DNA from: Prochlorococcus sp. MIT 0604
GTDB taxonomy: Bacteria; Cyanobacteriota; Cyanobacteriia; PCC-6307; Cyanobiaceae
DNA: 64,000 bases
Direction: 5' to 3'
Assembly (NCBI RefSeq): GCF_000757845.1
Contig: NZ_CP007753.1
Location: 682,001 to 746,000, forward strand
In this document: in pieces, positions 1-64,000 of the stretch
Layout: every line of letters starts with the position of its first letter
How positions within the stretch are numbered: the first letter of the stretch is position 1
The notes under the pieces: generated by a model
Told to the model about the DNA's origin: nothing
Databases searched by the model: none
The model's input: the letters and a program-made list of their open reading frames with translations, nothing else
Program-made: the position numbers and the translations under genes

Positions 1-1
1 A

Positions 2-94
2 TTTTACTTTTCAATATTTCTATTAGTTGTGCTTACATTTTTTGCACTTTTATTAGATGCACCAGAATTGGCTACTTTAATTCAAACATTTTAG
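2..94 (+). CDS. C-terminal end of a small membrane protein (5' end outside window)
   Basis: An open frame runs in from the left edge and stops with TAG at 92-94. It encodes about 30 residues: a hydrophobic stretch (FLLVVLTFFALLLD) followed by a short polar tail ending in IQTF. The composition is that of a membrane helix near a C-terminus, which random AT-rich frames seldom give. The family cannot be recognised from this fragment, and the other two plus frames are less protein-like. Moderate support only. Confidence 0.45.
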   Translation, partial: FYFSIFLLVVLTFFALLLDAPELATLIQTF

Positions 95-176
95 AAACCA
101 ATAAATCAGCATTTTTACTGATTTACTTTCTTTATAAGTAAGACTTAAGTTTAACTTGTTGAATAGGAGGGATCTA

Positions 177-218
177 ATGATTGACAGTCCACCAGAGGAG
201 TTAGATTATAAAATTTAA
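177..218 (+). CDS. 13-codon mini-ORF with strong ribosome binding site
   Basis: AGGAGGG (165-171) lies 5 bases before the ATG at 177. The ORF encodes a 13-residue acidic peptide (MIDSPPEELDYKI) and is followed by a clear intrinsic terminator at 245-279. A strong Shine-Dalgarno is uncommon in the surrounding genes, so the peptide is probably translated, or the site serves an RNA element. No homologue is recognised. Confidence 0.4.
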   Translation: MIDSPPEELDYKI

Positions 219-244
219 ATCTAGATAAAACTAATGCTAAATCT

Positions 245-279
245 GGAATGAATTTTCTTTTTGAGATTCATTCCTTTTT
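245..279 (+). terminator. Rho-independent terminator
   Basis: GGAATGAA (245-252) pairs perfectly with TTCATTCC (267-274) and is followed by a T run. It closes the short transcription unit holding the 13-codon ORF, and possibly the partial gene at the left edge. Confidence 0.7.
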
Positions 280-389
280 AATTTCTTTCTAAAAAAATGT
301 GAAATTATAAATATTAAATTTTTTAAATAAAAAATCTGTTCATATTAAAATGATTTGATGTCAAAGAAACTTGTAGAAAGTGATTAACT

Positions 390-572
390 TTACCTGAATC
401 CAAAACCAGTTTTTTGTTCCTCTTTTTCTGCCCATTCATTCATAATTAGTTTTAGTAAACTTTTAACTTCTAAATTCGAAGCATCAGTATCTTTTTGAAG
501 ATTTATACAAATGTTTTTAATTTCCTCATAAGCATTATCAATTAAGATTGTTTTTTGATCTGGATTAGCCAT
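390..572 (-). CDS. Small soluble hypothetical protein
   Basis: A 60-residue acidic, helical-looking protein with no membrane segment. Its ATG start at 572 lies only 6 bases after the stop of the minus-strand gene at 579-776, so the two are probably co-transcribed. The pattern of charged residues (IDNAYEEIKNICINLQKD) resembles a short helical bundle. No family is recognised. The overlapping plus-strand frame at 555-746 is its shadow. Confidence 0.55.
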   Translation of the reverse strand: MANPDQKTILIDNAYEEIKNICINLQKDTDASNLEVKSLLKLIMNEWAEKEEQKTGFGFR

Positions 573-578
573 AGAGTT

Positions 579-776
579 TTAAAATGCTCCATTACAGTTG
601 AACCCGCTGCAGTTAATAAACCTAAAAATATTCATTACAAAGTTGTGGAATCTTTCATCATAAAAAAATGCCCAGGTTGTAAATATAGCAAAGCAAGATA
701 TAGCAAAAGCAGCATATTGAAGCCAATGTATTCCATAGCTGTCTAATCCATTTTTATCAAAGTCAGAATTACTCAA
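579..776 (-). CDS. Small membrane protein with a YGxxWL motif
   Basis: 65 residues. A polar N-terminus is followed by SYGIHWLQYA and one hydrophobic helix of roughly 20 residues (about 19-39), then a Cys-containing tail (CSGFNC). The sequence before the helix resembles the protein at 4904-5059 (DYGMYWLAF), suggesting two members of one small-protein family. It sits directly upstream of the 60-residue gene at 390-572 in a minus-strand pair. Function unknown. Confidence 0.5.
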   Translation of the reverse strand: MSNSDFDKNGLDSYGIHWLQYAAFAISCFAIFTTWAFFYDERFHNFVMNIFRFINCSGFNCNGAF

Positions 777-873
777 TTGCTTTTTTTTCTTATAATAAAA
801 ATTTTTTTTTAAAAAGGAGAGTTTGTTTTGAACGAGAGATCTATTTTCTTTAAGACTTTAATGTATTTATATT

Positions 874-1128
874 TTAAATAAAACCAGGTATTATCCAGCC
901 AAAAAAACCGTAGTTTATTATCAAAGATAAAAAACCAATCATAGCAAATCTCCCATTTGTTATTTCAGCATTTTTCCAAAATTTACCCATGTAGTTTTTT
1001 ATTTTTTTCGAATTTTTATCAATCAAATAATTTGGTTCCAATGGTTCCTGCAACCTTTTGATGGCGTATAAAGAGAATTGAATAGTGATTGCGATGATAA
1101 CAACTATAAAACTAGTAAGAGCATCCAT
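874..1128 (-). CDS. hli: Divergent high-light-inducible (Hli/CAB-like) protein
   Basis: 84 residues, longer than the usual 40-60 residue Hli proteins. The C-terminal half contains AEITNGRFAMIGF, matching the chlorophyll-binding ExxNGRxAMxGF motif of the LHC/Hli superfamily, followed by a hydrophobic helix. An additional N-terminal hydrophobic segment (about residues 5-22) makes this a probable two-helix protein. Hli proteins bind chlorophyll and carotenoid in thylakoids and dissipate excess excitation during stress. The start has a GAGA element 8 bases upstream. The motif assignment is firm; the role of the extra helix is inference. Confidence 0.8.
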   Translation of the reverse strand: MDALTSFIVVIIAITIQFSLYAIKRLQEPLEPNYLIDKNSKKIKNYMGKFWKNAEITNGRFAMIGFLSLIINYGFFGWIIPGFI

Positions 1129-1474
1129 TTTTATATCTCATTTGTGTTCAATTAGTAAGCCAAAGAGTAAATGACATTTGTATGTATCAAACATTTCCTT
1201 ATTTCTGTTTTGTTGACAGAGGAAACCTTAACTTGAATTATTAATAAATGTAACATATTTAAAAAAATTAGTATGAATTCTTACTTTTTCTTTGGATTTA
1301 ACACTTTTGAAGACTAAAGTGTTACATTTATGTGTGAGGTGTATCCTATGACTTTTCTTAATTGAATTACAGAAAGTTCAAAATTTGTCGCCTAAACAGA
1401 TAATTTATGAAATTTTTACTAAGAATATAAATTTAGTATAAATTATCTAAAATAAATTTTGTAACTAGAAATTA
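1129..1474. other. Gene-free AT-rich interval
   Basis: About 345 bases without a convincing gene. It is the upstream region of the Hli-like gene. The only structure seen is a 9-bp perfect dyad at 1299-1324, listed separately. A 34-codon minus-strand frame near 1140-1250 has no protein-like character. Confidence 0.5.
1299..1324. promoter_or_regulatory. Perfect dyad, possible operator
   Basis: TAACACTTT (1299-1307) and AAAGTGTTA (1316-1324) are perfect inverted 9-mers with an 8-base spacer. It lacks a T tract immediately afterwards, so it looks more like a protein-binding site than a terminator. It lies about 170 bases upstream of the Hli-like gene. The role is inferred. Confidence 0.35.
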
Positions 1475-1594
1475 TTACTTTTGTTTGATTTCAGGAAGGT
1501 AAAATTTATTCCCCAATGTATATCCAATTGACATAAGTACGAACCCAATAAGTTGAGGTAAATGAGAATTTGCTAAAGAGATTTTTTCAATCAT
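1475..1594 (-). CDS. 39-residue membrane protein
   Basis: The ATG at 1594 opens a 39-codon frame with a polar N-terminus, one hydrophobic segment (LIGFVLMSIGYTLG) and a charged C-terminus (PEIKQK). GAGA precedes the start. Single-helix proteins of this size are typical of the region. No family is recognised. It follows the gene at 1646-1831 on the same strand, with a 51-base gap. Confidence 0.5.
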   Translation of the reverse strand: MIEKISLANSHLPQLIGFVLMSIGYTLGNKFYLPEIKQK

Positions 1595-1645
1595 TTCTCA
1601 ATATATAAAATATAATAATAATAAAAATTTGTTAATACTGTAAGT

Positions 1646-1831
1646 CTATTTTCTTTTTGATTCTTTAATTTCCCCAGATTTTTTTAGTGAATTAACAAGC
1701 CTTTCATTTTCTGTTTTTAAATTTTCTAATGCAGATTTTGTGAATTGTTCTTTAGCCTCAAATTTTGCTGAACTTATAACTTTTTTATTAGGGAGTTTTT
1801 TCTTCGGTTCTGGCTTCATATTAAAAAGCAT
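1646..1831 (-). CDS. Small basic coiled-coil-like protein
   Basis: 61 residues, rich in Lys and Glu. The N-terminus is basic (KPEPKKKLPNKK) and is followed by heptad-like spacing (SALENLKTENERLVNSLKKSG) that suggests a short coiled coil. There is no membrane segment. Function is not recognised; a nucleic-acid or scaffold role would be speculation. Confidence 0.5.
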   Translation of the reverse strand: MLFNMKPEPKKKLPNKKVISSAKFEAKEQFTKSALENLKTENERLVNSLKKSGEIKESKRK

Positions 1832-1917
1832 TTTAAAAATTTTAGAAGTTATTTTTTTTGTATTAGGTATTATTTTTTACAGTTTTCTGGTTAATAATAT
1901 TTGTTTACATAGATAAA

Positions 1918-2130
1918 TTAATCTTTATCTTTTTCGAGCCTTAACCATCCAGAAGTCCATTCGGATTTTAGTTTTGTCCATAGGATCCTTTTAATATCTT
2001 TTTTATTTTTGGTAGGAAAAATATCAACCCATCTATCTTCATTTTTACCACCATAAGCTTTAATTTGAAAATGCCTATTGCCATTAATAGTTTTTGGTGC
2101 TGTCCAACACAGAGTAGGAGGCCATTTCAT
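1918..2130 (-). CDS. Trp-rich small protein (TIGR02450-like)
   Basis: 70 residues with six Trp and a C-terminal pattern (LWTKLKSEWTSGWL) that resembles the end of the small Trp-rich TIGR02450 family of cyanobacteria and other bacteria. The middle (RHFQIKAYGG) also fits the family's KHFxV region. The function of that family is unknown. The assignment rests on recall of the family pattern and needs an HMM search. Confidence 0.55.
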   Translation of the reverse strand: MKWPPTLCWTAPKTINGNRHFQIKAYGGKNEDRWVDIFPTKNKKDIKRILWTKLKSEWTSGWLRLEKDKD

Positions 2131-2153
2131 GAGAAATTTAAAAGTTGAAAAAA

Positions 2154-2240
2154 CTAAAGGTTGCTTTGCCCAGTCAAAACTAAACCATAATAAGCAATCG
2201 TACCAAGGATAAGTACGATACCTAGTATTCTAATAATCAT
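2154..2240 (-). CDS. 28-residue single-helix membrane peptide
   Basis: The ATG at 2240 opens a 28-codon frame that is almost entirely one hydrophobic helix (IIRILGIVLILGTIAYYGLV) with a short polar tail (TGQSNL). It starts 24 bases before the Trp-rich gene in the same direction. Size and layout resemble small photosynthetic-complex subunits, but it matches none I can name. Confidence 0.4.
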   Translation of the reverse strand: MIIRILGIVLILGTIAYYGLVLTGQSNL

Positions 2241-2310
2241 GCTTTAATATTTTTAAATTCAAATCATATTAAAGAAGTTTTATAAATTTGAGTTGAAGAT
2301 TTAATATTTT

Positions 2311-2520
2311 CTAATTTTTCCTTTTTTTATTTCTAACTATGGAGTGGCAAGATTCAGGATGCCATTCATTCTGAATTTTGCCACTAAAATCATAAATAAA
2401 TGAATCGGGACATCCAGTTTCTTTTTGAAGTTCTGAAAGTTCTTCTTTAATGAATTCATATACGCTTGTTATTACCCCTAAATTTTCTTCTTGGGAGGGA
2501 GCCCATTTTTTATTCTCCAT
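2311..2520 (-). CDS. Small soluble hypothetical protein
   Basis: 69 residues, acidic N-terminal half (SVYEFIKEELSELQKE), two Cys and a basic C-terminus (RNKKRKN). No membrane segment. Its start overlaps the end of the upstream gene at 2510-2701 by 11 bases, indicating co-translation. No family is recognised. Confidence 0.55.
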   Translation of the reverse strand: MENKKWAPSQEENLGVITSVYEFIKEELSELQKETGCPDSFIYDFSGKIQNEWHPESCHSIVRNKKRKN

Positions 2521-2701
2521 TAATATTTTTTAAATTATTTTCCACAATATCGTAATAGGTTATGTCTCCATAATCAGCATCTGAACAACATAAATCTCCA
2601 TAAAGTTCCTCTAACAAATCGTACGCCTCTGAATAGTTATCAAAACTTTGAGAGGTTAATTCGTCATCTTTCCCATCAATTCTAATTATTTTGTAAGTCA
2701 T
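2510..2701 (-). CDS. Small acidic hypothetical protein
   Basis: 63 residues, acidic, with a YSEAYDLLEELYGDLCCSDADYG core containing adjacent cysteines. It opens with an IIRIDGKDDE strand-like segment. Its 3' end overlaps the start of the gene at 2311-2520 by 11 bases, so the two form a coupled pair. Function unknown. Confidence 0.55.
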   Translation of the reverse strand: MTYKIIRIDGKDDELTSQSFDNYSEAYDLLEELYGDLCCSDADYGDITYYDIVENNLKNINGE

Positions 2702-2762
2702 ATTTTACTTAGATGCGAAAATTATTCTTTTGATTCATTAGATCACCTTATAAATAAAAATC

Positions 2763-2969
2763 TTATTTAGGAGTATTGCTTGGGTAAAGCTTCTGAATTT
2801 TATTTTTCTGAATTTCTATTTTTCGTTGTTCATATTTTTTTGCCATTATTTTTCTGATAAATAATTGTGGGATAAGCCAGACTAATGCAATAGCTATAGC
2901 CATGAAAGCAGGATTTCTCCAGGTTAATCTAATAATCTCTTGTATAAATTCTTGATTGAAAATTTCCAT
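2763..2969 (-). CDS. Small membrane protein
   Basis: 68 residues: a short amphipathic N-terminus, one hydrophobic helix (AFMAIAIALVWLIPQLFI, about residues 21-38), then a strongly basic tail (RKIMAKKYEQRKIEIQKNK) expected on the cytoplasmic side. First gene of a minus-strand run that continues leftwards. No family is recognised. Confidence 0.55.
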   Translation of the reverse strand: MEIFNQEFIQEIIRLTWRNPAFMAIAIALVWLIPQLFIRKIMAKKYEQRKIEIQKNKIQKLYPSNTPK

Positions 2970-3134
2970 ACATTAAATTTAGATGATAAAATTATCTATG
3001 CTGTCTTTATGAATTTTTTTATATATCACAAATTATTATAACCTTAATAAATCTTATAAGGAATTTTATAAATTTTTTCTTTTTCTAGTTTGTTTTTTTT
3101 ATATTTGGATTTAGATTAACTTTTTATTTTAAAG

Positions 3135-3800
3135 ATGCCGACTTATTTAATTACAGGATCAAATAGGGGTATTGGATTAGAATTATGTAGGCAAATTCAT
3201 AAAAGGGGAGATAATGTAATTGCATCGTGCAGGAAAGCTTCAAAAGAACTTAGAGATTTAGGAGTGAGAGTTGAAGAGAATGTAGAAATTTCTTCTGATG
3301 AGTCCATAACAAATTTGTGTAAAAAATTATCTGGAGTTAATTTAGATTGCTTAATTCATAATGCAGGAATTTATGAATTTAATTCCTTCGAAAACTTAGA
3401 TAAGAAAAGTATTTTGCGTCAATTTGAAGTCAATGCATTGAGCCCAATATGTATGACTCAAGCACTTAGACATCTTTTAAAAAGATCTTCTAAAGTTGCT
3501 TTTATCACAAGTAGAATGGGGTCTATTGAAGATAATACATCAGGAAGTTCTTATGGTTACAGGATGTCTAAGGTAGCCTTGTCTATGGCAGCAAAATCAC
3601 TTTCCATAGATTTATCAAGAGAAGATATTTATGTAGCTATTTTGCATCCTGGGTTAGTAAGTACAAGAATGACTGGATTTACAAGAAATGGAATTAGTCC
3701 TGAAGAATCAGCAAATGGCCTTTTAAAACGTATTGATTCTTTAAATAAAAATAACTCGGGGATGTTTTGGCATGCCAACGGAGAAATTTTGCCCTGGTAA
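3135..3800 (+). CDS. Short-chain dehydrogenase/reductase (C-factor-like)
   Basis: 221 residues, Rossmann-fold SDR. TGSNRGIG at residues 7-14 is the TGxxxGxG cofactor motif; NAG is at 76-78; the catalytic Ser lies in ITSRMGS and the YxxxK pair is Y142/K146. PG at about 174-175 also fits. The length and the GSNRGIGLEL opening match the small C-factor/carbonyl-reductase-like SDRs. It is flanked by unrelated small genes, so the substrate cannot be inferred. Only a weak hairpin follows the stop. Confidence 0.85.
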   Translation: MPTYLITGSNRGIGLELCRQIHKRGDNVIASCRKASKELRDLGVRVEENVEISSDESITNLCKKLSGVNLDCLIHNAGIYEFNSFENLDKKSILRQFEVNALSPICMTQALRHLLKRSSKVAFITSRMGSIEDNTSGSSYGYRMSKVALSMAAKSLSIDLSREDIYVAILHPGLVSTRMTGFTRNGISPEESANGLLKRIDSLNKNNSGMFWHANGEILPW

Positions 3801-3932
3801 TATCTTTATCTTTGTATTGATGAGATTTTTATCTTAGATTTGTTAAAAAACTTTTAAATTTTTAACGTATTTCTTTCCTTGTTTAATTCTTTTAGTTATC
3901 TTTAAAAAAACATTAGTAAAGGAGGTGATTCA

Positions 3933-4055
3933 TTGTCGTATCTACCGAAAAATGCGGTTATCAAAGGGACCGTGAATTCAGTATCTTCATCACATTCATC
4001 GGTCTCTTTTTCTTTAATTAAGAAAAAAGGTTTCATCATTAATAGATTTATATAA
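3933..4055 (+). CDS. 40-codon TTG-start ORF behind an extreme Shine-Dalgarno
   Basis: The TTG at 3933 lies 7 bases after GGAGG, an ideal spacing, and opens a 40-codon frame (begins SYLPKNAVIKGTV, then Ser-rich, then basic, ending NRFI). The start choice rests only on the Shine-Dalgarno. The frame runs through the hairpin at 3963-4009, so coding and structured RNA are competing readings. No homologue is recognised. Confidence 0.35.
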   Translation: MSYLPKNAVIKGTVNSVSSSHSSVSFSLIKKKGFIINRFI

Positions 4056-4073
4056 ATCAATCACTTAATAATC

Positions 4074-4112
4074 AAAAGCTCTGCATCTCAAGTAGTTGCA
4101 GAGCTTTTTTTT
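4074..4112 (+). terminator. Strong Rho-independent terminator
   Basis: AAAAGCTCTGCA (4074-4085) pairs perfectly with TGCAGAGCTTTT (4097-4108) across an 11-base loop, followed by more T. The flanking A and T runs also let it work on the minus strand, where it would end the four-gene set at 4813-4143. Confidence 0.85.
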
Positions 4113-4142
4113 ATGAATTTAAATAGTCTTTCAAAATTTACT

Positions 4143-4244
4143 CTATCTTTTTTGGCCAAAGTAAATTAAGGCTAAAAAAGATAAAGTGCTTACCAAAGCG
4201 ATTAAGTACCACCCAGTTGAGGAGTTGCTAGTTATTTCTGTCAT
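4143..4244 (-). CDS. 33-residue single-helix membrane protein, last of a coupled operon
   Basis: The ATG at 4244 directly follows the TAA of the preceding gene (TAAATG junction). The protein has a polar Ser/Thr-rich N-terminus (MTEITSNSSTG), one helix (WYLIALVSTLSFLALIYF) and a basic end (GQKR). It is fourth in a run of four minus-strand genes with overlapping or abutting ends (4813 to 4143). Size suggests a small complex subunit, but none I can name. Confidence 0.55.
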   Translation of the reverse strand: MTEITSNSSTGWYLIALVSTLSFLALIYFGQKR

Positions 4245-4334
4245 TTAGTTTGATTTATCGGAGGAATTGATTATTTGAGTGAAAATCACAATTGATATCA
4301 TTAAAAAAACTAAAAGTATATAAGTTACGTTCAT
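4245..4334 (-). CDS. 29-residue single-helix membrane protein in coupled operon
   Basis: The ATG at 4334 immediately follows the stop of the gene at 4335-4586, and its own TAA abuts the next ATG at 4244. It is one hydrophobic helix (YILLVFLMISIVIFTQII) with a short polar tail (NSSDKSN). The gapless junctions on both sides are the main evidence that it is a gene. Confidence 0.55.
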   Translation of the reverse strand: MNVTYILLVFLMISIVIFTQIINSSDKSN

Positions 4335-4586
4335 TTACAGAAAAATGCTAATTATTAAAAAGATTATTCCTAGAACTACCATAACAATTGCTCCATCAAC
4401 TAATAAGTCTTTCCATGTATAGCTTTTAAGCATTCTTTTTTTATCTTCTTCACTCATAAGGTTTTTTAACCACGTCCAATCTAAAAGCTGAGTCAATGCA
4501 ACACCAAAAATTAAATGACCAATCAAAATACCAATCAGATCAATCCTAGAAATATCTTTAGTAAGACTCGTAATAAAAAAATCCAC
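4335..4586 (-). CDS. Two-helix small membrane protein in coupled operon
   Basis: 83 residues starting at GTG (4586), whose first G is the last base of the upstream TAG (1-base overlap). Two hydrophobic segments (about 15-38, LIGILIGHLIFGVALTQLLD; and 62-83, GAIVMVVLGIIFLIISIFL) flank a charged loop containing SEEDKKRMLKSYTWKDL. It is second of four coupled genes. Not assigned to a family. Confidence 0.6.
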   Translation of the reverse strand: MDFFITSLTKDISRIDLIGILIGHLIFGVALTQLLDWTWLKNLMSEEDKKRMLKSYTWKDLLVDGAIVMVVLGIIFLIISIFL

Positions 4587-4813
4587 TAGCTTTTGTCTTT
4601 ATTGGATAAGGCACCACCTTCTTCTTTGTATTTTTCCCAAGCTTCGCTTAATTTTGCTTTAGAGAAATTTTGTTTCCCTTCAGAGAATTTATTTTTGAAA
4701 TTATTAAAACTATTAGTCAGCTCCTTTTTTGTGGGTTCATCAAGAAAGTTTGATGTTAATTTCCATAAGTACCAGCTACTAGCTATAAGAAGAATTAATC
4801 CCAGTAATTGCAT
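4586..4813 (-). CDS. Membrane-anchored helical protein, first of coupled operon
   Basis: 75 residues. An N-terminal hydrophobic helix (LLGLILLIASSWYLW) is followed by about 50 charged, helix-prone residues (FNNFKNKFSEGKQNFSKAKLSEAWEKYKEEGG). It would be anchored in the membrane with a long soluble helical tail. It leads the four-gene set that ends at 4143. The plus-strand frame at 4593-4871 is a shadow. Confidence 0.6.
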   Translation of the reverse strand: MQLLGLILLIASSWYLWKLTSNFLDEPTKKELTNSFNNFKNKFSEGKQNFSKAKLSEAWEKYKEEGGALSNKDKS

Positions 4814-4903
4814 ATTGGTTTTTTACCATGCTACAACTTTTTTAATGGTTTCGATAAATTTATTTATTTAATACCCGCAGAATTTTTTTGACATAATAAA
4901 AAA

Positions 4904-5059
4904 TTAAAACTTTAACCAGTGGAAAAATATTCTATCCAGCAACCATATAGTTAAACCTCCTTCCAGGAAAGCCAACCAGTACATCCCATAATCAGAAAAT
5001 CCCATTTGTTCTTTTACTGTTTTAATTAATTTTTTGTGAGCTTGAATGAGATCTTTCAT
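4904..5059 (-). CDS. 51-residue membrane protein with a DYGMYWL motif
   Basis: The ATG at 5059 opens a 51-codon frame. A basic amphipathic N-terminus (MKDLIQAHKKLIKTVKEQMG) is followed by SDYGMYWLAFLEGG and a hydrophobic C-terminal helix ending FFHWLKF. The motif before the helix matches that of the gene at 579-776. It ends 90 bases upstream of the coupled operon start. Function unknown. Confidence 0.55.
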   Translation of the reverse strand: MKDLIQAHKKLIKTVKEQMGFSDYGMYWLAFLEGGLTIWLLDRIFFHWLKF

Positions 5060-5074
5060 GAACAATCAAATTTT

Positions 5075-5326
5075 TTAAAGCTGCTGATTTTCTTTTATTA
5101 AGAATCCCTTGCCATAACAAGATAAACAGGTTTTAGTTTCATCTAATGAAATTCTTAGAAAACCTGCTCCATTACATCTAAAGCAATTTACTTTAGATGT
5201 TGAGTAAAGTTTTGACTTGATTTTAGCAGCACGGTTTAAATAAGAAACAGTTTCTTTACGACCGTTTGCTTTAACAGCTTTATTTAAAAGCTTTTTATAA
5301 TTGACTCTTAGTTCTTGGGTATTCAT
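5075..5326 (-). CDS. Small DnaJ-type zinc-finger protein
   Basis: 83 residues. The basic N-terminal half is followed by two CxxCxGxGF units: CFRCNGAGF, then CLSCYGKGF after an 11-residue spacer. This is the repeat type of the DnaJ Cys-rich domain, which binds zinc and contacts unfolded protein. There is no J domain, so it is not a DnaJ. Related stand-alone zinc-ribbon proteins in cyanobacteria (for example BSD2-like) assist assembly of complexes; that role here is inference. Confidence 0.65.
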   Translation of the reverse strand: MNTQELRVNYKKLLNKAVKANGRKETVSYLNRAAKIKSKLYSTSKVNCFRCNGAGFLRISLDETKTCLSCYGKGFLIKENQQL

Positions 5327-5624
5327 CTTTTGATAGAAACAAGGGTTCGAATACAGGGAAAATTATTGTTTATATAATTAAAAAAAAAACTAGGAATTTT
5401 CCGTTTATATTTCTGTTCTGATCTCTTATTGAGATTTGATTAATATAACTAGGATTTGCTTTATATGTTTAGTATCTGGAGTATTAACTTATATATTTAA
5501 TAGAAATTTTATATTTGAAAATTAAAAATATTTTGTTTGATCATTAGAGAAATCAATTTTTGTCCTAGAAAAGAATTTCTGAAAATTTATTTTTGAAAAA
5601 AAATATTTTAAGCTCTATTGAATA

Positions 5625-5750
5625 TCATCCAGCCTTTTTGAGGTTCTTTACTAAAAAATCATTTTCATTAGTAAGAACTTTGAGCTTAGATTTTTCCAAC
5701 ACTTTTTTGATTTCGGGATTCAAATCCTTTTTTGTCACATTTAGATCCAT
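5625..5750 (-). CDS. 41-residue soluble protein
   Basis: The ATG at 5750 opens a 41-codon Lys-rich frame (begins MDLNVTKKDLNPEIKKVLEK) ending in KNLKKAG. Its composition is more natural than the overlapping frames on either strand (5593-5775 plus and 5686-5868 minus), which are rich in Phe and have no domain character. No family is recognised. Confidence 0.45.
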   Translation of the reverse strand: MDLNVTKKDLNPEIKKVLEKSKLKVLTNENDFLVKNLKKAG

Positions 5751-6221
5751 AAGATTTATTCTGAAAATTAGTTAAAAGACAGTTGAGATCATAGTGATCC
5801 CAAAAAAAAAATGTGGATAGTTTTTTCTTAAAATAAGATAATATTTTATTTTGCACATAGAAATTCAAATTTAATCAACATATTGTGGAAAACCCTGTTG
5901 AAAAACGCTTAAAAAGTGGATAACTCTTCGGGAGCATTATCAAAACAAGCTTTTTTGGGAAAATTTTAAGTATTAATACTTCATCAAAAAAAAATTAATT
6001 GTAGATTAAAAAGTATCATAATCTCTTGTTATAACTGTGGGATCACTACTTTTTAAAAAAAGATAAAAAATCTATTCCAAGACCACATGTTGATAAAGAA
6101 TTTTAAAAAAAATTTTTCATGATGTATCAATTTGAAAATTAAAGTGAAGAAAAATCAATCTAAACTTGAAATTTTTAATTTTTGTCTTAGGAGGTAAAAA
6201 ATATTTAATTCGGTTTTCTCT
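5751..6221. other. Gene-free interval with DnaA-box-like sequences
   Basis: About 470 bases of very AT-rich DNA between genes pointing away from it on both sides. It contains several 9-mers close to the DnaA box: TGTGGATAG (5812-5820), TTTTGCACA (5849-5857), TGTGGAAAA (5884-5892), TGTTGAAAA (5896-5904), AGTGGATAA (5915-5923) and TGTTGATAA (6088-6096). TGTGGAAAA is the complement of TTTTCCACA, the box reported for freshwater Synechococcus. No dnaN or dnaA gene is nearby. Confidence 0.4.
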
Positions 6222-6281
6222 ATGAAAATATTTCTCAAAACTAAAATTAATCAAATAAATTTGGTTAAGTTAAAAATTTAA
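6222..6281 (+). CDS. Possible 19-residue leader peptide
   Basis: The ATG at 6222 opens a 19-codon basic frame whose TAA ends 1 base before the ATG of the gene at 6283. A strong AGGAGGT lies at 6189-6195, too far (26 bases) for standard initiation here, and it has no better start near it. It may be an upstream ORF or chance. Confidence 0.25.
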   Translation: MKIFLKTKINQINLVKLKI

Positions 6282-6282
6282 A

Positions 6283-6519
6283 ATGTCAGAAGAAAAAAAG
6301 GATTCAAAAAAGTGTTCTGGAAAGAAAAACATAATGTTTGCTTATGGTTTTATACAACTTGGTTCTAGTTTCGTATCTGCAATTGCTTTAGCTGCAATCG
6401 CTTTTGGATTCTGTTCAGTAAAAAAAGAATCTAAGCTTTTCAATAAATGTGTTGCTGAAATTATTGAAGATGGCGGTACTAATTCAGAGGCGGTAAGGTA
6501 CTGCAATGGAGGCAATTAA
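6283..6519 (+). CDS. Small Cys-containing membrane protein
   Basis: 78 residues. A very basic N-terminus (EEKKDSKKCSGKK) precedes one hydrophobic helix (FIQLGSSFVSAIALAAIAF, about residues 23-41). A second half with three further Cys follows. The helix and the Cys on both sides suggest a membrane protein with possible disulfides. It is followed 22 bases later by the gene at 6542. Not recognised. Confidence 0.55.
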   Translation: MSEEKKDSKKCSGKKNIMFAYGFIQLGSSFVSAIALAAIAFGFCSVKKESKLFNKCVAEIIEDGGTNSEAVRYCNGGN

Positions 6520-6541
6520 AAGTCTCTCGCAGAAAAATTAA

Positions 6542-6784
6542 ATGGATTCGACAAGTGATTTGATTATTGACTCTTTGAAAGAGGAGCCAATTGGTGAGAC
6601 TAATTATTTTATTTGGTTCATAACAGATATTGGTATTGTTGCTCTATTTAAAAAAAATGAGAACTTTGAAACTTACAGTTCGAATGTCGAAATTGAGGCA
6701 AATAAAATTGCTTTGGATATAACTAAAGAAGAAAAAGAGTACCTCAAAATAAAAGAGAGACAGCTTTTCTTGTTTTATTCATAA
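6542..6784 (+). CDS. Small acidic hypothetical protein
   Basis: 80 residues, acidic, with a hydrophobic core segment (NYFIWFITDIGIVALF) that looks like buried strands rather than a membrane helix, and a charged C-terminal helix (ITKEEKEYLKIKERQ). It probably shares a transcript with the gene at 6283. No family is recognised. Confidence 0.55.
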   Translation: MDSTSDLIIDSLKEEPIGETNYFIWFITDIGIVALFKKNENFETYSSNVEIEANKIALDITKEEKEYLKIKERQLFLFYS

Positions 6785-6804
6785 TCTAGGATTTTATTCT
6801 TGAT

Positions 6805-6999
6805 TTAGTAAGATGGCTCAAGGTTTAAGGCCGGCTCCATAATATTGTTTTCGCTAATTGATTCGTAGGTTAGCTCTTTATTTAGGGCATTTATATAAGA
6901 TGTATAAAGTTTTCCCCAAACAAATTCAAATTCATCTTTACTTAAATTCTTGAAAAGAATTTCTCCTTTGAAGTAAATGTGATAAGAATCATTCATCAT
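6805..6999 (-). CDS. Small conserved-type cyanobacterial protein
   Basis: 64 residues. It opens SYHIYFKGEILFKNLSKDEF and continues with FVWGKLYTSY, a pattern I associate with a short uncharacterised cyanobacterial family (HVYLNxxCLFKNLxEEEF). The first two codons are both Met, so the start could be 6996. Convergent with the gene at 6542. Function unknown. Confidence 0.6.
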   Translation of the reverse strand: MMNDSYHIYFKGEILFKNLSKDEFEFVWGKLYTSYINALNKELTYESISENNIMEPALNLEPSY

Positions 7000-7094
7000 G
7001 GAAAATTAATCTTTTCCTTTTTAACGCAGTGAAATATGTATGTAGTATTAGGTGCTACTAAAAAGAGATTTATATTTAGAAGTTAGAGATACTT

Positions 7095-7406
7095 TTAGAC
7101 TATCCGTGTATTCATTTTTTGTTTTTTGAATAATCCGACTGTCTCATCAAGATCCATACACGGCTGAATACTTATATCCATTAACCTTCTCCAGGGATGC
7201 CATTGCTTCCATATTGTCTCAAGAGAATCTGCACTCACTACAGAATGTCCAATCCCATTTTGAACCATAAAAATCCAAGAATGAACCTCATAGTTTTCAG
7301 GTCTGTTTTGGGGACCACCTGATTCGTACCAATTAATTAGCATTTCTGCCCCTTCTTCTTGATCCTCGCCATCTGTAAATTCGTAGGAAATCAAATACCT
7401 TTGCAT
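7095..7406 (-). CDS. DUF3303-like protein
   Basis: 103 residues. The opening strand (YLISYEFTDG), the central GGP segment, WIFMVQNGIGHSVVSADSLETIWKQ and the LMDISIQPCMD end follow the layout of the DUF3303/muconolactone-like ferredoxin-fold family. There they form a small alpha-beta barrel of unknown function. No signal peptide. It stands alone between small genes. The family call rests on pattern recall. Confidence 0.6.
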   Translation of the reverse strand: MQRYLISYEFTDGEDQEEGAEMLINWYESGGPQNRPENYEVHSWIFMVQNGIGHSVVSADSLETIWKQWHPWRRLMDISIQPCMDLDETVGLFKKQKMNTRIV

Positions 7407-7507
7407 ATAGATTATTATTAAAATCTCTAAACTATTTTAACTCTAGATTTAGATATTGCCTCTCAATTTAATTAATGCTATGAAGTTTATAGAAGTGATT
7501 GTTTTAA

Positions 7508-7612
7508 ATGACCGAAAGATTTGGGAAAATTAAAAAGAATATTTTGACTAATTTATCTTTTATAAATAAGACAATCTTGAAGTATTTTCAAAACCATGAT
7601 CTGTTCGTATAG
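7508..7612 (+). CDS. Possible 34-residue basic peptide
   Basis: The ATG at 7508 opens a 34-codon frame with a basic amphipathic look (MTERFGKIKKNILTNLSF...). There is no clear ribosome binding site. It lies in a 280-base interval otherwise without genes. It could be a chance frame. Confidence 0.25.
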   Translation: MTERFGKIKKNILTNLSFINKTILKYFQNHDLFV

Positions 7613-7689
7613 CTCCAGTTATCAGATAAAATTTGATACTTTTTAAAACTCCTTAAATTAGTTACCATATTTGTACTGTATAGATACCA

Positions 7690-8073
7690 ATGATAAATAA
7701 AAAGGATCAAAGTGATCCAATTGATAATTTAGAGTATGAAAAAGTTCTAGAAGAAGAAATAATTAATTCGTACGAAAGTAAATTTCTGAAAGATACTCAA
7801 CCAAACAAAAAAAAGACTAGATTTTACAGACTTAAAAGAACTCCATTAGAAATACTAAATAGGACATTCTTTTTTTTCTTTATTGGAAGTTTTCTTTTCT
7901 CTTTGTTTTTAGCTTATTCAGAAAGTAAGTTATGGTTCATACTTTATGTAATAAGTGCATTGTCATGTGTTTTCTATACTCCTAATAGAAAAGCACTGAA
8001 AGAATTAATAGCAGCTTGGCCAAATATAGAGGATCTCATTAAAGGAAGGAGTTTGTGGAGAAAAGGCAAGTAA
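7690..8073 (+). CDS. Two-helix membrane protein
   Basis: 127 residues. An acidic cytoplasmic N-terminus of about 55 residues with a basic stop (KKKTRFYRLKRTP) is followed by two closely spaced hydrophobic segments (FFFFFIGSFLFSLFLAY, WFILYVISALSCVFY) and a soluble end (LKELIAAWPNIEDLIKGRSLW). It starts a plus-strand set with the tiny genes at 8081 and 8170. No family is recognised. Confidence 0.55.
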   Translation: MINKKDQSDPIDNLEYEKVLEEEIINSYESKFLKDTQPNKKKTRFYRLKRTPLEILNRTFFFFFIGSFLFSLFLAYSESKLWFILYVISALSCVFYTPNRKALKELIAAWPNIEDLIKGRSLWRKGK

Positions 8074-8080
8074 ATAGATT

Positions 8081-8173
8081 ATGAAACCGTTAAATGCATT
8101 TAAAAAGTGGTTATTAAATATTCTTGTACCATACATTGAAGGCACCAACAAGAAAAAAGAGGATAAAAAATGA
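8081..8173 (+). CDS. 30-residue basic protein, coupled to the next gene
   Basis: The ATG at 8081 lies 7 bases after the stop of the 127-residue gene. The 30-residue product is amphipathic then very charged (begins MKPLNAFKKWLLNILVPYIE). Its stop TGA is part of the ATGA that starts the next gene at 8170. The overlap is the main support. Confidence 0.45.
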   Translation: MKPLNAFKKWLLNILVPYIEGTNKKKEDKK

Positions 8174-8307
8174 GTTTAATAAAGGTTGGAATTATTGTTG
8201 AAATTTTTTTGTTTGTTGGAGTTTTTTTTTGGGTTAGGAAACTAAATAGAAAACAATCCAGGCAACCATCTCTATCAAAAAAAACAATAAAAAATCTCAA
8301 ATTTTAG
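8170..8307 (+). CDS. 45-residue single-helix membrane protein
   Basis: The start ATG overlaps the upstream stop (ATGA). It has one hydrophobic helix (VGIIVEIFLFVGVFFWV) followed by a basic Lys/Ser-rich tail. The minus-strand frame at 8100-8300 is a shadow with poor composition. It forms a three-gene unit with 7690 and 8081. Function unknown. Confidence 0.5.
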   Translation: MSLIKVGIIVEIFLFVGVFFWVRKLNRKQSRQPSLSKKTIKNLKF

Positions 8308-8428
8308 AATTTTGATCAAAAAATAAAGAATCTTTATAAAGAGATTAAATGTATGGGGCATTTATTTACTTTTTTTCTCTCACTTTGTGTATGAAATCGG
8401 TTAGAACATCAATATCTTTCTTAAAAAT

Positions 8429-8782
8429 ATGGTTTCCTCCATTCAAGGTCTTGCTCCAATAACTAATCCATTAAATAGTGTCTTAGTAGAAAAGAAACTA
8501 ATAAATGTTGATCAAAAGTTTATTCAACTTGTTTCTCTGGCAGAAGGTTTACCTCGTACAGAAGTTATTGAAAGTGGTAGAAATTATTGGAGGGGTGTTT
8601 GTAGAAGCTTAATTTTTAGATTTCCAGATGACCTCGAAATTTTAAAGCTTGATGTGAGAAGTTATGTAGATAGATCTAAAGGAATTATTCAGATAAGATC
8701 TGCAGCAAGATTAGGGCAATCAGATTTAGGTGTGAATCTAAGAAGAGTGGAATACTTGTTTAATCAATTAGAGAAATTTTAA
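8429..8782 (+). CDS. DUF1499 family protein
   Basis: 117 residues. NYWRGVCRSLIFRFPDDLEI, the central strand, and GIIQIRSAARLGQSDLGVNLRRVE are the typical segments of DUF1499, a family found in cyanobacteria, plastids and proteobacteria with no settled function. The usual N-terminal signal segment is missing here, so the protein is probably soluble. It stands alone, with gaps of 120 and 77 bases on either side. Confidence 0.8.
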   Translation: MVSSIQGLAPITNPLNSVLVEKKLINVDQKFIQLVSLAEGLPRTEVIESGRNYWRGVCRSLIFRFPDDLEILKLDVRSYVDRSKGIIQIRSAARLGQSDLGVNLRRVEYLFNQLEKF

Positions 8783-8859
8783 TTAATCTATTTTTTATAA
8801 ATTTAAGGTTCTTTTTACCAAATAGTTGTGCTTTAATTCATAAGAATATTTGAATTGCC

Positions 8860-8991
8860 ATGGTGAAGATAATTTTAGTTGGAATTATTGTCGCGCTTGT
8901 ATATTCTCAACCTGACCTCCGTCTTACAGTGGCTGATTGGTTAAAAGCAGCTTCTGATTTTCTTATTGAATCAGTACAAGTAAAACCATAA
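8860..8991 (+). CDS. 43-residue membrane protein
   Basis: The ATG at 8860 opens a 43-codon frame. It has a hydrophobic N-terminal helix (IILVGIIVALVYS) and then an amphipathic segment (QPDLRLTVADWLKAASDFL) with a short acidic/basic end. The natural composition and its position behind DUF1499 support it. No family is recognised. Confidence 0.5.
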   Translation: MVKIILVGIIVALVYSQPDLRLTVADWLKAASDFLIESVQVKP

Positions 8992-9010
8992 ATTAATTTT
9001 TAATCAAGCA

Positions 9011-9097
9011 TTAAATAAGACCTGAGACAGTAATCATTTGTTTAATGCATACAGCTACGAAAATAAATATTATTATCCTGCTTAATATGTATTTCAC
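9011..9097 (-). CDS. Possible 28-residue membrane peptide (GTG start)
   Basis: The GTG at 9097 opens a 28-codon frame, basic at the N-terminus and otherwise one hydrophobic helix (SRIIIFIFVAVCIKQMI). No Shine-Dalgarno is visible. It resembles other one-helix peptides in the region but could be chance. Confidence 0.35.
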   Translation of the reverse strand: MKYILSRIIIFIFVAVCIKQMITVSGLI

Positions 9098-9174
9098 TTA
9101 ATCAAATAAATAGTTTTAGGAACATAATAGAAAATTTTTTTGAAATTTTTGAATAGTTAACGATAATAAGGGAT

Positions 9175-10230
9175 ATGAAGCTTAGATTATTTGAGTTCTA
9201 TTTTATTAAAGACTATTTAAGGCCTTGGTTTGGTCTTATTTATTCTTTATTCTTTCTGTTTTTTTTAGGTGCAATTGGCTATCGAATAACAGAAGGATGG
9301 GAATGGAGTGATTGCTTATGGATGGTTCTGATCACAATAACCACTATTGGTTTTGGAGAAGTTCAACCTTTAAGTCCTGAAGGCAGGATCGTAACTGTTT
9401 TAGTAATCGTTGGCGGATTGATCTTTATTCAATTTACCTTTCAAAAAGCTGTTAGATTATTCGAATCCGGCTATTTTCAAAGAGTAAACGAATTACGTTT
9501 TAAAAGACTTCTTAGAAAAATGGAAAATCATGTAATTTTGTGCGGATATGGGAGGGTTGGTCAGGAAATATCTAACCAAATAAAAACGCAAAATATTCCA
9601 ATTATTGTTGTTGAGAGTGATGAAGATAGAAAAAAGATTGCTGAAGAAAATGGTTTAGAAGTGCTTTGTGCTGATGCGACTCTTGATGAGACTTTAAAAC
9701 TGGCAGGGTTAGAAAAATGTAAGAGTTTGGTTGTTACTTTGCCTAATGACGCTGCAAATTTATATGTGGTTTTAAGTGCTAAGGGGATAAGAAGTTCTAT
9801 AAGAGTAATAGCAAGAGCGGGAACTGAAGAAGCCGCAAGTAAGTTGAGATTAGCCGGGGCAAGTATAGTTGTAAGCCCTTATATAGCTGCAGGAAGAGCG
9901 ATGGCATCTATGGCTTTAAGACCAATAGCCATTGATTTTCTAGATCTTTTAGCAGGAAGTGAATGTGAAATTGAAGAATTTGAATTAAGTAATGATATTA
10001 GCCTTTTTGAAACTGCGGAGAAAAGATCACTTTCTGAACTTGGAATAGGCAAAAAGAGTGGTGCAAAAATATTAGCCATTAAAGAAAATGAAAAGTTGTT
10101 CACTAATCCTGGAGGTAATTTCATACTTCAACCAGGTCAGGTATTAATAGCCTTTGGTAGTAAAGAACAGCTAAATATTTTGAACGGATTATTAGGAAAT
10201 CTTGTCGTAGCAGTAGAGCTATTAAAGTAG
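9175..10230 (+). CDS. Two-helix K+ channel with TrkA-N/RCK domain
   Basis: 351 residues. TM1 is at about 20-37, a pore loop with selectivity filter TTIGFG at 56-61 follows, and TM2 is at about 72-90. A Rossmann-type TrkA-N (RCK) domain begins at 119 with GYGRVG (124-129), and a TrkA-C-like domain fills the end. It belongs to the ligand-gated prokaryotic K+ channels (MthK/Kch type), where NAD(H), Ca2+ or nucleotides set the open state in the inner membrane. The filter has Phe at the Tyr position, which is tolerated in this family. Start chosen at the ATG before the basic N-terminus. Confidence 0.85.
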   Translation: MKLRLFEFYFIKDYLRPWFGLIYSLFFLFFLGAIGYRITEGWEWSDCLWMVLITITTIGFGEVQPLSPEGRIVTVLVIVGGLIFIQFTFQKAVRLFESGYFQRVNELRFKRLLRKMENHVILCGYGRVGQEISNQIKTQNIPIIVVESDEDRKKIAEENGLEVLCADATLDETLKLAGLEKCKSLVVTLPNDAANLYVVLSAKGIRSSIRVIARAGTEEAASKLRLAGASIVVSPYIAAGRAMASMALRPIAIDFLDLLAGSECEIEEFELSNDISLFETAEKRSLSELGIGKKSGAKILAIKENEKLFTNPGGNFILQPGQVLIAFGSKEQLNILNGLLGNLVVAVELLK

Positions 10231-10284
10231 ATAGATCAAGATTCAGAATTAATTGCTAAATTGATTGTGGTTGGAATAAATCAA

Positions 10285-10638
10285 ATGAAAATATTTAAAT
10301 TTCTGTTTGTAATTCCTGTAATAACTTTAATAATTATTTTTCAAACCTCTTTGCATAATAGATATCTTATGGCTTCGGATATTAGAGATGGAGAAAAAAT
10401 TTTTAGAAATGTTTGTGCAGGCTGCCATGTAAGAGGTGGATCAGTCGTTCTCAAAGGATCTAAATCATTAAAACTTTCCGACCTTGAAAAAAGAGGAATA
10501 GCAAATGTAAATTCAATAACAATAATTGCTAATGATGGGATTGGTTTTATGAAAGGTTATAAAAATAAATTGAAGGATGGAGAGGATAAGGTTCTTGCAC
10601 AATGGATTATTCAAAATGCAGAAAAGGGTTGGGAGTAA
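10285..10638 (+). CDS. c-type cytochrome, cytochrome c6-like
   Basis: 117 residues from the ATG at 10285, preferred over an upstream in-frame TTG at 10261. An N-terminal hydrophobic segment (about 7-19) exports it. The haem motif CAGCH is at residues 44-48. A Met in GIGFMKGYKNKL is the likely axial ligand, and the C-terminus (LAQWIIQNAEKGW) matches the cytochrome c6 ending (YVxxQAxxGW). It would carry electrons in the thylakoid lumen or periplasm. Sequence between the motifs departs from standard petJ, so it may be a c6-like paralogue. It abuts the next gene without a gap. Confidence 0.8.
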   Translation: MKIFKFLFVIPVITLIIIFQTSLHNRYLMASDIRDGEKIFRNVCAGCHVRGGSVVLKGSKSLKLSDLEKRGIANVNSITIIANDGIGFMKGYKNKLKDGEDKVLAQWIIQNAEKGWE

Positions 10639-11007
10639 ATGAAAAGCTTATTTTTTGCATCGTTTTTATTTTTATTAGCTGAATATTCTTTTGCTGAGGA
10701 ATTAATTAATTACACAATTACATCTGATTCTCAAGTAAATACATTAGAAGGTGATTTAGAAGCTATTGGAAATGTAGTTATTAAAAGCAATAGTGGTAAT
10801 TTTGAGGCTTATTCTGACAAGCTTTCTTTTGACAAGGATGATAAATCTCTAAAACTTATTGGTAATGTATATGTTAAAAATTTAGAGTCTGAGGGAATTG
10901 CAATTGAAGAAACATCTGGAGATGAATTGACAATATTTACTGATAAAGGACTTTTTGAATTCAAATCTCAAAATAAAAACAGAGTAACAACAAAAATTAA
11001 ATTCTAA
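10639..11007 (+). CDS. LptA/OstA-like periplasmic protein
   Basis: 122 residues with a signal peptide (cleavage near FAEE, about residue 19). Repeating beta-strand pattern (GDLEAIGNVVIKSNSGNFEAYSDKLSF, then KLIGNVYV) matches the OstA/LptA beta-jellyroll, which carries lipopolysaccharide across the periplasm. The ATG immediately follows the cytochrome stop, so the two are co-translated. LptB is found at 53988 in this window. The family call comes from the repeat pattern. Confidence 0.7.
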   Translation: MKSLFFASFLFLLAEYSFAEELINYTITSDSQVNTLEGDLEAIGNVVIKSNSGNFEAYSDKLSFDKDDKSLKLIGNVYVKNLESEGIAIEETSGDELTIFTDKGLFEFKSQNKNRVTTKIKF

Positions 11008-11111
11008 ATAAAGAGTTGATATTTAATTTCTAGCTGATCTCTTAATGCAGAGATATACATAATTATTATTTATATCAAAATAATTTGATTAATATATCTT
11101 GAAATTTTTAA

Positions 11112-11143
11112 ATTAACTTTTGGCTGTAATTTATATTTAACAT
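11112..11143 (+). promoter_or_regulatory. Possible Pho-box half-sites upstream of pstS
   Basis: ATTAACTT (11112-11119) and TTTAACAT (11136-11143) resemble the CTTAACCT units of the cyanobacterial PhoB/SphR box, 19-26 bases before the pstS GTG. The spacing (24) is not the canonical 11-base multiple, so this is tentative. Confidence 0.3.
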
Positions 11144-11161
11144 TATTATTACTCATTAAAA

Positions 11162-12133
11162 GTGGGCATTTTCAAAAAAGTCCTTATTTTATCTTCTGCT
11201 ATCTCATTAGTTCTCTCTCAAGAAGCGATTGCTTCAAAAAGATTGAGCGGAGCAGGTGCTACATTTCCCTCGAAAATTTATACTAGGTGGTTTTTTGACT
11301 TAGCCAAATCTGGTGGACCAAGGGTTAATTACCAAGCAGTTGGTTCGGGCTCTGGAAGAAAAGCTTTTATAGACCAAACTGTAAACTTTGGTGCATCAGA
11401 TGATCCTATGAAAGATTCTGATATAGAGAAAGTAACTAGAGGACTAGTTCAAATACCTATGGTTGGTGGAACTATTGCTTTTGGTTATAACTATGATTGC
11501 GATTTGAAACTTACACAAGAGCAAGCAGTACGAGTTGCAATGGGTATGGTTAAAAACTGGAAAGAATTAGGTTGTAAATCAGGAAAGTTAACTTGGACAC
11601 ATCGTTCTGATGGTTCAGGAACTACTAAGGCTTTCACAAATTCTATGGAAGCATTTTCACCAACATGGACTTTAGGAACTGGTAAATCAGTTAAGTGGCC
11701 AGCAGGCGTTGGAGCAAAAGGTAATGCCGGTGTTGCAGGTGTAATTCAAAACACTCCAGGCGCAATTGGTTATGTAAATCAGTCATATATTAAAGGTAAT
11801 GTTAAGGCTGCTGCGATTCAAAATCTTTCAGGTGAGTTTCTAAAACCATCTGCAGAGGCAGGAGCTAAGGCTCTTAATGGTATTACTTTAGATGAAAATC
11901 TTGCGGGTAAAAATCCTAATCCAACAGCAAAAGGCGCGTACCCTATCGCTTCATTGACATGGATACTTGCTTACGAAAAAGGTAATGGTAGAAACACTAA
12001 GGCAATAAAACAAGCCTTTAATACATTATTAAGTGATGAGTATCAAGATAAGGCTTCATCCCTTGGATTTATTCCCTTAAAAGGGAATATCCTTTTAAAA
12101 TCAAGAGCTGCCGTTGAAAAAATAGGTAGTTAA
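11162..12133 (+). CDS. pstS: Phosphate ABC transporter substrate-binding protein
   Basis: 323 residues from GTG. A signal peptide (about 1-24, ending EAIA) is followed by the PstS opening LSGAGATFPSKIYTRW and the phosphate-binding elements VGSGSGRKAF, FGASDDPM and HRSDGSGTTKAF. It captures orthophosphate in the periplasm and delivers it to PstCAB. First gene of pstSCAB. A 105-base gap with a hairpin separates it from pstC. It is likely induced by phosphate stress through PhoBR if the Pho-box-like sites upstream are real. Confidence 0.97.
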   Translation: MGIFKKVLILSSAISLVLSQEAIASKRLSGAGATFPSKIYTRWFFDLAKSGGPRVNYQAVGSGSGRKAFIDQTVNFGASDDPMKDSDIEKVTRGLVQIPMVGGTIAFGYNYDCDLKLTQEQAVRVAMGMVKNWKELGCKSGKLTWTHRSDGSGTTKAFTNSMEAFSPTWTLGTGKSVKWPAGVGAKGNAGVAGVIQNTPGAIGYVNQSYIKGNVKAAAIQNLSGEFLKPSAEAGAKALNGITLDENLAGKNPNPTAKGAYPIASLTWILAYEKGNGRNTKAIKQAFNTLLSDEYQDKASSLGFIPLKGNILLKSRAAVEKIGS

Positions 12134-12173
12134 ATTTTTTAATAGATGTCAAATTATCATGACTTTCATATAC

Positions 12174-12191
12174 CTTTAAGTCCTCTTAAAG
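12174..12191 (+). promoter_or_regulatory. Hairpin between pstS and pstC
   Basis: CTTTAAG (12174-12180) and CTTAAAG (12185-12191) form a perfect 7-bp stem with a 4-base loop, followed by TCTTTT. Such a stem could protect or end most pstS transcripts and so raise PstS over the membrane subunits. The structure is seen; the role is inference. Confidence 0.4.
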
Positions 12192-12238
12192 TCTTTTACA
12201 GCATTTAGTAGTAGATTTATAGAGATATTCTTTTTTTA

Positions 12239-13186
12239 ATGGAAGAGAAATTAACTCTTTTCAAGAATCGTAAAAGATTCGGTATCGAAAAAAATATAGA
12301 TATTATCTTCAAGAATACTGCCCTAGTCTTGTCTAGTTTCGTAGCAATAATACTTTTAGGAATTATTTTAGTAGTCTTTTTTCAGTCATTTGAATCCTTT
12401 TCAAGGTATGGGTTGAAGTTTTTAGTAACCTCTGAATGGAATCCTGTAAAAGATGAATACGGAGCTTTTACTGCAATATATGGCACATTAGTAACTTCAT
12501 TTCTTTCGTTATTAATAACTATCCCTTTGGGCGTTGGAACTGCAATATTTATTACCGAGGACTTTGTGCCTAAAGTTGTTAGAGAAATAATAGGCTCCTT
12601 TGTTGAATTATTAGCGGCTATTCCATCAGTTGTATTGGGACTTTGGGCAATATTTGTAATGGAACCTTTTTTTAGAGCCTTTTTTGTCTTTTTACACAAT
12701 TTCTTTGGTTGGATACCTTTATTCAGTTCAGAACCTACAGGCAGGAATTCTTTGTTAGCAATATTGATTTTAGTAGTAATGCTTTTGCCAATAGTGACCT
12801 CCATTGCAAGGGATTCACTTAATCAGGTTCCTAAAAAGCTAAGAAATGCAGCATATGGAATTGGAGCAAGTAGATGGAAAACAATATTTTCAGTAATCTT
12901 GCCAGCAGCGTTATCAGGAATTATGGCAGGTGTTCTATTGGCTTTAGGCAGGGCAATGGGAGAAACAATGGCTGTCACCATGATTATTGGTAATTCAAAT
13001 GCATTTAGTTGGTCGCTATTATCTCCTGGATATACTATCTCCTCCATGCTTGCAAACCAGTTTGGTGAAGCTGATGGAAGTCAGGTTTCATCACTCTTTT
13101 ATGCAGCTTTTGTATTGATGATCCTATCTTTAGTGGTCAATATCTTTGCTCAATGCCTAGTTAAGAAATTTAGTCTCAAATATTAG
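12239..13186 (+). CDS. pstC: Phosphate ABC transporter permease PstC
   Basis: 315 residues with about six membrane helices. The N-terminal helix is near residues 29-53, a large periplasmic loop (TSEWNPVKDEYGAF) follows, and the permease signature RNAAYGIGASRWKTIFSVILPAA faces PstB. Length fits the family. It pairs with PstA to form the channel for phosphate. Minus-strand frames inside it are shadows. Confidence 0.95.
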   Translation: MEEKLTLFKNRKRFGIEKNIDIIFKNTALVLSSFVAIILLGIILVVFFQSFESFSRYGLKFLVTSEWNPVKDEYGAFTAIYGTLVTSFLSLLITIPLGVGTAIFITEDFVPKVVREIIGSFVELLAAIPSVVLGLWAIFVMEPFFRAFFVFLHNFFGWIPLFSSEPTGRNSLLAILILVVMLLPIVTSIARDSLNQVPKKLRNAAYGIGASRWKTIFSVILPAALSGIMAGVLLALGRAMGETMAVTMIIGNSNAFSWSLLSPGYTISSMLANQFGEADGSQVSSLFYAAFVLMILSLVVNIFAQCLVKKFSLKY

Positions 13187-13192
13187 ATAATT

Positions 13193-14086
13193 ATGAATTC
13201 ACTTTATTACCAGAAAAGATTATCAAGAAATATAGGAGATAAATTCTTTACTTCTTTATCAGTAATTTCTGCTCTGATAGCAATACTGCCTTTGATTTTT
13301 CTAGTCACTTACATTCTTATCAAAGGTGGATCTCAAATTACAGCCGAACTATTTACTTTAGAACCAAATCCTCCTGGAGATGATTTAGATGCAGGTGGTA
13401 TTAATCCTGCATTGATCGGGACATTAATAATTACTACCATTGCTTCAATTATTGCCATACCAGTAGGTGTTGGCGGTGGAATATATCTTGCAGAATATTC
13501 TAAAGGTGGTGCTTTTTCAAGGTTTATTAGATTCGGGGTAAATGTTTTAGCGGGAGTCCCCTCAATAATTGCCGGTGTATTTATTTATGCCTTAATTGTT
13601 TCAACAAAAATCTTGTTTGGAAGTATGTACAGTGGCTTGGCCGGAGGCATGGCACTTTCAATATTGATGTTGCCTACTGTGATTAAGACCACTGACGAAG
13701 GTTTAAAGTTGGTTCCTAATGAATTGAGATATGCTTCTCTTGGTGTTGGAGCAAGTATGTATACAACTATATTAAAAGTTACTTTACCCTCTGCCTTTAG
13801 GTCTATTGCTACTGGCGTTGTACTTGGAATCGCAAGAGCTGCAGGTGAAACAGCACCTTTGATATTTACTGCTTTATTCTCTTACTACTACATAACTGGT
13901 TTTGGAGATTTATTTTACGAGATGGGTTCTTTGGCTGTATTGATATACAACTTTGCTCTTGAACCTTATGATGCTCAAAATAAACTAGCTTGGGCAGCTT
14001 CCTTTATTCTTGTTTTGTCGATACTATCAGTAAATATATTTTCAAGGATATTGGCAGCTTTTACTGAGAAAACCAAGAGAGTATAA
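13193..14086 (+). CDS. pstA: Phosphate ABC transporter permease PstA
   Basis: 297 residues and about six membrane helices. The PstA loop TLEPNPPGDDLDAGGINPALIGT and the EAA-type signature LRYASLGVGASMYTTILKVTLP are present. It starts 6 bases after pstC and its stop abuts the pstB ATG. It forms the heterodimeric membrane channel with PstC. Confidence 0.95.
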   Translation: MNSLYYQKRLSRNIGDKFFTSLSVISALIAILPLIFLVTYILIKGGSQITAELFTLEPNPPGDDLDAGGINPALIGTLIITTIASIIAIPVGVGGGIYLAEYSKGGAFSRFIRFGVNVLAGVPSIIAGVFIYALIVSTKILFGSMYSGLAGGMALSILMLPTVIKTTDEGLKLVPNELRYASLGVGASMYTTILKVTLPSAFRSIATGVVLGIARAAGETAPLIFTALFSYYYITGFGDLFYEMGSLAVLIYNFALEPYDAQNKLAWAASFILVLSILSVNIFSRILAAFTEKTKRV

Positions 14087-14896
14087 ATGATTAAAACTAA
14101 TAAAAAAATACCGAAGAATATCATTTTATCTCTAGAGAATGTTTCTATTAGTTATGGAACTTTCGAAGCAGTGAGGAATGTTTTTTGTAATTTTAAAAAA
14201 GGAAATATAACTTCTCTTATTGGCCCTTCTGGTTGCGGAAAATCAACGGTTCTTAGATCTTTAAATAGGATGAACGATCTAATTTCTAATTGTTCGTTAA
14301 AAGGGACTGTCCTCTTTGATGGAACTAATATTTACGACAAAAGAGTAGATCCAGTTGAAGTGAGAAGAAGAATTGGGATGGTTTTTCAACAACCTAATCC
14401 TTTCCCTAAATCCATTTACGAAAATATTGCATTTGGAGCAAGAATTAATGGCTTTTCGGGAGATATGGATGAATTAGTGGAAAGTTCACTTAGAAAGGCT
14501 GCTTTATGGGATGAATGTAAGGATAAATTAAATGATAGTGGTTACTCTTTATCTGGAGGACAACAACAAAGACTATGTATAGCAAGAACCATCGCAATTG
14601 AACCTGAAATAATTCTCATGGATGAGCCATGCTCAGCTTTGGATCCTATCTCTACGTTGAAAATAGAGGAGACGATGCACGAACTTAAGAAGAATTACAC
14701 AATAATAATCGTTACTCATAATATGCAACAGGCATTAAGAGTTAGTGATATGACTGCATTTTTTAATGCAATTGAATATGAAGATGGTGATGGTGGAAAG
14801 GTTGGTTACCTTGCAGAATTTAATTCGACAAAGAAAATTTTTAACTCTCCAAAAGAAAAAACTACTCAGGAATATATATCAGGTAAATTTGGTTGA
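14087..14896 (+). CDS. pstB: Phosphate ABC transporter ATPase
   Basis: 269 residues. Walker [11 protein letters not shown]-loop in [21 protein letters not shown], signature [16 protein letters not shown], Walker [13 protein letters not shown] and switch His in VTHNMQQA are all intact. The [11 protein letters not shown] segment is diagnostic of PstB. The ATG directly follows the pstA stop. It powers phosphate import. Confidence 0.97.
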
Positions 14897-14903
14897 TGTT
14901 AAA

Positions 14904-15010
14904 TTTTAACCTTTAAAAGAAAAATTTTTACCTTTAAGACAGTTAAGGGGTAGACAAACAGTATAAATACCTATATAGTTATTTCGAATTAGTAAGTTTA
15001 CCTTTGAAAA
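14904..15010 (+). promoter_or_regulatory. Repeated TTTACCTTTRA elements, Pho-box-like
   Basis: Three copies of a TTTxACCTTTRA element occur: 14904-14920, 14925-14939 and 14996-15010. TTTAACCT (14905) and TTTTACCT (14926) are spaced 21 bases and resemble the cyanobacterial Pho box (CTTAACCT with an 11-base period). CTTAACT occurs on the opposite strand at 14942-14948. They lie between pstB and the small genes at 15004-15436. Confidence 0.35.
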
Positions 15011-15093
15011 ACTATCCTTTTCTACCTTTTTTGATTTTTGCAGGGGCTCTAATAACCACTGCAACCATTGGCTTGCCAGTATTTACTTCATAA
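15004..15093 (+). CDS. 29-residue membrane peptide downstream of pst
   Basis: The TTG at 15004 opens a frame of one hydrophobic helix (YPFLPFLIFAGALITTATIG) ending LPVFTS. No ATG is in frame upstream and no Shine-Dalgarno is visible, so the start is uncertain. The composition is clearly membrane-protein-like. Confidence 0.45.
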   Translation: MKNYPFLPFLIFAGALITTATIGLPVFTS

Positions 15094-15123
15094 TTTAAAA
15101 GTATTTCTATTTCAGGTAATCTT

Positions 15124-15279
15124 ATGGTTTCAATAATAAATAAAGAATTAATTGGAAGTCCTCATAAATCTTTAATAAAGGAAAATTTATTTGACTTTAT
15201 AAAAAAAAGAGAGAATATGAATCTGTGTGGGAGTGAAAAATCTGTATTAAAACCATTTTTAAAGGTGGTTAATTTCTAA
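15124..15279 (+). CDS. 51-residue soluble protein
   Basis: The ATG at 15124 opens a 51-codon basic frame (begins MVSIINKELIGSPHKSLIKE) with no membrane segment and one Cys. It lies 30 bases after the TTG-start ORF and 10 bases before the next gene, so it fits a small operon behind the Pho-box-like repeats. No family is recognised. Confidence 0.4.
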   Translation: MVSIINKELIGSPHKSLIKENLFDFIKKRENMNLCGSEKSVLKPFLKVVNF

Positions 15280-15289
15280 TTTATTTATC

Positions 15290-15436
15290 ATGGATAAAAC
15301 TAAAGAACAGTTAGAAAAATTAAGAGAAGTAGCAGAAGCATCTCTTACAAAAACGGATGAACTTCAAAAAGTTCTTGCTCAAATCGAAGCTTTAATGTCT
15401 AGGGAAGAATCACAAACATTATCAAAGAAAAAATAA
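15290..15436 (+). CDS. 48-residue coiled-coil protein
   Basis: The ATG at 15290 opens a 48-codon frame, nearly all charged helix (KTKEQLEKLREVAEASLTKT, then DELQKVLAQIEALMSREES) with heptad spacing. It is likely a short coiled coil. It is the last gene before the terminator at 15547. No family is recognised. Confidence 0.5.
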   Translation: MDKTKEQLEKLREVAEASLTKTDELQKVLAQIEALMSREESQTLSKKK

Positions 15437-15546
15437 TTATTTAAAAAATAATTTTAGGTTTTGTACTTTTAATTACACCTCTACAAATCCATTGTAGTTA
15501 TTAATTGGTTATGCAGAACCCGTTCCAAAGTTTTCTGTTAGGTCTC

Positions 15547-15580
15547 GAGGTCTTACCTTCTTTAAGTAAAAGACCTCTTT
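15547..15580. terminator. Bidirectional terminator
   Basis: GAGGTCTT (15547-15554) and AAGACCTC (15570-15577) form an 8-bp perfect stem followed by TTT. It sits between the convergent genes ending at 15436 and 15620, and could end transcription from both sides. Confidence 0.65.
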
Positions 15581-15619
15581 AATTTGTTTGTTTTTATTAT
15601 ATGTTTATAATCTGCTTAT

Positions 15620-15922
15620 TTAGTTGATTACTTTATAGATTTCTTTCAAGCAGACATTTACATCGAAAGATTCAGTATTTACAACCTCTAATCCTGTTTT
15701 TTCTGTAACTTCAACAGTTGCATTGCATTCGTCTTGTTTAAGAGCCATATAACTTGGCTTTATGTCTTCTATATCTAATTCAACACTTGATTCAGTCTCT
15801 TCTTTGTATTGCTCCATTACAAGTGTAAGAGCTTCTATCTCGACAGAAAAATTCTCATTTGCTTTTGTCCCAAATGGAATAATAAGAAATGGAAATAAAA
15901 TAAAGAGTATTAATTTTTTCAT
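15620..15922 (-). CDS. Small secreted protein with two cysteines
   Basis: 100 residues. A signal peptide (about 1-22, ending TKAN) precedes an acidic mature domain with Cys in QDECNATVEV and DVNVCLKEI, which could form a disulfide in the periplasm. No family is recognised. The plus-strand frame at 15762-15992 is a shadow. Confidence 0.6.
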   Translation of the reverse strand: MKKLILFILFPFLIIPFGTKANENFSVEIEALTLVMEQYKEETESSVELDIEDIKPSYMALKQDECNATVEVTEKTGLEVVNTESFDVNVCLKEIYKVIN

Positions 15923-16113
15923 TTCTATAAAATGTGTTTATTTTTTTTATAACGTGAATTGTTTCCTAAAGGAAGGGGCATTAGCTGTATAAATTTTTTG
16001 TTATCTATATTTACTTGTAAAAATAGATTAATAATCATAAATTAAAAGATAAAAAAACTAAACGAGACTTTTAAGTATAAATTGGTATATCTAAATGAAA
16101 AATTAAAGCAACT

Positions 16114-16779
16114 TCAATAGGATTTTTCATAAGATTTTATTTCGATAATTTCTTCTTCAGAAACAATTGCCCATTTTTTAAATGACTTTTTGCAGGGATA
16201 TCCTCCTGTTAAGTCTCCAAATGCAGGTAAAAATAAAGTATTTTTATTTTTATCCATTGCAAAACACCTAAAAGATAATTTATCTCCATTGTTTTTTAAA
16301 TAGATTTTTGGATGATAATGTCCACAAATATTCAAGGTTTTATTGTTTTCTAAATTAACTGGTTCATGGCTAAAAGTAATATTTTTAGTTTTTCTAACAT
16401 TAAAAATTTTTATATTTTTAATATCACAACCTGCATCATGATTTCCGAGAACGAGTTCAACATTAGTTTTTAGTAGTTCAGGAAGGGCCTCAACTTTTTT
16501 TTGAAGAATTTTATCTATTGAATATTTGCTGTGGAATAAATCTCCCAATATTATTAACTTTTCAGGACTATATCTTTTTACTATTTTTTTTATTCTTGCG
16601 AAATTTTTTTTATCTGAATTATTAGTAAGAGGTATACCATTTTGCTGAAAATACTCAGCTTTCCCAAGATGAATATCGCATATTAACAACTCTTTTGTTT
16701 CCGGTAGAAATAACGCTCTTGAAGGAAGCATTTCTAACAATGTATCTTCCCAATAAAATTTAAGAGAACTTTTTTTCAT
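16114..16779 (-). CDS. pdeM: Ligase-associated metallophosphoesterase (PdeM-type)
   Basis: 221 residues. It is a calcineurin-like phosphoesterase with all metal motifs: D35-I-H37, GDLFH (79-83), GNHD (112-115), H138 and GHYH (153-156). It matches the small MJ0037/PdeM group whose genes accompany a bacterial ATP-dependent ligase (the TIGR04123 type). Its ATG abuts the helicase stop, and it is last of a four-gene minus-strand cassette. It presumably acts as nuclease or phosphodiesterase on DNA ends; that role is inferred from the cassette. Confidence 0.85.
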   Translation of the reverse strand: MKKSSLKFYWEDTLLEMLPSRALFLPETKELLICDIHLGKAEYFQQNGIPLTNNSDKKNFARIKKIVKRYSPEKLIILGDLFHSKYSIDKILQKKVEALPELLKTNVELVLGNHDAGCDIKNIKIFNVRKTKNITFSHEPVNLENNKTLNICGHYHPKIYLKNNGDKLSFRCFAMDKNKNTLFLPAFGDLTGGYPCKKSFKKWAIVSEEEIIEIKSYEKSY

Positions 16780-19266
16780 TTAATCACTATATTTTTTTAT
16801 AAGTTTTTCTACTCTTTTTTCTATTGGTTCATTGCTTAAAGTATTTTTGAGTCTTTCAACTAATAAAGGGAAAGAAAAAGGAGTTGGAGTTTTTATCTCG
16901 TTTAATAGCATTTTAAAATTTTTTAATCTTTCTAATGATCTAGATATTCTTTCATTTTCTAATTGATATTTTTTAACTTCTTGATGCGATTGTCTTATCA
17001 AAAGATGGTCTTCTTCATATTTAGTAAAGACATCGTAGAAAAGACTTGAACTTATTTGAAGTTGAGAGGAAGTTTTTGTTTTGGTTGGATTATTTTGATT
17101 TACAAGTCCACTTATTTGGGCAATATTTTTGAATCTACGTTTTGTCAATTCTGAAAAATTAATTGCATTTTCCAGATCTTCTTCTAATTTTTTGTTATCC
17201 AAAAAGTAATCAGCTTCTTTTTTTATTATGGAAAAATCATAATCTTCTGCGGTAGTTAAGCTGAATCCAAAATCATTAGCAGTAATACTAAATGTAGATT
17301 GTTTTAATTTTGCCAATCTTAAAGCCCATAGAAACGCAATTCCTTCATTTACAAATTTGCCATCAAGTGTAAAAACAAAAAGATTTGATAAATCCTTAGT
17401 TTTATATATTTCTATAAGGAATTCATCTTTCTTTGGAATATTTGAAAGAACCTTTTGTTTCTTTAATATTGGGCGTAATGAATTTAGTTCAGGATTTAAG
17501 TAATCATAATTTTCTAATTCATTGCATAAATCTATTTCTTTTCTCAAACTTTCACAAAGTAGATCAGAAATTGCCATTTGACCTCCAACCCATGCAGGAA
17601 TTAGTGAACTCTTTTTTGTTGATTTTTTTACGTATAAAATCATATCTCTGATTCTTACAAATTGAAGCATTTTACCGGCAAAGTAAAAGGTATCTCCAGG
17701 ATTTAATTTTGAAGCAAAGTTCTCCTCTAAATTTCCTAAGGATTTACCTTTGATATATTTAACATTCACAAATTTGTCACTTGTAATTGTCCCAATATTG
17801 AACTTATGCATTCTTATTAAAGTTTTGTCTTTTACAAAATATTTAAAGTTTTCATTATTATTTTGTGATTCTTCTTTAACTATCTTTTTATATTTTGGGT
17901 ATGCTTTAAGACATCTTCCTCCATATTCTAAAAAGTTAAGACACCAATCCCAATCTTGATCTTTTAAGTTTCTATAACTCCAGCAATTTTTAATTCTTTC
18001 TTTCTCAATTTTCGGATCAAAGCCATTTCCGCATGCCAAACTTATTAGATGTTGTAGAAGCACATCATAAGATAATTCAGGAAGTCTAATTTCCTCAGAT
18101 ATACCACTTTTTATTATTCTTCTCATGGCACTAATCTCTAATAACTCCAGAGAATTAGTAGGCATAAAAATTATTTTTGATTTTCCGCCTGGTCTATGAG
18201 CACTTCTACCCGCTCTTTGGATAAGCCTGGCTAAATTCTTTGCACTACCAATTTGAACTATTTGATCTACAGGTTGGAAGTCAACCCCTAAATCTAATGA
18301 GCTGGTGCAGACTACCCATTTTATTAATCCTTCTTTAACTCCTTCTTCAACTCTTTTTCTATCTTCTTTATCTAGGGATCCATGATGAAGTGCGATTTTG
18401 TCATCCATCTCTGGGAGAAAAAATTTAAGACACTGATACCATCTTTCAGATTGATTTCTTGTATTGGTGAATAATAAAGTGCTTTTATTTATATCTAGGA
18501 TTTTTAAAAGTGAAGAATGACTTCTAATCCCAAGATGCCCACTCCATGGAAAGGTCGTTTGCTCATCAGGTAAAACACTTATAATTTCGATCTCTTTTTG
18601 AATATTTGTACTTATTATTTTGGGCCTAATAGCTTTCATACCAACTATTGCTCTTGCCGCTTCTTCAATATTTCCTATAGTTGCAGACATTGCCCAAATT
18701 TTTAAATTTTTTATATTTCCTCTGAGCCAACTTAAAGATAATTCGCACTGGTTACCTCTTTTACTACCCATCAATTCATGCCATTCATCAATAATTATTG
18801 ATGACAAGTCCTTAAACAGATAATTAGATTTTTTATTAGAAAGTAAAAGTGATAGAGACTCTGGAGTCGTTATAAGAATATTAGGTGGTTTAGCTAATTG
18901 TTTTTTCTTTTCATATGAGGTGGTATCCCCATTCCTAATTTCAACAGTGATTTCTTTACTAAAATGTAAAGCTGCTAATTGTATGGAATTTTTTAAATCT
19001 CTAGTTAGTGCTTTTAAAGGCGTTATTAATAATATTTGCACACTTTTATTATTTTTGGGATCTTCTATCTGTGATAGAGGCCCCATTAATGCAGCATAAG
19101 TTTTGCCGCATCCAGTAGGCACTTGTATTATTCCATTCTGCCCATTAAAAAATGCTTCCCAAGATTCGATCTGGTAGGGTAATGGCTCCCATCCATTTCT
19201 GAAGAAAAACTGTTTAATTTTAGAAATTAAATTATTTTGCTTATTATTTTGATTAATATTTTTCAT
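16780..19266 (-). CDS. lhr: Ligase-associated Lhr-type DEXH helicase
   Basis: 828 residues. SF2 motifs are in order: Walker A PTGCGKT (50-56), TTPESL, DEWH (160-163), SAT (194-196), LDLGVDF and QRAGRSAHRPG (350-360). The last is typical of Lhr helicases. After the core come a winged-helix and Lhr-type C-terminal region. The length fits the ligase-associated subfamily (TIGR04121 type), shorter than full Lhr. The start overlaps the ligase stop by 1 base. It likely unwinds or remodels damaged DNA for end processing. Confidence 0.9.
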   Translation of the reverse strand: MKNINQNNKQNNLISKIKQFFFRNGWEPLPYQIESWEAFFNGQNGIIQVPTGCGKTYAALMGPLSQIEDPKNNKSVQILLITPLKALTRDLKNSIQLAALHFSKEITVEIRNGDTTSYEKKKQLAKPPNILITTPESLSLLLSNKKSNYLFKDLSSIIIDEWHELMGSKRGNQCELSLSWLRGNIKNLKIWAMSATIGNIEEAARAIVGMKAIRPKIISTNIQKEIEIISVLPDEQTTFPWSGHLGIRSHSSLLKILDINKSTLLFTNTRNQSERWYQCLKFFLPEMDDKIALHHGSLDKEDRKRVEEGVKEGLIKWVVCTSSLDLGVDFQPVDQIVQIGSAKNLARLIQRAGRSAHRPGGKSKIIFMPTNSLELLEISAMRRIIKSGISEEIRLPELSYDVLLQHLISLACGNGFDPKIEKERIKNCWSYRNLKDQDWDWCLNFLEYGGRCLKAYPKYKKIVKEESQNNNENFKYFVKDKTLIRMHKFNIGTITSDKFVNVKYIKGKSLGNLEENFASKLNPGDTFYFAGKMLQFVRIRDMILYVKKSTKKSSLIPAWVGGQMAISDLLCESLRKEIDLCNELENYDYLNPELNSLRPILKKQKVLSNIPKKDEFLIEIYKTKDLSNLFVFTLDGKFVNEGIAFLWALRLAKLKQSTFSITANDFGFSLTTAEDYDFSIIKKEADYFLDNKKLEEDLENAINFSELTKRRFKNIAQISGLVNQNNPTKTKTSSQLQISSSLFYDVFTKYEEDHLLIRQSHQEVKKYQLENERISRSLERLKNFKMLLNEIKTPTPFSFPLLVERLKNTLSNEPIEKRVEKLIKKYSD

Positions 19267-20903
19267 TATATTTTTTTCATCAGTTCATAAGCATTCTCTA
19301 GGCTATCTGCATCATTGATTTTTTTATCTTTTCTCCATTTTGTGATTCTTGGAAATCTTACTGCTATGCCTGACTTATGACGTTTTGAAATTTGTATTTT
19401 CTCAAAAGATATTTCGAATACCATTTCTGGTTTCAATGATCTAACAGGACCAAATTTTTCTATTGTGTTTTTCCTTATCCATTTATCGAGTTCTTTAATC
19501 TCTATATTTGTTAAACCAGAATATGCACTTGCAAATTTAATTAATTCTTGGTCTTTCCATAATGCAAAACTATAATCTGTATACAGACCAGCTCTTCTAC
19601 CGCTTCCTCCCTTAGCGTAAATTAGAACAGCATCTAATTGCATTGGATCAACTTTATATTTCCACCAAATTCCTTTTTTTCTCCCTGACGCGTATATAGA
19701 CGTCTTTTTCTTAATTATTAATCCTTCAGTATTATTTTCACGAGACTTTTCTTTATAAGTTAAAGCATTAGACCAATCTTTAGGATAGATTAAATCGCAT
19801 ATTCTGAAAATATCAGAGATATTATTCTCAGTTTTATTTTGCCATTTTGAATAATATTTTTCTAACTCAATTCTTCTATTCTCTAATTTAATTTCTCTTA
19901 TATCTCTTCCATTAATCTCTAAAATATCATAAGAAATAAAAATTATTGGATATTTTATTTGTATTGATCTAGTAGGCGATTTTCTATTTATTCTTTTTTG
20001 AAGTGAAGAAAAATCATACGCAATTTGTTCTTTAAAATTCCAAACTAATAATTCCCCATCAAGAACAAAATCATCTTTTATATGCAACATTTTCTCTACT
20101 AATTCTGGGAAAGATTCATTGACTAATTCTTGACCTCTTGTCCATAATGAAACGTTGCCTGATCTTTTAATTAATTGCATCCTTATACCGTCATATTTCC
20201 ATTCAAATTGAAAATCATTTATTGAATTTTTGAAGATTTTATCTTCAATAGTATTCGCTAGAAGAAATGGAAATGGTTTGGAATTTAACTCTTGAAGATT
20301 GATATTCTTATTAATTAAAAATTCATATGAATCAATTGAAGGCCTGAAATTACCCATCAACCTATGAGAAATAATTTCTTCATCAATATTAATTAGTTTT
20401 GATATTGATTTTGTAATTAATCCGATAGAGACTCCTACTCTAAAAGTGCCTGTAAGAATTTTATTAAAAATTAAATGGTAATCTTCAGGTAATCTTTCCC
20501 AAATATTTTTAATTTGTAAATTTTTCTCATCCTCATTAAGTTTTGATAAATCAGGTATTGTTTTGCTTAGTAATTCATTGAGACTTATATTTGATAATTT
20601 TTTATTTTTGGAAGTAGTTTTATTTTTAAGTAATAATGTTATGACCTCAGCAGAATCACCTACTTTTAAATAACAGGTATCAATTAACCATTGAGGATAT
20701 TGATATATTTGAGAAAAAAGATTTTTCAAATATCTTCCACTAATAAATCTCTTATTACTTTTTCCAGTTAGTAAATATATTGCCCATGAATTATCTATTG
20801 GTTCATTTGATAAAAAATATCTTTTTAAAAGTTCAATTTTATTATTTGTACTATTAATTGAATCTAGATCGCCAAATAATTCTGAAAACTTTTTTAAGCT
20901 CAT
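19266..20903 (-). CDS. lig: ATP-dependent DNA ligase
   Basis: 545 residues. An N-terminal DNA-binding domain is followed by the nucleotidyltransferase core with adenylation Lys236 in KYDG (236-239), DGEL (282-285), EGLIIKK and WWKYK, then an OB-fold with RFPRITKWRKDK. This is the three-domain bacterial ligase B/PP_1105 type (TIGR04120), distinct from the NAD-dependent replicative LigA. It starts 2 bases after the exonuclease stop. It seals ends made by the other cassette members. Confidence 0.93.
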   Translation of the reverse strand: MSLKKFSELFGDLDSINSTNNKIELLKRYFLSNEPIDNSWAIYLLTGKSNKRFISGRYLKNLFSQIYQYPQWLIDTCYLKVGDSAEVITLLLKNKTTSKNKKLSNISLNELLSKTIPDLSKLNEDEKNLQIKNIWERLPEDYHLIFNKILTGTFRVGVSIGLITKSISKLINIDEEIISHRLMGNFRPSIDSYEFLINKNINLQELNSKPFPFLLANTIEDKIFKNSINDFQFEWKYDGIRMQLIKRSGNVSLWTRGQELVNESFPELVEKMLHIKDDFVLDGELLVWNFKEQIAYDFSSLQKRINRKSPTRSIQIKYPIIFISYDILEINGRDIREIKLENRRIELEKYYSKWQNKTENNISDIFRICDLIYPKDWSNALTYKEKSRENNTEGLIIKKKTSIYASGRKKGIWWKYKVDPMQLDAVLIYAKGGSGRRAGLYTDYSFALWKDQELIKFASAYSGLTNIEIKELDKWIRKNTIEKFGPVRSLKPEMVFEISFEKIQISKRHKSGIAVRFPRITKWRKDKKINDADSLENAYELMKKI

Positions 20904-20905
20904 AT

Positions 20906-21892
20906 TTATTTACCGAATAAAAGGACATTTATTGATTCCTTTTCAGCTAAATATTTACTTAAGGCTTCACTATCTCCATGATGAAAATATACATTTTTTG
21001 CTTCAGACTTTTTTACTACTTCCAGAATTCCGTCCCAATCCGCATGATCAGAGATTGCGAATCCTTTATCATATCCTGATCTTTTTCTTAGAGCTCTTAT
21101 TGACATCCATCCACTCGCGAAAGCTGTTTGAATATTTTTGAAATTTTTTAGATATGAGCCCTTACTTAAAGATGGCGGTAATAATATTAGACTGCCTTTA
21201 AGTTCATCTATCTTTTTTTTATTTTCAATTTTTATAGTATCTTTAATATCAATTCCAAGTTCCCTATAAATATTGTTCATTTTATGGATACTGCCATGGG
21301 AATAAATATTTCCTTTAAAATTTGTTTGACTAATTTCGTTTAACAATCTCTGAGCTTTTCCAAGTGTATAGCAGAAAAGTAAAGAAGTTTTTTCTGGCGA
21401 ATTAGTTATCCATTTTGAAATATCATTTGCTATTTTATTTGATTCATCCCACTTAAATATTGGTAAACCAAAAGTACATTCGCTTATTAAATAATCAGTT
21501 TTTACTATTTCATATTGTTTGCAAGTCTCATCTTTTTGAAGCTTAAAGTCACCTGAAATTAGCCATTTTTCTTCAGCAAAAATAAACCTTATTTGACTAG
21601 ATCCAAGGATGTGACCTGATGGATGAAAAGAAATATTAATGCCATTTATCTTAAATTCTTCCCCATATTCAAAAGTCTTAATTTTGATATTTTCTCCAAC
21701 TCTTCCTTTAATAAGTATCGCAGTCTCCTTAGTAGAAATGTATTCTTCACAGCCAAATGTAAAGTGATCAAAATGAGCATGAGTAATTAATGCCTTTCTT
21801 ACTGGCTTACTTGGATCAATCCAAATATCGGCAAGTTCACAATAAAGATTTCCATCTTTATGTCTAATTAAATCTTCTTGTTTAGTTCTCAA
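20906..21892 (-). CDS. Ligase-associated MBL-fold exonuclease
   Basis: 328 residues. It is a metallo-beta-lactamase/beta-CASP fold with HAHFDH (38-43), FHPSGHILGSSQ, SGDF and SDHADWDG motifs. It matches the mRNA-3'-end-processing-like exonucleases found beside bacterial ATP ligases (TIGR04122 type). First gene of the four-gene cassette, lying 35 bases after the tail-anchored gene at 21928. It probably trims DNA ends before ligation. In one genus of such cassettes it was first annotated as an RNA-processing enzyme. Confidence 0.88.
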   Translation of the reverse strand: MRTKQEDLIRHKDGNLYCELADIWIDPSKPVRKALITHAHFDHFTFGCEEYISTKETAILIKGRVGENIKIKTFEYGEEFKINGINISFHPSGHILGSSQIRFIFAEEKWLISGDFKLQKDETCKQYEIVKTDYLISECTFGLPIFKWDESNKIANDISKWITNSPEKTSLLFCYTLGKAQRLLNEISQTNFKGNIYSHGSIHKMNNIYRELGIDIKDTIKIENKKKIDELKGSLILLPPSLSKGSYLKNFKNIQTAFASGWMSIRALRKRSGYDKGFAISDHADWDGILEVVKKSEAKNVYFHHGDSEALSKYLAEKESINVLLFGK

Positions 21893-21927
21893 AAATACAT
21901 CTCTTACAATGAAGTTAATTTAGCTAA

Positions 21928-22341
21928 TTATGCCCATGCTTGTTTTGATAAAGCTATTGCTGAAATTGTTAATAAAGTAATAATTACAAATTTGTTGCTC
22001 CAATTAATCATGAATGAACTAATTTTGTTAAAAGAAACTCTATTAGATGGCACAATTTTTTTCTGATTTATCATTTGATGATTTTCATGATTTTCTAAAT
22101 AATTTAAATTTTTAATCTCATTTATTAATTTAGATTCACAATTTGAGAGTTGTTCTACTTGATTTAATAAATCAATATCTTCTGGTCTTAATAGAGAATT
22201 TAATTCTTTAATTTGTCTTTCGTTTTTCGCAAGAAATTCATTAACTATCTCATCTGTTCTTGACCCATTCTTTATATTTAAAAGAATATCATCTCTTTCC
22301 CAAGACTTTTCAAGAGAATTTAATATTTTGCTTATACTCAT
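21928..22341 (-). CDS. Tail-anchored coiled-coil protein upstream of the ligase cassette
   Basis: 137 residues. The first 90 are charged and helical (WERDDILLNIKNGSRTDEIV, then LRPEDIDLLNQVEQLSN), ending with a C-terminal hydrophobic helix (FVIITLLTISAIAL). It looks tail-anchored. It is 35 bases upstream of the exonuclease on the same strand, so it may be part of the operon. No family is recognised. Confidence 0.6.
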   Translation of the reverse strand: MSISKILNSLEKSWERDDILLNIKNGSRTDEIVNEFLAKNERQIKELNSLLRPEDIDLLNQVEQLSNCESKLINEIKNLNYLENHENHQMINQKKIVPSNRVSFNKISSFMINWSNKFVIITLLTISAIALSKQAWA

Positions 22342-22425
22342 TGTAAGTATTTTTACTTATGATAAATTATTATTTTTTCCTTCTGTGGCTTATTCCTTTC
22401 AGTAATTAGAAAAAATTATTTTTAT

Positions 22426-22707
22426 TTAAGATTTGCGAATAAGTCTATTTGCAAAATATTTTATCTTTACCTTTTCTGCAATTTTTTTAGAACTGCTTTT
22501 GGTTTTAACTTTATTTATATTGATCACTTCATCTGATACATTTTTGCCCTTTTCAAAATAACTTTTGATCTTTTCTAATTCTTTTTCATTCAATCTTTTT
22601 GTCGCCCCTTTTGCGTTGATTCCAAGTTTCTTGCAGGCTAATAATATTCTATTGCTTTCGACATTAAGATCTTTTGCAATAGAAAAAATTGGAGTGTTGA
22701 TAGACAT
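22426..22707 (-). CDS. Stand-alone IF2 N-terminal-like domain protein
   Basis: 93 residues. The first 50 (FSIAKDLNVESNRILLACKK, then LGINAKGATKRLNEKELEKI) match the IF2_N domain (a small helical domain found in repeats at the start of InfB). The rest is basic and unstructured. There is no GTPase domain, so it is not IF2 itself. It may bind the ribosome or RNA. The real infB is elsewhere. Confidence 0.65.
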   Translation of the reverse strand: MSINTPIFSIAKDLNVESNRILLACKKLGINAKGATKRLNEKELEKIKSYFEKGKNVSDEVININKVKTKSSSKKIAEKVKIKYFANRLIRKS

Positions 22708-22804
22708 TATTTTCTTTACTATGTAATTTATTATTTATAGTATATTTATAATTAAGAAATTAAATATATTTTTAACTATTATTAATTTCAAAAACTCCTT
22801 TTAA

Positions 22805-24124
22805 TTAGGCTACTTCATCTTCGAGATTATTTAAATCATTAAACTTTTTCTTCATGGTGGGATTATTTCTAGTTAATTTCTTTACTGTTAAATCTTGAGA
22901 TTTGCTGTCAGCGGATAAAAGATGTTTTTTTGAAAGAATTAAAGCCTCCTTTGTTTTTTGTAAATGGTTTATTGATTTATCAATTTCTGAAATTGCATCA
23001 TTAAATCTATCTTGGGCAAGTGAAACATTTTTACCAACTGCATTCTTAAATTGCTCAAGAGTACTTTCAAAATTAGTTATGTCATAATTCTCCCGTTTCA
23101 TTAAATCTATTTGTGATTTATATTTTAAAGTTTCCATAGATGCATTTCTTAGTAGAGAGATAATTGGCAAAAAGAATTGAGGTCTTATTATATACATCTT
23201 TGGATATCTATGAGAAACATCTACTATACCAGAATTATATAATTCACTATCTGGTTCCAGAAGAGAAACGAGTACTGCATACTCACAAGATTTTTGCCTT
23301 CTGTCTTTATCTAATTCTTTTAAAAAATCTTCGTTTTTTCTTCTATTAGTTCCATTTATACTTTCGTTCTTCATCTCAAACATTATGGATACGACTTCGG
23401 TTTTATTCTCATCAAATTCCCTAAAAATGTAATCACCCTTGCTTCCAGAAGTGGCATCATTATCCTTTTCGAAATATGAGTTTTGAAATGCAGTAGCGCG
23501 ATTAAGATTGAATTGAGTTTCACAGTGAATTTCTAAGGTTTCTCCTACCATTTTTGTAGATAATTTAGATTTCATTTCTCTAAGCTCTTGAATAGTGAGA
23601 TCCCTTTCACTAATTTTGCTTTTGAATTTCTCTTCAATTAATTTTTCATTTATTGATTGTTCAAGCCTCATCTTTTCAATTGAATTTGTCAAAGATGAGT
23701 TTTCTTTCTCTAAATTAGAAACAGCTTCATTGACTTTATTTTTTAAGGACAATTCTGAAATTAAAGACTGGTTTTTAATTTCGTCCTTTAACTTGATTAA
23801 TTCATTATTCAGTGAATTAATTTTGTTTGTTGCTTGATTTTTTAAATCATTAAGAGAATTTATTTTCTTTTCTTCAGCTATTTTTAATTTAGATTCAAGA
23901 GTTTGGATCTCAGACTCTTTAATGCGATTTTGCTCTATTAGCTTTATTTTTAACTCACGCTTTAAAAGTCCCAAAGCTTTTTTGTTATCTTCTTCAGCCA
24001 AAATTAGTCTTTCTTTTATTTGTTTATTAAATTCTTCGTCTTTTATCTGAAGCAGTATTTCTTCAAAGCTGCTGGGATCAATTCGGAAAGTTTTGCCACA
24101 TGAAGGACATTTAATATCTTTCAT
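22805..24124 (-). CDS. DUF2130 coiled-coil/nuclease-fold protein
   Basis: 439 residues. An N-terminal zinc ribbon-like CPSCGKTF (residues 5-12) is followed by a coiled coil of about 150 residues. The DUF2130 domain follows, with EIHCETQFNLNR, ASGSKGDYIFRE, MFEMKNE, KELDKDRRQKSCEYAVLVS and SHRYPKMYIIRPQFFLPII. DUF2130 has been linked to the PD-(D/E)XK nuclease fold; the spaced D, E and K residues here fit. It stands 98 bases upstream of the IF2-N gene on the same strand. Confidence 0.82.
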   Translation of the reverse strand: MKDIKCPSCGKTFRIDPSSFEEILLQIKDEEFNKQIKERLILAEEDNKKALGLLKRELKIKLIEQNRIKESEIQTLESKLKIAEEKKINSLNDLKNQATNKINSLNNELIKLKDEIKNQSLISELSLKNKVNEAVSNLEKENSSLTNSIEKMRLEQSINEKLIEEKFKSKISERDLTIQELREMKSKLSTKMVGETLEIHCETQFNLNRATAFQNSYFEKDNDATSGSKGDYIFREFDENKTEVVSIMFEMKNESINGTNRRKNEDFLKELDKDRRQKSCEYAVLVSLLEPDSELYNSGIVDVSHRYPKMYIIRPQFFLPIISLLRNASMETLKYKSQIDLMKRENYDITNFESTLEQFKNAVGKNVSLAQDRFNDAISEIDKSINHLQKTKEALILSKKHLLSADSKSQDLTVKKLTRNNPTMKKKFNDLNNLEDEVA

Positions 24125-24255
24125 TTTTTAATTGCAACATTAATTTTAGTAAGGATTTAATATTCAAATTAAGTAAAAAGAATATTATTCTTGACTAAGA
24201 ATAAACAATGATCCAATGTTGTGCATTAAAAAATAAAATAATTACCCTAAGAAAT

Positions 24256-24624
24256 TCATATTAATCCAGATTCTTTAAGAATATTAATTTTATTTGCTAA
24301 TTCAATATCTGCAGATGATATTGAGCGATCTGCTGTTTTGTGAGCAGAAACTGTGTAACCACTGTCATCAACAAATTCATCTTCAGCATCTTTTAAGTGG
24401 TTATTCTCATTTTGAAAATCTTTATAATTATTTGACTTGTATATATTTGATTTTGTGTTGTTGCTATAACCAAAATTCGCAATACCTCTGGCATCTAATG
24501 CTTCTTCAACTAATATTCCAACTACTTTAGATCTACTTATTGATTCGCTATTGGATATTTCATCAATGATTTCAAGTACTCTTTTTCTTGGAAGATATCC
24601 TATTCTTTTAACTTTATTTTCCAT
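24256..24624 (-). CDS. Possible ribbon-helix-helix-like protein
   Basis: 122 residues. The N-terminus (YLPRKRVLEIIDEISNSESI, then SRSKVVGILVEEALDARG) has the strand-helix-turn-helix layout of CopG/RHH regulators. A low-complexity Asn-rich linker and a C-terminal helix (DIELANKINILKESGLI) follow. If correct, it would bind DNA as a dimer. Only about 50 residues support the call. Confidence 0.5.
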   Translation of the reverse strand: MENKVKRIGYLPRKRVLEIIDEISNSESISRSKVVGILVEEALDARGIANFGYSNNTKSNIYKSNNYKDFQNENNHLKDAEDEFVDDSGYTVSAHKTADRSISSADIELANKINILKESGLI

Positions 24625-24849
24625 GATTATTTACATATGTCGATATTGTAACACTTCTGTCAAATGAAAGCATATTTTGATTGATAATCCTATTTGTATA
24701 TTTTAAAAATGCGATTAATGTATAATTTTAGAGCACTAATAGAAAGTTATTTCTTAAATATTAATGAGGATAGTTTTATATGCTTCCTCTATTAAATCTT
24801 TCAGATTGAAATTATTTCTGAAATTTTCTTAATTTAAAATCTAAATATT

Positions 24850-25053
24850 ATGAAAGATAAACTATATAACAATGCTGATAGCTTTGCAATGTCATTTGAT
24901 GAGGAATGGGAGAATATTGATTGTGATGATTTCCGATTAAAGATGGATAAGGTATTTGAAGTTTTATCAGAACACCCTTTTTTAATCTCTAATCCAGAAA
25001 ATGCAAAAAAATTGGCGGAATTTAGGATATTTTCATTAAAAAAATTTCAATAA
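24850..25053 (+). CDS. Small acidic hypothetical protein
   Basis: 67 residues, acidic, with FDEEWENIDCDDFRLKMDKV and a basic end. No membrane segment. The 225 bases upstream hold no gene except a possible 28-codon frame at 24711-24797, which I do not count. No family is recognised. Confidence 0.5.
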   Translation: MKDKLYNNADSFAMSFDEEWENIDCDDFRLKMDKVFEVLSEHPFLISNPENAKKLAEFRIFSLKKFQ

Positions 25054-25108
25054 TTATTTATAAAATTTTGAAATTAATTATTTAAATTTAATTTTCATTA
25101 CTTAAGAT

Positions 25109-25282
25109 TTAAACAGTTGGCGAATTAAAAAATCCCTTGCTATATAAAAATATTATTATGCCAATTATTGGACCTATTCCAAATACAAAAAGGACTAATT
25201 TTGCCGAATTTTTTGTTTGGCCTAATTTCTGATCATTTACATTTGATTTAGGTTGAAATTTTTTTGATTTTTTCTTTATCAT
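25109..25282 (-). CDS. 57-residue membrane protein
   Basis: The ATG at 25282 is preferred over an ATG 23 codons upstream, because the extension is Ser/Thr/Asn-rich and the shorter form starts with the basic run expected before a helix (IKKKSKKFQPK). One hydrophobic helix (LVLFVFGIGPIIGIIIFLY) ends in SKGFFNSPTV. The Gly-Pro helix is a notable feature. Function unknown. Confidence 0.55.
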   Translation of the reverse strand: MIKKKSKKFQPKSNVNDQKLGQTKNSAKLVLFVFGIGPIIGIIIFLYSKGFFNSPTV

Positions 25283-25416
25283 GAATGATATATTACTACA
25301 TCCCAACTTTAAAAGATTTTGACTTGTTGTTGAGTTTGTAATAATTTTCAATTAACAAAATTAAAATGTAAGTCAAAAAAGACTGTGATGTATAATATAA
25401 AGAATATAAAGCAAAT

Positions 25417-25614
25417 ATGAGTGCAACTAAGAGAGAGGAAGTATGTTCTCACCTCAGGTATATAAGGTTAGAGCTTAGAGAGATGCATCAAATGCTTATC
25501 AAAGAAGATTTGATGCCAGATCTTAATGAAGCAAAGGAAGTGCATGCACAACTAGATGCTTTATTGGATTTATTATCAGAAAAAAGAGTAAAGAAGATAA
25601 AAAGTCAATTTTAA
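25417..25614 (+). CDS. Small helical hypothetical protein
   Basis: 65 residues, a charged helical protein (SHLRYIRLELREMHQMLIKE, then HAQLDALLDLLSEKR). It resembles short coiled-coil proteins; the gene at 25638 opposite has a similar Leu pattern. No family is recognised. Confidence 0.55.
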   Translation: MSATKREEVCSHLRYIRLELREMHQMLIKEDLMPDLNEAKEVHAQLDALLDLLSEKRVKKIKSQF

Positions 25615-25637
25615 AACTTTTGTTAAATTGAATATAT

Positions 25638-25832
25638 TCAAAAATAATTTGTGGCCGATTCTATCTTTTTTCGATTATCGTGCATTTGTTCTAATTTATT
25701 GTAGATTTCTTTAATTTGTAATTGTATTAGATCGGTTGAATTTATATTGCTTAACGCATCTAATGCCGATAGAAGGCTTTCCTTTGCTTCAATTAAATGT
25801 CTACATTCTTTACTGCCTGCTTCGTATGACAT
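25638..25832 (-). CDS. Small helical hypothetical protein
   Basis: 64 residues, helical, with CRHLIEAKESLLSALDALSN and EIYNKLEQMHDNRKK. No membrane segment. Convergent with 25417. The Leu spacing suggests a helical hairpin or coiled coil. Not recognised. Confidence 0.55.
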   Translation of the reverse strand: MSYEAGSKECRHLIEAKESLLSALDALSNINSTDLIQLQIKEIYNKLEQMHDNRKKIESATNYF

Positions 25833-25974
25833 AGTAGTTTAACTAAAATATAATTATCACAAATATATTAAAAATTCTTCAGTATTGCTTGATACTCTTA
25901 TCAAATAAACGCTTATTATTGTAATTTTCAATACAGAACAAGTAACTAACTTTACTAAAATTTAATAAAAACTT

Positions 25975-26157
25975 ATGCAAGATAACACCAATGATTATAA
26001 ATTCTCTCTTAAATTAGCTTTAGATAATGCAAAAAAAAGAATTAATTTACTAGATAATTCAGATAAAAAGTGCGTTATGGAAGAATATAAGGAATGGATT
26101 AATGACGGTTTAAATAAGCATACAGTTTTACTATTAAGAGATGATCCAATAATCTAA
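25975..26157 (+). CDS. Small hypothetical protein
   Basis: 60 residues, helical, with KLALDNAKKRINLLDNSDKK and a C-terminal LLLRDDPII. No membrane segment. Single gene between minus-strand neighbours. Not recognised. Confidence 0.5.
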   Translation: MQDNTNDYKFSLKLALDNAKKRINLLDNSDKKCVMEEYKEWINDGLNKHTVLLLRDDPII

Positions 26158-26177
26158 AGTTGATTTAAAAATATTTT

Positions 26178-26273
26178 CTAATTCTTTGTACTAGAAGTAA
26201 CCCTAAATAAAAAATAAAGACTTACGATAAAAAAAAGTGCCAAAATTAGAGTTAATGAAGAAAAATTATGCAT
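26178..26273 (-). CDS. 31-residue membrane peptide
   Basis: The ATG at 26273 opens a 31-codon frame of one hydrophobic helix (LTLILALFFIVSLYFLF) with a basic tail (RVTSSTKN). It fits the region's tiny one-helix proteins. No Shine-Dalgarno is clear. Confidence 0.45.
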   Translation of the reverse strand: MHNFSSLTLILALFFIVSLYFLFRVTSSTKN

Positions 26274-26332
26274 ACCTTTATAAATTAAAAAATTAATTTA
26301 ACTATAGCAGTTAAATTAAATAGATCTTGTAA

Positions 26333-26461
26333 TCATTTTTCTTTAAAAAGAGAAAGAATAAAATTATCCAAATTTTCTCTTTCTAAAAATATTTTTTTGT
26401 TTTTATAGGTTTTTAATTTCTTAAAAATTAAATCAACTAATTGTTCTGATTTAAGATTCAT
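26333..26461 (-). CDS. 42-residue basic protein
   Basis: The ATG at 26461 opens a 42-codon frame (begins MNLKSEQLVDLIFKKLKTYK), helical, no membrane segment. It starts 9 bases after the lipoprotein stop on the same strand, so it is probably co-transcribed. Not recognised. Confidence 0.45.
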   Translation of the reverse strand: MNLKSEQLVDLIFKKLKTYKNKKIFLERENLDNFILSLFKEK

Positions 26462-26470
26462 ATATTAAAT

Positions 26471-26821
26471 TTATTTTTCTAATAAATAAATTTTTTCTTC
26501 ACCTATTTTATCTGGCTTAGTTATTTTACATCCTTTATCTTTTTCCATATTACAATCTTTTGTGGCAGGGACAGATTTCCAGGAACAAATTTTTTCTTGG
26601 GAATCTTCTTTTAAAATATTCCATCCATCCTCTAAGTATTTTGAAATACCATCCTCTACACAGGAAAACTTTATTTCAATTCTTTTCTTTTCTGAATTAG
26701 AAATCTCACTAATATTTTCTTCCAAATTTTTTATTGTATTCTCTTCATTGATCGATGTCCTACAAGAAGTTAAGAAAATTGCAATTAGAATTATTTTTGG
26801 AAATTGTTTCATTATTTTCAT
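26471..26821 (-). CDS. Small lipoprotein
   Basis: 116 residues. A signal peptide ends with the lipobox FLTSC, giving lipidated Cys20. The mature part is acidic with four further Cys (FSCVED, ICSW, KDCN, GCKI) that could form disulfides. The start could also be Met4. Not recognised. The plus-strand frame over it is a shadow. Confidence 0.65.
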   Translation of the reverse strand: MKIMKQFPKIILIAIFLTSCRTSINEENTIKNLEENISEISNSEKKRIEIKFSCVEDGISKYLEDGWNILKEDSQEKICSWKSVPATKDCNMEKDKGCKITKPDKIGEEKIYLLEK

Positions 26822-26861
26822 TTTTTTACTTTTGATGATTCCAGATCATTTGAATTATAGT

Positions 26862-27038
26862 TTATTTTGATTCTATTAATTTTAGTAGTTTATCCATTTT
26901 ATTCATCAATTCTTTTACATCATCTGGCTTAGGTAATATTAATTCTTCAGTAACTTCTAACTGCATTTTCTTTAAGTTTTGCCTCAAATCTTTTAAATGC
27001 ATTTTTACGTTTTCTTTCTTTAGTTCTATATCAGTCAT
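26862..27038 (-). CDS. 58-residue helical protein
   Basis: The ATG at 27038 opens a 58-codon frame, charged and Leu-rich (MHLKDLRQNLKKMQLEVTEE, then VKELMNKMDKLLKLIE), likely a helical hairpin or coiled coil. It lies upstream of the lipoprotein gene, 40 bases away. Not recognised. Confidence 0.5.
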   Translation of the reverse strand: MTDIELKKENVKMHLKDLRQNLKKMQLEVTEELILPKPDDVKELMNKMDKLLKLIESK

Positions 27039-27118
27039 AGGATTAAAATCTAAACTTTATTTAACTTGAAATTACTATCATAATATTGGATTGGCTATTT
27101 TATAGACACTAACTAAAT

Positions 27119-27556
27119 TTAATTTTTTAAATTTTCTATTTCATAGATTTCTTCGCCACCATAACAAAAATTTGTAGATAACATTCTTATCTCCCTATTA
27201 TTAATTCCAATCGTATTTTTATTTTTAATAATATAGTTTCTAGCAATTACCTCACAATCTAATTTGTTTTTTGTATGTTTAATAACTGGATAAAAATAGG
27301 CCAATGTAGTAATTACAAAAAATAATGTTATTAATGATTTATTTTCATTTTTAATAAATTCTTTAGATTGTTTTTTGGCTTTTAATATTTTTATTAGTAA
27401 TTTATCTGGTAATCCTATTTGAACAAATAAAAACTCAACCCACCATGGAAGACCTTTATCTTTCTTTTTATTTGATTTTTCTAAATTATTCATTTTCTTG
27501 GTTTCATAGTTTTGGTTTCTAACCTCTTTAGGATTAGTTGTTTCTTTTTTACTCAT
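27119..27556 (-). CDS. Membrane protein with basic N-terminal domain
   Basis: 145 residues. A strongly basic N-terminus (about 1-35) precedes a Trp-rich segment (GLPWWVEFLFVQIGLP) that may lie in the membrane interface. A true helix follows (SLITLFFVITTLAYFYPV), then a soluble end with two Cys (LDCEVI, NFCYGG). Not recognised. Confidence 0.55.
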   Translation of the reverse strand: MSKKETTNPKEVRNQNYETKKMNNLEKSNKKKDKGLPWWVEFLFVQIGLPDKLLIKILKAKKQSKEFIKNENKSLITLFFVITTLAYFYPVIKHTKNKLDCEVIARNYIIKNKNTIGINNREIRMLSTNFCYGGEEIYEIENLKN

Positions 27557-27684
27557 ATCATCGAATGATTTTTTTGGAATGTAGAGGTTTTATTTTGATT
27601 TGAAAACTATATTTTTATTTTATAAGTTTTAATTTAATTTATCTATGAATTTGAGTATTGTTAATTTGTATTTAGAAACTTTAA

Positions 27685-27954
27685 ATGGCAAAAAAAAGAA
27701 GGAAGTTAAATAAAGATTTTGAAAAAAAAATATATTCATCAAAAAAAAATGTCGAATTAGTATTAGCAAAAATCTATGATATTGATGATGAAGACATACA
27801 AAAAGAATATATAAGTGCTTTTAACAGAGTGGTTTACTTATATGATGAATTAAAAGAAGATTATGAACGGCAAGGATTTTCCGATAATTCAGAAGAACTT
27901 CTTTCACACTATAAAAATGCTTTTAATCTTTTCGAATCAGAATTTGAAATTTAG
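27685..27954 (+). CDS. Small soluble hypothetical protein
   Basis: 89 residues. It begins very basic (AKKRRKLNKDFEKK) and ends acidic, helical throughout (ISAFNRVVYLYDELKEDYER). No membrane segment. Single gene, convergent with 27968. Not recognised. Confidence 0.55.
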   Translation: MAKKRRKLNKDFEKKIYSSKKNVELVLAKIYDIDDEDIQKEYISAFNRVVYLYDELKEDYERQGFSDNSEELLSHYKNAFNLFESEFEI

Positions 27955-27967
27955 ATTCAATTTTTAG

Positions 27968-28174
27968 TTACCGTTTGTAAGGTGAGACAGGTATTTCAAT
28001 AAGCTTTCCTTTTTGGAGATTAGATCTTTTTTCTTGTAAATCTTTTATACATGGGATTACCTTTTTCTGGTTCTTGCAATATCTTTTTATTTGGTAGTCA
28101 GTAAGTGAGAATGTTTCATTACTAAATGAAAAAAAAACCAATAAAAACAAACATGATTTTAAGCGCAATTTCAT
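27968..28174 (-). CDS. Small secreted protein
   Basis: 68 residues. A signal peptide (about 1-23, ending ETFS) precedes a basic mature part with two Cys (RYCKNQK, IPCIKD), likely a disulfide in the periplasm. Not recognised. Confidence 0.55.
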   Translation of the reverse strand: MKLRLKSCLFLLVFFSFSNETFSLTDYQIKRYCKNQKKVIPCIKDLQEKRSNLQKGKLIEIPVSPYKR

Positions 28175-28215
28175 TGTTTCTCTCCTAACTGTTTTCTAAT
28201 TGTCTTTATATTTAA

Positions 28216-28494
28216 CTACTTACTATTATAAATATCTATAATTTGTTTTAAATCATCTTTACTTAAGTCTGTTGAAATAAAAACTTCTTGGGCTGTTTTA
28301 CCCTTTCTTGCTATTGCTTTATACCCATTTATTGTTTTTACTGACAATCTAATTATCAATTTAGAAGATCTTCCCCTCACTCTTGATATCGCAGCAGGAG
28401 TTATTGTCTTGATATTTATGTTTAGCGCTAACTTCTGGAGTATTGGAATTAGACCTTCTATATTCGTACTATGATTTAAGACTAATCTACCCAA
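28216..28494 (-). CDS. DUF2103 family protein
   Basis: 92 residues. RLVLNHSTNIEGLIPILQKL, the TITPAAISRVRG segment and GYKAIARKGKTAQEVFI match DUF2103, a cyanobacterial and archaeal family described as possible metal-binding. The conserved HST and RKGxTAQEVF elements are present. Divergent from petN, with a 116-base promoter gap. Confidence 0.8.
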   Translation of the reverse strand: MGRLVLNHSTNIEGLIPILQKLALNINIKTITPAAISRVRGRSSKLIIRLSVKTINGYKAIARKGKTAQEVFISTDLSKDDLKQIIDIYNSK

Positions 28495-28610
28495 TTTAAT
28501 TTTTAATTCATTCTATTGAGAAAATTTTGTTTCTGAGAAATTAACTTTAGCTTTAAAATAATAAAAAATTTTTGAAGTTCTGTTATATTTGTTAAAGCGA
28601 TTCAAATCTA

Positions 28611-28712
28611 ATGATCTTTCAAATAGGTTGGGCAGCATTGGCTGCAATTTTTACTTTTTCAATTGCCATGGTTGTTTGGGGAAGAAATGGTGACGGATCT
28701 ATTGATATATGA
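28611..28712 (+). CDS. petN: Cytochrome b6f complex subunit VIII (PetN)
   Basis: 33 residues. [20 protein letters not shown] followed by [11 protein letters not shown] is a clear PetN. This single-helix subunit is needed for assembly and stability of the cytochrome b6f complex in thylakoids. The stop TGA overlaps the ATG of the next gene (ATGA). Confidence 0.92.
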
Positions 28713-28849
28713 TTTCATTTTTAACTTATGAAGTCTATATAAATAAATTCCTTATCTTAACATCATTTGTTTTACTATTACTTATAACTTTCGCTGTAAT
28801 TTATATATCCTATGTCTCTTGGAAGGATAAAAAAAGATTAAAAAAATAG
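28709..28849 (+). CDS. 46-residue membrane protein coupled to petN
   Basis: The start ATG overlaps the petN stop (ATGA). The product has one hydrophobic helix ([20 protein letters not shown]) and a basic end (WKDKKRLKK). Translational coupling to petN implies made-together expression in the thylakoid membrane. No family is recognised; a role with b6f is only inference. Confidence 0.6.
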
Positions 28850-28852
28850 ACA

Positions 28853-29461
28853 TTATTTTTGTTCTTTTTTCTTATTCTTGATTTTGAGCTCTTCAATTAA
28901 TTCTTTTGCTTGTTCCATTTTTGATATGCTACTTTTGTAAATACCAATATCTTTTTCTGCTTTATTAGTAGATAAGCTTAACTTCTCAAAAATATCAGAG
29001 GTCATCTTATTTATATCTGATTCATTTTTCTCTTTTACATCTTGGGAATTTGAAATTAATATATATATGCCTAAGTTCAATATCCTTGAAGGATAGAGTT
29101 CAATATTGCTTTTTTCTTTTAATAATTTCAAAATATCTTTAGATGTTTTATCGTGAAATTCCTTTTGTGATTTTTGAGATATTTCATTAATTTCCTTTGC
29201 TTCAAAATTTGTAGAACTACATAGAGATTCAAAAAGAAGATCCAAATGTTTCTCAGGTTTATATCCTTTCATTAATTCTTTGAATGTTTCAGTGAGACCA
29301 ATACAAAAGAGATAATCTTGAGTAAATTCATTTTGATGATTTAGAAGATTTAGTTCGACAAGCATTTCATCAACTATTCTTTTATATAAACCCGGAATAA
29401 CGTAAGGAAATTTTTCATGAAATAACTTTTTGCTATCTGAGACAGTCAATTTTTCTTTCAA
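28853..29461 (-). CDS. thf1: Thf1/Psb29 thylakoid formation protein
   Basis: 202 residues. TVSDSKKLFHEKFPYVIPGL and YKRIVDEMLVELNLL match the Psb29/Thf1 opening (TVSDTKxxFYxxxxRPIxxxYRRVVxELxVExHLL). A long Lys/Glu-rich helical C-terminus follows. Thf1 acts in photosystem II biogenesis and interacts with FtsH proteases; ftsH is nearby here (30127-32040). The 3' end is 4 bases from the convergent gene at 28849, and it diverges from clpP. Confidence 0.88.
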   Translation of the reverse strand: MKEKLTVSDSKKLFHEKFPYVIPGLYKRIVDEMLVELNLLNHQNEFTQDYLFCIGLTETFKELMKGYKPEKHLDLLFESLCSSTNFEAKEINEISQKSQKEFHDKTSKDILKLLKEKSNIELYPSRILNLGIYILISNSQDVKEKNESDINKMTSDIFEKLSLSTNKAEKDIGIYKSSISKMEQAKELIEELKIKNKKKEQK

Positions 29462-29542
29462 TTTTTTTATATGTAAACCTTAATAAGGTTAGCGTATGTT
29501 GACTCAATATCGTTAATATCTAATAAACAGATAAATATTATT

Positions 29543-30130
29543 ATGATCCCTTTAGTTTTAGAAGAGTCTGGCGGTAGTGAAAGAGTCTTTGATATTTATT
29601 CGAGATTATTAAGAGAAAGAATAATCTTTTTAGGAGAACAAGTTACTAGTGAAACTGCTAATAGAATTGTTGCGCAATTATTATTCCTTGAAGCAGAGGA
29701 CCCAGACAAGGATATCTATATGTATATAAATTCTCCAGGAGGATCTGTCTATGATGGGTTGGGGATCTTTGACACAATGCAGCATGTTAAGCCTGACATA
29801 CATACAGTTTGTGTAGGTTTGGCAGCTAGTATGGGCGCTTTTTTGCTTGCAGCAGGTACTAAAGGTAAAAGAAGCAGCCTTAGACATTCAAGAATAATGA
29901 TTCATCAGCCTCTTGGAGGTGCTAGAGGGCAAGCCAGTGACATAAGAATTCAAGCAGATGAAATTTTGTTCTTAAAAGAACGTCTTAATACTGAATTATC
30001 AGAACGAACTGGAAAGGATTATGAAACTATCAAAGAAGATACTGATAGAGATTTTTATATGTCTCCAAACGAAGCTGTAGAGTATGGATTAATTGATTTG
30101 GTATTAGATAAGAAACCAATTAAAGTTTAA
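29543..30130 (+). CDS. clpP: ATP-dependent Clp protease proteolytic subunit
   Basis: 195 residues. Catalytic Ser96 (in GLAASMGAF), His121 (in MIHQPLGG) and a C-terminal Asp in TDRDFYMS make this an active ClpP rather than the inactive ClpR. It degrades unfolded and tagged proteins with ClpC/ClpX. It diverges from thf1, and its stop overlaps the convergent ftsH end by 4 bases. Cyanobacteria have several clpP paralogues; I do not assign a number. Confidence 0.93.
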
Positions 30131-32040
30131 CTTAATAGCTGAGGTGTTCGATCTTTTTCCGGAATTTTGACGTACTTGGAAAGAATATTTACAAATTCTT
30201 CACCGTCTAATGTTTCTTTTTCTATAAGTAAATCTACAATTTTATCCATAGCTTCTCTATTCTTACTGACTATAGCGTAAGTTTCTTTATAACATTCCTT
30301 TACCATTACTCTTACACTTTCATCTATTTGTTTAGAAATTGAATCGGAAACTTCACTTCTGGTCATTAAATCTCTACCAACAAAAACTTCTTGATTACCG
30401 CTTTCTAAAGCTATGGGTCCTAAATTACTCATCCCAAATCTTGTAACCATTTGTCGAGCCATAGAAGCAACTTGTTGGAAATCACCTCCCGCTCCTGTTG
30501 TAATCTCACCTTTTCCAAAAACTACATCCTCTGCAGCTCTTCCTCCTAAAGCACCCATTATTCTAGCTTTTAGTTGAGCCCTACTAACAAGGGTTTGTTC
30601 ATCGTCTGGAGTAAACCAAGTTAATCCTTTAGCCTGACCTCTTGGAATAACTGTCACTTTTTGAACAGGATCATGTGCTTTTACTAGTGAACCTATTAGG
30701 GCATGACCAACTTCATGATAAGCAATTAATCTCTTGCTTCTACCATCTGTTAATGGAGAACCTTCCATCCCTGCTACTATCCGATCTACAGAGTCATCAA
30801 TTTCTGAAATACTGATAGAGTCTTTTCTTCTCCTAGCGGTTAGGATGGCAGCCTCATTTAATAAATTTGCTAAATCTGCTCCAGTAAAACCTGGTGTTCT
30901 TCTTGCAATGCTTTCGAGTGTTAAATCTTGTTGAAGTTTCTTATTCCTAGCATGAACTTCCAATATTGATAGTCTGCCTTTGATATCAGGCGCGTCTACA
31001 GTTACCTGTCTATCGAATCTGCCAGGTCTCATTAAAGCTGAGTCTAGGACATCGGGTCTATTTGTGGCAGCAATTATTATTATGCCACTATTACCTTCAA
31101 AACCATCCATTTCAGTAAGCAATTGGTTCAGAGTTTGTTCTCTCTCATCATTACCTCCACCAATACCAGCACCTCTTTGCCTTCCGACAGCATCTATTTC
31201 ATCAATAAAAATTAAACAAGGACTATTCTCTTTAGCTCTTTTAAAAAGATCTCTTACTCTACTAGCTCCAACACCAACGAACATTTCAACAAATTCAGAA
31301 CCTGATAAAGAGAAAAATGGTACACCTGCTTCCCCTGCAATTGCTTTGGCTAAAAGGGTTTTACCAGTACCAGGAGGTCCTACCAGTAGAACACCTTTGG
31401 GAATCCTTGCTCCTACAGAAGTGAATTTTTCTGGTTTTTTTAGAAAAGTGACAACCTCTTGTAAATCCTGTTTAGCTTCATTTACACCTGCAACATCATC
31501 GAAAACTACTCCTGTTTCAGCTTCCATTGCAAATCTTGCCTTGGTTTTTCCAAATTGCATTGCTTGCCCAGGGCCTCCTGGCATACCATTTGATCTCCTG
31601 GCTAACAAAATTAAACCTCCAATTAAAATTGCAGGAAAGAGTAAATTGCCCAAAATCCCTAACGCAGGAGGAGCTGTTTTAACTGGATGCACATCAAAAC
31701 TGATTCCCTCATTTTTTAAGATGTTTATAAGTTCTGGTGTTAAGCCTGGAAGATCTACACGTAATCTTTGTACTTTATTATCTAAATCCGAATCTATTGT
31801 CTCTATAACTGCGTTTCTACCACCCTCAAAAATATCGACAGATGTAACCCTTCCTGCATTAATGTAATCTAAAAATCTTCCGTAACTAACCCTTGCTACC
31901 GCAGAATTTCTTGGTGCAACAGTAGTCCCATTGGATTTAAGTGAATCAACATTGCTTGAAGATAAAAATTGGTAGGAGAGTGCTATTACTAAGAGTATAG
32001 GTAAAGCCCATAAAATTAATGTTTTAAATTTCTGATTCAT
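30127..32040 (-). CDS. ftsH: ATP-dependent zinc metalloprotease FtsH
   Basis: 637 residues. Two N-terminal membrane helices ([17 protein letters not shown]; about 124-145, [15 protein letters not shown]) border a lumenal domain. The AAA module with Walker [21 protein letters not shown], the SRH segment [18 protein letters not shown] and the zinc motif HEVGH follow. It removes damaged thylakoid proteins such as D1. Cyanobacteria carry several FtsH; the paralogue is not resolved. The long plus-strand frame at 30980-31867 is a shadow. Confidence 0.95.
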
Positions 32041-32147
32041 TAATTTGTATCAAGTTAATTATACGATTCTAGAATGAATCAGTGCATTTCGTTGATATTT
32101 TCTCCAACTTTATGCTTATACTACTTTTGAATGTATCTAATTTATAA

Positions 32148-32357
32148 ATGAAATTTGAGATCAATGATAAGGTTAAGTTGATTGCGCCAGTCTCTTACTT
32201 AAAGACCTCAGATAATATGCCAATGTTAAGACCACCTGATCTAGTTGCAATTGATGAAATTGGAGAAATCCTCTCAATCAAATCCCCAGATACTGTTGAA
32301 GTAAAGTTTAGAAGAGGTTCGTTTTTAATCGATATTGATAATATTGAGAAAAACTAA
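32148..32357 (+). CDS. sipA: SipA-like regulator (DUF3148)
   Basis: 69 residues. INDKVKLIAPVSYLKTSDNM and PMLRPPDLVAIDEIGEI followed by FRRGSFLID match SipA, the small SH3-like cyanobacterial protein that binds the histidine kinase NblS and affects its signalling. It diverges from ftsH and starts 107 bases away. Its end lies 1 base from the convergent M16 gene. The call rests on the PxYLKTxDxMPMLRPPD signature. Confidence 0.8.
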   Translation: MKFEINDKVKLIAPVSYLKTSDNMPMLRPPDLVAIDEIGEILSIKSPDTVEVKFRRGSFLIDIDNIEKN

Positions 32358-32358
32358 A

Positions 32359-33576
32359 TTAAAAGTTTTTATTCCACCTATTAGATATTTCTAAACATAT
32401 TTTTTCATTACCTGAAATACTCAGAAAGGGGTTTGAAAAATACTTTTTAGTTAATTTGAGAATATCTAATGAAGATATTTCATTTATTTTTGAATTTAAA
32501 TCTATCTCGGAAATTGGTGAAATACCATAGCTAATTAATTGTATCTTTCTCTGTAAAATTTCATCTAGTGATTGATTCCCTAAGAGAAAAGAACCTTTTA
32601 GTTTTTCTTTTGCTAAAAGCATTTCAGCATCAATCAAAGGATTTAAAAGTAAATCTTTCCATAAAGTTGATAAAAGTTCAAAAGCAAAAAGGGCTTTTTT
32701 ATTTGATACTGACAAATAAACTAAAAATGGAGCATTCTCGCTCCTAACTGGATAATAAACACCTAAATCGTAAGTGATTCCATTTTTTTCTCTAAAAAGT
32801 TTAAATAAAGCAGCGCTCATTCCATAAGATAAATATGATTCCAAAACCTTAAGAGGCAAATATTCAATACTTCTACGAGAGCAAGTTTGGTTACCCAACA
32901 TGATTATCGTTTGATTTGAATCATTATTATTGAAATCAAATCTTTTGTTAGGACTTAAATCTTGATTTATAGGTCTTAATTTTTCTTCTATAGGTTTTTT
33001 TTCTAATGTTTCTATAGTTACACCATTTATTTCTAAATTATTTGAAATTAAATACTTATCTCGACTTTTAAAATTTTTAAACTCAAGCAAAACATCTTCA
33101 TAGGTAATCTTTGAGACATCATTTGCATTGCCATTTGTACTAAAGGCATAAGGATGATTTGAGTAAACAATTCTTCTCCATTTTTCAAAACAGATATTAA
33201 ATGGATTCTCTTTGTCTTTTTTTATAAAATTAATTGAGGATTTTTTTACTTTTTGAAATTCAGTTTCTAGAAGAGTTGGTTTATTAATTATTAAATCTAA
33301 TAAAGGTAATAATTTGCTGAAATGTTCATTTAGGGATTTAATGCTTATTGAAATACCATCTTCAAATACTTCTTGATTTAATTCTGCTCCATAGGACGCA
33401 ATATACTCCGAAAGAGTGAAATTGTTAAACCCCTCACATCCTCTGGTAAGTAATGAACTGAGGATCTTGTTTATTCCTTTTTTGCCAACACTATCAAAAT
33501 TACTGCCTCCTTTAATCCAAATTGAAGCAGTTGAAAAATTCCTTTTTTTACTTTTTAAAAAATATCTTTTTAACAT
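32359..33576 (-). CDS. M16 peptidase-like, non-catalytic partner
   Basis: 405 residues. M16 fold with the C-terminal substrate-binding R/Y region (FREKNGITYDLGVYY), but the zinc HXXEH motif is absent from the N-terminal part. In two-subunit M16 peptidases one chain is inactive and completes the substrate chamber. It starts at the last base of the catalytic gene (1-base overlap), so both are made together. Confidence 0.85.
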   Translation of the reverse strand: MLKRYFLKSKKRNFSTASIWIKGGSNFDSVGKKGINKILSSLLTRGCEGFNNFTLSEYIASYGAELNQEVFEDGISISIKSLNEHFSKLLPLLDLIINKPTLLETEFQKVKKSSINFIKKDKENPFNICFEKWRRIVYSNHPYAFSTNGNANDVSKITYEDVLLEFKNFKSRDKYLISNNLEINGVTIETLEKKPIEEKLRPINQDLSPNKRFDFNNNDSNQTIIMLGNQTCSRRSIEYLPLKVLESYLSYGMSAALFKLFREKNGITYDLGVYYPVRSENAPFLVYLSVSNKKALFAFELLSTLWKDLLLNPLIDAEMLLAKEKLKGSFLLGNQSLDEILQRKIQLISYGISPISEIDLNSKINEISSLDILKLTKKYFSNPFLSISGNEKICLEISNRWNKNF

Positions 33577-34820
33577 TAACTAGGGGATGCAATTAAAGTG
33601 AATTTTTCTCCACTTATATATTCTGTTATCTCTTTGAAGTTATCCAAGTCATTCCAATACTTTAAATGACTTTCTAAATTATTGATTGAAGATTTTCTCC
33701 CCCAAAGAAGTTCATTTCCAAAGAATGAAGAAAGTTGTGAAGATGTCTCTAAATTAAAGACATAATTACTTTTCACAATATTTATTGCTTTTTTTAGTTC
33801 ATCCAAAGTCAAGGCTTTACAAGTTAATATCTCATTTATTGTGTTATTAATTTGCTTTTCCACTAAATCAATATCTTTGGACTCACAACTTGCTTCAATA
33901 ATAAATAATCCGCCTAATTCTCCAGCATTTACATCTACATATACGGATTCAACAAGATTACTATCTTCTTTTAAAATTTTAACTAATCTGCTGTTTCTTC
34001 CAACTGAGAGAATTGATGCCAATACCTCTAGTCCAATAATATTTTTTTGATCATTTAGGTTAGGGATAAACCAAGCCATAAATATTCTTGAAAACTCTAA
34101 ATTATCAAACTTAACTGACTCTCTACCATTCCTAATTTTTAAAGAGGGCTTATTTTTTAAATTTATTAAATTTGGACTTTTATTTATGCCAGATAGATCA
34201 CTTTTTTCAAAAATTTTATAAATTTTTTCAGAGAGATTTCCAGCAATTGCAATACAAATTTTTTCGGTAGTGTAATGTTTGCTATGAAATTTTACAAGGT
34301 CATTTATCTCCAAGTTTTCAATACTATGTTCATTTCCCAGGATCGAATTGGCATAATTCGGACTTAGCCAAACCCTTTTCAAAAAATAATTAAATAGTCT
34401 TTCTTCAGGCTGATCATTTTGTTGCTTTATTTCATCAATAACTACACCTTTTTCTTTTATAAATTCATCAGGATTAAAATCTGGAGCAACGACTATATTT
34501 GTCAAAAGAGCAAGTGATTCTTTAAAGTTACAGGGTGGAACTAATACATGGTAATGTACATCATCATAACCTGTTGAAGCGTTACTTAAACCGCCGAGTG
34601 ATTCAATTTTATGGTCAAACTCACCTGGCATTAATTTGTTTGATCCTTTAAAAATCATATGTTCTAGAAAATGAGCAGTGCCGTTTTTATCAACATCCTC
34701 AAATGAAGAACCTGCTTTGCACCAAATATCAATGCTTATCAGCGGCAATTCTTTATTATCCACAAACACACATTTAGTTTTGCTTGAATGGGTGTAGTAG
34801 TTAACATCTCCTACTTTCAT
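33576..34820 (-). CDS. M16 zinc peptidase, catalytic subunit
   Basis: 414 residues. HFLEH (50-54) is the inverted zinc motif HXXEH of the M16 (pitrilysin/processing peptidase) family, and a distal Glu in VVIDEIKQQNDQPEE completes the site. It degrades peptides, possibly cleaved signal or transit-type peptides. First of a two-gene operon; the partner begins within its stop. It diverges from pcyA. Confidence 0.9.
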   Translation of the reverse strand: MKVGDVNYYTHSSKTKCVFVDNKELPLISIDIWCKAGSSFEDVDKNGTAHFLEHMIFKGSNKLMPGEFDHKIESLGGLSNASTGYDDVHYHVLVPPCNFKESLALLTNIVVAPDFNPDEFIKEKGVVIDEIKQQNDQPEERLFNYFLKRVWLSPNYANSILGNEHSIENLEINDLVKFHSKHYTTEKICIAIAGNLSEKIYKIFEKSDLSGINKSPNLINLKNKPSLKIRNGRESVKFDNLEFSRIFMAWFIPNLNDQKNIIGLEVLASILSVGRNSRLVKILKEDSNLVESVYVDVNAGELGGLFIIEASCESKDIDLVEKQINNTINEILTCKALTLDELKKAINIVKSNYVFNLETSSQLSSFFGNELLWGRKSSINNLESHLKYWNDLDNFKEITEYISGEKFTLIASPS

Positions 34821-34837
34821 TTCGGTTATCTCTTTAA

Positions 34838-35586
<749 letters not shown>

Positions 35587-35587
<1 letters not shown>

Positions 35588-36501
35588 TGAAATTAAAAAT
35601 ATTTAAAAATTTATTTATTTATTTTTTATTATTTATACCAATATCTCTTGGGGTTATCTCCTGTTCTGGAAATAATAAATCTAGTTCACAATATAAGGAG
35701 GAAATAACTTCAGATTATATACCGCCTATTACAGCTGTTGCCGCACTAGGTCAACTTTCTCCTTCGGGAGAAATTAGGCAATTGGCAGCTCCAATAAGTC
35801 AGTTTGGCTCTTCCCCACGAATTGTCGAAATTTTAGTAGATGAAGGAGATTTTGTGAAAAAAGGTGATATCCTGGCAATCTTTGAAAATGGAGAAAAGTT
35901 AATTGCTGATCTTGAAAGAAATGAAAATCTAATAAAAACTATTAACGATGAAATTTCCCTTAAGAAAGATCAAATTGAGCGGTATGAGTTGGCTTTGAGC
36001 AATAATGTATATTCTTTTGTAGAGTTTTCACAGAGAAAAGATGAATTATTAAAATTGCAAAAACAGAAAATAAACCTTATCGGAGATCAAAAAAATATCA
36101 AGATAGATCTATTAAATTCAAAACTAAGGAGTCCAATTGATGGTTTTATCCTTGGAATAAATACGAGAGTTGGTGAGAGGCAAAAAAATGAAGGGATTTT
36201 GGATATTGGTTCTAGTCAAAAAATGGAAGCTTTGATAGAGGTTTATGAATCTGATATCGATAGAGTCTTTATTTCTCAGAATGTCGAATTGAGCAGTGAG
36301 AACGGCGGTTTCCAAAAAATTCTTAATGGAAAGGTGATTAGGATTAGTCCTCAGGTAAAACAAAGAAAAGTTTTATCGACTGATCCAACAGGAGATGCTG
36401 ATTCGCGAATTATCGAGGTACTGGTAAAACTAGATCAAGATTCTATAGAGACTGTTCAAAACTATGCAGGAATGAAAGTAATTGCAAAATTTATTCCCTG
36501 A
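35587..36501 (+). CDS. devB: HlyD/DevB-type membrane fusion protein
   Basis: 304 residues. A lipoprotein-type signal (Cys26 in GVISC) is followed by a biotinyl-lipoyl-like segment (VDEGDFVKKGDILAIFENGE), a coiled-coil hairpin (about 105-175) and a barrel end. It bridges the inner-membrane exporter to the outer membrane. It overlaps pcyA and devC by 1 base each. DevBCA exporters secrete glycolipids in heterocyst formers; the substrate here is unknown. Confidence 0.85.
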
Positions 36502-37673
36502 TGAGTTTTTCTTTTTTTAAATTTAGAAAAATTCCATTAGCTTGGTTGTTGTTAACTAGGCAACCATTAAGGCTAGCAGTTGCCATAGCCGGAATCAGTT
36601 TTGCAGGGATTTTGATGTTTATGCAATTAGGTTTTAGAGATGGTTTATTTGACACGAGCGTAACTATTCATAAACTTCTAGATGCCGATCTTGTTTTGAT
36701 AAGTCCTAGATCAAAAAGTTCTATAAGCATGAGTGGATTCCCAAAAAGAAGGTTAATACAAACTCTCGCAGTAGAAGATGTTAAAAAAACTGCACCCGTC
36801 AATCTGAATTATTTACTTTGGAGAAATCCCGAAAATCTTAAAACTAGATCAATACTTGCGTTAGGTTTTAATCCCTCCGATTCACTTCTTTTAGATGAGG
36901 GATTCTCAAAGAAAGCTTATAAACTTAGAAATCCATCAAGAGTTCTTTTTGACAAACTATCTAGACCTGAATTTGGACCAATTGAAGAATGGTTCTTATC
37001 TGAAAAAAAAGTTGAGACTGAGGTCGCTGGAAAAAGAGTAATTGTTGAGGGCCTTGTGGAGTTGGGACCATCTTTTGGTGCAGATGGTAATTTGATAACA
37101 AGTCGAGAAACCTTCTTAAGACTTTTTCCTGCTAATCCTCCTGGTAGTATAGAAATTGGTTTGGTTAAGCTAAAAAAAGGATCTGATCCTGAATTGATTT
37201 CAAGGATATTAAATAACTCACTCCCAAATGATGTTAAAGTTCTTACAAAAAAACAATTTATAGAATTTGAGAAGAATTATTGGAAAAATAGTACTGCAAT
37301 AGGTTTTATATTTAGTTTAGGAGCTTTGATGGGTTTCGTTGTAGGGTGTGTGGTTGTTTATCAAATTCTTTATAGTGACGTTACAGATCACCTACCAGAG
37401 TATGCCACCTTATTGGCAATGGGGTATAGACTTAAATCCCTTTTCTTTGTAGTAGCTAGAGAGGGGGTTTTGTTGGCATTGTTTGGTTATTTACCTGCAT
37501 ATTTCTCTGGACAAATACTTTACTCAGTCATAAGAAGTTCCACTAAACTCCCAATAATAATGGACGCAAATAAATCTATCCTAATCTTTGTTTTAGTTTT
37601 AGTTATGTGTATGGGGTCTGCTGCTGTTGCGATGCGTAAATTAGTTGATGCTGATCCTGCAGAAATTTTTTGA
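36501..37673 (+). CDS. devC: DevC-type ABC exporter permease
   Basis: 390 residues. One helix near residues 20-42, a large periplasmic domain (about 60-260), then three C-terminal helices as in the FtsX/MacB-type permeases of the DevC family. The N-terminus (FKFRKIPLAWLLLTRQPLRL) is typical of DevC. ATG overlaps the devB stop (TGATG). Confidence 0.85.
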   Translation: MSFSFFKFRKIPLAWLLLTRQPLRLAVAIAGISFAGILMFMQLGFRDGLFDTSVTIHKLLDADLVLISPRSKSSISMSGFPKRRLIQTLAVEDVKKTAPVNLNYLLWRNPENLKTRSILALGFNPSDSLLLDEGFSKKAYKLRNPSRVLFDKLSRPEFGPIEEWFLSEKKVETEVAGKRVIVEGLVELGPSFGADGNLITSRETFLRLFPANPPGSIEIGLVKLKKGSDPELISRILNNSLPNDVKVLTKKQFIEFEKNYWKNSTAIGFIFSLGALMGFVVGCVVVYQILYSDVTDHLPEYATLLAMGYRLKSLFFVVAREGVLLALFGYLPAYFSGQILYSVIRSSTKLPIIMDANKSILIFVLVLVMCMGSAAVAMRKLVDADPAEIF

Positions 37674-37686
37674 CAATTAAAGATAA

Positions 37687-38415
37687 ATGCTTAAAGCTAA
37701 CAAAGCAAAAAATAATATTAAAAACCTGAAAACAGTCTCAATAAATAATTTGAGTCATTTTTATGGAAAAAATGAGAATAAAAAACAAGTTCTTAATGAC
37801 GTTAATTTAAATATTGATAAAGGAGAGTTGGTTCTTTTAAAAGGACCTTCTGGATGTGGTAAAACGACTCTTTTAACATTAATTGGTGCCTTGAGAACCT
37901 GTCAAAGTGGAGATTTAACTGTATTAAATAATCAGTTAAATGGAGCATCAAGGAAAACGCGTCAGATTCTTAGAAGAAGTATTGGAATGATTTTTCAAGG
38001 TCACAATCTTCTTAGATGTTTAACAGCAGAACAAAATGTTCAGATGGGCGCTGATTTAATAAAAGGTTTAACATATTTGCAAAGACGTGAAATAGCGCGG
38101 AATTGGTTGTCAGCAGTAGGATTAGAAGAGCATCATAAAAAGTTGCCAAATGACTTATCTGGTGGGCAGAAACAGAGAGTAGCAATAGCTCGAGCTTTAT
38201 CTGCTAACCCAAAACTTTTATTAGCTGATGAACCCACTTCTGCTTTAGATAGCGTCACAGGAAGAGAAATAGTAACCCTTTTAAGAAAACTAGCAAAAGA
38301 GCAAAATTGTTCTGTACTTATGGTGACGCATGATCCTAGAATTTCTGATATGGCTGATAGGATATTAAATATGGAAGATGGTAAAATATATGGTGCTCAT
38401 AGTGAGCTAATATAA
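37687..38415 (+). CDS. devA: DevA-type ABC exporter ATPase
   Basis: 242 residues. Walker A GPSGCGKTT, Q-loop IGMIFQGHNLL, signature LSGGQKQRVAIARAL, Walker B LLADEPTSALD and H-loop VTHDPR are all intact. It starts 13 bases after devC. With devB and devC it forms a complete tripartite-type exporter that needs an outer-membrane TolC-like partner found elsewhere. Confidence 0.9.
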   Translation: MLKANKAKNNIKNLKTVSINNLSHFYGKNENKKQVLNDVNLNIDKGELVLLKGPSGCGKTTLLTLIGALRTCQSGDLTVLNNQLNGASRKTRQILRRSIGMIFQGHNLLRCLTAEQNVQMGADLIKGLTYLQRREIARNWLSAVGLEEHHKKLPNDLSGGQKQRVAIARALSANPKLLLADEPTSALDSVTGREIVTLLRKLAKEQNCSVLMVTHDPRISDMADRILNMEDGKIYGAHSELI

Positions 38416-38433
38416 TAAAAAAATTAAAATTTC

Positions 38434-38583
38434 ATGTCTAAGAGAAGGAATCTAAAAAAAGAAAAGCAGGAACGTAATCGAGCGTATGCTAGAAAATTCA
38501 AAAAAAGGAAATTAAGAACTGATGGAAGACCTGATAGTGGAAACGTTACAGGCACAGCAAATAATGGCGGTGCAGCTGATTAG
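38434..38583 (+). CDS. 49-residue very basic protein
   Basis: The ATG at 38434 opens a 49-codon frame. The first 28 residues are nearly all Lys/Arg (MSKRRNLKKEKQERNRAYAR then KFKKRKLRTDGRP), and the end is Gly/Asn-rich (GTANNGGAAD). The composition suggests RNA or ribosome binding. It lies 18 bases after devA. No family is recognised. Confidence 0.55.
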   Translation: MSKRRNLKKEKQERNRAYARKFKKRKLRTDGRPDSGNVTGTANNGGAAD

Positions 38584-38644
38584 GGAATATCTTTTATTTT
38601 TATCTTTTGGAGTCCAATATATTATGCATATTTAGGACATAATC

Positions 38645-39556
38645 ATGAATGTAAGTATTGTTATACCGACTTACAATAGATTACCTATATTAGAGAAATG
38701 TCTCTTTGCGCTTGAAAATCAAAAATTAAATACAAATATCAGTAATTATGAAGTAATAGTAGTTGATGATGGATCCACTGATGGGACAACTTCATGGATA
38801 AATAAAAACAAAGCTAATCTCCCACACGTTAATCTATTTCAGCAAGAACATGGAGGACCTGCACTTGGAAGAAATCTGGGAGTAATTAAATCAAAATATG
38901 AAATTATTATATTCATTGATAGTGATCTTATTGTTTTAGACAATTTTATAAATTGCCACGTAGAAAAATTACTTTCTTCTTGGAGAAAAAATGATAAAAA
39001 ATGTTTTACCTATGGCTCGGTAGTCAATACATCTAATTTTCTAAATCCTCAGAGTGAAAAACATAAAATAATGGACACTTCTTTTGCTTACTTTGCTACT
39101 GGGAATGTTGCGATATCAAAAGAATTGATTTTAAGTGTGGGATTATTCGATACTTCTTTTAGTCTTTACGGTTGGGAGGATTTAGAACTTGGAGAAAGAT
39201 TAAAAAAAATTGGGACAAAATTAATTAAATGTCCAAATGCAGTAGGTTTTCATTGGCATCCGCCATTTAATTGCGAACAAATAGATTCATTAATAGCTCA
39301 AGAAAAAGAGAGAGCAAAAATGGCGTTGGTGTTTTATAAGAAACATCCAAATTTAAGGGTTAGATTTATGATTCAATTAACTCCTCTTCATAATTTACTT
39401 TGGCAAATTCTTTGCTTGGGAGGACTAATCAGTGTTGATAGAATCCTTCCTTTATTAAGATTCCTGGTAAATATAAGAAGAAATAGACTTGCACTTGAGA
39501 TCCTCAGGATCCCTCTAAATATGATTTACATTAAACAGTTAACCAAATCAAGATAA
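38645..39556 (+). CDS. Family 2 glycosyltransferase
   Basis: 303 residues. GT-A fold: VSIVIPTYNRLPILEKCL, VDDGSTDGT, GGPALGRNLG and the metal-binding FIDSD. The acceptor-side GWEDLELGERLK fits the ED motif of GT2 enzymes. There are hydrophobic residues but no clear membrane helix. Substrate unknown; it could modify cell-surface sugars. Single gene upstream of rpsB. Confidence 0.85.
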   Translation: MNVSIVIPTYNRLPILEKCLFALENQKLNTNISNYEVIVVDDGSTDGTTSWINKNKANLPHVNLFQQEHGGPALGRNLGVIKSKYEIIIFIDSDLIVLDNFINCHVEKLLSSWRKNDKKCFTYGSVVNTSNFLNPQSEKHKIMDTSFAYFATGNVAISKELILSVGLFDTSFSLYGWEDLELGERLKKIGTKLIKCPNAVGFHWHPPFNCEQIDSLIAQEKERAKMALVFYKKHPNLRVRFMIQLTPLHNLLWQILCLGGLISVDRILPLLRFLVNIRRNRLALEILRIPLNMIYIKQLTKSR

Positions 39557-39584
39557 AAAACTTTTAGAAATACACATCACTTGC

Positions 39585-39590
39585 TAGAAT
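39585..39590 (+). promoter_or_regulatory. Putative -10 element for rpsB
   Basis: TAGAAT matches the -10 consensus and lies about 100 bases before the rpsB ATG, giving a leader of about 90 bases that contains the whole pseudoknot. A -35 is weak. Position alone supports it. Confidence 0.4.
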
Positions 39591-39609
39591 CGTTGAAATC
39601 AAATCCACA

Positions 39610-39673
39610 CATCTGACAGTTTCGGGTGATTTATTAATATAAATTCCCCGTCAGATGGAGGCTAACCCGAAAC
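39610..39673 (+). promoter_or_regulatory. rpsB leader with two interleaved stems (H-type pseudoknot)
   Basis: CATCTGAC (39610-39617) pairs with GTCAGATG (39650-39657), 8 bp perfect. GTTTCGGGT (39619-39627) pairs with ACCCGAAAC (39665-39673), 9 bp perfect. The order 1-2-1'-2' is a pseudoknot. A GGAGG (39657-39661) lies at the join between stems, 24 bases before the start codon, and a short T run (39677-39681) follows the second stem. It looks like a ribosomal-protein autoregulatory leader, with S2 the obvious ligand. Confidence 0.7.
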
Positions 39674-39685
39674 CCCTTTTTAATT

Positions 39686-40390
39686 ATGGCTGTTGTATCA
39701 CTATCAGAAATGATGGAAGCTGGTGCTCATTTTGGGCATCAAACTAGACGTTGGAACCCCAAGATGTCTAAGTATATATATTGCGCGAGAAATGGAGTTC
39801 ATATTATTGATCTTGTAAAAACAGCATTGTGTATGAACAATGCTTATAAATGGACGAGAAACGCAGCAAAAAGTGGTAAACGTTTCCTATTTGTCGGTAC
39901 AAAAAAACAAGCATCAGATGTTGTAGCTCAGGAAGCTACACGCTGTGGAGCCGCATATGTAAATCAAAGGTGGCTTGGAGGGATGTTGACTAATTGGACA
40001 ACAATGAAAGCTAGGATTGAAAGATTAAAGGATCTAGAAAGAATGGAAAGTAGTGGTTCAATAGCAATGAGGCCTAAAAAAGAAGCTGCAGTATTAAGGA
40101 GAGAACTTGAAAGATTACAAAAATACTTAGGTGGACTTAAGGGTATGAGAAGATTACCAGATGTAGTTGTATTGGTTGATCAGAGAAGAGAATCTAATGC
40201 AGTATTAGAAGCTAGAAAATTAGATATCTCATTAGTATCGATGTTGGATACAAATTGCGATCCGGATTTGTGTGAAGTTCCAATTCCTTGTAATGATGAT
40301 GCTGTTAGATCTGTGCAACTTATTTTAGGAAGACTTGCTGATGCCATAAATGAGGGTAGAAAGGGCTCTAGTTCCGAAAGAAAAAATTAA
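39686..40390 (+). CDS. rpsB: 30S ribosomal protein S2
   Basis: 234 residues. [39 protein letters not shown] and [15 protein letters not shown] are S2 signatures. It binds the small-subunit body-head junction. rpsB-tsf is the usual bacterial order, and the gap to tsf is 44 bases. Expression is likely controlled through the pseudoknot leader. Confidence 0.97.
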
Positions 40391-40434
40391 ATTCTAATTT
40401 AAAACTTACTATTCACTATTTTTTATTACTTCAA

Positions 40435-41091
40435 ATGGGAAACATTACAGCAAAACTTGTAAAAGATCTTAGAGACAAGACTGGCGCAGGAATGATGGAC
40501 TGCAAAAAAGCACTTAATGAAACTGATGGAAATGTTGATAAAGCTTTGGAATGGTTAAGAAAGAAAGGCATAGCTAGTGCTGAAAAGAAATCGGGAAGAG
40601 TAGCGGCAGAAGGGGCAATTGGTAGTTATATTCATACTGGATCAAGGGTAGGCGTTTTACTAGAGTTAAATTGTGAAACTGATTTCGTTGCTAGAGGTGA
40701 TATCTTCCAATCTCTGTTGAAGGATGTCTCAATGCAAATAGCCGCCTGCCCAAATGTTGAATATGTATCAATTAATGAAATACCGAAAGATGTTGTAGAA
40801 AAAGAAAAGCAGATTGAAATGGGTAGGGAAGATTTGTCAGGAAAACCGGAACAAATTAAAGAAAAAATAGTTGAAGGGAGAATAGCAAAAAGACTTAATG
40901 AGCTAATTTTGCTTTCACAACCCTATATTAAAGATAGTTCTCTAACAGTTGAGGATCTTGTTAAACAAGCAGCTGCAAAAATTGGGGAAAATATCCAAGT
41001 AAGACGCTTTACCAGATATACATTGGGTGAAGGTATTGAAAAAAATCAGATGGACTTCGCTGAAGAGGTTGCATCAATGCAAACAAACTAG
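40435..41091 (+). CDS. tsf: Translation elongation factor Ts
   Basis: 218 residues. [20 protein letters not shown] (UBA-like N-terminal domain) and [15 protein letters not shown] are EF-Ts signatures. It exchanges GDP for GTP on EF-Tu. The length fits the short cyanobacterial form. The stop is 5 bases from the next start. Confidence 0.97.
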
Positions 41092-41095
41092 TCAC

Positions 41096-42178
41096 TTGAA
41101 TGATTTGAATAATTTCAATAAGTACATAGATATAGATAAAATTAACTCTCAATTAGAGAGAGCAGACATACAAAAAAGAGTATTAACTAGAAATATCTAT
41201 AGGGAATATGAGCTTTATCTTAATCTCGTAAGAGATCTACTTTACATCTCAGTAGAAAAAGGCCTTAACCAAATATATAGTTTTCCAATAATTAATGATC
41301 TTTGCTTAAATGAAAATGAATTCTATAGTCTATTTGAACAAAAAATAAGTAAATTAATATTTGAGAATTTGCCCTTATTAACAGTAGAACAATTAAAAAT
41401 AAATGAAAATGAAGAAAATATAAATAAGAAAATTAATTTTACTATATTTGATGGTTCCACAAAAACAAAGAATGAAGAAGAAAAATTTCAATATGAAGAT
41501 GGTTTTCAATTAAATGAACCCACTCAGTTCCAGATTAGTAATGATTTTCTAAATACTTCTGAATATTATCAAGCTCATAATTATGAGAAATTCGCATCAC
41601 TTGATTTAGATAATAACAACCATAATAATTATTCGTCTCGTGACAATATTTTTGAAAATTTAGGAGTTGAAAAACAATTTATCACCTCCCTACTTGAATT
41701 AATAGGAGAAGAAAAGGTTGAAAAACTAAGACATCCAGAAAAAGACAATATCAATCAAATGAATAATTCACCAAAAAATGAGATTCTTAAAAATTTTGAT
41801 TTAATAGACAATTCATTGGAAAATTTACTAATTAATCTTTCTTATGATATTAACCAAGAATTATTTAAGGCAAATCTAATAAAAAAAATGATATCTAAAG
41901 ATTCCTTTGATTACTTAGTAGGCAAAAATTTCATGATAAAACATCCATATCCTTTTTTTATTAATTTTGAATTAAGCTTAAATCGGTCATCATTAAACGG
42001 TAATAACCTTCCAAGTATTATTTTCTTTAATATATCTACTGTTGAGTTAGAGTTTAAAAATTTAAATCTTTCTATTCAAAGGAACAAAATAAATGAGCTA
42101 AAAAATCAATTTCAGCGTTTGATTAAAAAAGAGACATATTGGAGGCAAAAAGAAATAACTTTGAATAAGATACGATGA
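41096..42178 (+). CDS. Hypothetical protein between tsf and recG
   Basis: About 360 residues from the TTG at 41096, placed 4 bases after the tsf stop; an in-frame ATG at 41027 would lie inside tsf and is rejected. The N-terminal 100 residues and the C-terminal 110 are helical, joined by an Asn/Glu-rich linker of low complexity (about 120-190). There are no membrane segments. It may be a cyanobacterial family with conserved position beside recG. Function is unknown. Confidence 0.7.
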   Translation: MNDLNNFNKYIDIDKINSQLERADIQKRVLTRNIYREYELYLNLVRDLLYISVEKGLNQIYSFPIINDLCLNENEFYSLFEQKISKLIFENLPLLTVEQLKINENEENINKKINFTIFDGSTKTKNEEEKFQYEDGFQLNEPTQFQISNDFLNTSEYYQAHNYEKFASLDLDNNNHNNYSSRDNIFENLGVEKQFITSLLELIGEEKVEKLRHPEKDNINQMNNSPKNEILKNFDLIDNSLENLLINLSYDINQELFKANLIKKMISKDSFDYLVGKNFMIKHPYPFFINFELSLNRSSLNGNNLPSIIFFNISTVELEFKNLNLSIQRNKINELKNQFQRLIKKETYWRQKEITLNKIR

Positions 42179-42199
42179 AAAAATAACTCTTTTTCAAAT

Positions 42200-44656
42200 G
42201 TGACTACTAGCGGAAATAATAATAAATTAATTAAAGATTGGATAAGACCTCTACAAAAGTCTCTAACTATTGAAACTGAAAACAAATTTATTAATACTTT
42301 TGGAAGAGAAAAATTTTTCAATGATTATTTGCATGAATCATTGAAAAAATTAGATTATCTAAATCTCTCAGACGAATATTTGAGGATATTTTATGAATTT
42401 TCTTCAAAATATAATGAATATAATAAATTAGATGAAAATCAAAGAAAAAGATTAATTATTGATACAAGAAAAAATCTTTATAAACTTGGTAAAACTCTAG
42501 AAATAGAAAGTTCTAATAATATTTCTTATAAAATTTTTCTGAATAATGCTGATTCAAGTTTGTCTTTTGATTCAGATATTTCATTAATAAAAAATGTTGG
42601 GAAAGTTTATAAAAATAAGCTTAATGAATTAGGGATATTTCATATAAAGGATCTAATTAATTATTTCCCGAGAACATATTTAGACTATACGAATAGAGTT
42701 AAGATAATTAATTTAAAACCAGATAATTTATATACGTGCATCGCAAATATTAAAAGATTTTATATTTATAAAAGTAAAAAGAATAGTAATTTATCAATAA
42801 TGAATTTTGTAGTTTCTGATGAAACGTCTTCAATAAAGGTTACAAAATTTTTTTTAGGAAGAAGATTTAGATCTTACTCCTTCTTCTCATCTCAGAAATC
42901 TTTGTATGCTCCTGGTACTAAATTAGCAATTTCCGGTAAGGTTAAATTAACAGAGTATGGCAAAACTTTTGTAGATCCGCAGATTGAAATTCTTAAGGAT
43001 AATAATGATAATTTTAATTTCTCAGGCAAAATATTACCCTTGTATTCATTAGGTGAAGCATTATCAAATATGAGTTTTATAAAACTTATGAAAAAGGTAC
43101 TAATTTATGCAAAGCAATGTCCAGAAATTTTAAATAAAAAGCAACTTGATTCATTATCTTTATTATCTAAAGGAGAGTCGTTGATTAATATTCATTTTCC
43201 ACCAACTCAACAGGCACTTATTGATTCAAAAAAACGTTTGGTTTTTGATGAGTTGTTCCTACTGCAAATAAAGTTTCTACTTAGAAAAAGAAAGACGAAC
43301 AAAAATGTAACTTCCCAACAATTACCTCAAAAGAAATCTTTACTAAAAGAATTTTTAAATACTTTTCCTTTTGAATTAACAAAATCTCAAGTAAATGTTT
43401 TAAGTGAAATCAAGAAAGATTTATCTAATCCCGTACCAATGTCTAGATTGCTTCAGGGAGATGTGGGAAGCGGTAAAACCATAATTGCAATAGCGTCTCT
43501 TTTACTTGTCATTGAAAAAAACCTTCAAGGTGCATTTATGGTCCCAACAGAGGTATTGGCAGAACAGCATTATAAAAATTTATTAAAATATTTGAATCCC
43601 CTTTTAGTTTCTGTTGAACTACTTACTGGGAATACTCCTCAAAAAAAGAGAAAAGAAATTTTTTCTAATTTGAAAAATGGATTAGTTGATATCCTCGTAG
43701 GCACTCATGCATTATTTGAGGATAAAGTTATCTTTAATGCATTAGGTATGGTCGTAATTGATGAACAACATAGATTTGGAGTTACTCAAAGAAATAGATT
43801 ACTAAATAAAGGAGAAAATACTAACTTGTTATCAATGACAGCAACCCCAATTCCAAGAACCCTTGCACTCTCTATCTATGGAGATTTAGATGTGAGTCAA
43901 ATTACAGAGCTCCCTCCTGGGAGAGTTCCAATAACAACTAAAATAATTTCAGAAGATGATTTAACTAACTTGTTTAAGATTGTTGAAGATGAGATCAATA
44001 AGGGAAAGCAAGCTTATGTGATTTTGCCACTTATAGAAGATTCAGAAAAAATGAATTTAAGCTCCGCAAAGAAAATATTCAAACATTTATCAGAAGAGAT
44101 CTTTTTTAACAAAAAAGTGGGATTATTGCATGGCAAATTAAGTTCACAAGAAAAGAATGAAGTAATTAATTCTTTTTTAAAGAATGAAATTAATATATTG
44201 GTTTCAACCACAGTAATTGAGGTTGGCATTGATGTGCCTAACGCCACAATTATGATTATTTATAATTCGGACAGATTTGGATTGTCCCAGCTACATCAAT
44301 TAAGGGGGAGAGTTGGTAGAGGATCAACAAAATCTTTTTGTTATCTGGTAACCCCCGATAAAAATGGATTAGAAAATAAACGACTTTGTGTTTTGCAAAA
44401 ATCTAATGATGGCTTTTATATTGCTGAAAAAGACTTGGAGCTTAGAGGACCAGGTCAGATTTTAGGATATAGACAATCCGGATTGCCTGATTTTGTACTG
44501 GACAATTTACCTAACAATAAATTTCTTATTGATAAGGCTCGTGAAGAGGCTATTAAGATTGTTAGTGATGATCCTGACTTAAAAGAAAATATTGTTTTAA
44601 GGAATATACTTATTGATAATTCTGATAATAAATTCATTCATGATTTCTTAAATTGA
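42200..44656 (+). CDS. recG: ATP-dependent DNA helicase RecG
   Basis: 818 residues from GTG. A cyanobacterial-type N-terminal extension of about 125 residues precedes the wedge/OB domain (about 145-270). SF2 motifs follow: GDVGSGKT, DEQHRFG, TATPIPRT, and the C-terminal TRG region with GRVGRGSTKSFC and RGPGQILGYRQSG. It remodels stalled replication forks. Length fits the longer cyanobacterial RecG. Confidence 0.95.
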   Translation: MTTSGNNNKLIKDWIRPLQKSLTIETENKFINTFGREKFFNDYLHESLKKLDYLNLSDEYLRIFYEFSSKYNEYNKLDENQRKRLIIDTRKNLYKLGKTLEIESSNNISYKIFLNNADSSLSFDSDISLIKNVGKVYKNKLNELGIFHIKDLINYFPRTYLDYTNRVKIINLKPDNLYTCIANIKRFYIYKSKKNSNLSIMNFVVSDETSSIKVTKFFLGRRFRSYSFFSSQKSLYAPGTKLAISGKVKLTEYGKTFVDPQIEILKDNNDNFNFSGKILPLYSLGEALSNMSFIKLMKKVLIYAKQCPEILNKKQLDSLSLLSKGESLINIHFPPTQQALIDSKKRLVFDELFLLQIKFLLRKRKTNKNVTSQQLPQKKSLLKEFLNTFPFELTKSQVNVLSEIKKDLSNPVPMSRLLQGDVGSGKTIIAIASLLLVIEKNLQGAFMVPTEVLAEQHYKNLLKYLNPLLVSVELLTGNTPQKKRKEIFSNLKNGLVDILVGTHALFEDKVIFNALGMVVIDEQHRFGVTQRNRLLNKGENTNLLSMTATPIPRTLALSIYGDLDVSQITELPPGRVPITTKIISEDDLTNLFKIVEDEINKGKQAYVILPLIEDSEKMNLSSAKKIFKHLSEEIFFNKKVGLLHGKLSSQEKNEVINSFLKNEINILVSTTVIEVGIDVPNATIMIIYNSDRFGLSQLHQLRGRVGRGSTKSFCYLVTPDKNGLENKRLCVLQKSNDGFYIAEKDLELRGPGQILGYRQSGLPDFVLDNLPNNKFLIDKAREEAIKIVSDDPDLKENIVLRNILIDNSDNKFIHDFLN

Positions 44657-44713
44657 AAACTATCATTGTAATTTTTGATAGATATGCCACTATAAATCAA
44701 TTGCAAATTTCAA

Positions 44714-45397
44714 TTGAAAATTTGGAATAAAATACCAATTAAAGATAATGGAGATAAATTAATAGCTATACCTAGCTGCCTAAAGTTTTTAGATCCCCAT
44801 CCCTACTTTCATTTGGGAGCACCTTACAAAGATAAAACTTCTATTTGGAAATTAAGAGAGGAGGTTGTAAATAGATTAGTAAAAGTAAATGATTATTTGA
44901 TATCAAAGAGTAGTTTTAACCTTTTAATTTATGACAGTTGGCGACCTATAGAAGTCCAGGAATTCATGTTTAAAAGAGCATTTTTATTAGAGTGCGATAA
45001 ATCCGATATTGATATTTCTTTTGAAAATATAAAATCTTATCCATCCATTTTAAAAAAAGTTGAAAAATTTTGGGCATATCCTTCTCATGACACTAGGTGT
45101 CCTCCCCCTCATTCAACTGGGGGTGCTTTGGATGTTTGTTTATCAGATAAAGACGGAAATCTTGTTGAAATGGGAAGCATGGTTGATCAAATGGATGAGA
45201 CATCAAATCCTTATTTTTATGCAAACAGAAAGAATGAAGGAGCAATTATTTGGAATAGTAGAAGAAATTTTTTAAGGGAAATTATGACTAAATTCGGATT
45301 TGCTCAACATCCTAATGAATGGTGGCATTTTAGTTATGGTGATCAATTATGGGCTTGGAAAAATAAAAAAGCAAATGCCCTTTATGGGAAAATTTAA
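44714..45397 (+). CDS. D-alanyl-D-alanine dipeptidase (VanX-like)
   Basis: 227 residues from TTG. The zinc site is visible: the SxHxxGxAxD motif as PHSTGGALDV, the later EWWHF, and the DSWRP segment. It hydrolyses D-Ala-D-Ala for recycling or turnover of peptidoglycan precursors. Convergent with sir, with only 3 bases between. The overlapping frame at 45060-45275 is a shadow. It is probably housekeeping, not antibiotic resistance. Confidence 0.88.
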   Translation: MKIWNKIPIKDNGDKLIAIPSCLKFLDPHPYFHLGAPYKDKTSIWKLREEVVNRLVKVNDYLISKSSFNLLIYDSWRPIEVQEFMFKRAFLLECDKSDIDISFENIKSYPSILKKVEKFWAYPSHDTRCPPPHSTGGALDVCLSDKDGNLVEMGSMVDQMDETSNPYFYANRKNEGAIIWNSRRNFLREIMTKFGFAQHPNEWWHFSYGDQLWAWKNKKANALYGKI

Positions 45398-45400
45398 ATT

Positions 45401-47188
45401 CTATTGATTTTCATTTAGTAAATTTAATATATAATTTTCATCTTGATTATTTATAAAATCTCCGAAATCCAAATCCAAATTACTCTTCCAACTATCAAAT
45501 AATGGTTGAAGAGTAATTTCTAAATCGTTAAGTTCCATTCTTTGTAAAAATGGTTTAGCAAGCCTTTGTAGATTTTTACTTCCCCCCAACCATAATTGGT
45601 ATTTGTTTTGCCCACTTCCAACAAGTGCTAATTCGGCCATATAAGGCCTGGTACATCCATTCGGACATCCTGTCATTCTGAATAATATTGTTTTTTGTAT
45701 TTTTAGATCTAATAGTAAATTTTCAATCCTTTTTAACACATCAGGTAATATTCTTTCAGCTTCAGTCATTGCAAGCCCACAAAGTGGTAAAGCAGGACAA
45801 GCTAAAGCATGTCTTTGTATTTCATTAATATTTTCTAAATTTTCGTATCCAATTTTTGATAGAGATTTTTGAATTTCACCTTTGTTTTTATTAGCGATAT
45901 TACAAAGTAAAATATCTTGATTAGGTGTGAGTCTTAAATCTAAATTATATTTTTTAACAATACTTGTGATGGTATTCTTCTTCTCTCCAGATAATCTTCC
46001 TGATAACAATGGTAAACCTACGAAATGGGAGGTTTTATTTTGTTTATGCCAACCTAGGTAATCAATAAGAACCTTATCAGGTTCTTTTCTAATTTTTTTA
46101 ATTTCTTTTTTGAAATACTTATCAGAAAGTATCTTTTTGAACCATTTAATACCTTTTCTATGAAGAAGATATTTCATTCTCGAATTTTTTCTTGATTTTC
46201 TATCACCATAATCTCTTTGAATAGCCACAATGCTTTGTATTAATTCATAAACATCAGGTTCTTCAACATATCCAAGTGGATCTGCAATTCTGGCAAAGGT
46301 CTCCTCATTATTATGTGTGCGACCCATACCACCTCCAACATAGAAGTTGCACCCTTCTAAGTTTCCATCTTTAGAAGTAAAGGCAACTATTCCTATGTCA
46401 TTGGTAAGAAGATCAACAGAATTGTCCCCAGGAACTGTCACGGCACATTTGAATTTTCTCGGTAAATAAGTTGAACCATAAAGAGGCTCATCTTTTATCC
46501 CACTAAAAACATTATCTTTGAATTGAAGCTTCCTAATTGCTTCAATATCTTTGTCAGGCTTTATAGTGTACTCTAAATCTCCATCAGCCCAAAGCTCTAA
46601 AAAAGTGCCTTGGCCAGCCATTGGGGTGAGAAGATCTGCAACTTTTTTTGCCAATGCTCTTGCAATATTATAGTCTGGCGAATCAAATGGAGCCGCAGGA
46701 GCCATAACGTTTCTATTAATATCTCCACATGCAGCTAATGTGGAGCCCATTGAATTTACTATTGTTTGAATTACTTCCTTTAGGTTCTCCTTTCTGATTC
46801 CATGCATTTGAAAGGCTTGTCTTGTAGTGGCCCTAAGTGTTCCATTACCTAATTTGTCAGATAATTCATCTAATGCTAAAAATAATTTTCCAGAAACTTC
46901 ACCGCCCGGATTTCTTAACCTAAGCATCATTTGCCAATCTTTACTTTTGCCAGGTCTTCTATTTTCCCTGTTATCTTGTTGATAACTACCATGAAACTTT
47001 AATAACTGAACTGCATCATTAGTAAAATGATCACTTTCATTGACTAATTCCGTAGCAAGTGGTTCCTTAAGAAATTGGCTACTTTTTTTAAAATTTTCAA
47101 ATTTGGAGACTTCTAGTCCATTTGCTAAACAAACAGTCTCTTCCTTTGCAGAATCTCTTTTCTTTTTTACTTTCTCAACCTTGATCAA
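45401..47188 (-). CDS. sir: Ferredoxin-sulfite reductase
   Basis: 595 residues. It has two pseudo-repeats with a C-terminal [4Fe-4S]-sirohaem site: CPALPLC (CX5C) and CPNGC (CX3C). GTFLELWADGDLEYTIKP, GDINRNVMAP and GGGMGRTHNN are family segments. It reduces sulfite to sulfide with ferredoxin for cysteine synthesis. It diverges from glyS. ATG start in front of a basic N-terminus. Confidence 0.95.
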   Translation of the reverse strand: MIKVEKVKKKRDSAKEETVCLANGLEVSKFENFKKSSQFLKEPLATELVNESDHFTNDAVQLLKFHGSYQQDNRENRRPGKSKDWQMMLRLRNPGGEVSGKLFLALDELSDKLGNGTLRATTRQAFQMHGIRKENLKEVIQTIVNSMGSTLAACGDINRNVMAPAAPFDSPDYNIARALAKKVADLLTPMAGQGTFLELWADGDLEYTIKPDKDIEAIRKLQFKDNVFSGIKDEPLYGSTYLPRKFKCAVTVPGDNSVDLLTNDIGIVAFTSKDGNLEGCNFYVGGGMGRTHNNEETFARIADPLGYVEEPDVYELIQSIVAIQRDYGDRKSRKNSRMKYLLHRKGIKWFKKILSDKYFKKEIKKIRKEPDKVLIDYLGWHKQNKTSHFVGLPLLSGRLSGEKKNTITSIVKKYNLDLRLTPNQDILLCNIANKNKGEIQKSLSKIGYENLENINEIQRHALACPALPLCGLAMTEAERILPDVLKRIENLLLDLKIQKTILFRMTGCPNGCTRPYMAELALVGSGQNKYQLWLGGSKNLQRLAKPFLQRMELNDLEITLQPLFDSWKSNLDLDFGDFINNQDENYILNLLNENQ

Positions 47189-47275
47189 AGGACCAAAACA
47201 TATCTCTTTTTATACATTAGCGAAAAGCTTATTTAACTGGTAGTAAATTATAGTAAGTGAAGTCATATTTTTTTC

Positions 47276-49438
47276 TTGTCTAAATATTTACTTGAGATAG
47301 GAACAGAAGAGTTGCCCGCAAAATTTGCTCATTCTGTTCTAGAGCAATTTAAATCTCTAATAGAATTTGAATTGGATAAAAAGTTAATTAAATTCGAACA
47401 TATAGTTGCTACCTCCACACCAAGGAGGATAGTTCTACTTCTCGAAGGTTTAGTTGATTATGCAGAAGATAAAATAATAGAAAGAAAAGGGCCTAAAGCA
47501 AATTCAGCTTATTTAAATGGATGTCCTACTAATGCTGCTTTGGGATTTGCTAATAGCTTAGACATAGATGTAGGTGAGCTAGAAATAAAAAACACAGAAA
47601 AGGGTGATTTTGTATTTGGAAAGAAAATTGAGAAAGGATTATCAACAAAAATTTCTTTGTCTTTGATTATCCCACAATTAGTAAAGAGTCTTCAAGGCCC
47701 TCGATTTATGAAATGGGGTACTGGAAACATAAAATTTTCAAGACCTATTAGGTGGATTTCCTCTATTTATAATGATGAAATTCTTGATTTTGAATTTGAT
47801 GAATGTGATCCAAAAATCAAAATAAGTAATAAAACAAAAAGTCATAGGCTAATAAATAAAGTTTTAGAAGTTCAGAATCCTGATGGTTTTTTTGAACTAT
47901 TGAAACGAAATAGAGTAATAGCTATTCGAAAAGAAAGAAAAGAAAAAATTGAAAGTTTAATAAATCAGGCATCTAAATCTTTAAATCTGAAGCCTGACCT
48001 TTCAGAAGGATTACTAAATGAACTAACTGATTTAGTTGAATGGCCAGAGTTAATTATTGGCAAATTTAGTAATGAATTTCTTGATCTTCCAGTTGAAGTT
48101 CTCTCAACAGTCATGAAAATTCATCAGAGATACGTACCTCTTTTATTGAAAAACGATAGTTTTTCTAAACTAGATTTAAGCTCTGAAAAAAATATTAGTA
48201 CAACTTTCTGCATTATTTCGAATGGTCTTGAAGAATCAAATAATAATATTGCCAAAGGTAATGAGAAAGTATTAAGGGCAAGGTTTTCAGATGCAAAGTT
48301 TTTCGTAGAAAGTGACAAAAAAGTTGCTTCAATCGAAAGAAATGAAAAGCTTAAATCTGTTTCATATTTGAAAGGACTTGGAAATATATTTCAGAGGGTA
48401 GAAAGGATAGAGGAAGTTACAAAAAAAATTCTTAAATTTTTAAATGATAAGTCTTTAGAAGTAAAAAAAATAATAGAAGCTGCTAAATACTGTAAAAATG
48501 ACTTATGTAGCGAAATTGTTTTCGAATTACCTGAACTGCAAGGAATAATGGGTGGTAAATATCTTAAACATGAGGGATTTAGTGAGGATGTTTGCTTGGC
48601 GGTAGCTGAACATTATTTACCTTCTTTTTATAAAGATGCTTTGCCCTCCACAAAATATGGTGCAATAGTTTCTATAGCAGATAAGGTCGAAACTTTAATA
48701 AGTATATTTATTTCTGGTAAACGTCCCAGTGGATCATCTGATCCTTACGCTTTGAGAAGAAATTTGAATGGAGTGATTAAAATAATTTGGGATTATGAAC
48801 TTGATTTACCTTTAGATAAATTATTTAACGAACTTGTTGATTTTTGGAAAATCGCATTTCCGAATTTAAACTTCTCAAGAGAAAAAGTATTTAATGATTT
48901 AAATGAATTTTTAGTTCAAAGAATTGTTAGTCATCTAGAAGAAATATCACTAAGTAAAGAATTAATAAAGGCCGTTTGCTCTTCTGATCAATTATCTCAA
49001 GAAAGAGTATTGAACATTGTTGATCTTAAAAAAAGGATTACAGCAATTATGAATTTTAATCAAAAGGATAATTTTATTGAAATCCAGAAGGTGATTACTA
49101 GGGTAAGCAAATTAGCTATTAATAGTGATCTTTCAAGAGATGTTCTCTCAACAAGAGATTATGTAAACACAAAACTTTTTGAAAAAGATTGTGAATTGAA
49201 AGTTTTTGAATTTATTGGCGAATTAGAAAAACTTTTTTCGGAAAGTTATTGCAATTATTTGGAACTTTTAAATTTGTTTGAGATTAATGTAAAGACTATC
49301 GAGGATTTATTTGATAATGAAAAGGGAGTACTAATAATGTCAGAGGATTTAAAACTAAGAAATAATAGACTAAATATGTTGAGCTTAATTAGAAATTATT
49401 CTCTAAAAATAGCCGACTTTACACTTTTGAACTCTTAA
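47276..49438 (+). CDS. glyS: Glycyl-tRNA synthetase beta chain
   Basis: 720 residues from TTG. It opens YLLEIGTEELPAKFAHSVLE, the classic GlyS start, and contains GPRFMKWGTGNIKFSRPIRW and the C-terminal anticodon-binding domain. It works as an alpha2beta2 enzyme with GlyQ elsewhere. The 3' end overlaps the convergent chlP end by 20 bases. Confidence 0.96.
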   Translation: MSKYLLEIGTEELPAKFAHSVLEQFKSLIEFELDKKLIKFEHIVATSTPRRIVLLLEGLVDYAEDKIIERKGPKANSAYLNGCPTNAALGFANSLDIDVGELEIKNTEKGDFVFGKKIEKGLSTKISLSLIIPQLVKSLQGPRFMKWGTGNIKFSRPIRWISSIYNDEILDFEFDECDPKIKISNKTKSHRLINKVLEVQNPDGFFELLKRNRVIAIRKERKEKIESLINQASKSLNLKPDLSEGLLNELTDLVEWPELIIGKFSNEFLDLPVEVLSTVMKIHQRYVPLLLKNDSFSKLDLSSEKNISTTFCIISNGLEESNNNIAKGNEKVLRARFSDAKFFVESDKKVASIERNEKLKSVSYLKGLGNIFQRVERIEEVTKKILKFLNDKSLEVKKIIEAAKYCKNDLCSEIVFELPELQGIMGGKYLKHEGFSEDVCLAVAEHYLPSFYKDALPSTKYGAIVSIADKVETLISIFISGKRPSGSSDPYALRRNLNGVIKIIWDYELDLPLDKLFNELVDFWKIAFPNLNFSREKVFNDLNEFLVQRIVSHLEEISLSKELIKAVCSSDQLSQERVLNIVDLKKRITAIMNFNQKDNFIEIQKVITRVSKLAINSDLSRDVLSTRDYVNTKLFEKDCELKVFEFIGELEKLFSESYCNYLELLNLFEINVKTIEDLFDNEKGVLIMSEDLKLRNNRLNMLSLIRNYSLKIADFTLLNS

Positions 49439-50759
49439 CTTTAATGCCTCCCTTTATTGAATAATTTTCTAGCATTTTTTCTACTTCTTTATTTTCTCTA
49501 ACAGCACTATCAACGGGTTTATATTTTAAAGGTGCTAGGGCTTTCCCTCTTAAAATAGAACCAAGTGTAAGCATTGTAATTTTAAGTTGCTGTAATGGTT
49601 TCATGGAGACAACTCTTTTGTATAAGTAACTATCAAAAGTAAGTCTTTGTACATCCATGTCATCACACATCTCAACAAAGGCTTCTCTAGCAGAATCATT
49701 TCTGTAGAAAATATTTTGAAGGATTTCTAGCACCTTATAAGTTGTGCCATATTTTTTATCCCATTTTTTAAGATAATTTTTTAAATCTTTTTCTGATGGA
49801 ATTACTTGACCGTTTTTTGATGCTTCAACAATTTCTTCAGCACACATTCTTCCGCTTTTTGCAGCAAAATAAATACCCTCTCCAGAACTTTTTGTAACAT
49901 AACCAGCTGCATCACCAACCAATGCCATTCTCCCAACAACTCTTCTTGGCCTTGGATGCTCAGGAATAGGGTGGGCTTCTACCTTTATTACTTCACCATT
50001 AACAAGTCTTTTCTTTGCCCTATTTCTTACACCTTCTTGAAGTCCTTTAATTAATGACTGATTCTTTTGCATGGTTCCAGTGCCCACAGCAACATGATCA
50101 TATTTAGGAAATACCCACCCATAAAAATCAGGAGAAACATCAGTGCCGACATACATTTCAGCGAGATCTTCGTAGTAACTCATTTCTTCTTTAGGCAATT
50201 TAATTCTTTCCTGAAATGCTATGGCAACTTTGTAATCTCCTGCATCCATTGCTTTTGCCACTCTGCTATTTGCCCCATCAGCTCCGATCAAAAGGTCAAC
50301 AGTAAGCTCCTTGAGTTCCCCTTTTTTATCTCCATTCGTAAAATCTGAGTAGGAAAGCTTATAGGGACCTTGATTATTATCACCTGTATCAATAGAAGTA
50401 ACTAATCCATTTATTAATGTGGCACCAAGATCTGATGCTCTGTTGCGCATAAAGGCATCCATAACTTCTCTTCTACACATCCCAATAAACTCATTATCAC
50501 TTTTCCCATAAACTCTATCTAAACTTATATCTACCTCTCTATTTGATGGAGATATCATTCTCATATGCCTTACTTTTCTATCAATAATTGACTCAGGCAA
50601 ATCAAATTCTTCGACCATGCAAAGTGGAATTGCTCCTCCACATGGTTTTGCATTATCTAATTTTCTCTCGAAGAGCCAAGTTTTTATTCCAGCTTTAGCA
50701 AGTATTTCTGCCGCACATGAACCACTTGGACCTCCACCAATAACAGCTACCCTCAACAT
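49419..50759 (-). CDS. chlP: Geranylgeranyl reductase (ChlP)
   Basis: 446 residues. An N-terminal FAD/NAD Rossmann motif (VIGGGPSGSCAAEIL), the GADGANSRVAKAM segment and a second GD motif (LVGDAAGYVTKSSGEGIYFA) are typical. It reduces geranylgeranyl to phytyl for chlorophyll and tocopherol. Divergent from the VanY-like gene. It overlaps the end of glyS. Confidence 0.95.
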   Translation of the reverse strand: MLRVAVIGGGPSGSCAAEILAKAGIKTWLFERKLDNAKPCGGAIPLCMVEEFDLPESIIDRKVRHMRMISPSNREVDISLDRVYGKSDNEFIGMCRREVMDAFMRNRASDLGATLINGLVTSIDTGDNNQGPYKLSYSDFTNGDKKGELKELTVDLLIGADGANSRVAKAMDAGDYKVAIAFQERIKLPKEEMSYYEDLAEMYVGTDVSPDFYGWVFPKYDHVAVGTGTMQKNQSLIKGLQEGVRNRAKKRLVNGEVIKVEAHPIPEHPRPRRVVGRMALVGDAAGYVTKSSGEGIYFAAKSGRMCAEEIVEASKNGQVIPSEKDLKNYLKKWDKKYGTTYKVLEILQNIFYRNDSAREAFVEMCDDMDVQRLTFDSYLYKRVVSMKPLQQLKITMLTLGSILRGKALAPLKYKPVDSAVRENKEVEKMLENYSIKGGIKVKSSKV

Positions 50760-50872
50760 TTGAAAAAAAATAATACTGTATATAAAAACTACATCTTTTT
50801 TGCTTATAAAAGTGCATTTCTTAAAATAATAGTTAATATCGAAATATCTTTTCCAAATTCACTTCTAAAATA

Positions 50873-51586
50873 TTGGAACCAAACAAAGATATTGATCAAT
50901 TTGAAATACCACTTGCCAAAAGAACTTACCTAAATAACCCAAATTCAACATTATTAAAAAATTTATTAATATTTTCTCCATTTGTTTTCTTTCTCTTTTC
51001 TATTTTTTCATTGCGATTTATTAGAAATATAGAAATAGGATCTCTTGGTAATCTCAATTTTCATGCTCAGACAAGTCATGACCATAGAATTTTGGGGCAT
51101 TTACCCTATGCCGAAATTTCTAAGGAGAAGCTAGTTCTAATTGAGCCTAATATTGAAGTTCACATTGATATGCGTGATTCTTTATTAAAGATGAGGGAGG
51201 AAGCACAAAAAGAAGGAATATACTTAGTTTTCTTGAGTGGTTATAGATCAATAAATTTGCAAAACGAAATCTTCTATTCTTTAAAATCTTTTAGAAATCA
51301 AGAAGCTGCAGAAAGAGCTAGAGTCTCAGCACCACCAGGATATTCTGAACATAGTACAGGATTTGCTATTGATTTTGGTGATGCTACTCAAAGAGAAACT
51401 GATTTTGAGACCGAATTTGAGAATACTGACGCCTTTAGATGGCTAATAAAAAATGCTGCTAAATTTCACTTTAAATTATCGTTTGCCAAAGATAATAAAT
51501 ATATTGATTATGAACCTTGGCATTGGAGATATGAGGGATCAATTGAAGCTTTAAAAGTTTTTGAAAGTTCAAATAGAAAATCATAA
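50873..51586 (+). CDS. VanY-type D-Ala-D-Ala carboxypeptidase
   Basis: 237 residues from TTG. One N-terminal membrane helix (about 32-48) anchors a periplasmic domain with SGYRS, SEHSTGFAIDFGD (zinc HxxxxxxD) and EPWHWRYEG (final His). It trims D-Ala from peptidoglycan. With the VanX-like gene at 44714 the window holds both D-Ala-D-Ala-hydrolysing types, but in separate units. Confidence 0.88.
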   Translation: MEPNKDIDQFEIPLAKRTYLNNPNSTLLKNLLIFSPFVFFLFSIFSLRFIRNIEIGSLGNLNFHAQTSHDHRILGHLPYAEISKEKLVLIEPNIEVHIDMRDSLLKMREEAQKEGIYLVFLSGYRSINLQNEIFYSLKSFRNQEAAERARVSAPPGYSEHSTGFAIDFGDATQRETDFETEFENTDAFRWLIKNAAKFHFKLSFAKDNKYIDYEPWHWRYEGSIEALKVFESSNRKS

Positions 51587-51716
51587 TTTTTTTTTATTAA
51601 TTAAATTATTTATTATGATTATGTTTTTCAAAGTCTTAAAGAGAAAATTCTCATAATAAGCATTCTTTGAGTTAGCCTTAATAAAGTCAATCTACTTATT
51701 TATATAAACTTTATAA

Positions 51717-53513
51717 ATGTCATCTTCGATTAAAGAAATTAGAAATGTTGCTATTATTGCCCACGTAGATCATGGGAAGACTACTCTTGTGGATGCATTG
51801 TTATCTCAATCAGGAATATTTAGAGATAACGAAGTTATTCCTACATGCGTTATGGATTCGAATGATCTTGAAAGAGAAAGAGGAATAACAATACTCTCAA
51901 AAAATACTGCGGTAAACTACAAAGATACCCGTATTAATATTATAGATACACCAGGACATGCAGATTTTGGAGGAGAAGTTGAGAGGGTTTTGGGAATGGT
52001 GGATGGTTGTCTGCTTATAGTCGATGCAAATGAGGGGCCTATGCCACAAACAAGATTTGTTTTAAAAAAAGCGCTAGAAAAAGGACTTAGGCCTATAGTT
52101 TTTGTGAATAAAATTGATAGACCAAGAGTAGTTCCTGAAATAGCAATAGATAAGGTATTGGATTTGTTCTTAGAATTAGGCGCTGATGATGATCAATGTG
52201 ATTTCCCTTATCTTTTTGGAAGCGGGCTATCTGGTTTTGCAAAAGAAGAGATGGAATCAAATAGTGACAATATGATGCCTCTTTTTGAGGCTATTCTCAG
52301 ACATGTTCCACCTCCAGTAGGTGATACCAAAAAGCCTCTTCAGCTACAAATAACTACTCTAGACTATTCTGATTTCTTAGGCAGAATTGTAATTGGGAAA
52401 ATTCATAATGGAACTATAAAAAACGGTCAACAAGCTAGTTTAATTAAAGAAAATGGTAAAACTATTAAAGGTAAGGTTAGTAAACTACTAGGATTCGAAG
52501 GATTACAAAGGATTGATATAAATGAAGCATTCGCAGGAGATATCGTTGCCGTTTCTGGTTTCGATGACGTCAATATCGGTGAAACCATAGCATGTCCCGA
52601 TTCTCCCCATCCACTTCCATTAATCAAAGTTGATGAACCTACGTTAAATATGACTTTTGTTGTTAACGATTCTCCATTTGCGGGTAAAGAGGGGAAATTT
52701 GTTACTAGTAGACAATTAAAAAATAGATTGGAAAGGGAACTTTTGACAAATGTTGCTCTAAGGGTCGAAGAAACTGATTCTCCTGATAGGTTCTCAGTTT
52801 CAGGAAGAGGAGAATTACATTTAGGTATTTTGATTGAGACTATGAGAAGAGAAGGATTCGAGTTTCAAATCTCACAACCTCAAGTAATTTTTAGAGAGAT
52901 TGATAATGTTGAATGTGAGCCTATTGAGACTTTGGTTTTAGATGTGCCTGAAGTATCCGTTGGCTCGTGTATAGAGAAACTTGGATCGAGAAAAGCCGAG
53001 ATGAAAAACATGCAGACAAGTTCAGATGGGAGAACTCAATTAGAATTTCTTGTGCCATCGAGAGGACTTATTGGATTTCGCGGGGAATTTGTTCGGATAA
53101 CAAGAGGCGAAGGTATCATGAGTCACTCTTTTTATGAATATAAACCTAAAACAGGAGATTTTGAAACCAGGAGAAATGGAGTTCTTATAGCTTTTGAGGA
53201 AGGTGTTGCCACATTTTATGCATTAAAGAATGCTGAAGATAGGGGAGTTTATTTTATTAAACCAGGAGTAAAAGTTTACAAAGGAATGATAATTGGAGAG
53301 AATAATAGACCTCAAGATCTTGAGTTGAATATATGTAAAACTAAGCAGTTGACTAATATGAGGTCTGCAGGGGCAGAGGAACTTGATACATTGCAGTCAC
53401 CTGTTGATATTACGCTTGAAAGAGCACTAGAATATATCGGTCCAGATGAAATGCTTGAGGTAACACCAGATTCAATAAGAATGAGAAAAAAAAATAAAAA
53501 GAAAAAAAATTAA
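51717..53513 (+). CDS. typA: GTP-binding protein TypA/BipA
   Basis: 598 residues. G-domain motifs AHVDHGKTT, the RERGITI switch, DTPGHADFGGEV and NKID are present, followed by EF-G-like domains and a C-terminal TypA domain (VPSRGLIGFRGEF). It is a ribosome-binding GTPase for subunit assembly and stress. A 130-base upstream gap holds only a 13-codon frame. Confidence 0.96.
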   Translation: MSSSIKEIRNVAIIAHVDHGKTTLVDALLSQSGIFRDNEVIPTCVMDSNDLERERGITILSKNTAVNYKDTRINIIDTPGHADFGGEVERVLGMVDGCLLIVDANEGPMPQTRFVLKKALEKGLRPIVFVNKIDRPRVVPEIAIDKVLDLFLELGADDDQCDFPYLFGSGLSGFAKEEMESNSDNMMPLFEAILRHVPPPVGDTKKPLQLQITTLDYSDFLGRIVIGKIHNGTIKNGQQASLIKENGKTIKGKVSKLLGFEGLQRIDINEAFAGDIVAVSGFDDVNIGETIACPDSPHPLPLIKVDEPTLNMTFVVNDSPFAGKEGKFVTSRQLKNRLERELLTNVALRVEETDSPDRFSVSGRGELHLGILIETMRREGFEFQISQPQVIFREIDNVECEPIETLVLDVPEVSVGSCIEKLGSRKAEMKNMQTSSDGRTQLEFLVPSRGLIGFRGEFVRITRGEGIMSHSFYEYKPKTGDFETRRNGVLIAFEEGVATFYALKNAEDRGVYFIKPGVKVYKGMIIGENNRPQDLELNICKTKQLTNMRSAGAEELDTLQSPVDITLERALEYIGPDEMLEVTPDSIRMRKKNKKKKN

Positions 53514-53524
53514 TAATTAGTTTC

Positions 53525-53893
53525 ATGAACGAAGAAAGTACAAAAAGTTTAAAAGATTCCCTTTATACTGCTTTAAATCTTTTTAATAATCATGAATGGT
53601 ATGAGGCTCATGATGCTTTTGAAGAAATATGGAATTCCGTTGATGGTGACGAAAGACAAGTTATCCAGGGGATTTTACAAGTATCTGTTTCTCAGTTTCA
53701 TTTAAGTAAAGGTAATTTAAATGGAGCTACTATTTTGCTTGGAGAGGGTTTAGGTAGAATAAAAACTAGAACTAAGATTAATTTAGGTATTGACCTTGAA
53801 TCCTTCTGCCGATGTTTAGAAGATTTATTGAGGAAATTACAATATAAAGAGCTATTAAATGAGAACGATAAGCCTTTTCTGAAAACTCTTTGA
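53525..53893 (+). CDS. DUF309 family protein
   Basis: 122 residues. FNNHEWYEAHDAFEEIWNSV and QGILQVSVSQFHLSKGNLNG are DUF309, a helical family that can be fused to other domains in cyanobacteria. It starts 11 bases after typA. Function unknown. Confidence 0.85.
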   Translation: MNEESTKSLKDSLYTALNLFNNHEWYEAHDAFEEIWNSVDGDERQVIQGILQVSVSQFHLSKGNLNGATILLGEGLGRIKTRTKINLGIDLESFCRCLEDLLRKLQYKELLNENDKPFLKTL

Positions 53894-53987
53894 TAAATAT
53901 GAATACATCTTTATCTTCAATTGAATTAATATTTTCAATTTTATTTTTTTTTCAAGGAAACGAGAAAACTTATCGATCTCAAAGGAA

Positions 53988-54716
53988 ATGAATCTAAAAA
54001 TTAATAATGTATCTCTTTCAATTAAAGGAAGGTTAATCGTAAATGATGTTTTCTTAACTGTAAATCCAGGGGAAGTTGTAGGTTTGATGGGACCCAACGG
54101 TGCTGGGAAAACTACTACTTTTAATCTTGCCGTAGGGAATATAAAACCTGATAAAGGTGAAATTTTTATGAATGGTAAAAATATAACCAATCTTCCTCTC
54201 CCAATTAGATCAAGACTTGGGTTGGGTTATTTAACCCAGGAAGCGAGTATATTTAGAGACCTTACTGTTAAGGATAATATAGATTTGGCATTGCAGAATT
54301 CATCTTTAAGTAGAGCGGCAATTAGAAATAGAAGAGAACAACTAATTAATGAATTTAATTTGAATAATTTTGTGGATAATTATGGTTATCAACTTTCAGG
54401 AGGAGAAAGGCGGAGGTGCGAAATAGCCAGAGCTCTCACTGTAGGTAGAAAAGGACCTAAATATTTGTTGTTAGACGAGCCGTTTGCTGGGATCGATCCT
54501 CTAGCCGTTAATGATTTAAAGAAACTAATTCTTAAATTAAGTAGTGATGGGGTAGGGATTCTTATTACAGACCATAATGTAAGGGAAACCCTTTTAATTA
54601 CAAACAAATCATATGTATTAAGTGAAGGGAAAATTTTAGCTAACGGATCATCAAGTGAATTGGCTGATAATCCAATAGTCAAGAAGTATTATTTAGGAGA
54701 TGATTTCAAACTTTGA
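53988..54716 (+). CDS. lptB: LPS export ABC ATPase LptB
   Basis: 242 residues. Walker A GPNGAGKTT, LGYLTQEASIFRDLTV, signature LSGGERRRCEIARAL, Walker B LLLDEPFAGIDP and H-loop ITDHNVRETL match LptB closely. It drives extraction of lipopolysaccharide from the inner membrane with LptFG. The LptA-like gene is at 10639. Confidence 0.93.
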   Translation: MNLKINNVSLSIKGRLIVNDVFLTVNPGEVVGLMGPNGAGKTTTFNLAVGNIKPDKGEIFMNGKNITNLPLPIRSRLGLGYLTQEASIFRDLTVKDNIDLALQNSSLSRAAIRNRREQLINEFNLNNFVDNYGYQLSGGERRRCEIARALTVGRKGPKYLLLDEPFAGIDPLAVNDLKKLILKLSSDGVGILITDHNVRETLLITNKSYVLSEGKILANGSSSELADNPIVKKYYLGDDFKL

Positions 54717-54827
54717 AATCCTTTTGCTTAATAAATTAAAACTTTATTATTAAAGATTTACTCACATAGAGATGATTTAAATTATTATTTGGATGTCATA
54801 GAACTTAAAACCAGATAAATTTCTTGT

Positions 54828-55757
54828 ATGATTCTAGATAATCTTTTTAAAAATTTAATATACGACCCAGTTTCCGTCTTGGGTCTTTTAGTCTTCTATT
54901 TTTTATTAGTTAACTTACCGATATCATTAGTTGCAGTTTTTAAAAAAAAGTCTTCTATTACTGTAAGAATCTTAACGATTTTAGTGAATTTATTCATATC
55001 ATTACAACTACTTTTTAGATGGTCAATTTCTGGACACTTCCCTATTAGCAATTTATATGAATCTCTTTATTTCCTTACTTGGGGGATCACAATGGGACAA
55101 CTATTGATTGAAAGGGAATATAAATCTCCAATAATTCCTTCGATTGCCATACCTATTGAGTTACTGACTGTGGCTTTTGCCTGCTTTGTTTTGCCTGACG
55201 ATTTGAAAGTATCATCCAACTTGGTTCCAGCTTTAAGATCTAGTTGGTTAGTAATGCACGTTAGTGTCGTAATGCTTAGTTATGCGGCACTAATAATAGG
55301 TTCTTTACTTTCAGTTTCTGTTTTGTTCATTAATAAAAATAAGCCGCTTCAAATCAGAAGTAGTTCTACAGGTATTGGAGGGTTTAAAATTTCTAATAAC
55401 TATCCTGTAAATGGTTTAGTTGAATCTATTGAGTTTTCTTATTCAGAAGAATTAGATACATTAAGTTATCGTTCTATATTAATTGGCTTTGTTCTTCTTA
55501 CTCTTGGTTTAATTTCAGGGGCGGTCTGGGCTAATGAGGCTTGGGGTACATGGTGGAGTTGGGATCCAAAAGAAACATGGGCATTTATCTCATGGCTGTT
55601 TTATGCCGCTTATCTGCATATGAGAATAAGCAAGGGTTGGCAAGGACGCAGACCAGCATTATTAGCATCTACTGGCTTTTTAGTGGTTTTAGTATGTTAT
55701 TTGGGAGTTAATTTCTTAGGAATAGGGTTACATAGTTATGGCTGGATCTTTGGATAA
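54828..55757 (+). CDS. ccsA: Cytochrome c biogenesis protein CcsA
   Basis: 309 residues with about eight membrane helices. The haem-handling WWSWDPKETWAF (tryptophan-rich WWD domain) and flanking His define CcsA (Ycf5) of the system II pathway. It moves haem across the thylakoid membrane to apocytochromes c such as the one at 10285. Convergent with rpe. Confidence 0.93.
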   Translation: MILDNLFKNLIYDPVSVLGLLVFYFLLVNLPISLVAVFKKKSSITVRILTILVNLFISLQLLFRWSISGHFPISNLYESLYFLTWGITMGQLLIEREYKSPIIPSIAIPIELLTVAFACFVLPDDLKVSSNLVPALRSSWLVMHVSVVMLSYAALIIGSLLSVSVLFINKNKPLQIRSSSTGIGGFKISNNYPVNGLVESIEFSYSEELDTLSYRSILIGFVLLTLGLISGAVWANEAWGTWWSWDPKETWAFISWLFYAAYLHMRISKGWQGRRPALLASTGFLVVLVCYLGVNFLGIGLHSYGWIFG

Positions 55758-55781
55758 TTTCTTAATCACCCATAATATTTA

Positions 55782-56537
55782 TTAAGGTTCTGAAAGAACT
55801 ATTCCCTTTTGCGCTTCTCGTGCAACTTTTCTCAAGTCATCACATCCTTCTTTTAATGTTGGGTAAGCAAACATTCCACTACCTGCAATAAAACAATTGG
55901 CACCAGCGTCGGCACATTGTGAGATAGTCCAATTTGCTTTTATCCCCCCATCAACTTCAATATCGACATTTAAGTTTTTTTCGATAATAAAATTTCTTAT
56001 CTCTCTGATCTTATTAAGCATTGTTGGGATATAAGCTTGTCCTCCAAAGCCTGGATTAACTGTCATGACCAAAACATGATCGACCATATCCATAATGTTT
56101 TTAATCATCTCAAAAGGAGTATGAGGGTTTAATGCAACTGAAGGAGATCCTCCTAAATCTCTTATTCTTCCGAGAACTCTATGCAAATGAATATTTGCTT
56201 CGGCATGAGCTATTACTACTCCTGGTTCACCATTTGTCCCTTTTGTAGCATTTACATAAGCTTCAAGCATGGTTTCACAGTTGTACTGGCTGACCATTAA
56301 TTGAGTTTCAAAAGGGACATTGCAATATTTCCTGCATGCAGCAATCATTTCAGGACCGAAAGTGAGATTTGGTACGAAATTTCCATCCATTACATCAAAT
56401 TGAATTCTATCTACCCCAGCTTCCTCGAGTTCTTTCACACATGCCCCCATGTTTGCCCAATCTGCTGGTAAAACTGAAGGAATTATTTGAATTGGTCTAT
56501 TAGCACCAGTTAAATTTGCTTGATTTGACTCAGTCAT
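55782..56537 (-). CDS. rpe: Ribulose-phosphate 3-epimerase
   Basis: 251 residues. IIPSVLPADW, IQFDVMDGNFVPNLTFGPEM, VLVMTVNPGFGGQAYI and VDGGI are the metal- and substrate-binding segments of the TIM barrel. It interconverts ribulose-5-P and xylulose-5-P in the Calvin and pentose phosphate cycles. Divergent from glpX, with a 187-base shared promoter region. Confidence 0.97.
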   Translation of the reverse strand: MTESNQANLTGANRPIQIIPSVLPADWANMGACVKELEEAGVDRIQFDVMDGNFVPNLTFGPEMIAACRKYCNVPFETQLMVSQYNCETMLEAYVNATKGTNGEPGVVIAHAEANIHLHRVLGRIRDLGGSPSVALNPHTPFEMIKNIMDMVDHVLVMTVNPGFGGQAYIPTMLNKIREIRNFIIEKNLNVDIEVDGGIKANWTISQCADAGANCFIAGSGMFAYPTLKEGCDDLRKVAREAQKGIVLSEP

Positions 56538-56654
56538 TTAATTTTTAAAATATTTAATAAAGATACTATATTTAGTTGTTTATTCCTAATTTCAAGTCAC
56601 GGCCTGATAAAGTAACAGCTGTGAAGAGTTTAAAAAAGCTTACTAGCATAATAA

Positions 56655-56685
56655 TTCTCATAAAAAATGCCATTTTTCATGAGAT
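56655..56685. promoter_or_regulatory. Near-perfect dyad in the rpe-glpX promoter region
   Basis: TCTCATAAAAAATG (56656-56669) and CATTTTTCATGAGA (56671-56684) are inverted with one mismatch. It is not followed by a T run, so it is not a terminator. It lies 40 bases before the glpX start and could be an operator for either gene. Inference. Confidence 0.35.
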
Positions 56686-56724
56686 CATACTCAAAACCTT
56701 TTAGAAAATCCTCAAAATTTAATT

Positions 56725-57726
56725 GTGAATCAAACTTTAATTCAAGAAATTCTCGAAGTTGTCGAGCAAGCTGCTATTGCCTCAGCAAAACTAACAGGAC
56801 TTGGTCAAAAAGATGAAGCTGATGCTGCAGCTGTCGAAGCGATGAGATTGCGCATGGGCAAAATTGAAATGAAAGGGAAAATTGTTATTGGAGAAGGTGA
56901 AAGAGATGAAGCACCTATGCTTTATATAGGTGAAGAGGTTGGGAGTGGAAGTGGCCCAGGTGTAGACTTTGCAGTAGATCCTTGTGAAGGGACTAATCTT
57001 TGTGCGAATAATCAAAGAGGCTCTATGGCGGTTTTAGCTGCCTCTGATACGGGTGGCCTTTTCAATGCTCCTGACTTTTACATGAACAAATTAGCAGCGC
57101 CTCCTGCGGCCAAAGGTAAAGTAGATATAAGAAATTCAGCTACTGAAAACTTGAAGATACTAAGTGATTGCTTGGGTCTTTCTATTGATGAGCTTACTGT
57201 TGTTGTAATGGATAGGACTAGGCATAAAGATTTAATTAAAGAGATTCGAGGATGTGGTGCAAAAGTACAACCGATTTCTGATGGTGATGTTCAAGCTGCG
57301 ATTGCATGTGGTTTCGCAGGAACTGGAACACATTGCTTGATGGGTATAGGTGCAGCTCCTGAGGGTGTTATTTCAGCTGCTGCAATGAGAGCTCTTGGTG
57401 GACACTTTCAAGGACAACTAGTTTATGATCCAGCAATCGCTCAAACTTCTGAATGGGCTGATTACACAAAAGAAGGAAATATTAAACGTCTTAATGAAAT
57501 GGGCATAACCGATATAGATAAAATCTATGAAGCTAATGAATTGGCATCGGGGGAAAATGTTGTTTTCGCTGGAAGTGGAATAACTGATGGATTACTATTT
57601 GACGGAGTTAAATTTGAAAGGGATTGTGTTAGAACAAGCAGTCTTGTTATTAGTACATTAGATAGTACTGCAAGGTTTACAAATACTGTACATATAAAAG
57701 ATGGTGCTAAGAGTATCAGCCTTTAA
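56725..57726 (+). CDS. glpX: Class II fructose-1,6-/sedoheptulose-1,7-bisphosphatase
   Basis: 333 residues from [21 protein letters not shown], the [12 protein letters not shown] metal site and [12 protein letters not shown] are GlpX segments. In cyanobacteria this one enzyme does both FBPase and SBPase steps of the Calvin cycle. hemA follows 18 bases later. Confidence 0.96.
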
Positions 57727-57744
57727 AAATTCATTGTTGATATT

Positions 57745-59055
57745 ATGCATATTGTTGTCGTCGGACTGAGTCATCGCACGGCACCTGTTGAAGTGCGTGA
57801 GAAGCTAAGTATTCCTGACCAATCCATAACAGAATCATTGAAAGCATTAAAAACTTTCTCTGATGTATTAGAGGTGTCAATCTTAAGTACTTGTAATAGG
57901 TTGGAAATATATGCACTAGTAAAGGATAAAAATACTGGAATTTCATCTATAAAAGAATTTATATCAGAATATTCTGGAATTATTTTTGAAGATTTAAATC
58001 CACATCTTTTTTGCTTTAGACAGGAAGAAGCAGTTTTGCATTTGATGAAAGTCTCGGCAGGACTAGATAGCCTCGTTTTAGGGGAAGGACAAATTCTTTC
58101 GCAGGTAAAAAAAATGATGAGATTAGGTCAAGAGAATCAATCTACTGGACCAATTCTTAATAGATTATTAACTCAATCAGTTAGTACAGGTAAAAAAGTA
58201 AGATCTGAAACAAATTTAGGAACTGGAGCAGTATCAATTAGTTCAGCAGCGGTAGAACTTGCTCAATTAAAAATTGGCCAAGAAAAGGGTTTTGATACTC
58301 TTGTAAGTTTGGAATCAGAGAACGTTCTTGTTGTTGGTGCCGGGCGAATGAGTAGGCTTTTAATAACTCATTTAAAATCAAAAGGATGTCATAAACTTAT
58401 ACTTTTAAATAGAAATATTGATAGAGCATTAAATCTTGCTCAAGACTTCCCTGATTTAGAGATTGTTTGTAGAGGATTAAACGAATTAGAAGAAAACATA
58501 TCACTATCTTCCATTGTTTTTACAAGTACTGCTTCTGAAGAGCCAATTATTGATCTTGCAAAAATTGAAAAATTAAATTTGAGTAATAGACTTAAATTTA
58601 TTGATATTGGTGTACCGAGAAATATATCTAATAATGTCAAACAACATGAATTTGTAAAATCATATGATGTTGATGACTTGCAAGAAGTCGTTTCACGAAA
58701 TCAAGAATTTAGACAGAAAATAGCGAAGGAAGCGGAATCTTTAGTAGAAGAAGAAAGGATCATTTTTCTAGAATGGTGGGCAAGTTTAGAGGCGGTTCCA
58801 GTAATTAATAAACTTAGATCAGATTTGGAGTTGATTAGAAAAGAAGAATTGCAAAAAGCACTTAGTAGGATGGGACCAGATTTTTCGGCTCGAGAAAGAA
58901 AAGTTGTCGAAGCACTTACTAAAGGAATTATCAATAAAATACTTCACACTCCTGTTACCAAGTTAAGAAGTCCTCAATCAAGAGAAGAGAGACAAGTTTC
59001 TTTGAAAATCGTTGAAAAATTGTTTTCTTTGGTAGAAGAGGACAAAAATAACTAA
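57745..59055 (+). CDS. hemA: Glutamyl-tRNA reductase
   Basis: 436 residues. The nucleophile is Cys50 in STCNRLEIY. GLSHRTAPVEVREK, LDSLVLGEGQILSQVK and the GAGRMSRLL Rossmann motif are present. It makes glutamate-1-semialdehyde, the first committed step to haem, chlorophyll and bilins. It follows glpX closely. Confidence 0.97.
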   Translation: MHIVVVGLSHRTAPVEVREKLSIPDQSITESLKALKTFSDVLEVSILSTCNRLEIYALVKDKNTGISSIKEFISEYSGIIFEDLNPHLFCFRQEEAVLHLMKVSAGLDSLVLGEGQILSQVKKMMRLGQENQSTGPILNRLLTQSVSTGKKVRSETNLGTGAVSISSAAVELAQLKIGQEKGFDTLVSLESENVLVVGAGRMSRLLITHLKSKGCHKLILLNRNIDRALNLAQDFPDLEIVCRGLNELEENISLSSIVFTSTASEEPIIDLAKIEKLNLSNRLKFIDIGVPRNISNNVKQHEFVKSYDVDDLQEVVSRNQEFRQKIAKEAESLVEEERIIFLEWWASLEAVPVINKLRSDLELIRKEELQKALSRMGPDFSARERKVVEALTKGIINKILHTPVTKLRSPQSREERQVSLKIVEKLFSLVEEDKNN

Positions 59056-59185
59056 TTTTTCTCAATTTATATTAAGTTTTTCTAGTGATTTATCGAAATA
59101 CCTTTGTAAACTGACCATTAGTATTTCTAAATATGCCCATAATCAGTTACTTTAAGTAGTTGTATATCTACCTCCATTAGATTTA

Positions 59186-60481
59186 ATGAAGCGTGTGTTG
59201 GCCATAATCCTCGGCGGAGGAAAAGGTTCTAGACTTTACCCTTTAACAAAAATGAGGGCTAAACCTGCTGTGCCTTTGGCAGGTAAGTATCGTTTAATAG
59301 ATATCCCAATTAGTAATTGTATAAATTCTGGTATAGAAAAAATGTACGTATTGACCCAGTTCAACAGTGCATCTCTAAATAGACATATAGGAAGGACTTA
59401 TAATTTGAATGGCCCTTTCGGCCAAGGATTTGTGGAGGTTTTAGCCGCGCAACAGACTCCTGATAGTCCTAAATGGTTTGAAGGTACTGCTGATGCTGTA
59501 AGAAAATACCAATGGTTATTTCAAGAATGGGATGTTGATGAATATTTAATATTGTCAGGTGATCAACTGTATAGAATGGATTACAGTTTATTTGTTCAAC
59601 ATCATAGAGATAATGGCGCTGATTTAACTGTTGCAGCTTTGCCTGTTGATGAAGCTCAAGCAGAGGGTTTTGGCCTCATGAGAACAGACGATCTAGGAAA
59701 TATAAAAGAATTCAGTGAAAAGCCCACTGGAGAGAAGTTGAAGGCAATGGCAGTTGATACTTCAAAATTTGGATTAAGTAAAGAGTCAGCTACTGAAAAA
59801 CCCTATCTAGCCTCTATGGGTATTTACGTTTTTAGCAGAAATACTCTTTTCGATCTTTTAAATAAATTTCCTAGTTATACAGATTTTGGTAAGGATATAA
59901 TTCCTGAAGCCCTCAATAGGGGGGACATACTTAAAAGTTATGTATTCGATGATTACTGGGAAGATATCGGTACCATTGGGGCATTCTTTGAGTCAAACCT
60001 TGCCTTGACTGAGCAACCAAAACCTCCATTTAGTTTTTATGATGAAAAATTCCCAATTTATACAAGACCAAGATTTCTTCCCCCTTCTAAACTAGTAGAT
60101 GCTCAAATTACTGATTCAATAGTTTGTGAAGGTACAATCTTAAAGTCATGTAGTATTTTGCATTGTGTTTTAGGTGTAAGAAGCAGGATTGAAAGTGATT
60201 CGGTTCTTGAGGACACTCTTGTTATGGGTGCCGATTTCTTTGAATCGCCTGAAGAGAGGATTGAATTAAGAAAAGGAGGAGGAACACCTCTCGGAGTAGG
60301 GGAAGGAACCACTGTAAAAAGAGCAATTCTTGATAAGAATACAAGAATTGGTGATAATGTCGTGATCATTAATAAAGATCGAGTAGAAGAAGCAGATAAG
60401 CCAGAATTAGGTTTCTATATCAGAAATGGAATTGTCGTAGTAGTTAAAAATGCAACTATTGCAAACGGAACTGTTATTTAA
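59186..60481 (+). CDS. glgC: Glucose-1-phosphate adenylyltransferase
   Basis: 431 residues. [31 protein letters not shown] and the [10 protein letters not shown] segment, plus a C-terminal beta-helix. It makes ADP-glucose for glycogen; activation by 3-phosphoglycerate is usual. A 130-base gap separates it from hemA. Confidence 0.97.
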
Positions 60482-60577
60482 ATCTTTTCGATCATTTTTC
60501 GCTGACATAAGTATTTTTTTTTGAGCAATTTTGTTGAGTTGTAGGCACACTATATTTATTGAGTTTTTTAATTTTTT

Positions 60578-61996
60578 ATGTCCAAGGCACATTTTGGTTT
60601 AATAGGTCTTGGTGTTATGGGCGAAAATTTAGTTCTTAACGCAGAGAGAAATGGATTTTCTAGTGTAGTTTTTAATAGGACTTATTCAAAAACTGAAGAA
60701 TTTTTGCAAGGTCGTGGCCTTGGTAAGAATATAGAAGGAGCTGAAACCCTTCAAGAATTTGTTAATAAGCTAGAGAGACCTAGAAGAATCCTAATGATGG
60801 TAAAAGCTGGACCCGCAACAGATGCTGTTATAGATAATGTTTCTGGATATCTCGAGGAAGGAGATTTATTAATAGATGGAGGTAATTCTCAATATAAAGA
60901 TACAGAAAGAAGGGTAAATAATCTTGAAAGTAAAAGTTTTGGATACATTGGAATGGGAGTCTCTGGGGGTGCCAAAGGAGCTCTAGAGGGTCCAAGCATG
61001 ATGCCCGGTGGTACTAAGGCTTCATATGATGCAATAGAGAGCTTACTAACAAAAATGGCTGCCAAAGTTGAAGACGGACCATGTGTTGCATATGTTGGCC
61101 CAGGCGGCTCAGGTCATTTTGTAAAAACTGTTCATAATGGAATTGAATATGGAATTGAACAAATACTTGCAGAAGCTTACGACCTTATGAAGAGAGTCAA
61201 AGGTATGAATGGAGAGCAGATGTCAGAGGTATTTGGTATTTGGAATAATACTGATGAATTAGCTTCTTATCTTGTTGAGATAACAGAGATTTGTCTAAAT
61301 ACAAAAGATGATATAACTGGACATGATATCGTGGAAAAAATATTAGATAAAGCTGGCCAGAAAGGTACAGGTTTATGGACTGTTGTGAGTGCTCTAGAGC
61401 TGGGGGTATCAGTCCCAACTATTTATGCATCTTTAAATGCAAGAGTAATGAGTTCTTTAAAAGAGCAACGTAGTGAGATTGAAAAAACTATTCCATCTAA
61501 AGAGATAGAGGATTTTGATTTAGGAAATGTATCAGATGGAATGAAACCTTTATTTGATGCTGTAGTCCTTGCCACAATTGCTAGCTATGCCCAAGGTATG
61601 GATATTTTAAGAGAAGCATCTGCAGTATATAACTATGGTTTGAATATGCCGTCAATTGCACAAATATGGAAAGGTGGTTGCATAATTAGATCAAAATTAT
61701 TAAGTAAAATTCAAGATGCTTATAACAAAGATCCTGATCTAAAAAATTTAATTTTTGATGATTGGTTTAATAATGAAATTGCGACTAGATTAGATAACTT
61801 AGCTAAGGTAGTTTCTCTATCCACAAAGGCAGGTATACCAGTCCCATGTTTATCCAGTACTTTAGATTATTTGAATAGTTATAGAACCAATAGACTTCCT
61901 CAGAATCTTGTGCAGGCAATGAGAGACTGTTTTGGCTCTCATACATATGAAAGAATTGATAAGGAAGGTAGTTTTCATACTGAATGGATGAAATGA
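60578..61996 (+). CDS. gnd: 6-phosphogluconate dehydrogenase
   Basis: 472 residues. The NADP site GLGVMGENL, GGNSQYKDT, GVSGGAKGALEGPSMMPGG and a long helical C-terminus are typical. It forms ribulose-5-P and NADPH in the oxidative pentose phosphate pathway. Its stop overlaps the pgl start. Confidence 0.97.
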   Translation: MSKAHFGLIGLGVMGENLVLNAERNGFSSVVFNRTYSKTEEFLQGRGLGKNIEGAETLQEFVNKLERPRRILMMVKAGPATDAVIDNVSGYLEEGDLLIDGGNSQYKDTERRVNNLESKSFGYIGMGVSGGAKGALEGPSMMPGGTKASYDAIESLLTKMAAKVEDGPCVAYVGPGGSGHFVKTVHNGIEYGIEQILAEAYDLMKRVKGMNGEQMSEVFGIWNNTDELASYLVEITEICLNTKDDITGHDIVEKILDKAGQKGTGLWTVVSALELGVSVPTIYASLNARVMSSLKEQRSEIEKTIPSKEIEDFDLGNVSDGMKPLFDAVVLATIASYAQGMDILREASAVYNYGLNMPSIAQIWKGGCIIRSKLLSKIQDAYNKDPDLKNLIFDDWFNNEIATRLDNLAKVVSLSTKAGIPVPCLSSTLDYLNSYRTNRLPQNLVQAMRDCFGSHTYERIDKEGSFHTEWMK

Positions 61997-62721
61997 TTGA
62001 AAAGGTCAAAAATGGATACACCTTAAATATTTACAAAGACAAGTTAGAACTATCAACAGCGGTTTTTAAGTTTATTCAAAGCCATATTATTCATACTTTA
62101 AAAAAGAAAGATAGATTCAAATTTTGTGTAAGTGGAGGTTCAACTCCTAAATCTGTGTATCGTCTCTTATCTAATAATGATCTTCAATGGGATATGGTTG
62201 ATGTCTTTTTAGGAGATGAAAGATGTGTTGATCCAAATTCAGAATTAAGTAACTCGTTAATGTTGAGAAATTCTTTGCTAACTAATTTTGGATCTAAAGC
62301 TTATTTTTATGAAATTTTCAATGATTTAAACGCTGATGATGAAACTACTAAAAATCAATTTATTTCTAAATTATTTGAAAAATGCGGAACAAACCCTCCA
62401 ACTTTTGATTTAACATTATTAGGTCTTGGAGATGATGGTCATACAGCCTCACTATTCCCTTATCAGAAAAATAACAATATAGATGATTTTGTTATTTTTA
62501 ATGAAGGTAAAGGTTTAAAAAGAATTTCATTAACTCCAAAGGTTCTTTCAGCTTCTTCAAAGATAGTATTTTTAGTTAGTGGAGCTTCTAAAAGAATTGC
62601 TCTTGAGAGGTTATTAGATGAAAAAGAGCCACCAGATAGAACACCATCAAAATTAATAAAATCTATTAATCAAATTTCAATATTTTGTGATCAGGAATCA
62701 GCAAAAGAATTAGAAATTTAG
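61993..62721 (+). CDS. pgl: 6-phosphogluconolactonase
   Basis: 242 residues from the ATG at 61993, which overlaps the gnd TGA (ATGA). An in-frame ATG at 61984 is possible but the overlap start is more usual. SGGSTPKSVY, LGDERCV and LLGLGDDGHTASLFP are family segments. It hydrolyses 6-phosphogluconolactone, the step before Gnd. Confidence 0.95.
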   Translation: MIEKVKNGYTLNIYKDKLELSTAVFKFIQSHIIHTLKKKDRFKFCVSGGSTPKSVYRLLSNNDLQWDMVDVFLGDERCVDPNSELSNSLMLRNSLLTNFGSKAYFYEIFNDLNADDETTKNQFISKLFEKCGTNPPTFDLTLLGLGDDGHTASLFPYQKNNNIDDFVIFNEGKGLKRISLTPKVLSASSKIVFLVSGASKRIALERLLDEKEPPDRTPSKLIKSINQISIFCDQESAKELEI

Positions 62722-62751
62722 TTAAAGTCTATTAATAATTTAAATTATTTA

Positions 62752-63300
62752 ATGAGTAAGAAAAAATTTTTATTCCAGAAAAAGGAGTTCGATGGTTGGA
62801 AAACATTAAATGATACTGTTATGGGCGGATCAAGTTCAGCTTTTTGTGAAACTTCAAATTCGGGTTTGATATTAAAGGGTAATATTGTCGAGAAAGCAGG
62901 AGGATTTGTTAGTTGTAGATCTTCTATATATAAACCTTCTTTAAATGTATCTGAGTATTCATCCTTTGAATTAAATATTGATGGACAAGGAAGGACTTTT
63001 AAATTTGCTGTCGCTTGTGAAGATGATCTACTAGGACTAACCGAATTTATTCCTGGTGGACTTAGATGGATTAAATCATTTCCAACAAAAAAATTCGGGA
63101 CAACAAATGTTCAAATTCCTTTTAGTGAGTTAAAACCTTCAGTAAGAGCTAATAAAGTACGTTTTCCATTTAAATTCAAGCCATCTAAAATTAAAAGATT
63201 GCAACTACTACACTCTAAGTTCGGTGATGATGGATTACTTAATAATGAGTTTAAACAGGGTTCAATAAAAGTTTTAATTAAATCAATAAGTGTTATTTGA
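62752..63300 (+). CDS. CIA30-domain protein
   Basis: 182 residues. FDGWKTLNDTVMGGSSSAFC, GGFVSCRS and GQGRTFKFAV match the CIA30 (NDUFAF1-type) beta-sandwich domain known from complex I assembly. Cyanobacterial homologues are not well defined; a link to NDH-1 assembly is inference. It overlaps the next ORF start by 11 bases. Confidence 0.85.
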   Translation: MSKKKFLFQKKEFDGWKTLNDTVMGGSSSAFCETSNSGLILKGNIVEKAGGFVSCRSSIYKPSLNVSEYSSFELNIDGQGRTFKFAVACEDDLLGLTEFIPGGLRWIKSFPTKKFGTTNVQIPFSELKPSVRANKVRFPFKFKPSKIKRLQLLHSKFGDDGLLNNEFKQGSIKVLIKSISVI

Positions 63301-63676
63301 AAATCCACCTAAAAATATAGAGAGCTTAATCGCTAAGTCAGCAGATTTAACGAATAAACCTTTTGTTCATTCTGTAGTAAAAATAAATGGTGAATACGAA
63401 TTCGAAGATGAAGATATTGATTTAACAGTTAATATCTTATGTAGAGATAAAGAAGGTAAAAGATTAGAAATTTATGATCTTGAATTAGAACTTTTTAAAT
63501 CAAATAAAGAGTTGGTTTTAGTAATCTCTAAGCTTAACTTCCCTGATGAACCAATATTATGGTGTGGAGTTAAAACATTATGGATGGATAGCAATAATGG
63601 GAAAAAATGCAATTCACCAAAATACAGCGCTAGATTGGAAAATTTAGCAAATAGGATAAAAAGTTTTATTGATTAA
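63290..63676 (+). CDS. Hypothetical protein downstream of CIA30
   Basis: 128 residues from GTG (63290), overlapping the CIA30 stop by 11 bases. The end of the protein has paired Cys (LWCGVKT, KKCNSPK). It lacks membrane segments and looks like an alpha-beta domain. The overlap suggests coupling with the CIA30 gene. No family is recognised. Confidence 0.6.
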   Translation: MLFENPPKNIESLIAKSADLTNKPFVHSVVKINGEYEFEDEDIDLTVNILCRDKEGKRLEIYDLELELFKSNKELVLVISKLNFPDEPILWCGVKTLWMDSNNGKKCNSPKYSARLENLANRIKSFID

Positions 63677-63696
63677 GAAAAAAAATTTAAGCTGAT

Positions 63697-64000
63697 TTAT
63701 AAATCAGTAACAGCCCCTAAACTTGATGTGCTTACGATTCTCGAATATTTTGAAAGAATTCCTCTTTTGTATTTTTGAATAGGTTTTACCCAATCTTTTT
63801 TTCTTTTTTCTAATTCTTCGTCAGATAAATCAACTTCAATTAGTTGTTTTACAGCATCTACTGTAATTAAATCACCTTGTTTTATTAGAGCGATATTTCC
63901 TCCTACAGCAGCCTCTGGAGCTATGTGACCCACAACAAGACCATAGGTACCGCCGCTAAATCTGCCATCGGTAATTAAAGCTACCTTCTCTCCAAGCCCT
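63697..64000 (-). CDS. ilvD: Dihydroxy-acid dehydratase, C-terminal part (cut by window edge)
   Basis: The minus frame runs from the stop at 63697 through the right edge. [20 protein letters not shown] and [19 protein letters not shown] are typical of the IlvD C-terminal region. It makes the 2-keto acids of valine and isoleucine. The N-terminal part lies beyond 64000. Confidence 0.92.

What the first reader, a model, noticed from the sequence alone, without database searches (positions are those of the whole stretch)
39610..39673. Perfect interleaved stems forming a pseudoknot in the rpsB leader
CATCTGAC (39610-39617) with GTCAGATG (39650-39657) and GTTTCGGGT (39619-39627) with ACCCGAAAC (39665-39673) are 8 and 9 bp perfect and interleave in 1-2-1'-2' order. 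In AT-rich DNA this is very unlikely by chance. A GGAGG (39657-39661) sits at the stem junction, 24 bases from the ATG, so folding may place or hide the ribosome site. E. coli rpsB-tsf is autoregulated by S2 through a structured leader, so this may be the cyanobacterial counterpart. I do not know of it being described here.
Basis: partly seen in the sequence, partly recalled or inferred. Interest (0 to 1): 0.75.

Follow-up and report, generated by a model that had tools for sequence, protein, structure and literature searches.

The report
Ribosomal protein S2 leader RNA pseudoknot
The start of the mRNA for ribosomal protein S2 in this marine cyanobacterium folds into a knotted RNA shared by the other cyanobacteria examined; it is of an already described kind and probably lets the cell sense surplus S2 and stop making more.

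Summary
They are a real, conserved RNA: P1 and the pseudoknot (pk) occur in 242 of 242 distinct rpsB leaders read from the same class of cyanobacteria. P1 covaries strongly; the pk core is nearly invariant, with compensatory changes in 3 of 7 pairs outside the window's own family and none inside it. A model built only from cyanobacteria hits one place in 50 kb of E. coli, the rpsB leader. So the "cyanobacterial S2 leader" reading is well supported. The kind is not new: Meyer et al. 2009 (PMC2704228) described this rpsB motif, pseudoknot included, and listed Cyanobacteria. Both Rfam models miss this copy at their cut-offs. What I did not find described is the form in the window's family (picocyanobacteria): no SD (0 of 175 distinct leaders against 67 of 67 outside) and a pk of at least 9 bp (173 of 175 against 6 of 67). 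Repression by S2 is inferred, not shown.

The parts
39582..39590 (+). Extended -10 promoter element TG-C-TAGAAT; predicted transcription start near 39597
   Evidence: TGnTAnnnT lies within 45 nt upstream of P1 in 130/130 genus, 43/45 family and 45/52 other cyanobacterial leaders, mostly 27-33 nt upstream, against 3-5% of shuffles (P1 placed, which misplaced it in at least L154, L168 and L206, three of the nine misses); the promoter scan also lists it. The start site itself is inferred.
39606..39609 (+). Conserved single-stranded CRCA just 5' of P1
   Evidence: C3, C5 and A6 of A4 are invariant or at least 90% conserved; CACA also precedes P1 in the E. coli leader.
39610..39617 (+). P1, 5' strand
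   Evidence: Pairs with 39650-39657; 8/8 pairs show changes on both sides in 48 leaders outside the family, 4/8 in 48 inside it.
39619..39627 (+). Pseudoknot helix, 5' strand GTTTCGGGT
   Evidence: Pairs with 39665-39673; all 432 cells (9 pairs in 48 family leaders) form standard pairs, none with a change on both sides; 94.6% paired with 3/7 pairs compensatory in 48 leaders outside the family.
39628..39645 (+). P3 hairpin inside the pseudoknot loop (39628-39634 with 39639-39645)
   Evidence: Fold of the window; the equivalent hairpin is 83.8% paired in A2.
39647..39649 (+). CCC that could pair with GGG 39624-39626 and so compete with the pseudoknot (hypothesis)
   Evidence: Predicted (probability over 0.5) in 113/113 genus, 52/57 other family and 37/57 other cyanobacterial leaders with loops up to 80 nt; shuffled-loop controls are also high.
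39650..39657 (+). P1, 3' strand
   Evidence: As for the 5' strand.
39657..39661 (+). GGAGG: conserved S2-leader element, not the Shine-Dalgarno
   Evidence: Also in E. coli GUGGAGGC; varies in some lineages, and a separate SD exists downstream in other cyanobacteria.
39665..39673 (+). Pseudoknot helix, 3' strand ACCCGAAAC, ending 12 nt before the ATG
39686..40390 (+). rpsB, ribosomal protein S2 (234 aa)
   Evidence: ORF; Pfam Ribosomal_S2, E 3.6e-91.
40435..41091 (+). tsf, elongation factor Ts, downstream gene of the operon
   Evidence: ORF; Pfam EF_TS, E 9.4e-35; co-transcription inferred from order and 44-nt spacing.

Best explanation
[quoted passage not shown] The transcript starts about 13 nt before P1 (predicted). 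P1 folds, and the loop strand GUUUCGGGU then pairs with ACCCGAAAC just upstream of the start codon to close a pseudoknot around a small hairpin P3 (structure shown by comparison). Surplus S2, perhaps with S1, binds the closed knot through the conserved blocks CRCA, GGGUG, UGGAGG and AACCC (inferred from E. coli and from sharing of the blocks). The closed knot ends 12 nt from the AUG, so it would keep the 30S subunit off and lower both S2 and EF-Ts (inferred).
For: P1 and pk in 242 of 242 distinct leaders (113 of the genus, 62 of other genera of the family, 67 of other genomes of the class; the scan presets the cores GGGT and AC(C/T)C, so see the sequence-free control). Covariation score and paired percentage exceed all 500 shuffles and all slid versions in both alignments. 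Compensatory pk forms: TACGGGT/ACCCGTA in 6 leaders and TGGGT/ACCCA in 2; E. coli has GGGGT/ACCCC (sequence). Single match in the own genome, before rpsB. Model R1 finds the E. coli rpsB leader as its only hit in 50 kb (25.8 bits, E 9.2e-6). t44 matches here at E 0.0015 in a 501-base scan. E. coli S2 autorepression is established (passages of review PMC10931766). The ACCC core ends 12-24 nt from the ATG in the three groups.
Against: I saw no binding or reporter data for any cyanobacterium. Neither Rfam model passes its cut-off here, and in whole-genome scans neither reports the leader at all. In E. coli the RBS is reported to lie outside the operator, so a steric block near the AUG may not be the shared mechanism. 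Inside the family the pk shows no change on both sides, so its support there is conservation; part of it may reflect sequence recognition rather than pairing. Shuffle counts on related sequences overstate significance (warning in the tool's description).
Confidence: 0.82

Rival explanations
1. The knot is mainly a translation-promoting element: a structured, S1-binding standby site that recruits 30S to a message without a Shine-Dalgarno, rather than a repressor site.
For: Leaders of the window's family lack an SD (0 of 175); S1 binds pseudoknots with high affinity (passage of PMC10931766); Prochlorococcus is said probably not to rely on SD and possibly to use S1 (passage of PMC5607370); the spacer after the knot holds TTTT in 99 of 113 Prochlorococcus-genus leaders.
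Against: The same knot is kept in leaders that have an SD (67 of 67) and in E. coli, where S2 represses; TTTT is in only 2 of 62 leaders of the other genera of the family.
Confidence: 0.2
2. Transcription attenuation: the 9-bp helix followed by CCCUUUUU acts as a terminator in Prochlorococcus.
For: T-tract right after the helix at 39677-39681; TTTT between pk and ATG in 99 of 113 genus leaders.
Against: TTTT in only 2 of 62 leaders of the other genera of the family, which have the same helix; the only terminator-like site the scan calls is at 39610-39628, not here; the loop would be 37 nt.
Confidence: 0.05
3. GGAGG at 39657-39661 is the Shine-Dalgarno and the fold hides it.
For: It matches the anti-SD core (recalled).
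Against: 24 nt from the ATG; changed in several lineages (TGGTGG, TGCAGG, GGTTG); an SD-like site lies after the pk in 67 of 67 leaders outside the family; in this window only 1 of 37 ORFs of at least 150 aa has an SD-like site at -16..-4 against 2 of 37 in a control stretch.
Confidence: 0.04

Closest known systems
rpsB motif of Meyer et al. 2009 (PMC2704228; probably Rfam RF01815 'rpsB', link recalled)
   Same: Upstream of rpsB; long P1; P3; P2 absent or short in Cyanobacteria; J2-3 pairs with the 3' extension after P1 as a pseudoknot; Cyanobacteria listed (section on the motif read in full; passages).
   Different: The paper predicts a 5-bp pk; here it is mostly 7-8 bp outside the family (45 of 67) and 9 bp inside it (170 of 175). 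RF01815 does not report this copy and gives 23-31 bits to 4 of 20 relatives scanned (cut-off 40).
E. coli rpsB leader, S2 operator (locus tff / Rfam RF00127 t44)
   Same: Blocks CACA, GGGUG, GUGGAGGC, NAACCC in the same order around P1 and pk.
   Different: E. coli has a larger loop region with a P2-like stem and an SD-like AGAGG 11 nt after the pk (read); the copy here is below the t44 cut-off (26.8 of 44 bits).
Other ribosomal leaders with pseudoknots (S15/rpsO, S4/alpha operon)
   Same: Pseudoknot at or near the start of the message used for autogenous repression (passages of PMC10931766).
   Different: Different protein, sequence and topology; no homology claimed or tested.
Ribosomal leaders listed for picocyanobacteria by Axmann et al. 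2005 (PMC1242208)
   Same: Conserved structured leaders of ribosomal operons, autogenous control proposed (passages and part of Table 1).
   Different: What I saw names S10-type, rplJ, L11 and rrn leaders, not rpsB.

Membership tests
rpsB motif / S2 leader (Meyer et al. 2009) | Lies upstream of rpsB (or tsf) | tested here: met
   39610-39673, rpsB ATG at 39686; single match in the genome at E up to 10.
rpsB motif / S2 leader (Meyer et al. 2009) | P1 stem closing a loop with P3 | tested here: met
   P1 94.5% and P3 83.8% of cells paired in A2; P1 96.4% in A3.
rpsB motif / S2 leader (Meyer et al. 2009) | Junction strand pairs with the 3' extension of P1 (pseudoknot) | tested here: met
rpsB motif / S2 leader (Meyer et al. 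2009) | P2 absent or very short in Cyanobacteria | tested here: met
   0-4 nt between P1 and the pk strand in most leaders listed; 1 nt here.
rpsB motif / S2 leader (Meyer et al. 2009) | Binding by S2 and repression of rpsB | not testable with these tools
   Needs experiment.
Rfam RF00127 t44 | Score at or above the gathering cut-off (44 bits) | tested here: not met
   26.8 bits, E 0.0015 in a 501-base scan; not reported in a whole-genome scan at E up to 10.
Rfam RF01815 rpsB | Score at or above the gathering cut-off (40 bits) | tested here: not met
   No hit at the leader in the own genome at E up to 10; 4 of 20 relatives scanned give 23-31 bits.
E. coli S2 leader (homology) | Detection by a model built from cyanobacteria alone | tested here: met
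   R1 (61 cyanobacterial rows) hits only the rpsB leader in 50 kb of E. coli, 25.8 bits; a search of the whole E. coli genome was not possible.

The most novel reading that the evidence does not exclude
Picocyanobacteria turned the ancestral S2 leader into a Shine-Dalgarno-free two-state switch. The SD after the knot was lost in their lineage, and the pseudoknot helix grew to 9 bp so that the knot itself lies in the 30S landing zone. The GGG of the knot can alternatively pair with a CCC at the 3' side of P3 (GGG 39624-39626 / CCC 39647-39649). The two states come out nearly equal in energy (-19.7 against roughly -20.1 kcal/mol, the latter with pseudoknot penalties recalled from the literature), which would let S2 tip the balance.
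Probability: 0.3. Interest if true: 0.55.

Novelty: new member of a known kind. Interest (0 to 1): 0.36.

Why it matters
It supports the view that S2 control of rpsB-tsf is shared by Proteobacteria and Cyanobacteria, and it gives a covariance model that finds the element where Rfam's two models do not. Prochlorococcus has few regulatory proteins (abstract of PMC2518516, seen in the listing) and seems mostly to lack SD sites, so this leader is a clean test of how translational repression works without an SD: the same RNA exists with an SD (other cyanobacteria) and without (the window's family).

Tried and rejected
GGAGG as the Shine-Dalgarno: rejected on distance, variation and the separate SD of relatives.

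Chance: the window-wide count of 8+9 bp knots does not exclude it alone; comparative tests do.

Transcription attenuator: the T-tract is largely confined to the genus (99 of 113 leaders; 2 of 62 in other genera of the family) and no terminator is called there.

First joint alignment A1 (124 rows): the pk 3' strand was out of register by one column between the family (mostly a 7-nt linker) and the others (mostly an 8-nt linker), so pairs were counted on two separate alignments. A2 holds 48 of the 53 rows from outside the family (5 with long P3 left out). A3 holds 48 of the 71 family rows of A1 (13 genus rows and 10 rows of other genera left out as near-duplicates or for long P3). The model alignment A4 holds 61 of the 73 sequences listed, which had itself left out long-P3 and misread leaders.

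In A3 two of the five shuffle measures are not clearly exceeded (pairs with a change on both sides 48/500, pair types 77/500).

Alternative P3 extension (GGG/CCC): predicted in 113/113, 52/57 and 37/57 leaders (loops over 80 nt dropped: 5 family, 10 other). Shuffled loops reach mean pairing of 0.66, 0.74 and 0.61 against 0.985, 0.873 and 0.607 real, so outside the family there is no excess at all; in the five leaders of genus g5 it is low (0.21-0.23); and the register shifts between Prochlorococcus and other genera. It is kept only as a hypothesis.

Sister groups of the class: 2 of 7 leaders give weak matches, 5 none; no claim is made for them. L241 gives a weak model hit (16.2 bits).

R1 misses 45 of 290 genomes of the class. 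Of the 20 misses listed, 18 were re-read and all 18 pass the scan; G185 carries the element with a long P3 (L168, 37.8 bits); G260 shows no rpsB match. The other 25 misses were not listed and not examined.

Dropped before the counts: L051 (no start codon found) and L056 (too little upstream sequence); 16 family loci (L179-L194); duplicates of the 100 nt before the ATG (130 to 113 genus, 71 to 67 outside the family). The SD pattern was GGAG, AGGA, GAGG or AAGG, not counted if it reached into the last 3 nt before the ATG: L266 has AAGG there. In one search one SD spacing of 29 nt comes, as far as I can tell, from a misplaced core in L221, whose own SD lies downstream of its pk.

Papers that gave nothing on this point: PMC2518516 (none of the terms found) and PMC7247131 (one passage; rpsB only as part of an L13 leader of Bacteroidia).

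Full report
What is there. The window lies in a 1.78-Mb single-contig genome. Of the 80 named relatives found by its S2 protein, 78 are titled Prochlorococcus and 2 Synechococcaceae, so I take it for Prochlorococcus (inferred). Between a glycosyltransferase gene (38645-39556) and rpsB (39686-40390; both by Pfam) lies a 129-nt gap. It holds an extended -10 box TG-C-TAGAAT (39582-39590), then CCACA, P1 (39610-39617 / 39650-39657), a pseudoknot helix (39619-39627 / 39665-39673), a hairpin P3 in between, GGAGG (39657-39661) and a C- then U-rich spacer to the ATG. tsf follows at 40435.

Chance. Within the window alone an 8-then-9 bp interleaved pair is not rare enough to convince: 2 loci on the + strand, shuffle mean 1.28. 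Against leaders of relatives, a finder that knows only the topology (two stems of at least 7 bp) fires in 57 of 70 leaders sampled from the family and 39 of 67 other cyanobacterial leaders, against 1 of 210 and 0 of 201 shuffled ones.

Conservation. After removing duplicates and unusable ones, 113 leaders of the genus, 62 of other genera of the family and 67 of other genomes of the class remain. All 242 have P1 (5 bp or more) and the pk (4 bp or more) in the same order. That scan presets the cores GGGT and AC(C/T)C, so the sequence-free finder above is the control. In 48 leaders outside the family (A2) all 8 P1 pairs and 3 of 7 pk pairs show changes on both sides; paired cells are 94.5% and 94.6%; for the whole structure (P1, pk, P3) 0 of 500 shuffles reach the paired percentage, the number of compensated pairs or the covariation score. 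In 48 leaders of the family (A3) P1 has 4 compensated pairs and 96.4% of cells paired; the pk is paired in all 432 cells but shows no change on both sides; the counts of compensated pairs and of pair types there are not clearly beyond shuffles (48 and 77 of 500). So inside the family the pk rests on conservation, and its covariation comes from outside: TACGGGT/ACCCGTA in 6 leaders, TGGGT/ACCCA in 2, and GGGGT/ACCCC in E. coli.

Promoter. TGnTAnnnT sits within 45 nt upstream of P1, mostly 27-33 nt away, in 218 of 227 leaders (130/130, 43/45, 45/52) against 3-5% of shuffles. The transcript therefore very likely contains both 5' strands, but no mapped start was available.

Relation to E. coli. 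A covariance model (R1, 61 cyanobacterial rows) finds one place in the own genome, 245 of 290 genomes of the class and, in 50 kb of E. coli MG1655 around rpsB, only the rpsB leader (25.8 bits, E 9.2e-6), overlapping the annotated tff/T44 locus. In the other direction Rfam t44 scores this leader at 26.8 bits (cut-off 44) in a short scan and does not report it in a whole-genome scan; RF01815 does not report it. Shared blocks are CACA, GGGUG, GUGGAGG (AUGGAGG here) and AACCC.

The ribosome site. Between the pk and the ATG an SD-like site is present in 67 of 67 leaders outside the family and in 0 of 113 and 0 of 62 inside it; the pk is at least 9 bp in 6 of 67, 112 of 113 and 61 of 62 respectively. 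In some other cyanobacteria the pk strand abuts or overlaps the SD (for example ACCCGTAGGAG). In this window only 1 of 37 long ORFs has an SD-like site at the usual distance, against 2 of 37 in a control stretch; a paper on Prochlorococcus says that such organisms likely do not rely on SD (passage of PMC5607370). So SD loss at rpsB looks like part of a general trend, and it coincides with the longer pk; cause and effect are not shown.

Mechanism. E. coli S2 represses rpsB-tsf translation through this leader, with help from S1; the review says that the RBS is not in the operator and that the details are unclear (passages of PMC10931766). I infer the same control here. Because the ACCC core ends 12-24 nt from the ATG in every group, a closed, S2-bound knot could block 30S directly. 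A further idea, that the knot competes with an extended P3, rests on predicted folds only and its controls are weak.

What is known. Meyer et al. 2009 (section on the rpsB motif read in full) describe P1, P2, P3 and the pseudoknot, say that Cyanobacteria have it and that P2 is absent or short there. Axmann et al. 2005 (passages) list other ribosomal leaders in picocyanobacteria, not rpsB in what I saw. Searches with rpsB, pseudoknot, leader, t44, the Rfam numbers, Prochlorococcus, autogenous control or Shine-Dalgarno listed no paper that by title or abstract start describes the picocyanobacterial form; they cover only the open-licence library, some lists were capped, and most papers were seen only as listings.

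Verdict. It is a well-supported member of a described kind, with a lineage-specific form worth an experiment.

Noticed in passing
window 5775-6039 (+): Match to Rfam RF02365 Yfr17 (cyanobacterial functional RNA 17), 96.5 bits, the only gathering-level Rfam hit in the window.
   Followed up: no
window 39677-39681 and equivalent positions in genus leaders: A TTTT tract lies between pk and ATG in 99 of 113 distinct genus leaders but in 2 of 62 leaders of other genera of the family.
   Followed up: partly
L270, L272, L273, L274, L276 (genus g5 of the family): Divergent family leaders: linker GAGGTTGA or GAGGTTCA instead of GAGGCNA, and a P3 in which the alternative GGG/CCC pairing is weak (0.21-0.23).
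   Followed up: partly
L289, L290, L292, L293, L296, L297 (family f18) and L291, L294, L295 (genus g60): Leaders in which GGAGG is replaced by other letters (such as GGTTT, GGTTG) and the pk 3' strand runs into the SD (ACCCGTAGGAG, ACCCATAGGAG), with compensatory pk changes.
   Followed up: partly
L246, L247 (sister group of the class): rpsB leaders in which the scan finds no such knot but which share the block GACAGTTTA(A/G)CCCGTAGTACAATAAG upstream of the SD.
   Followed up: no
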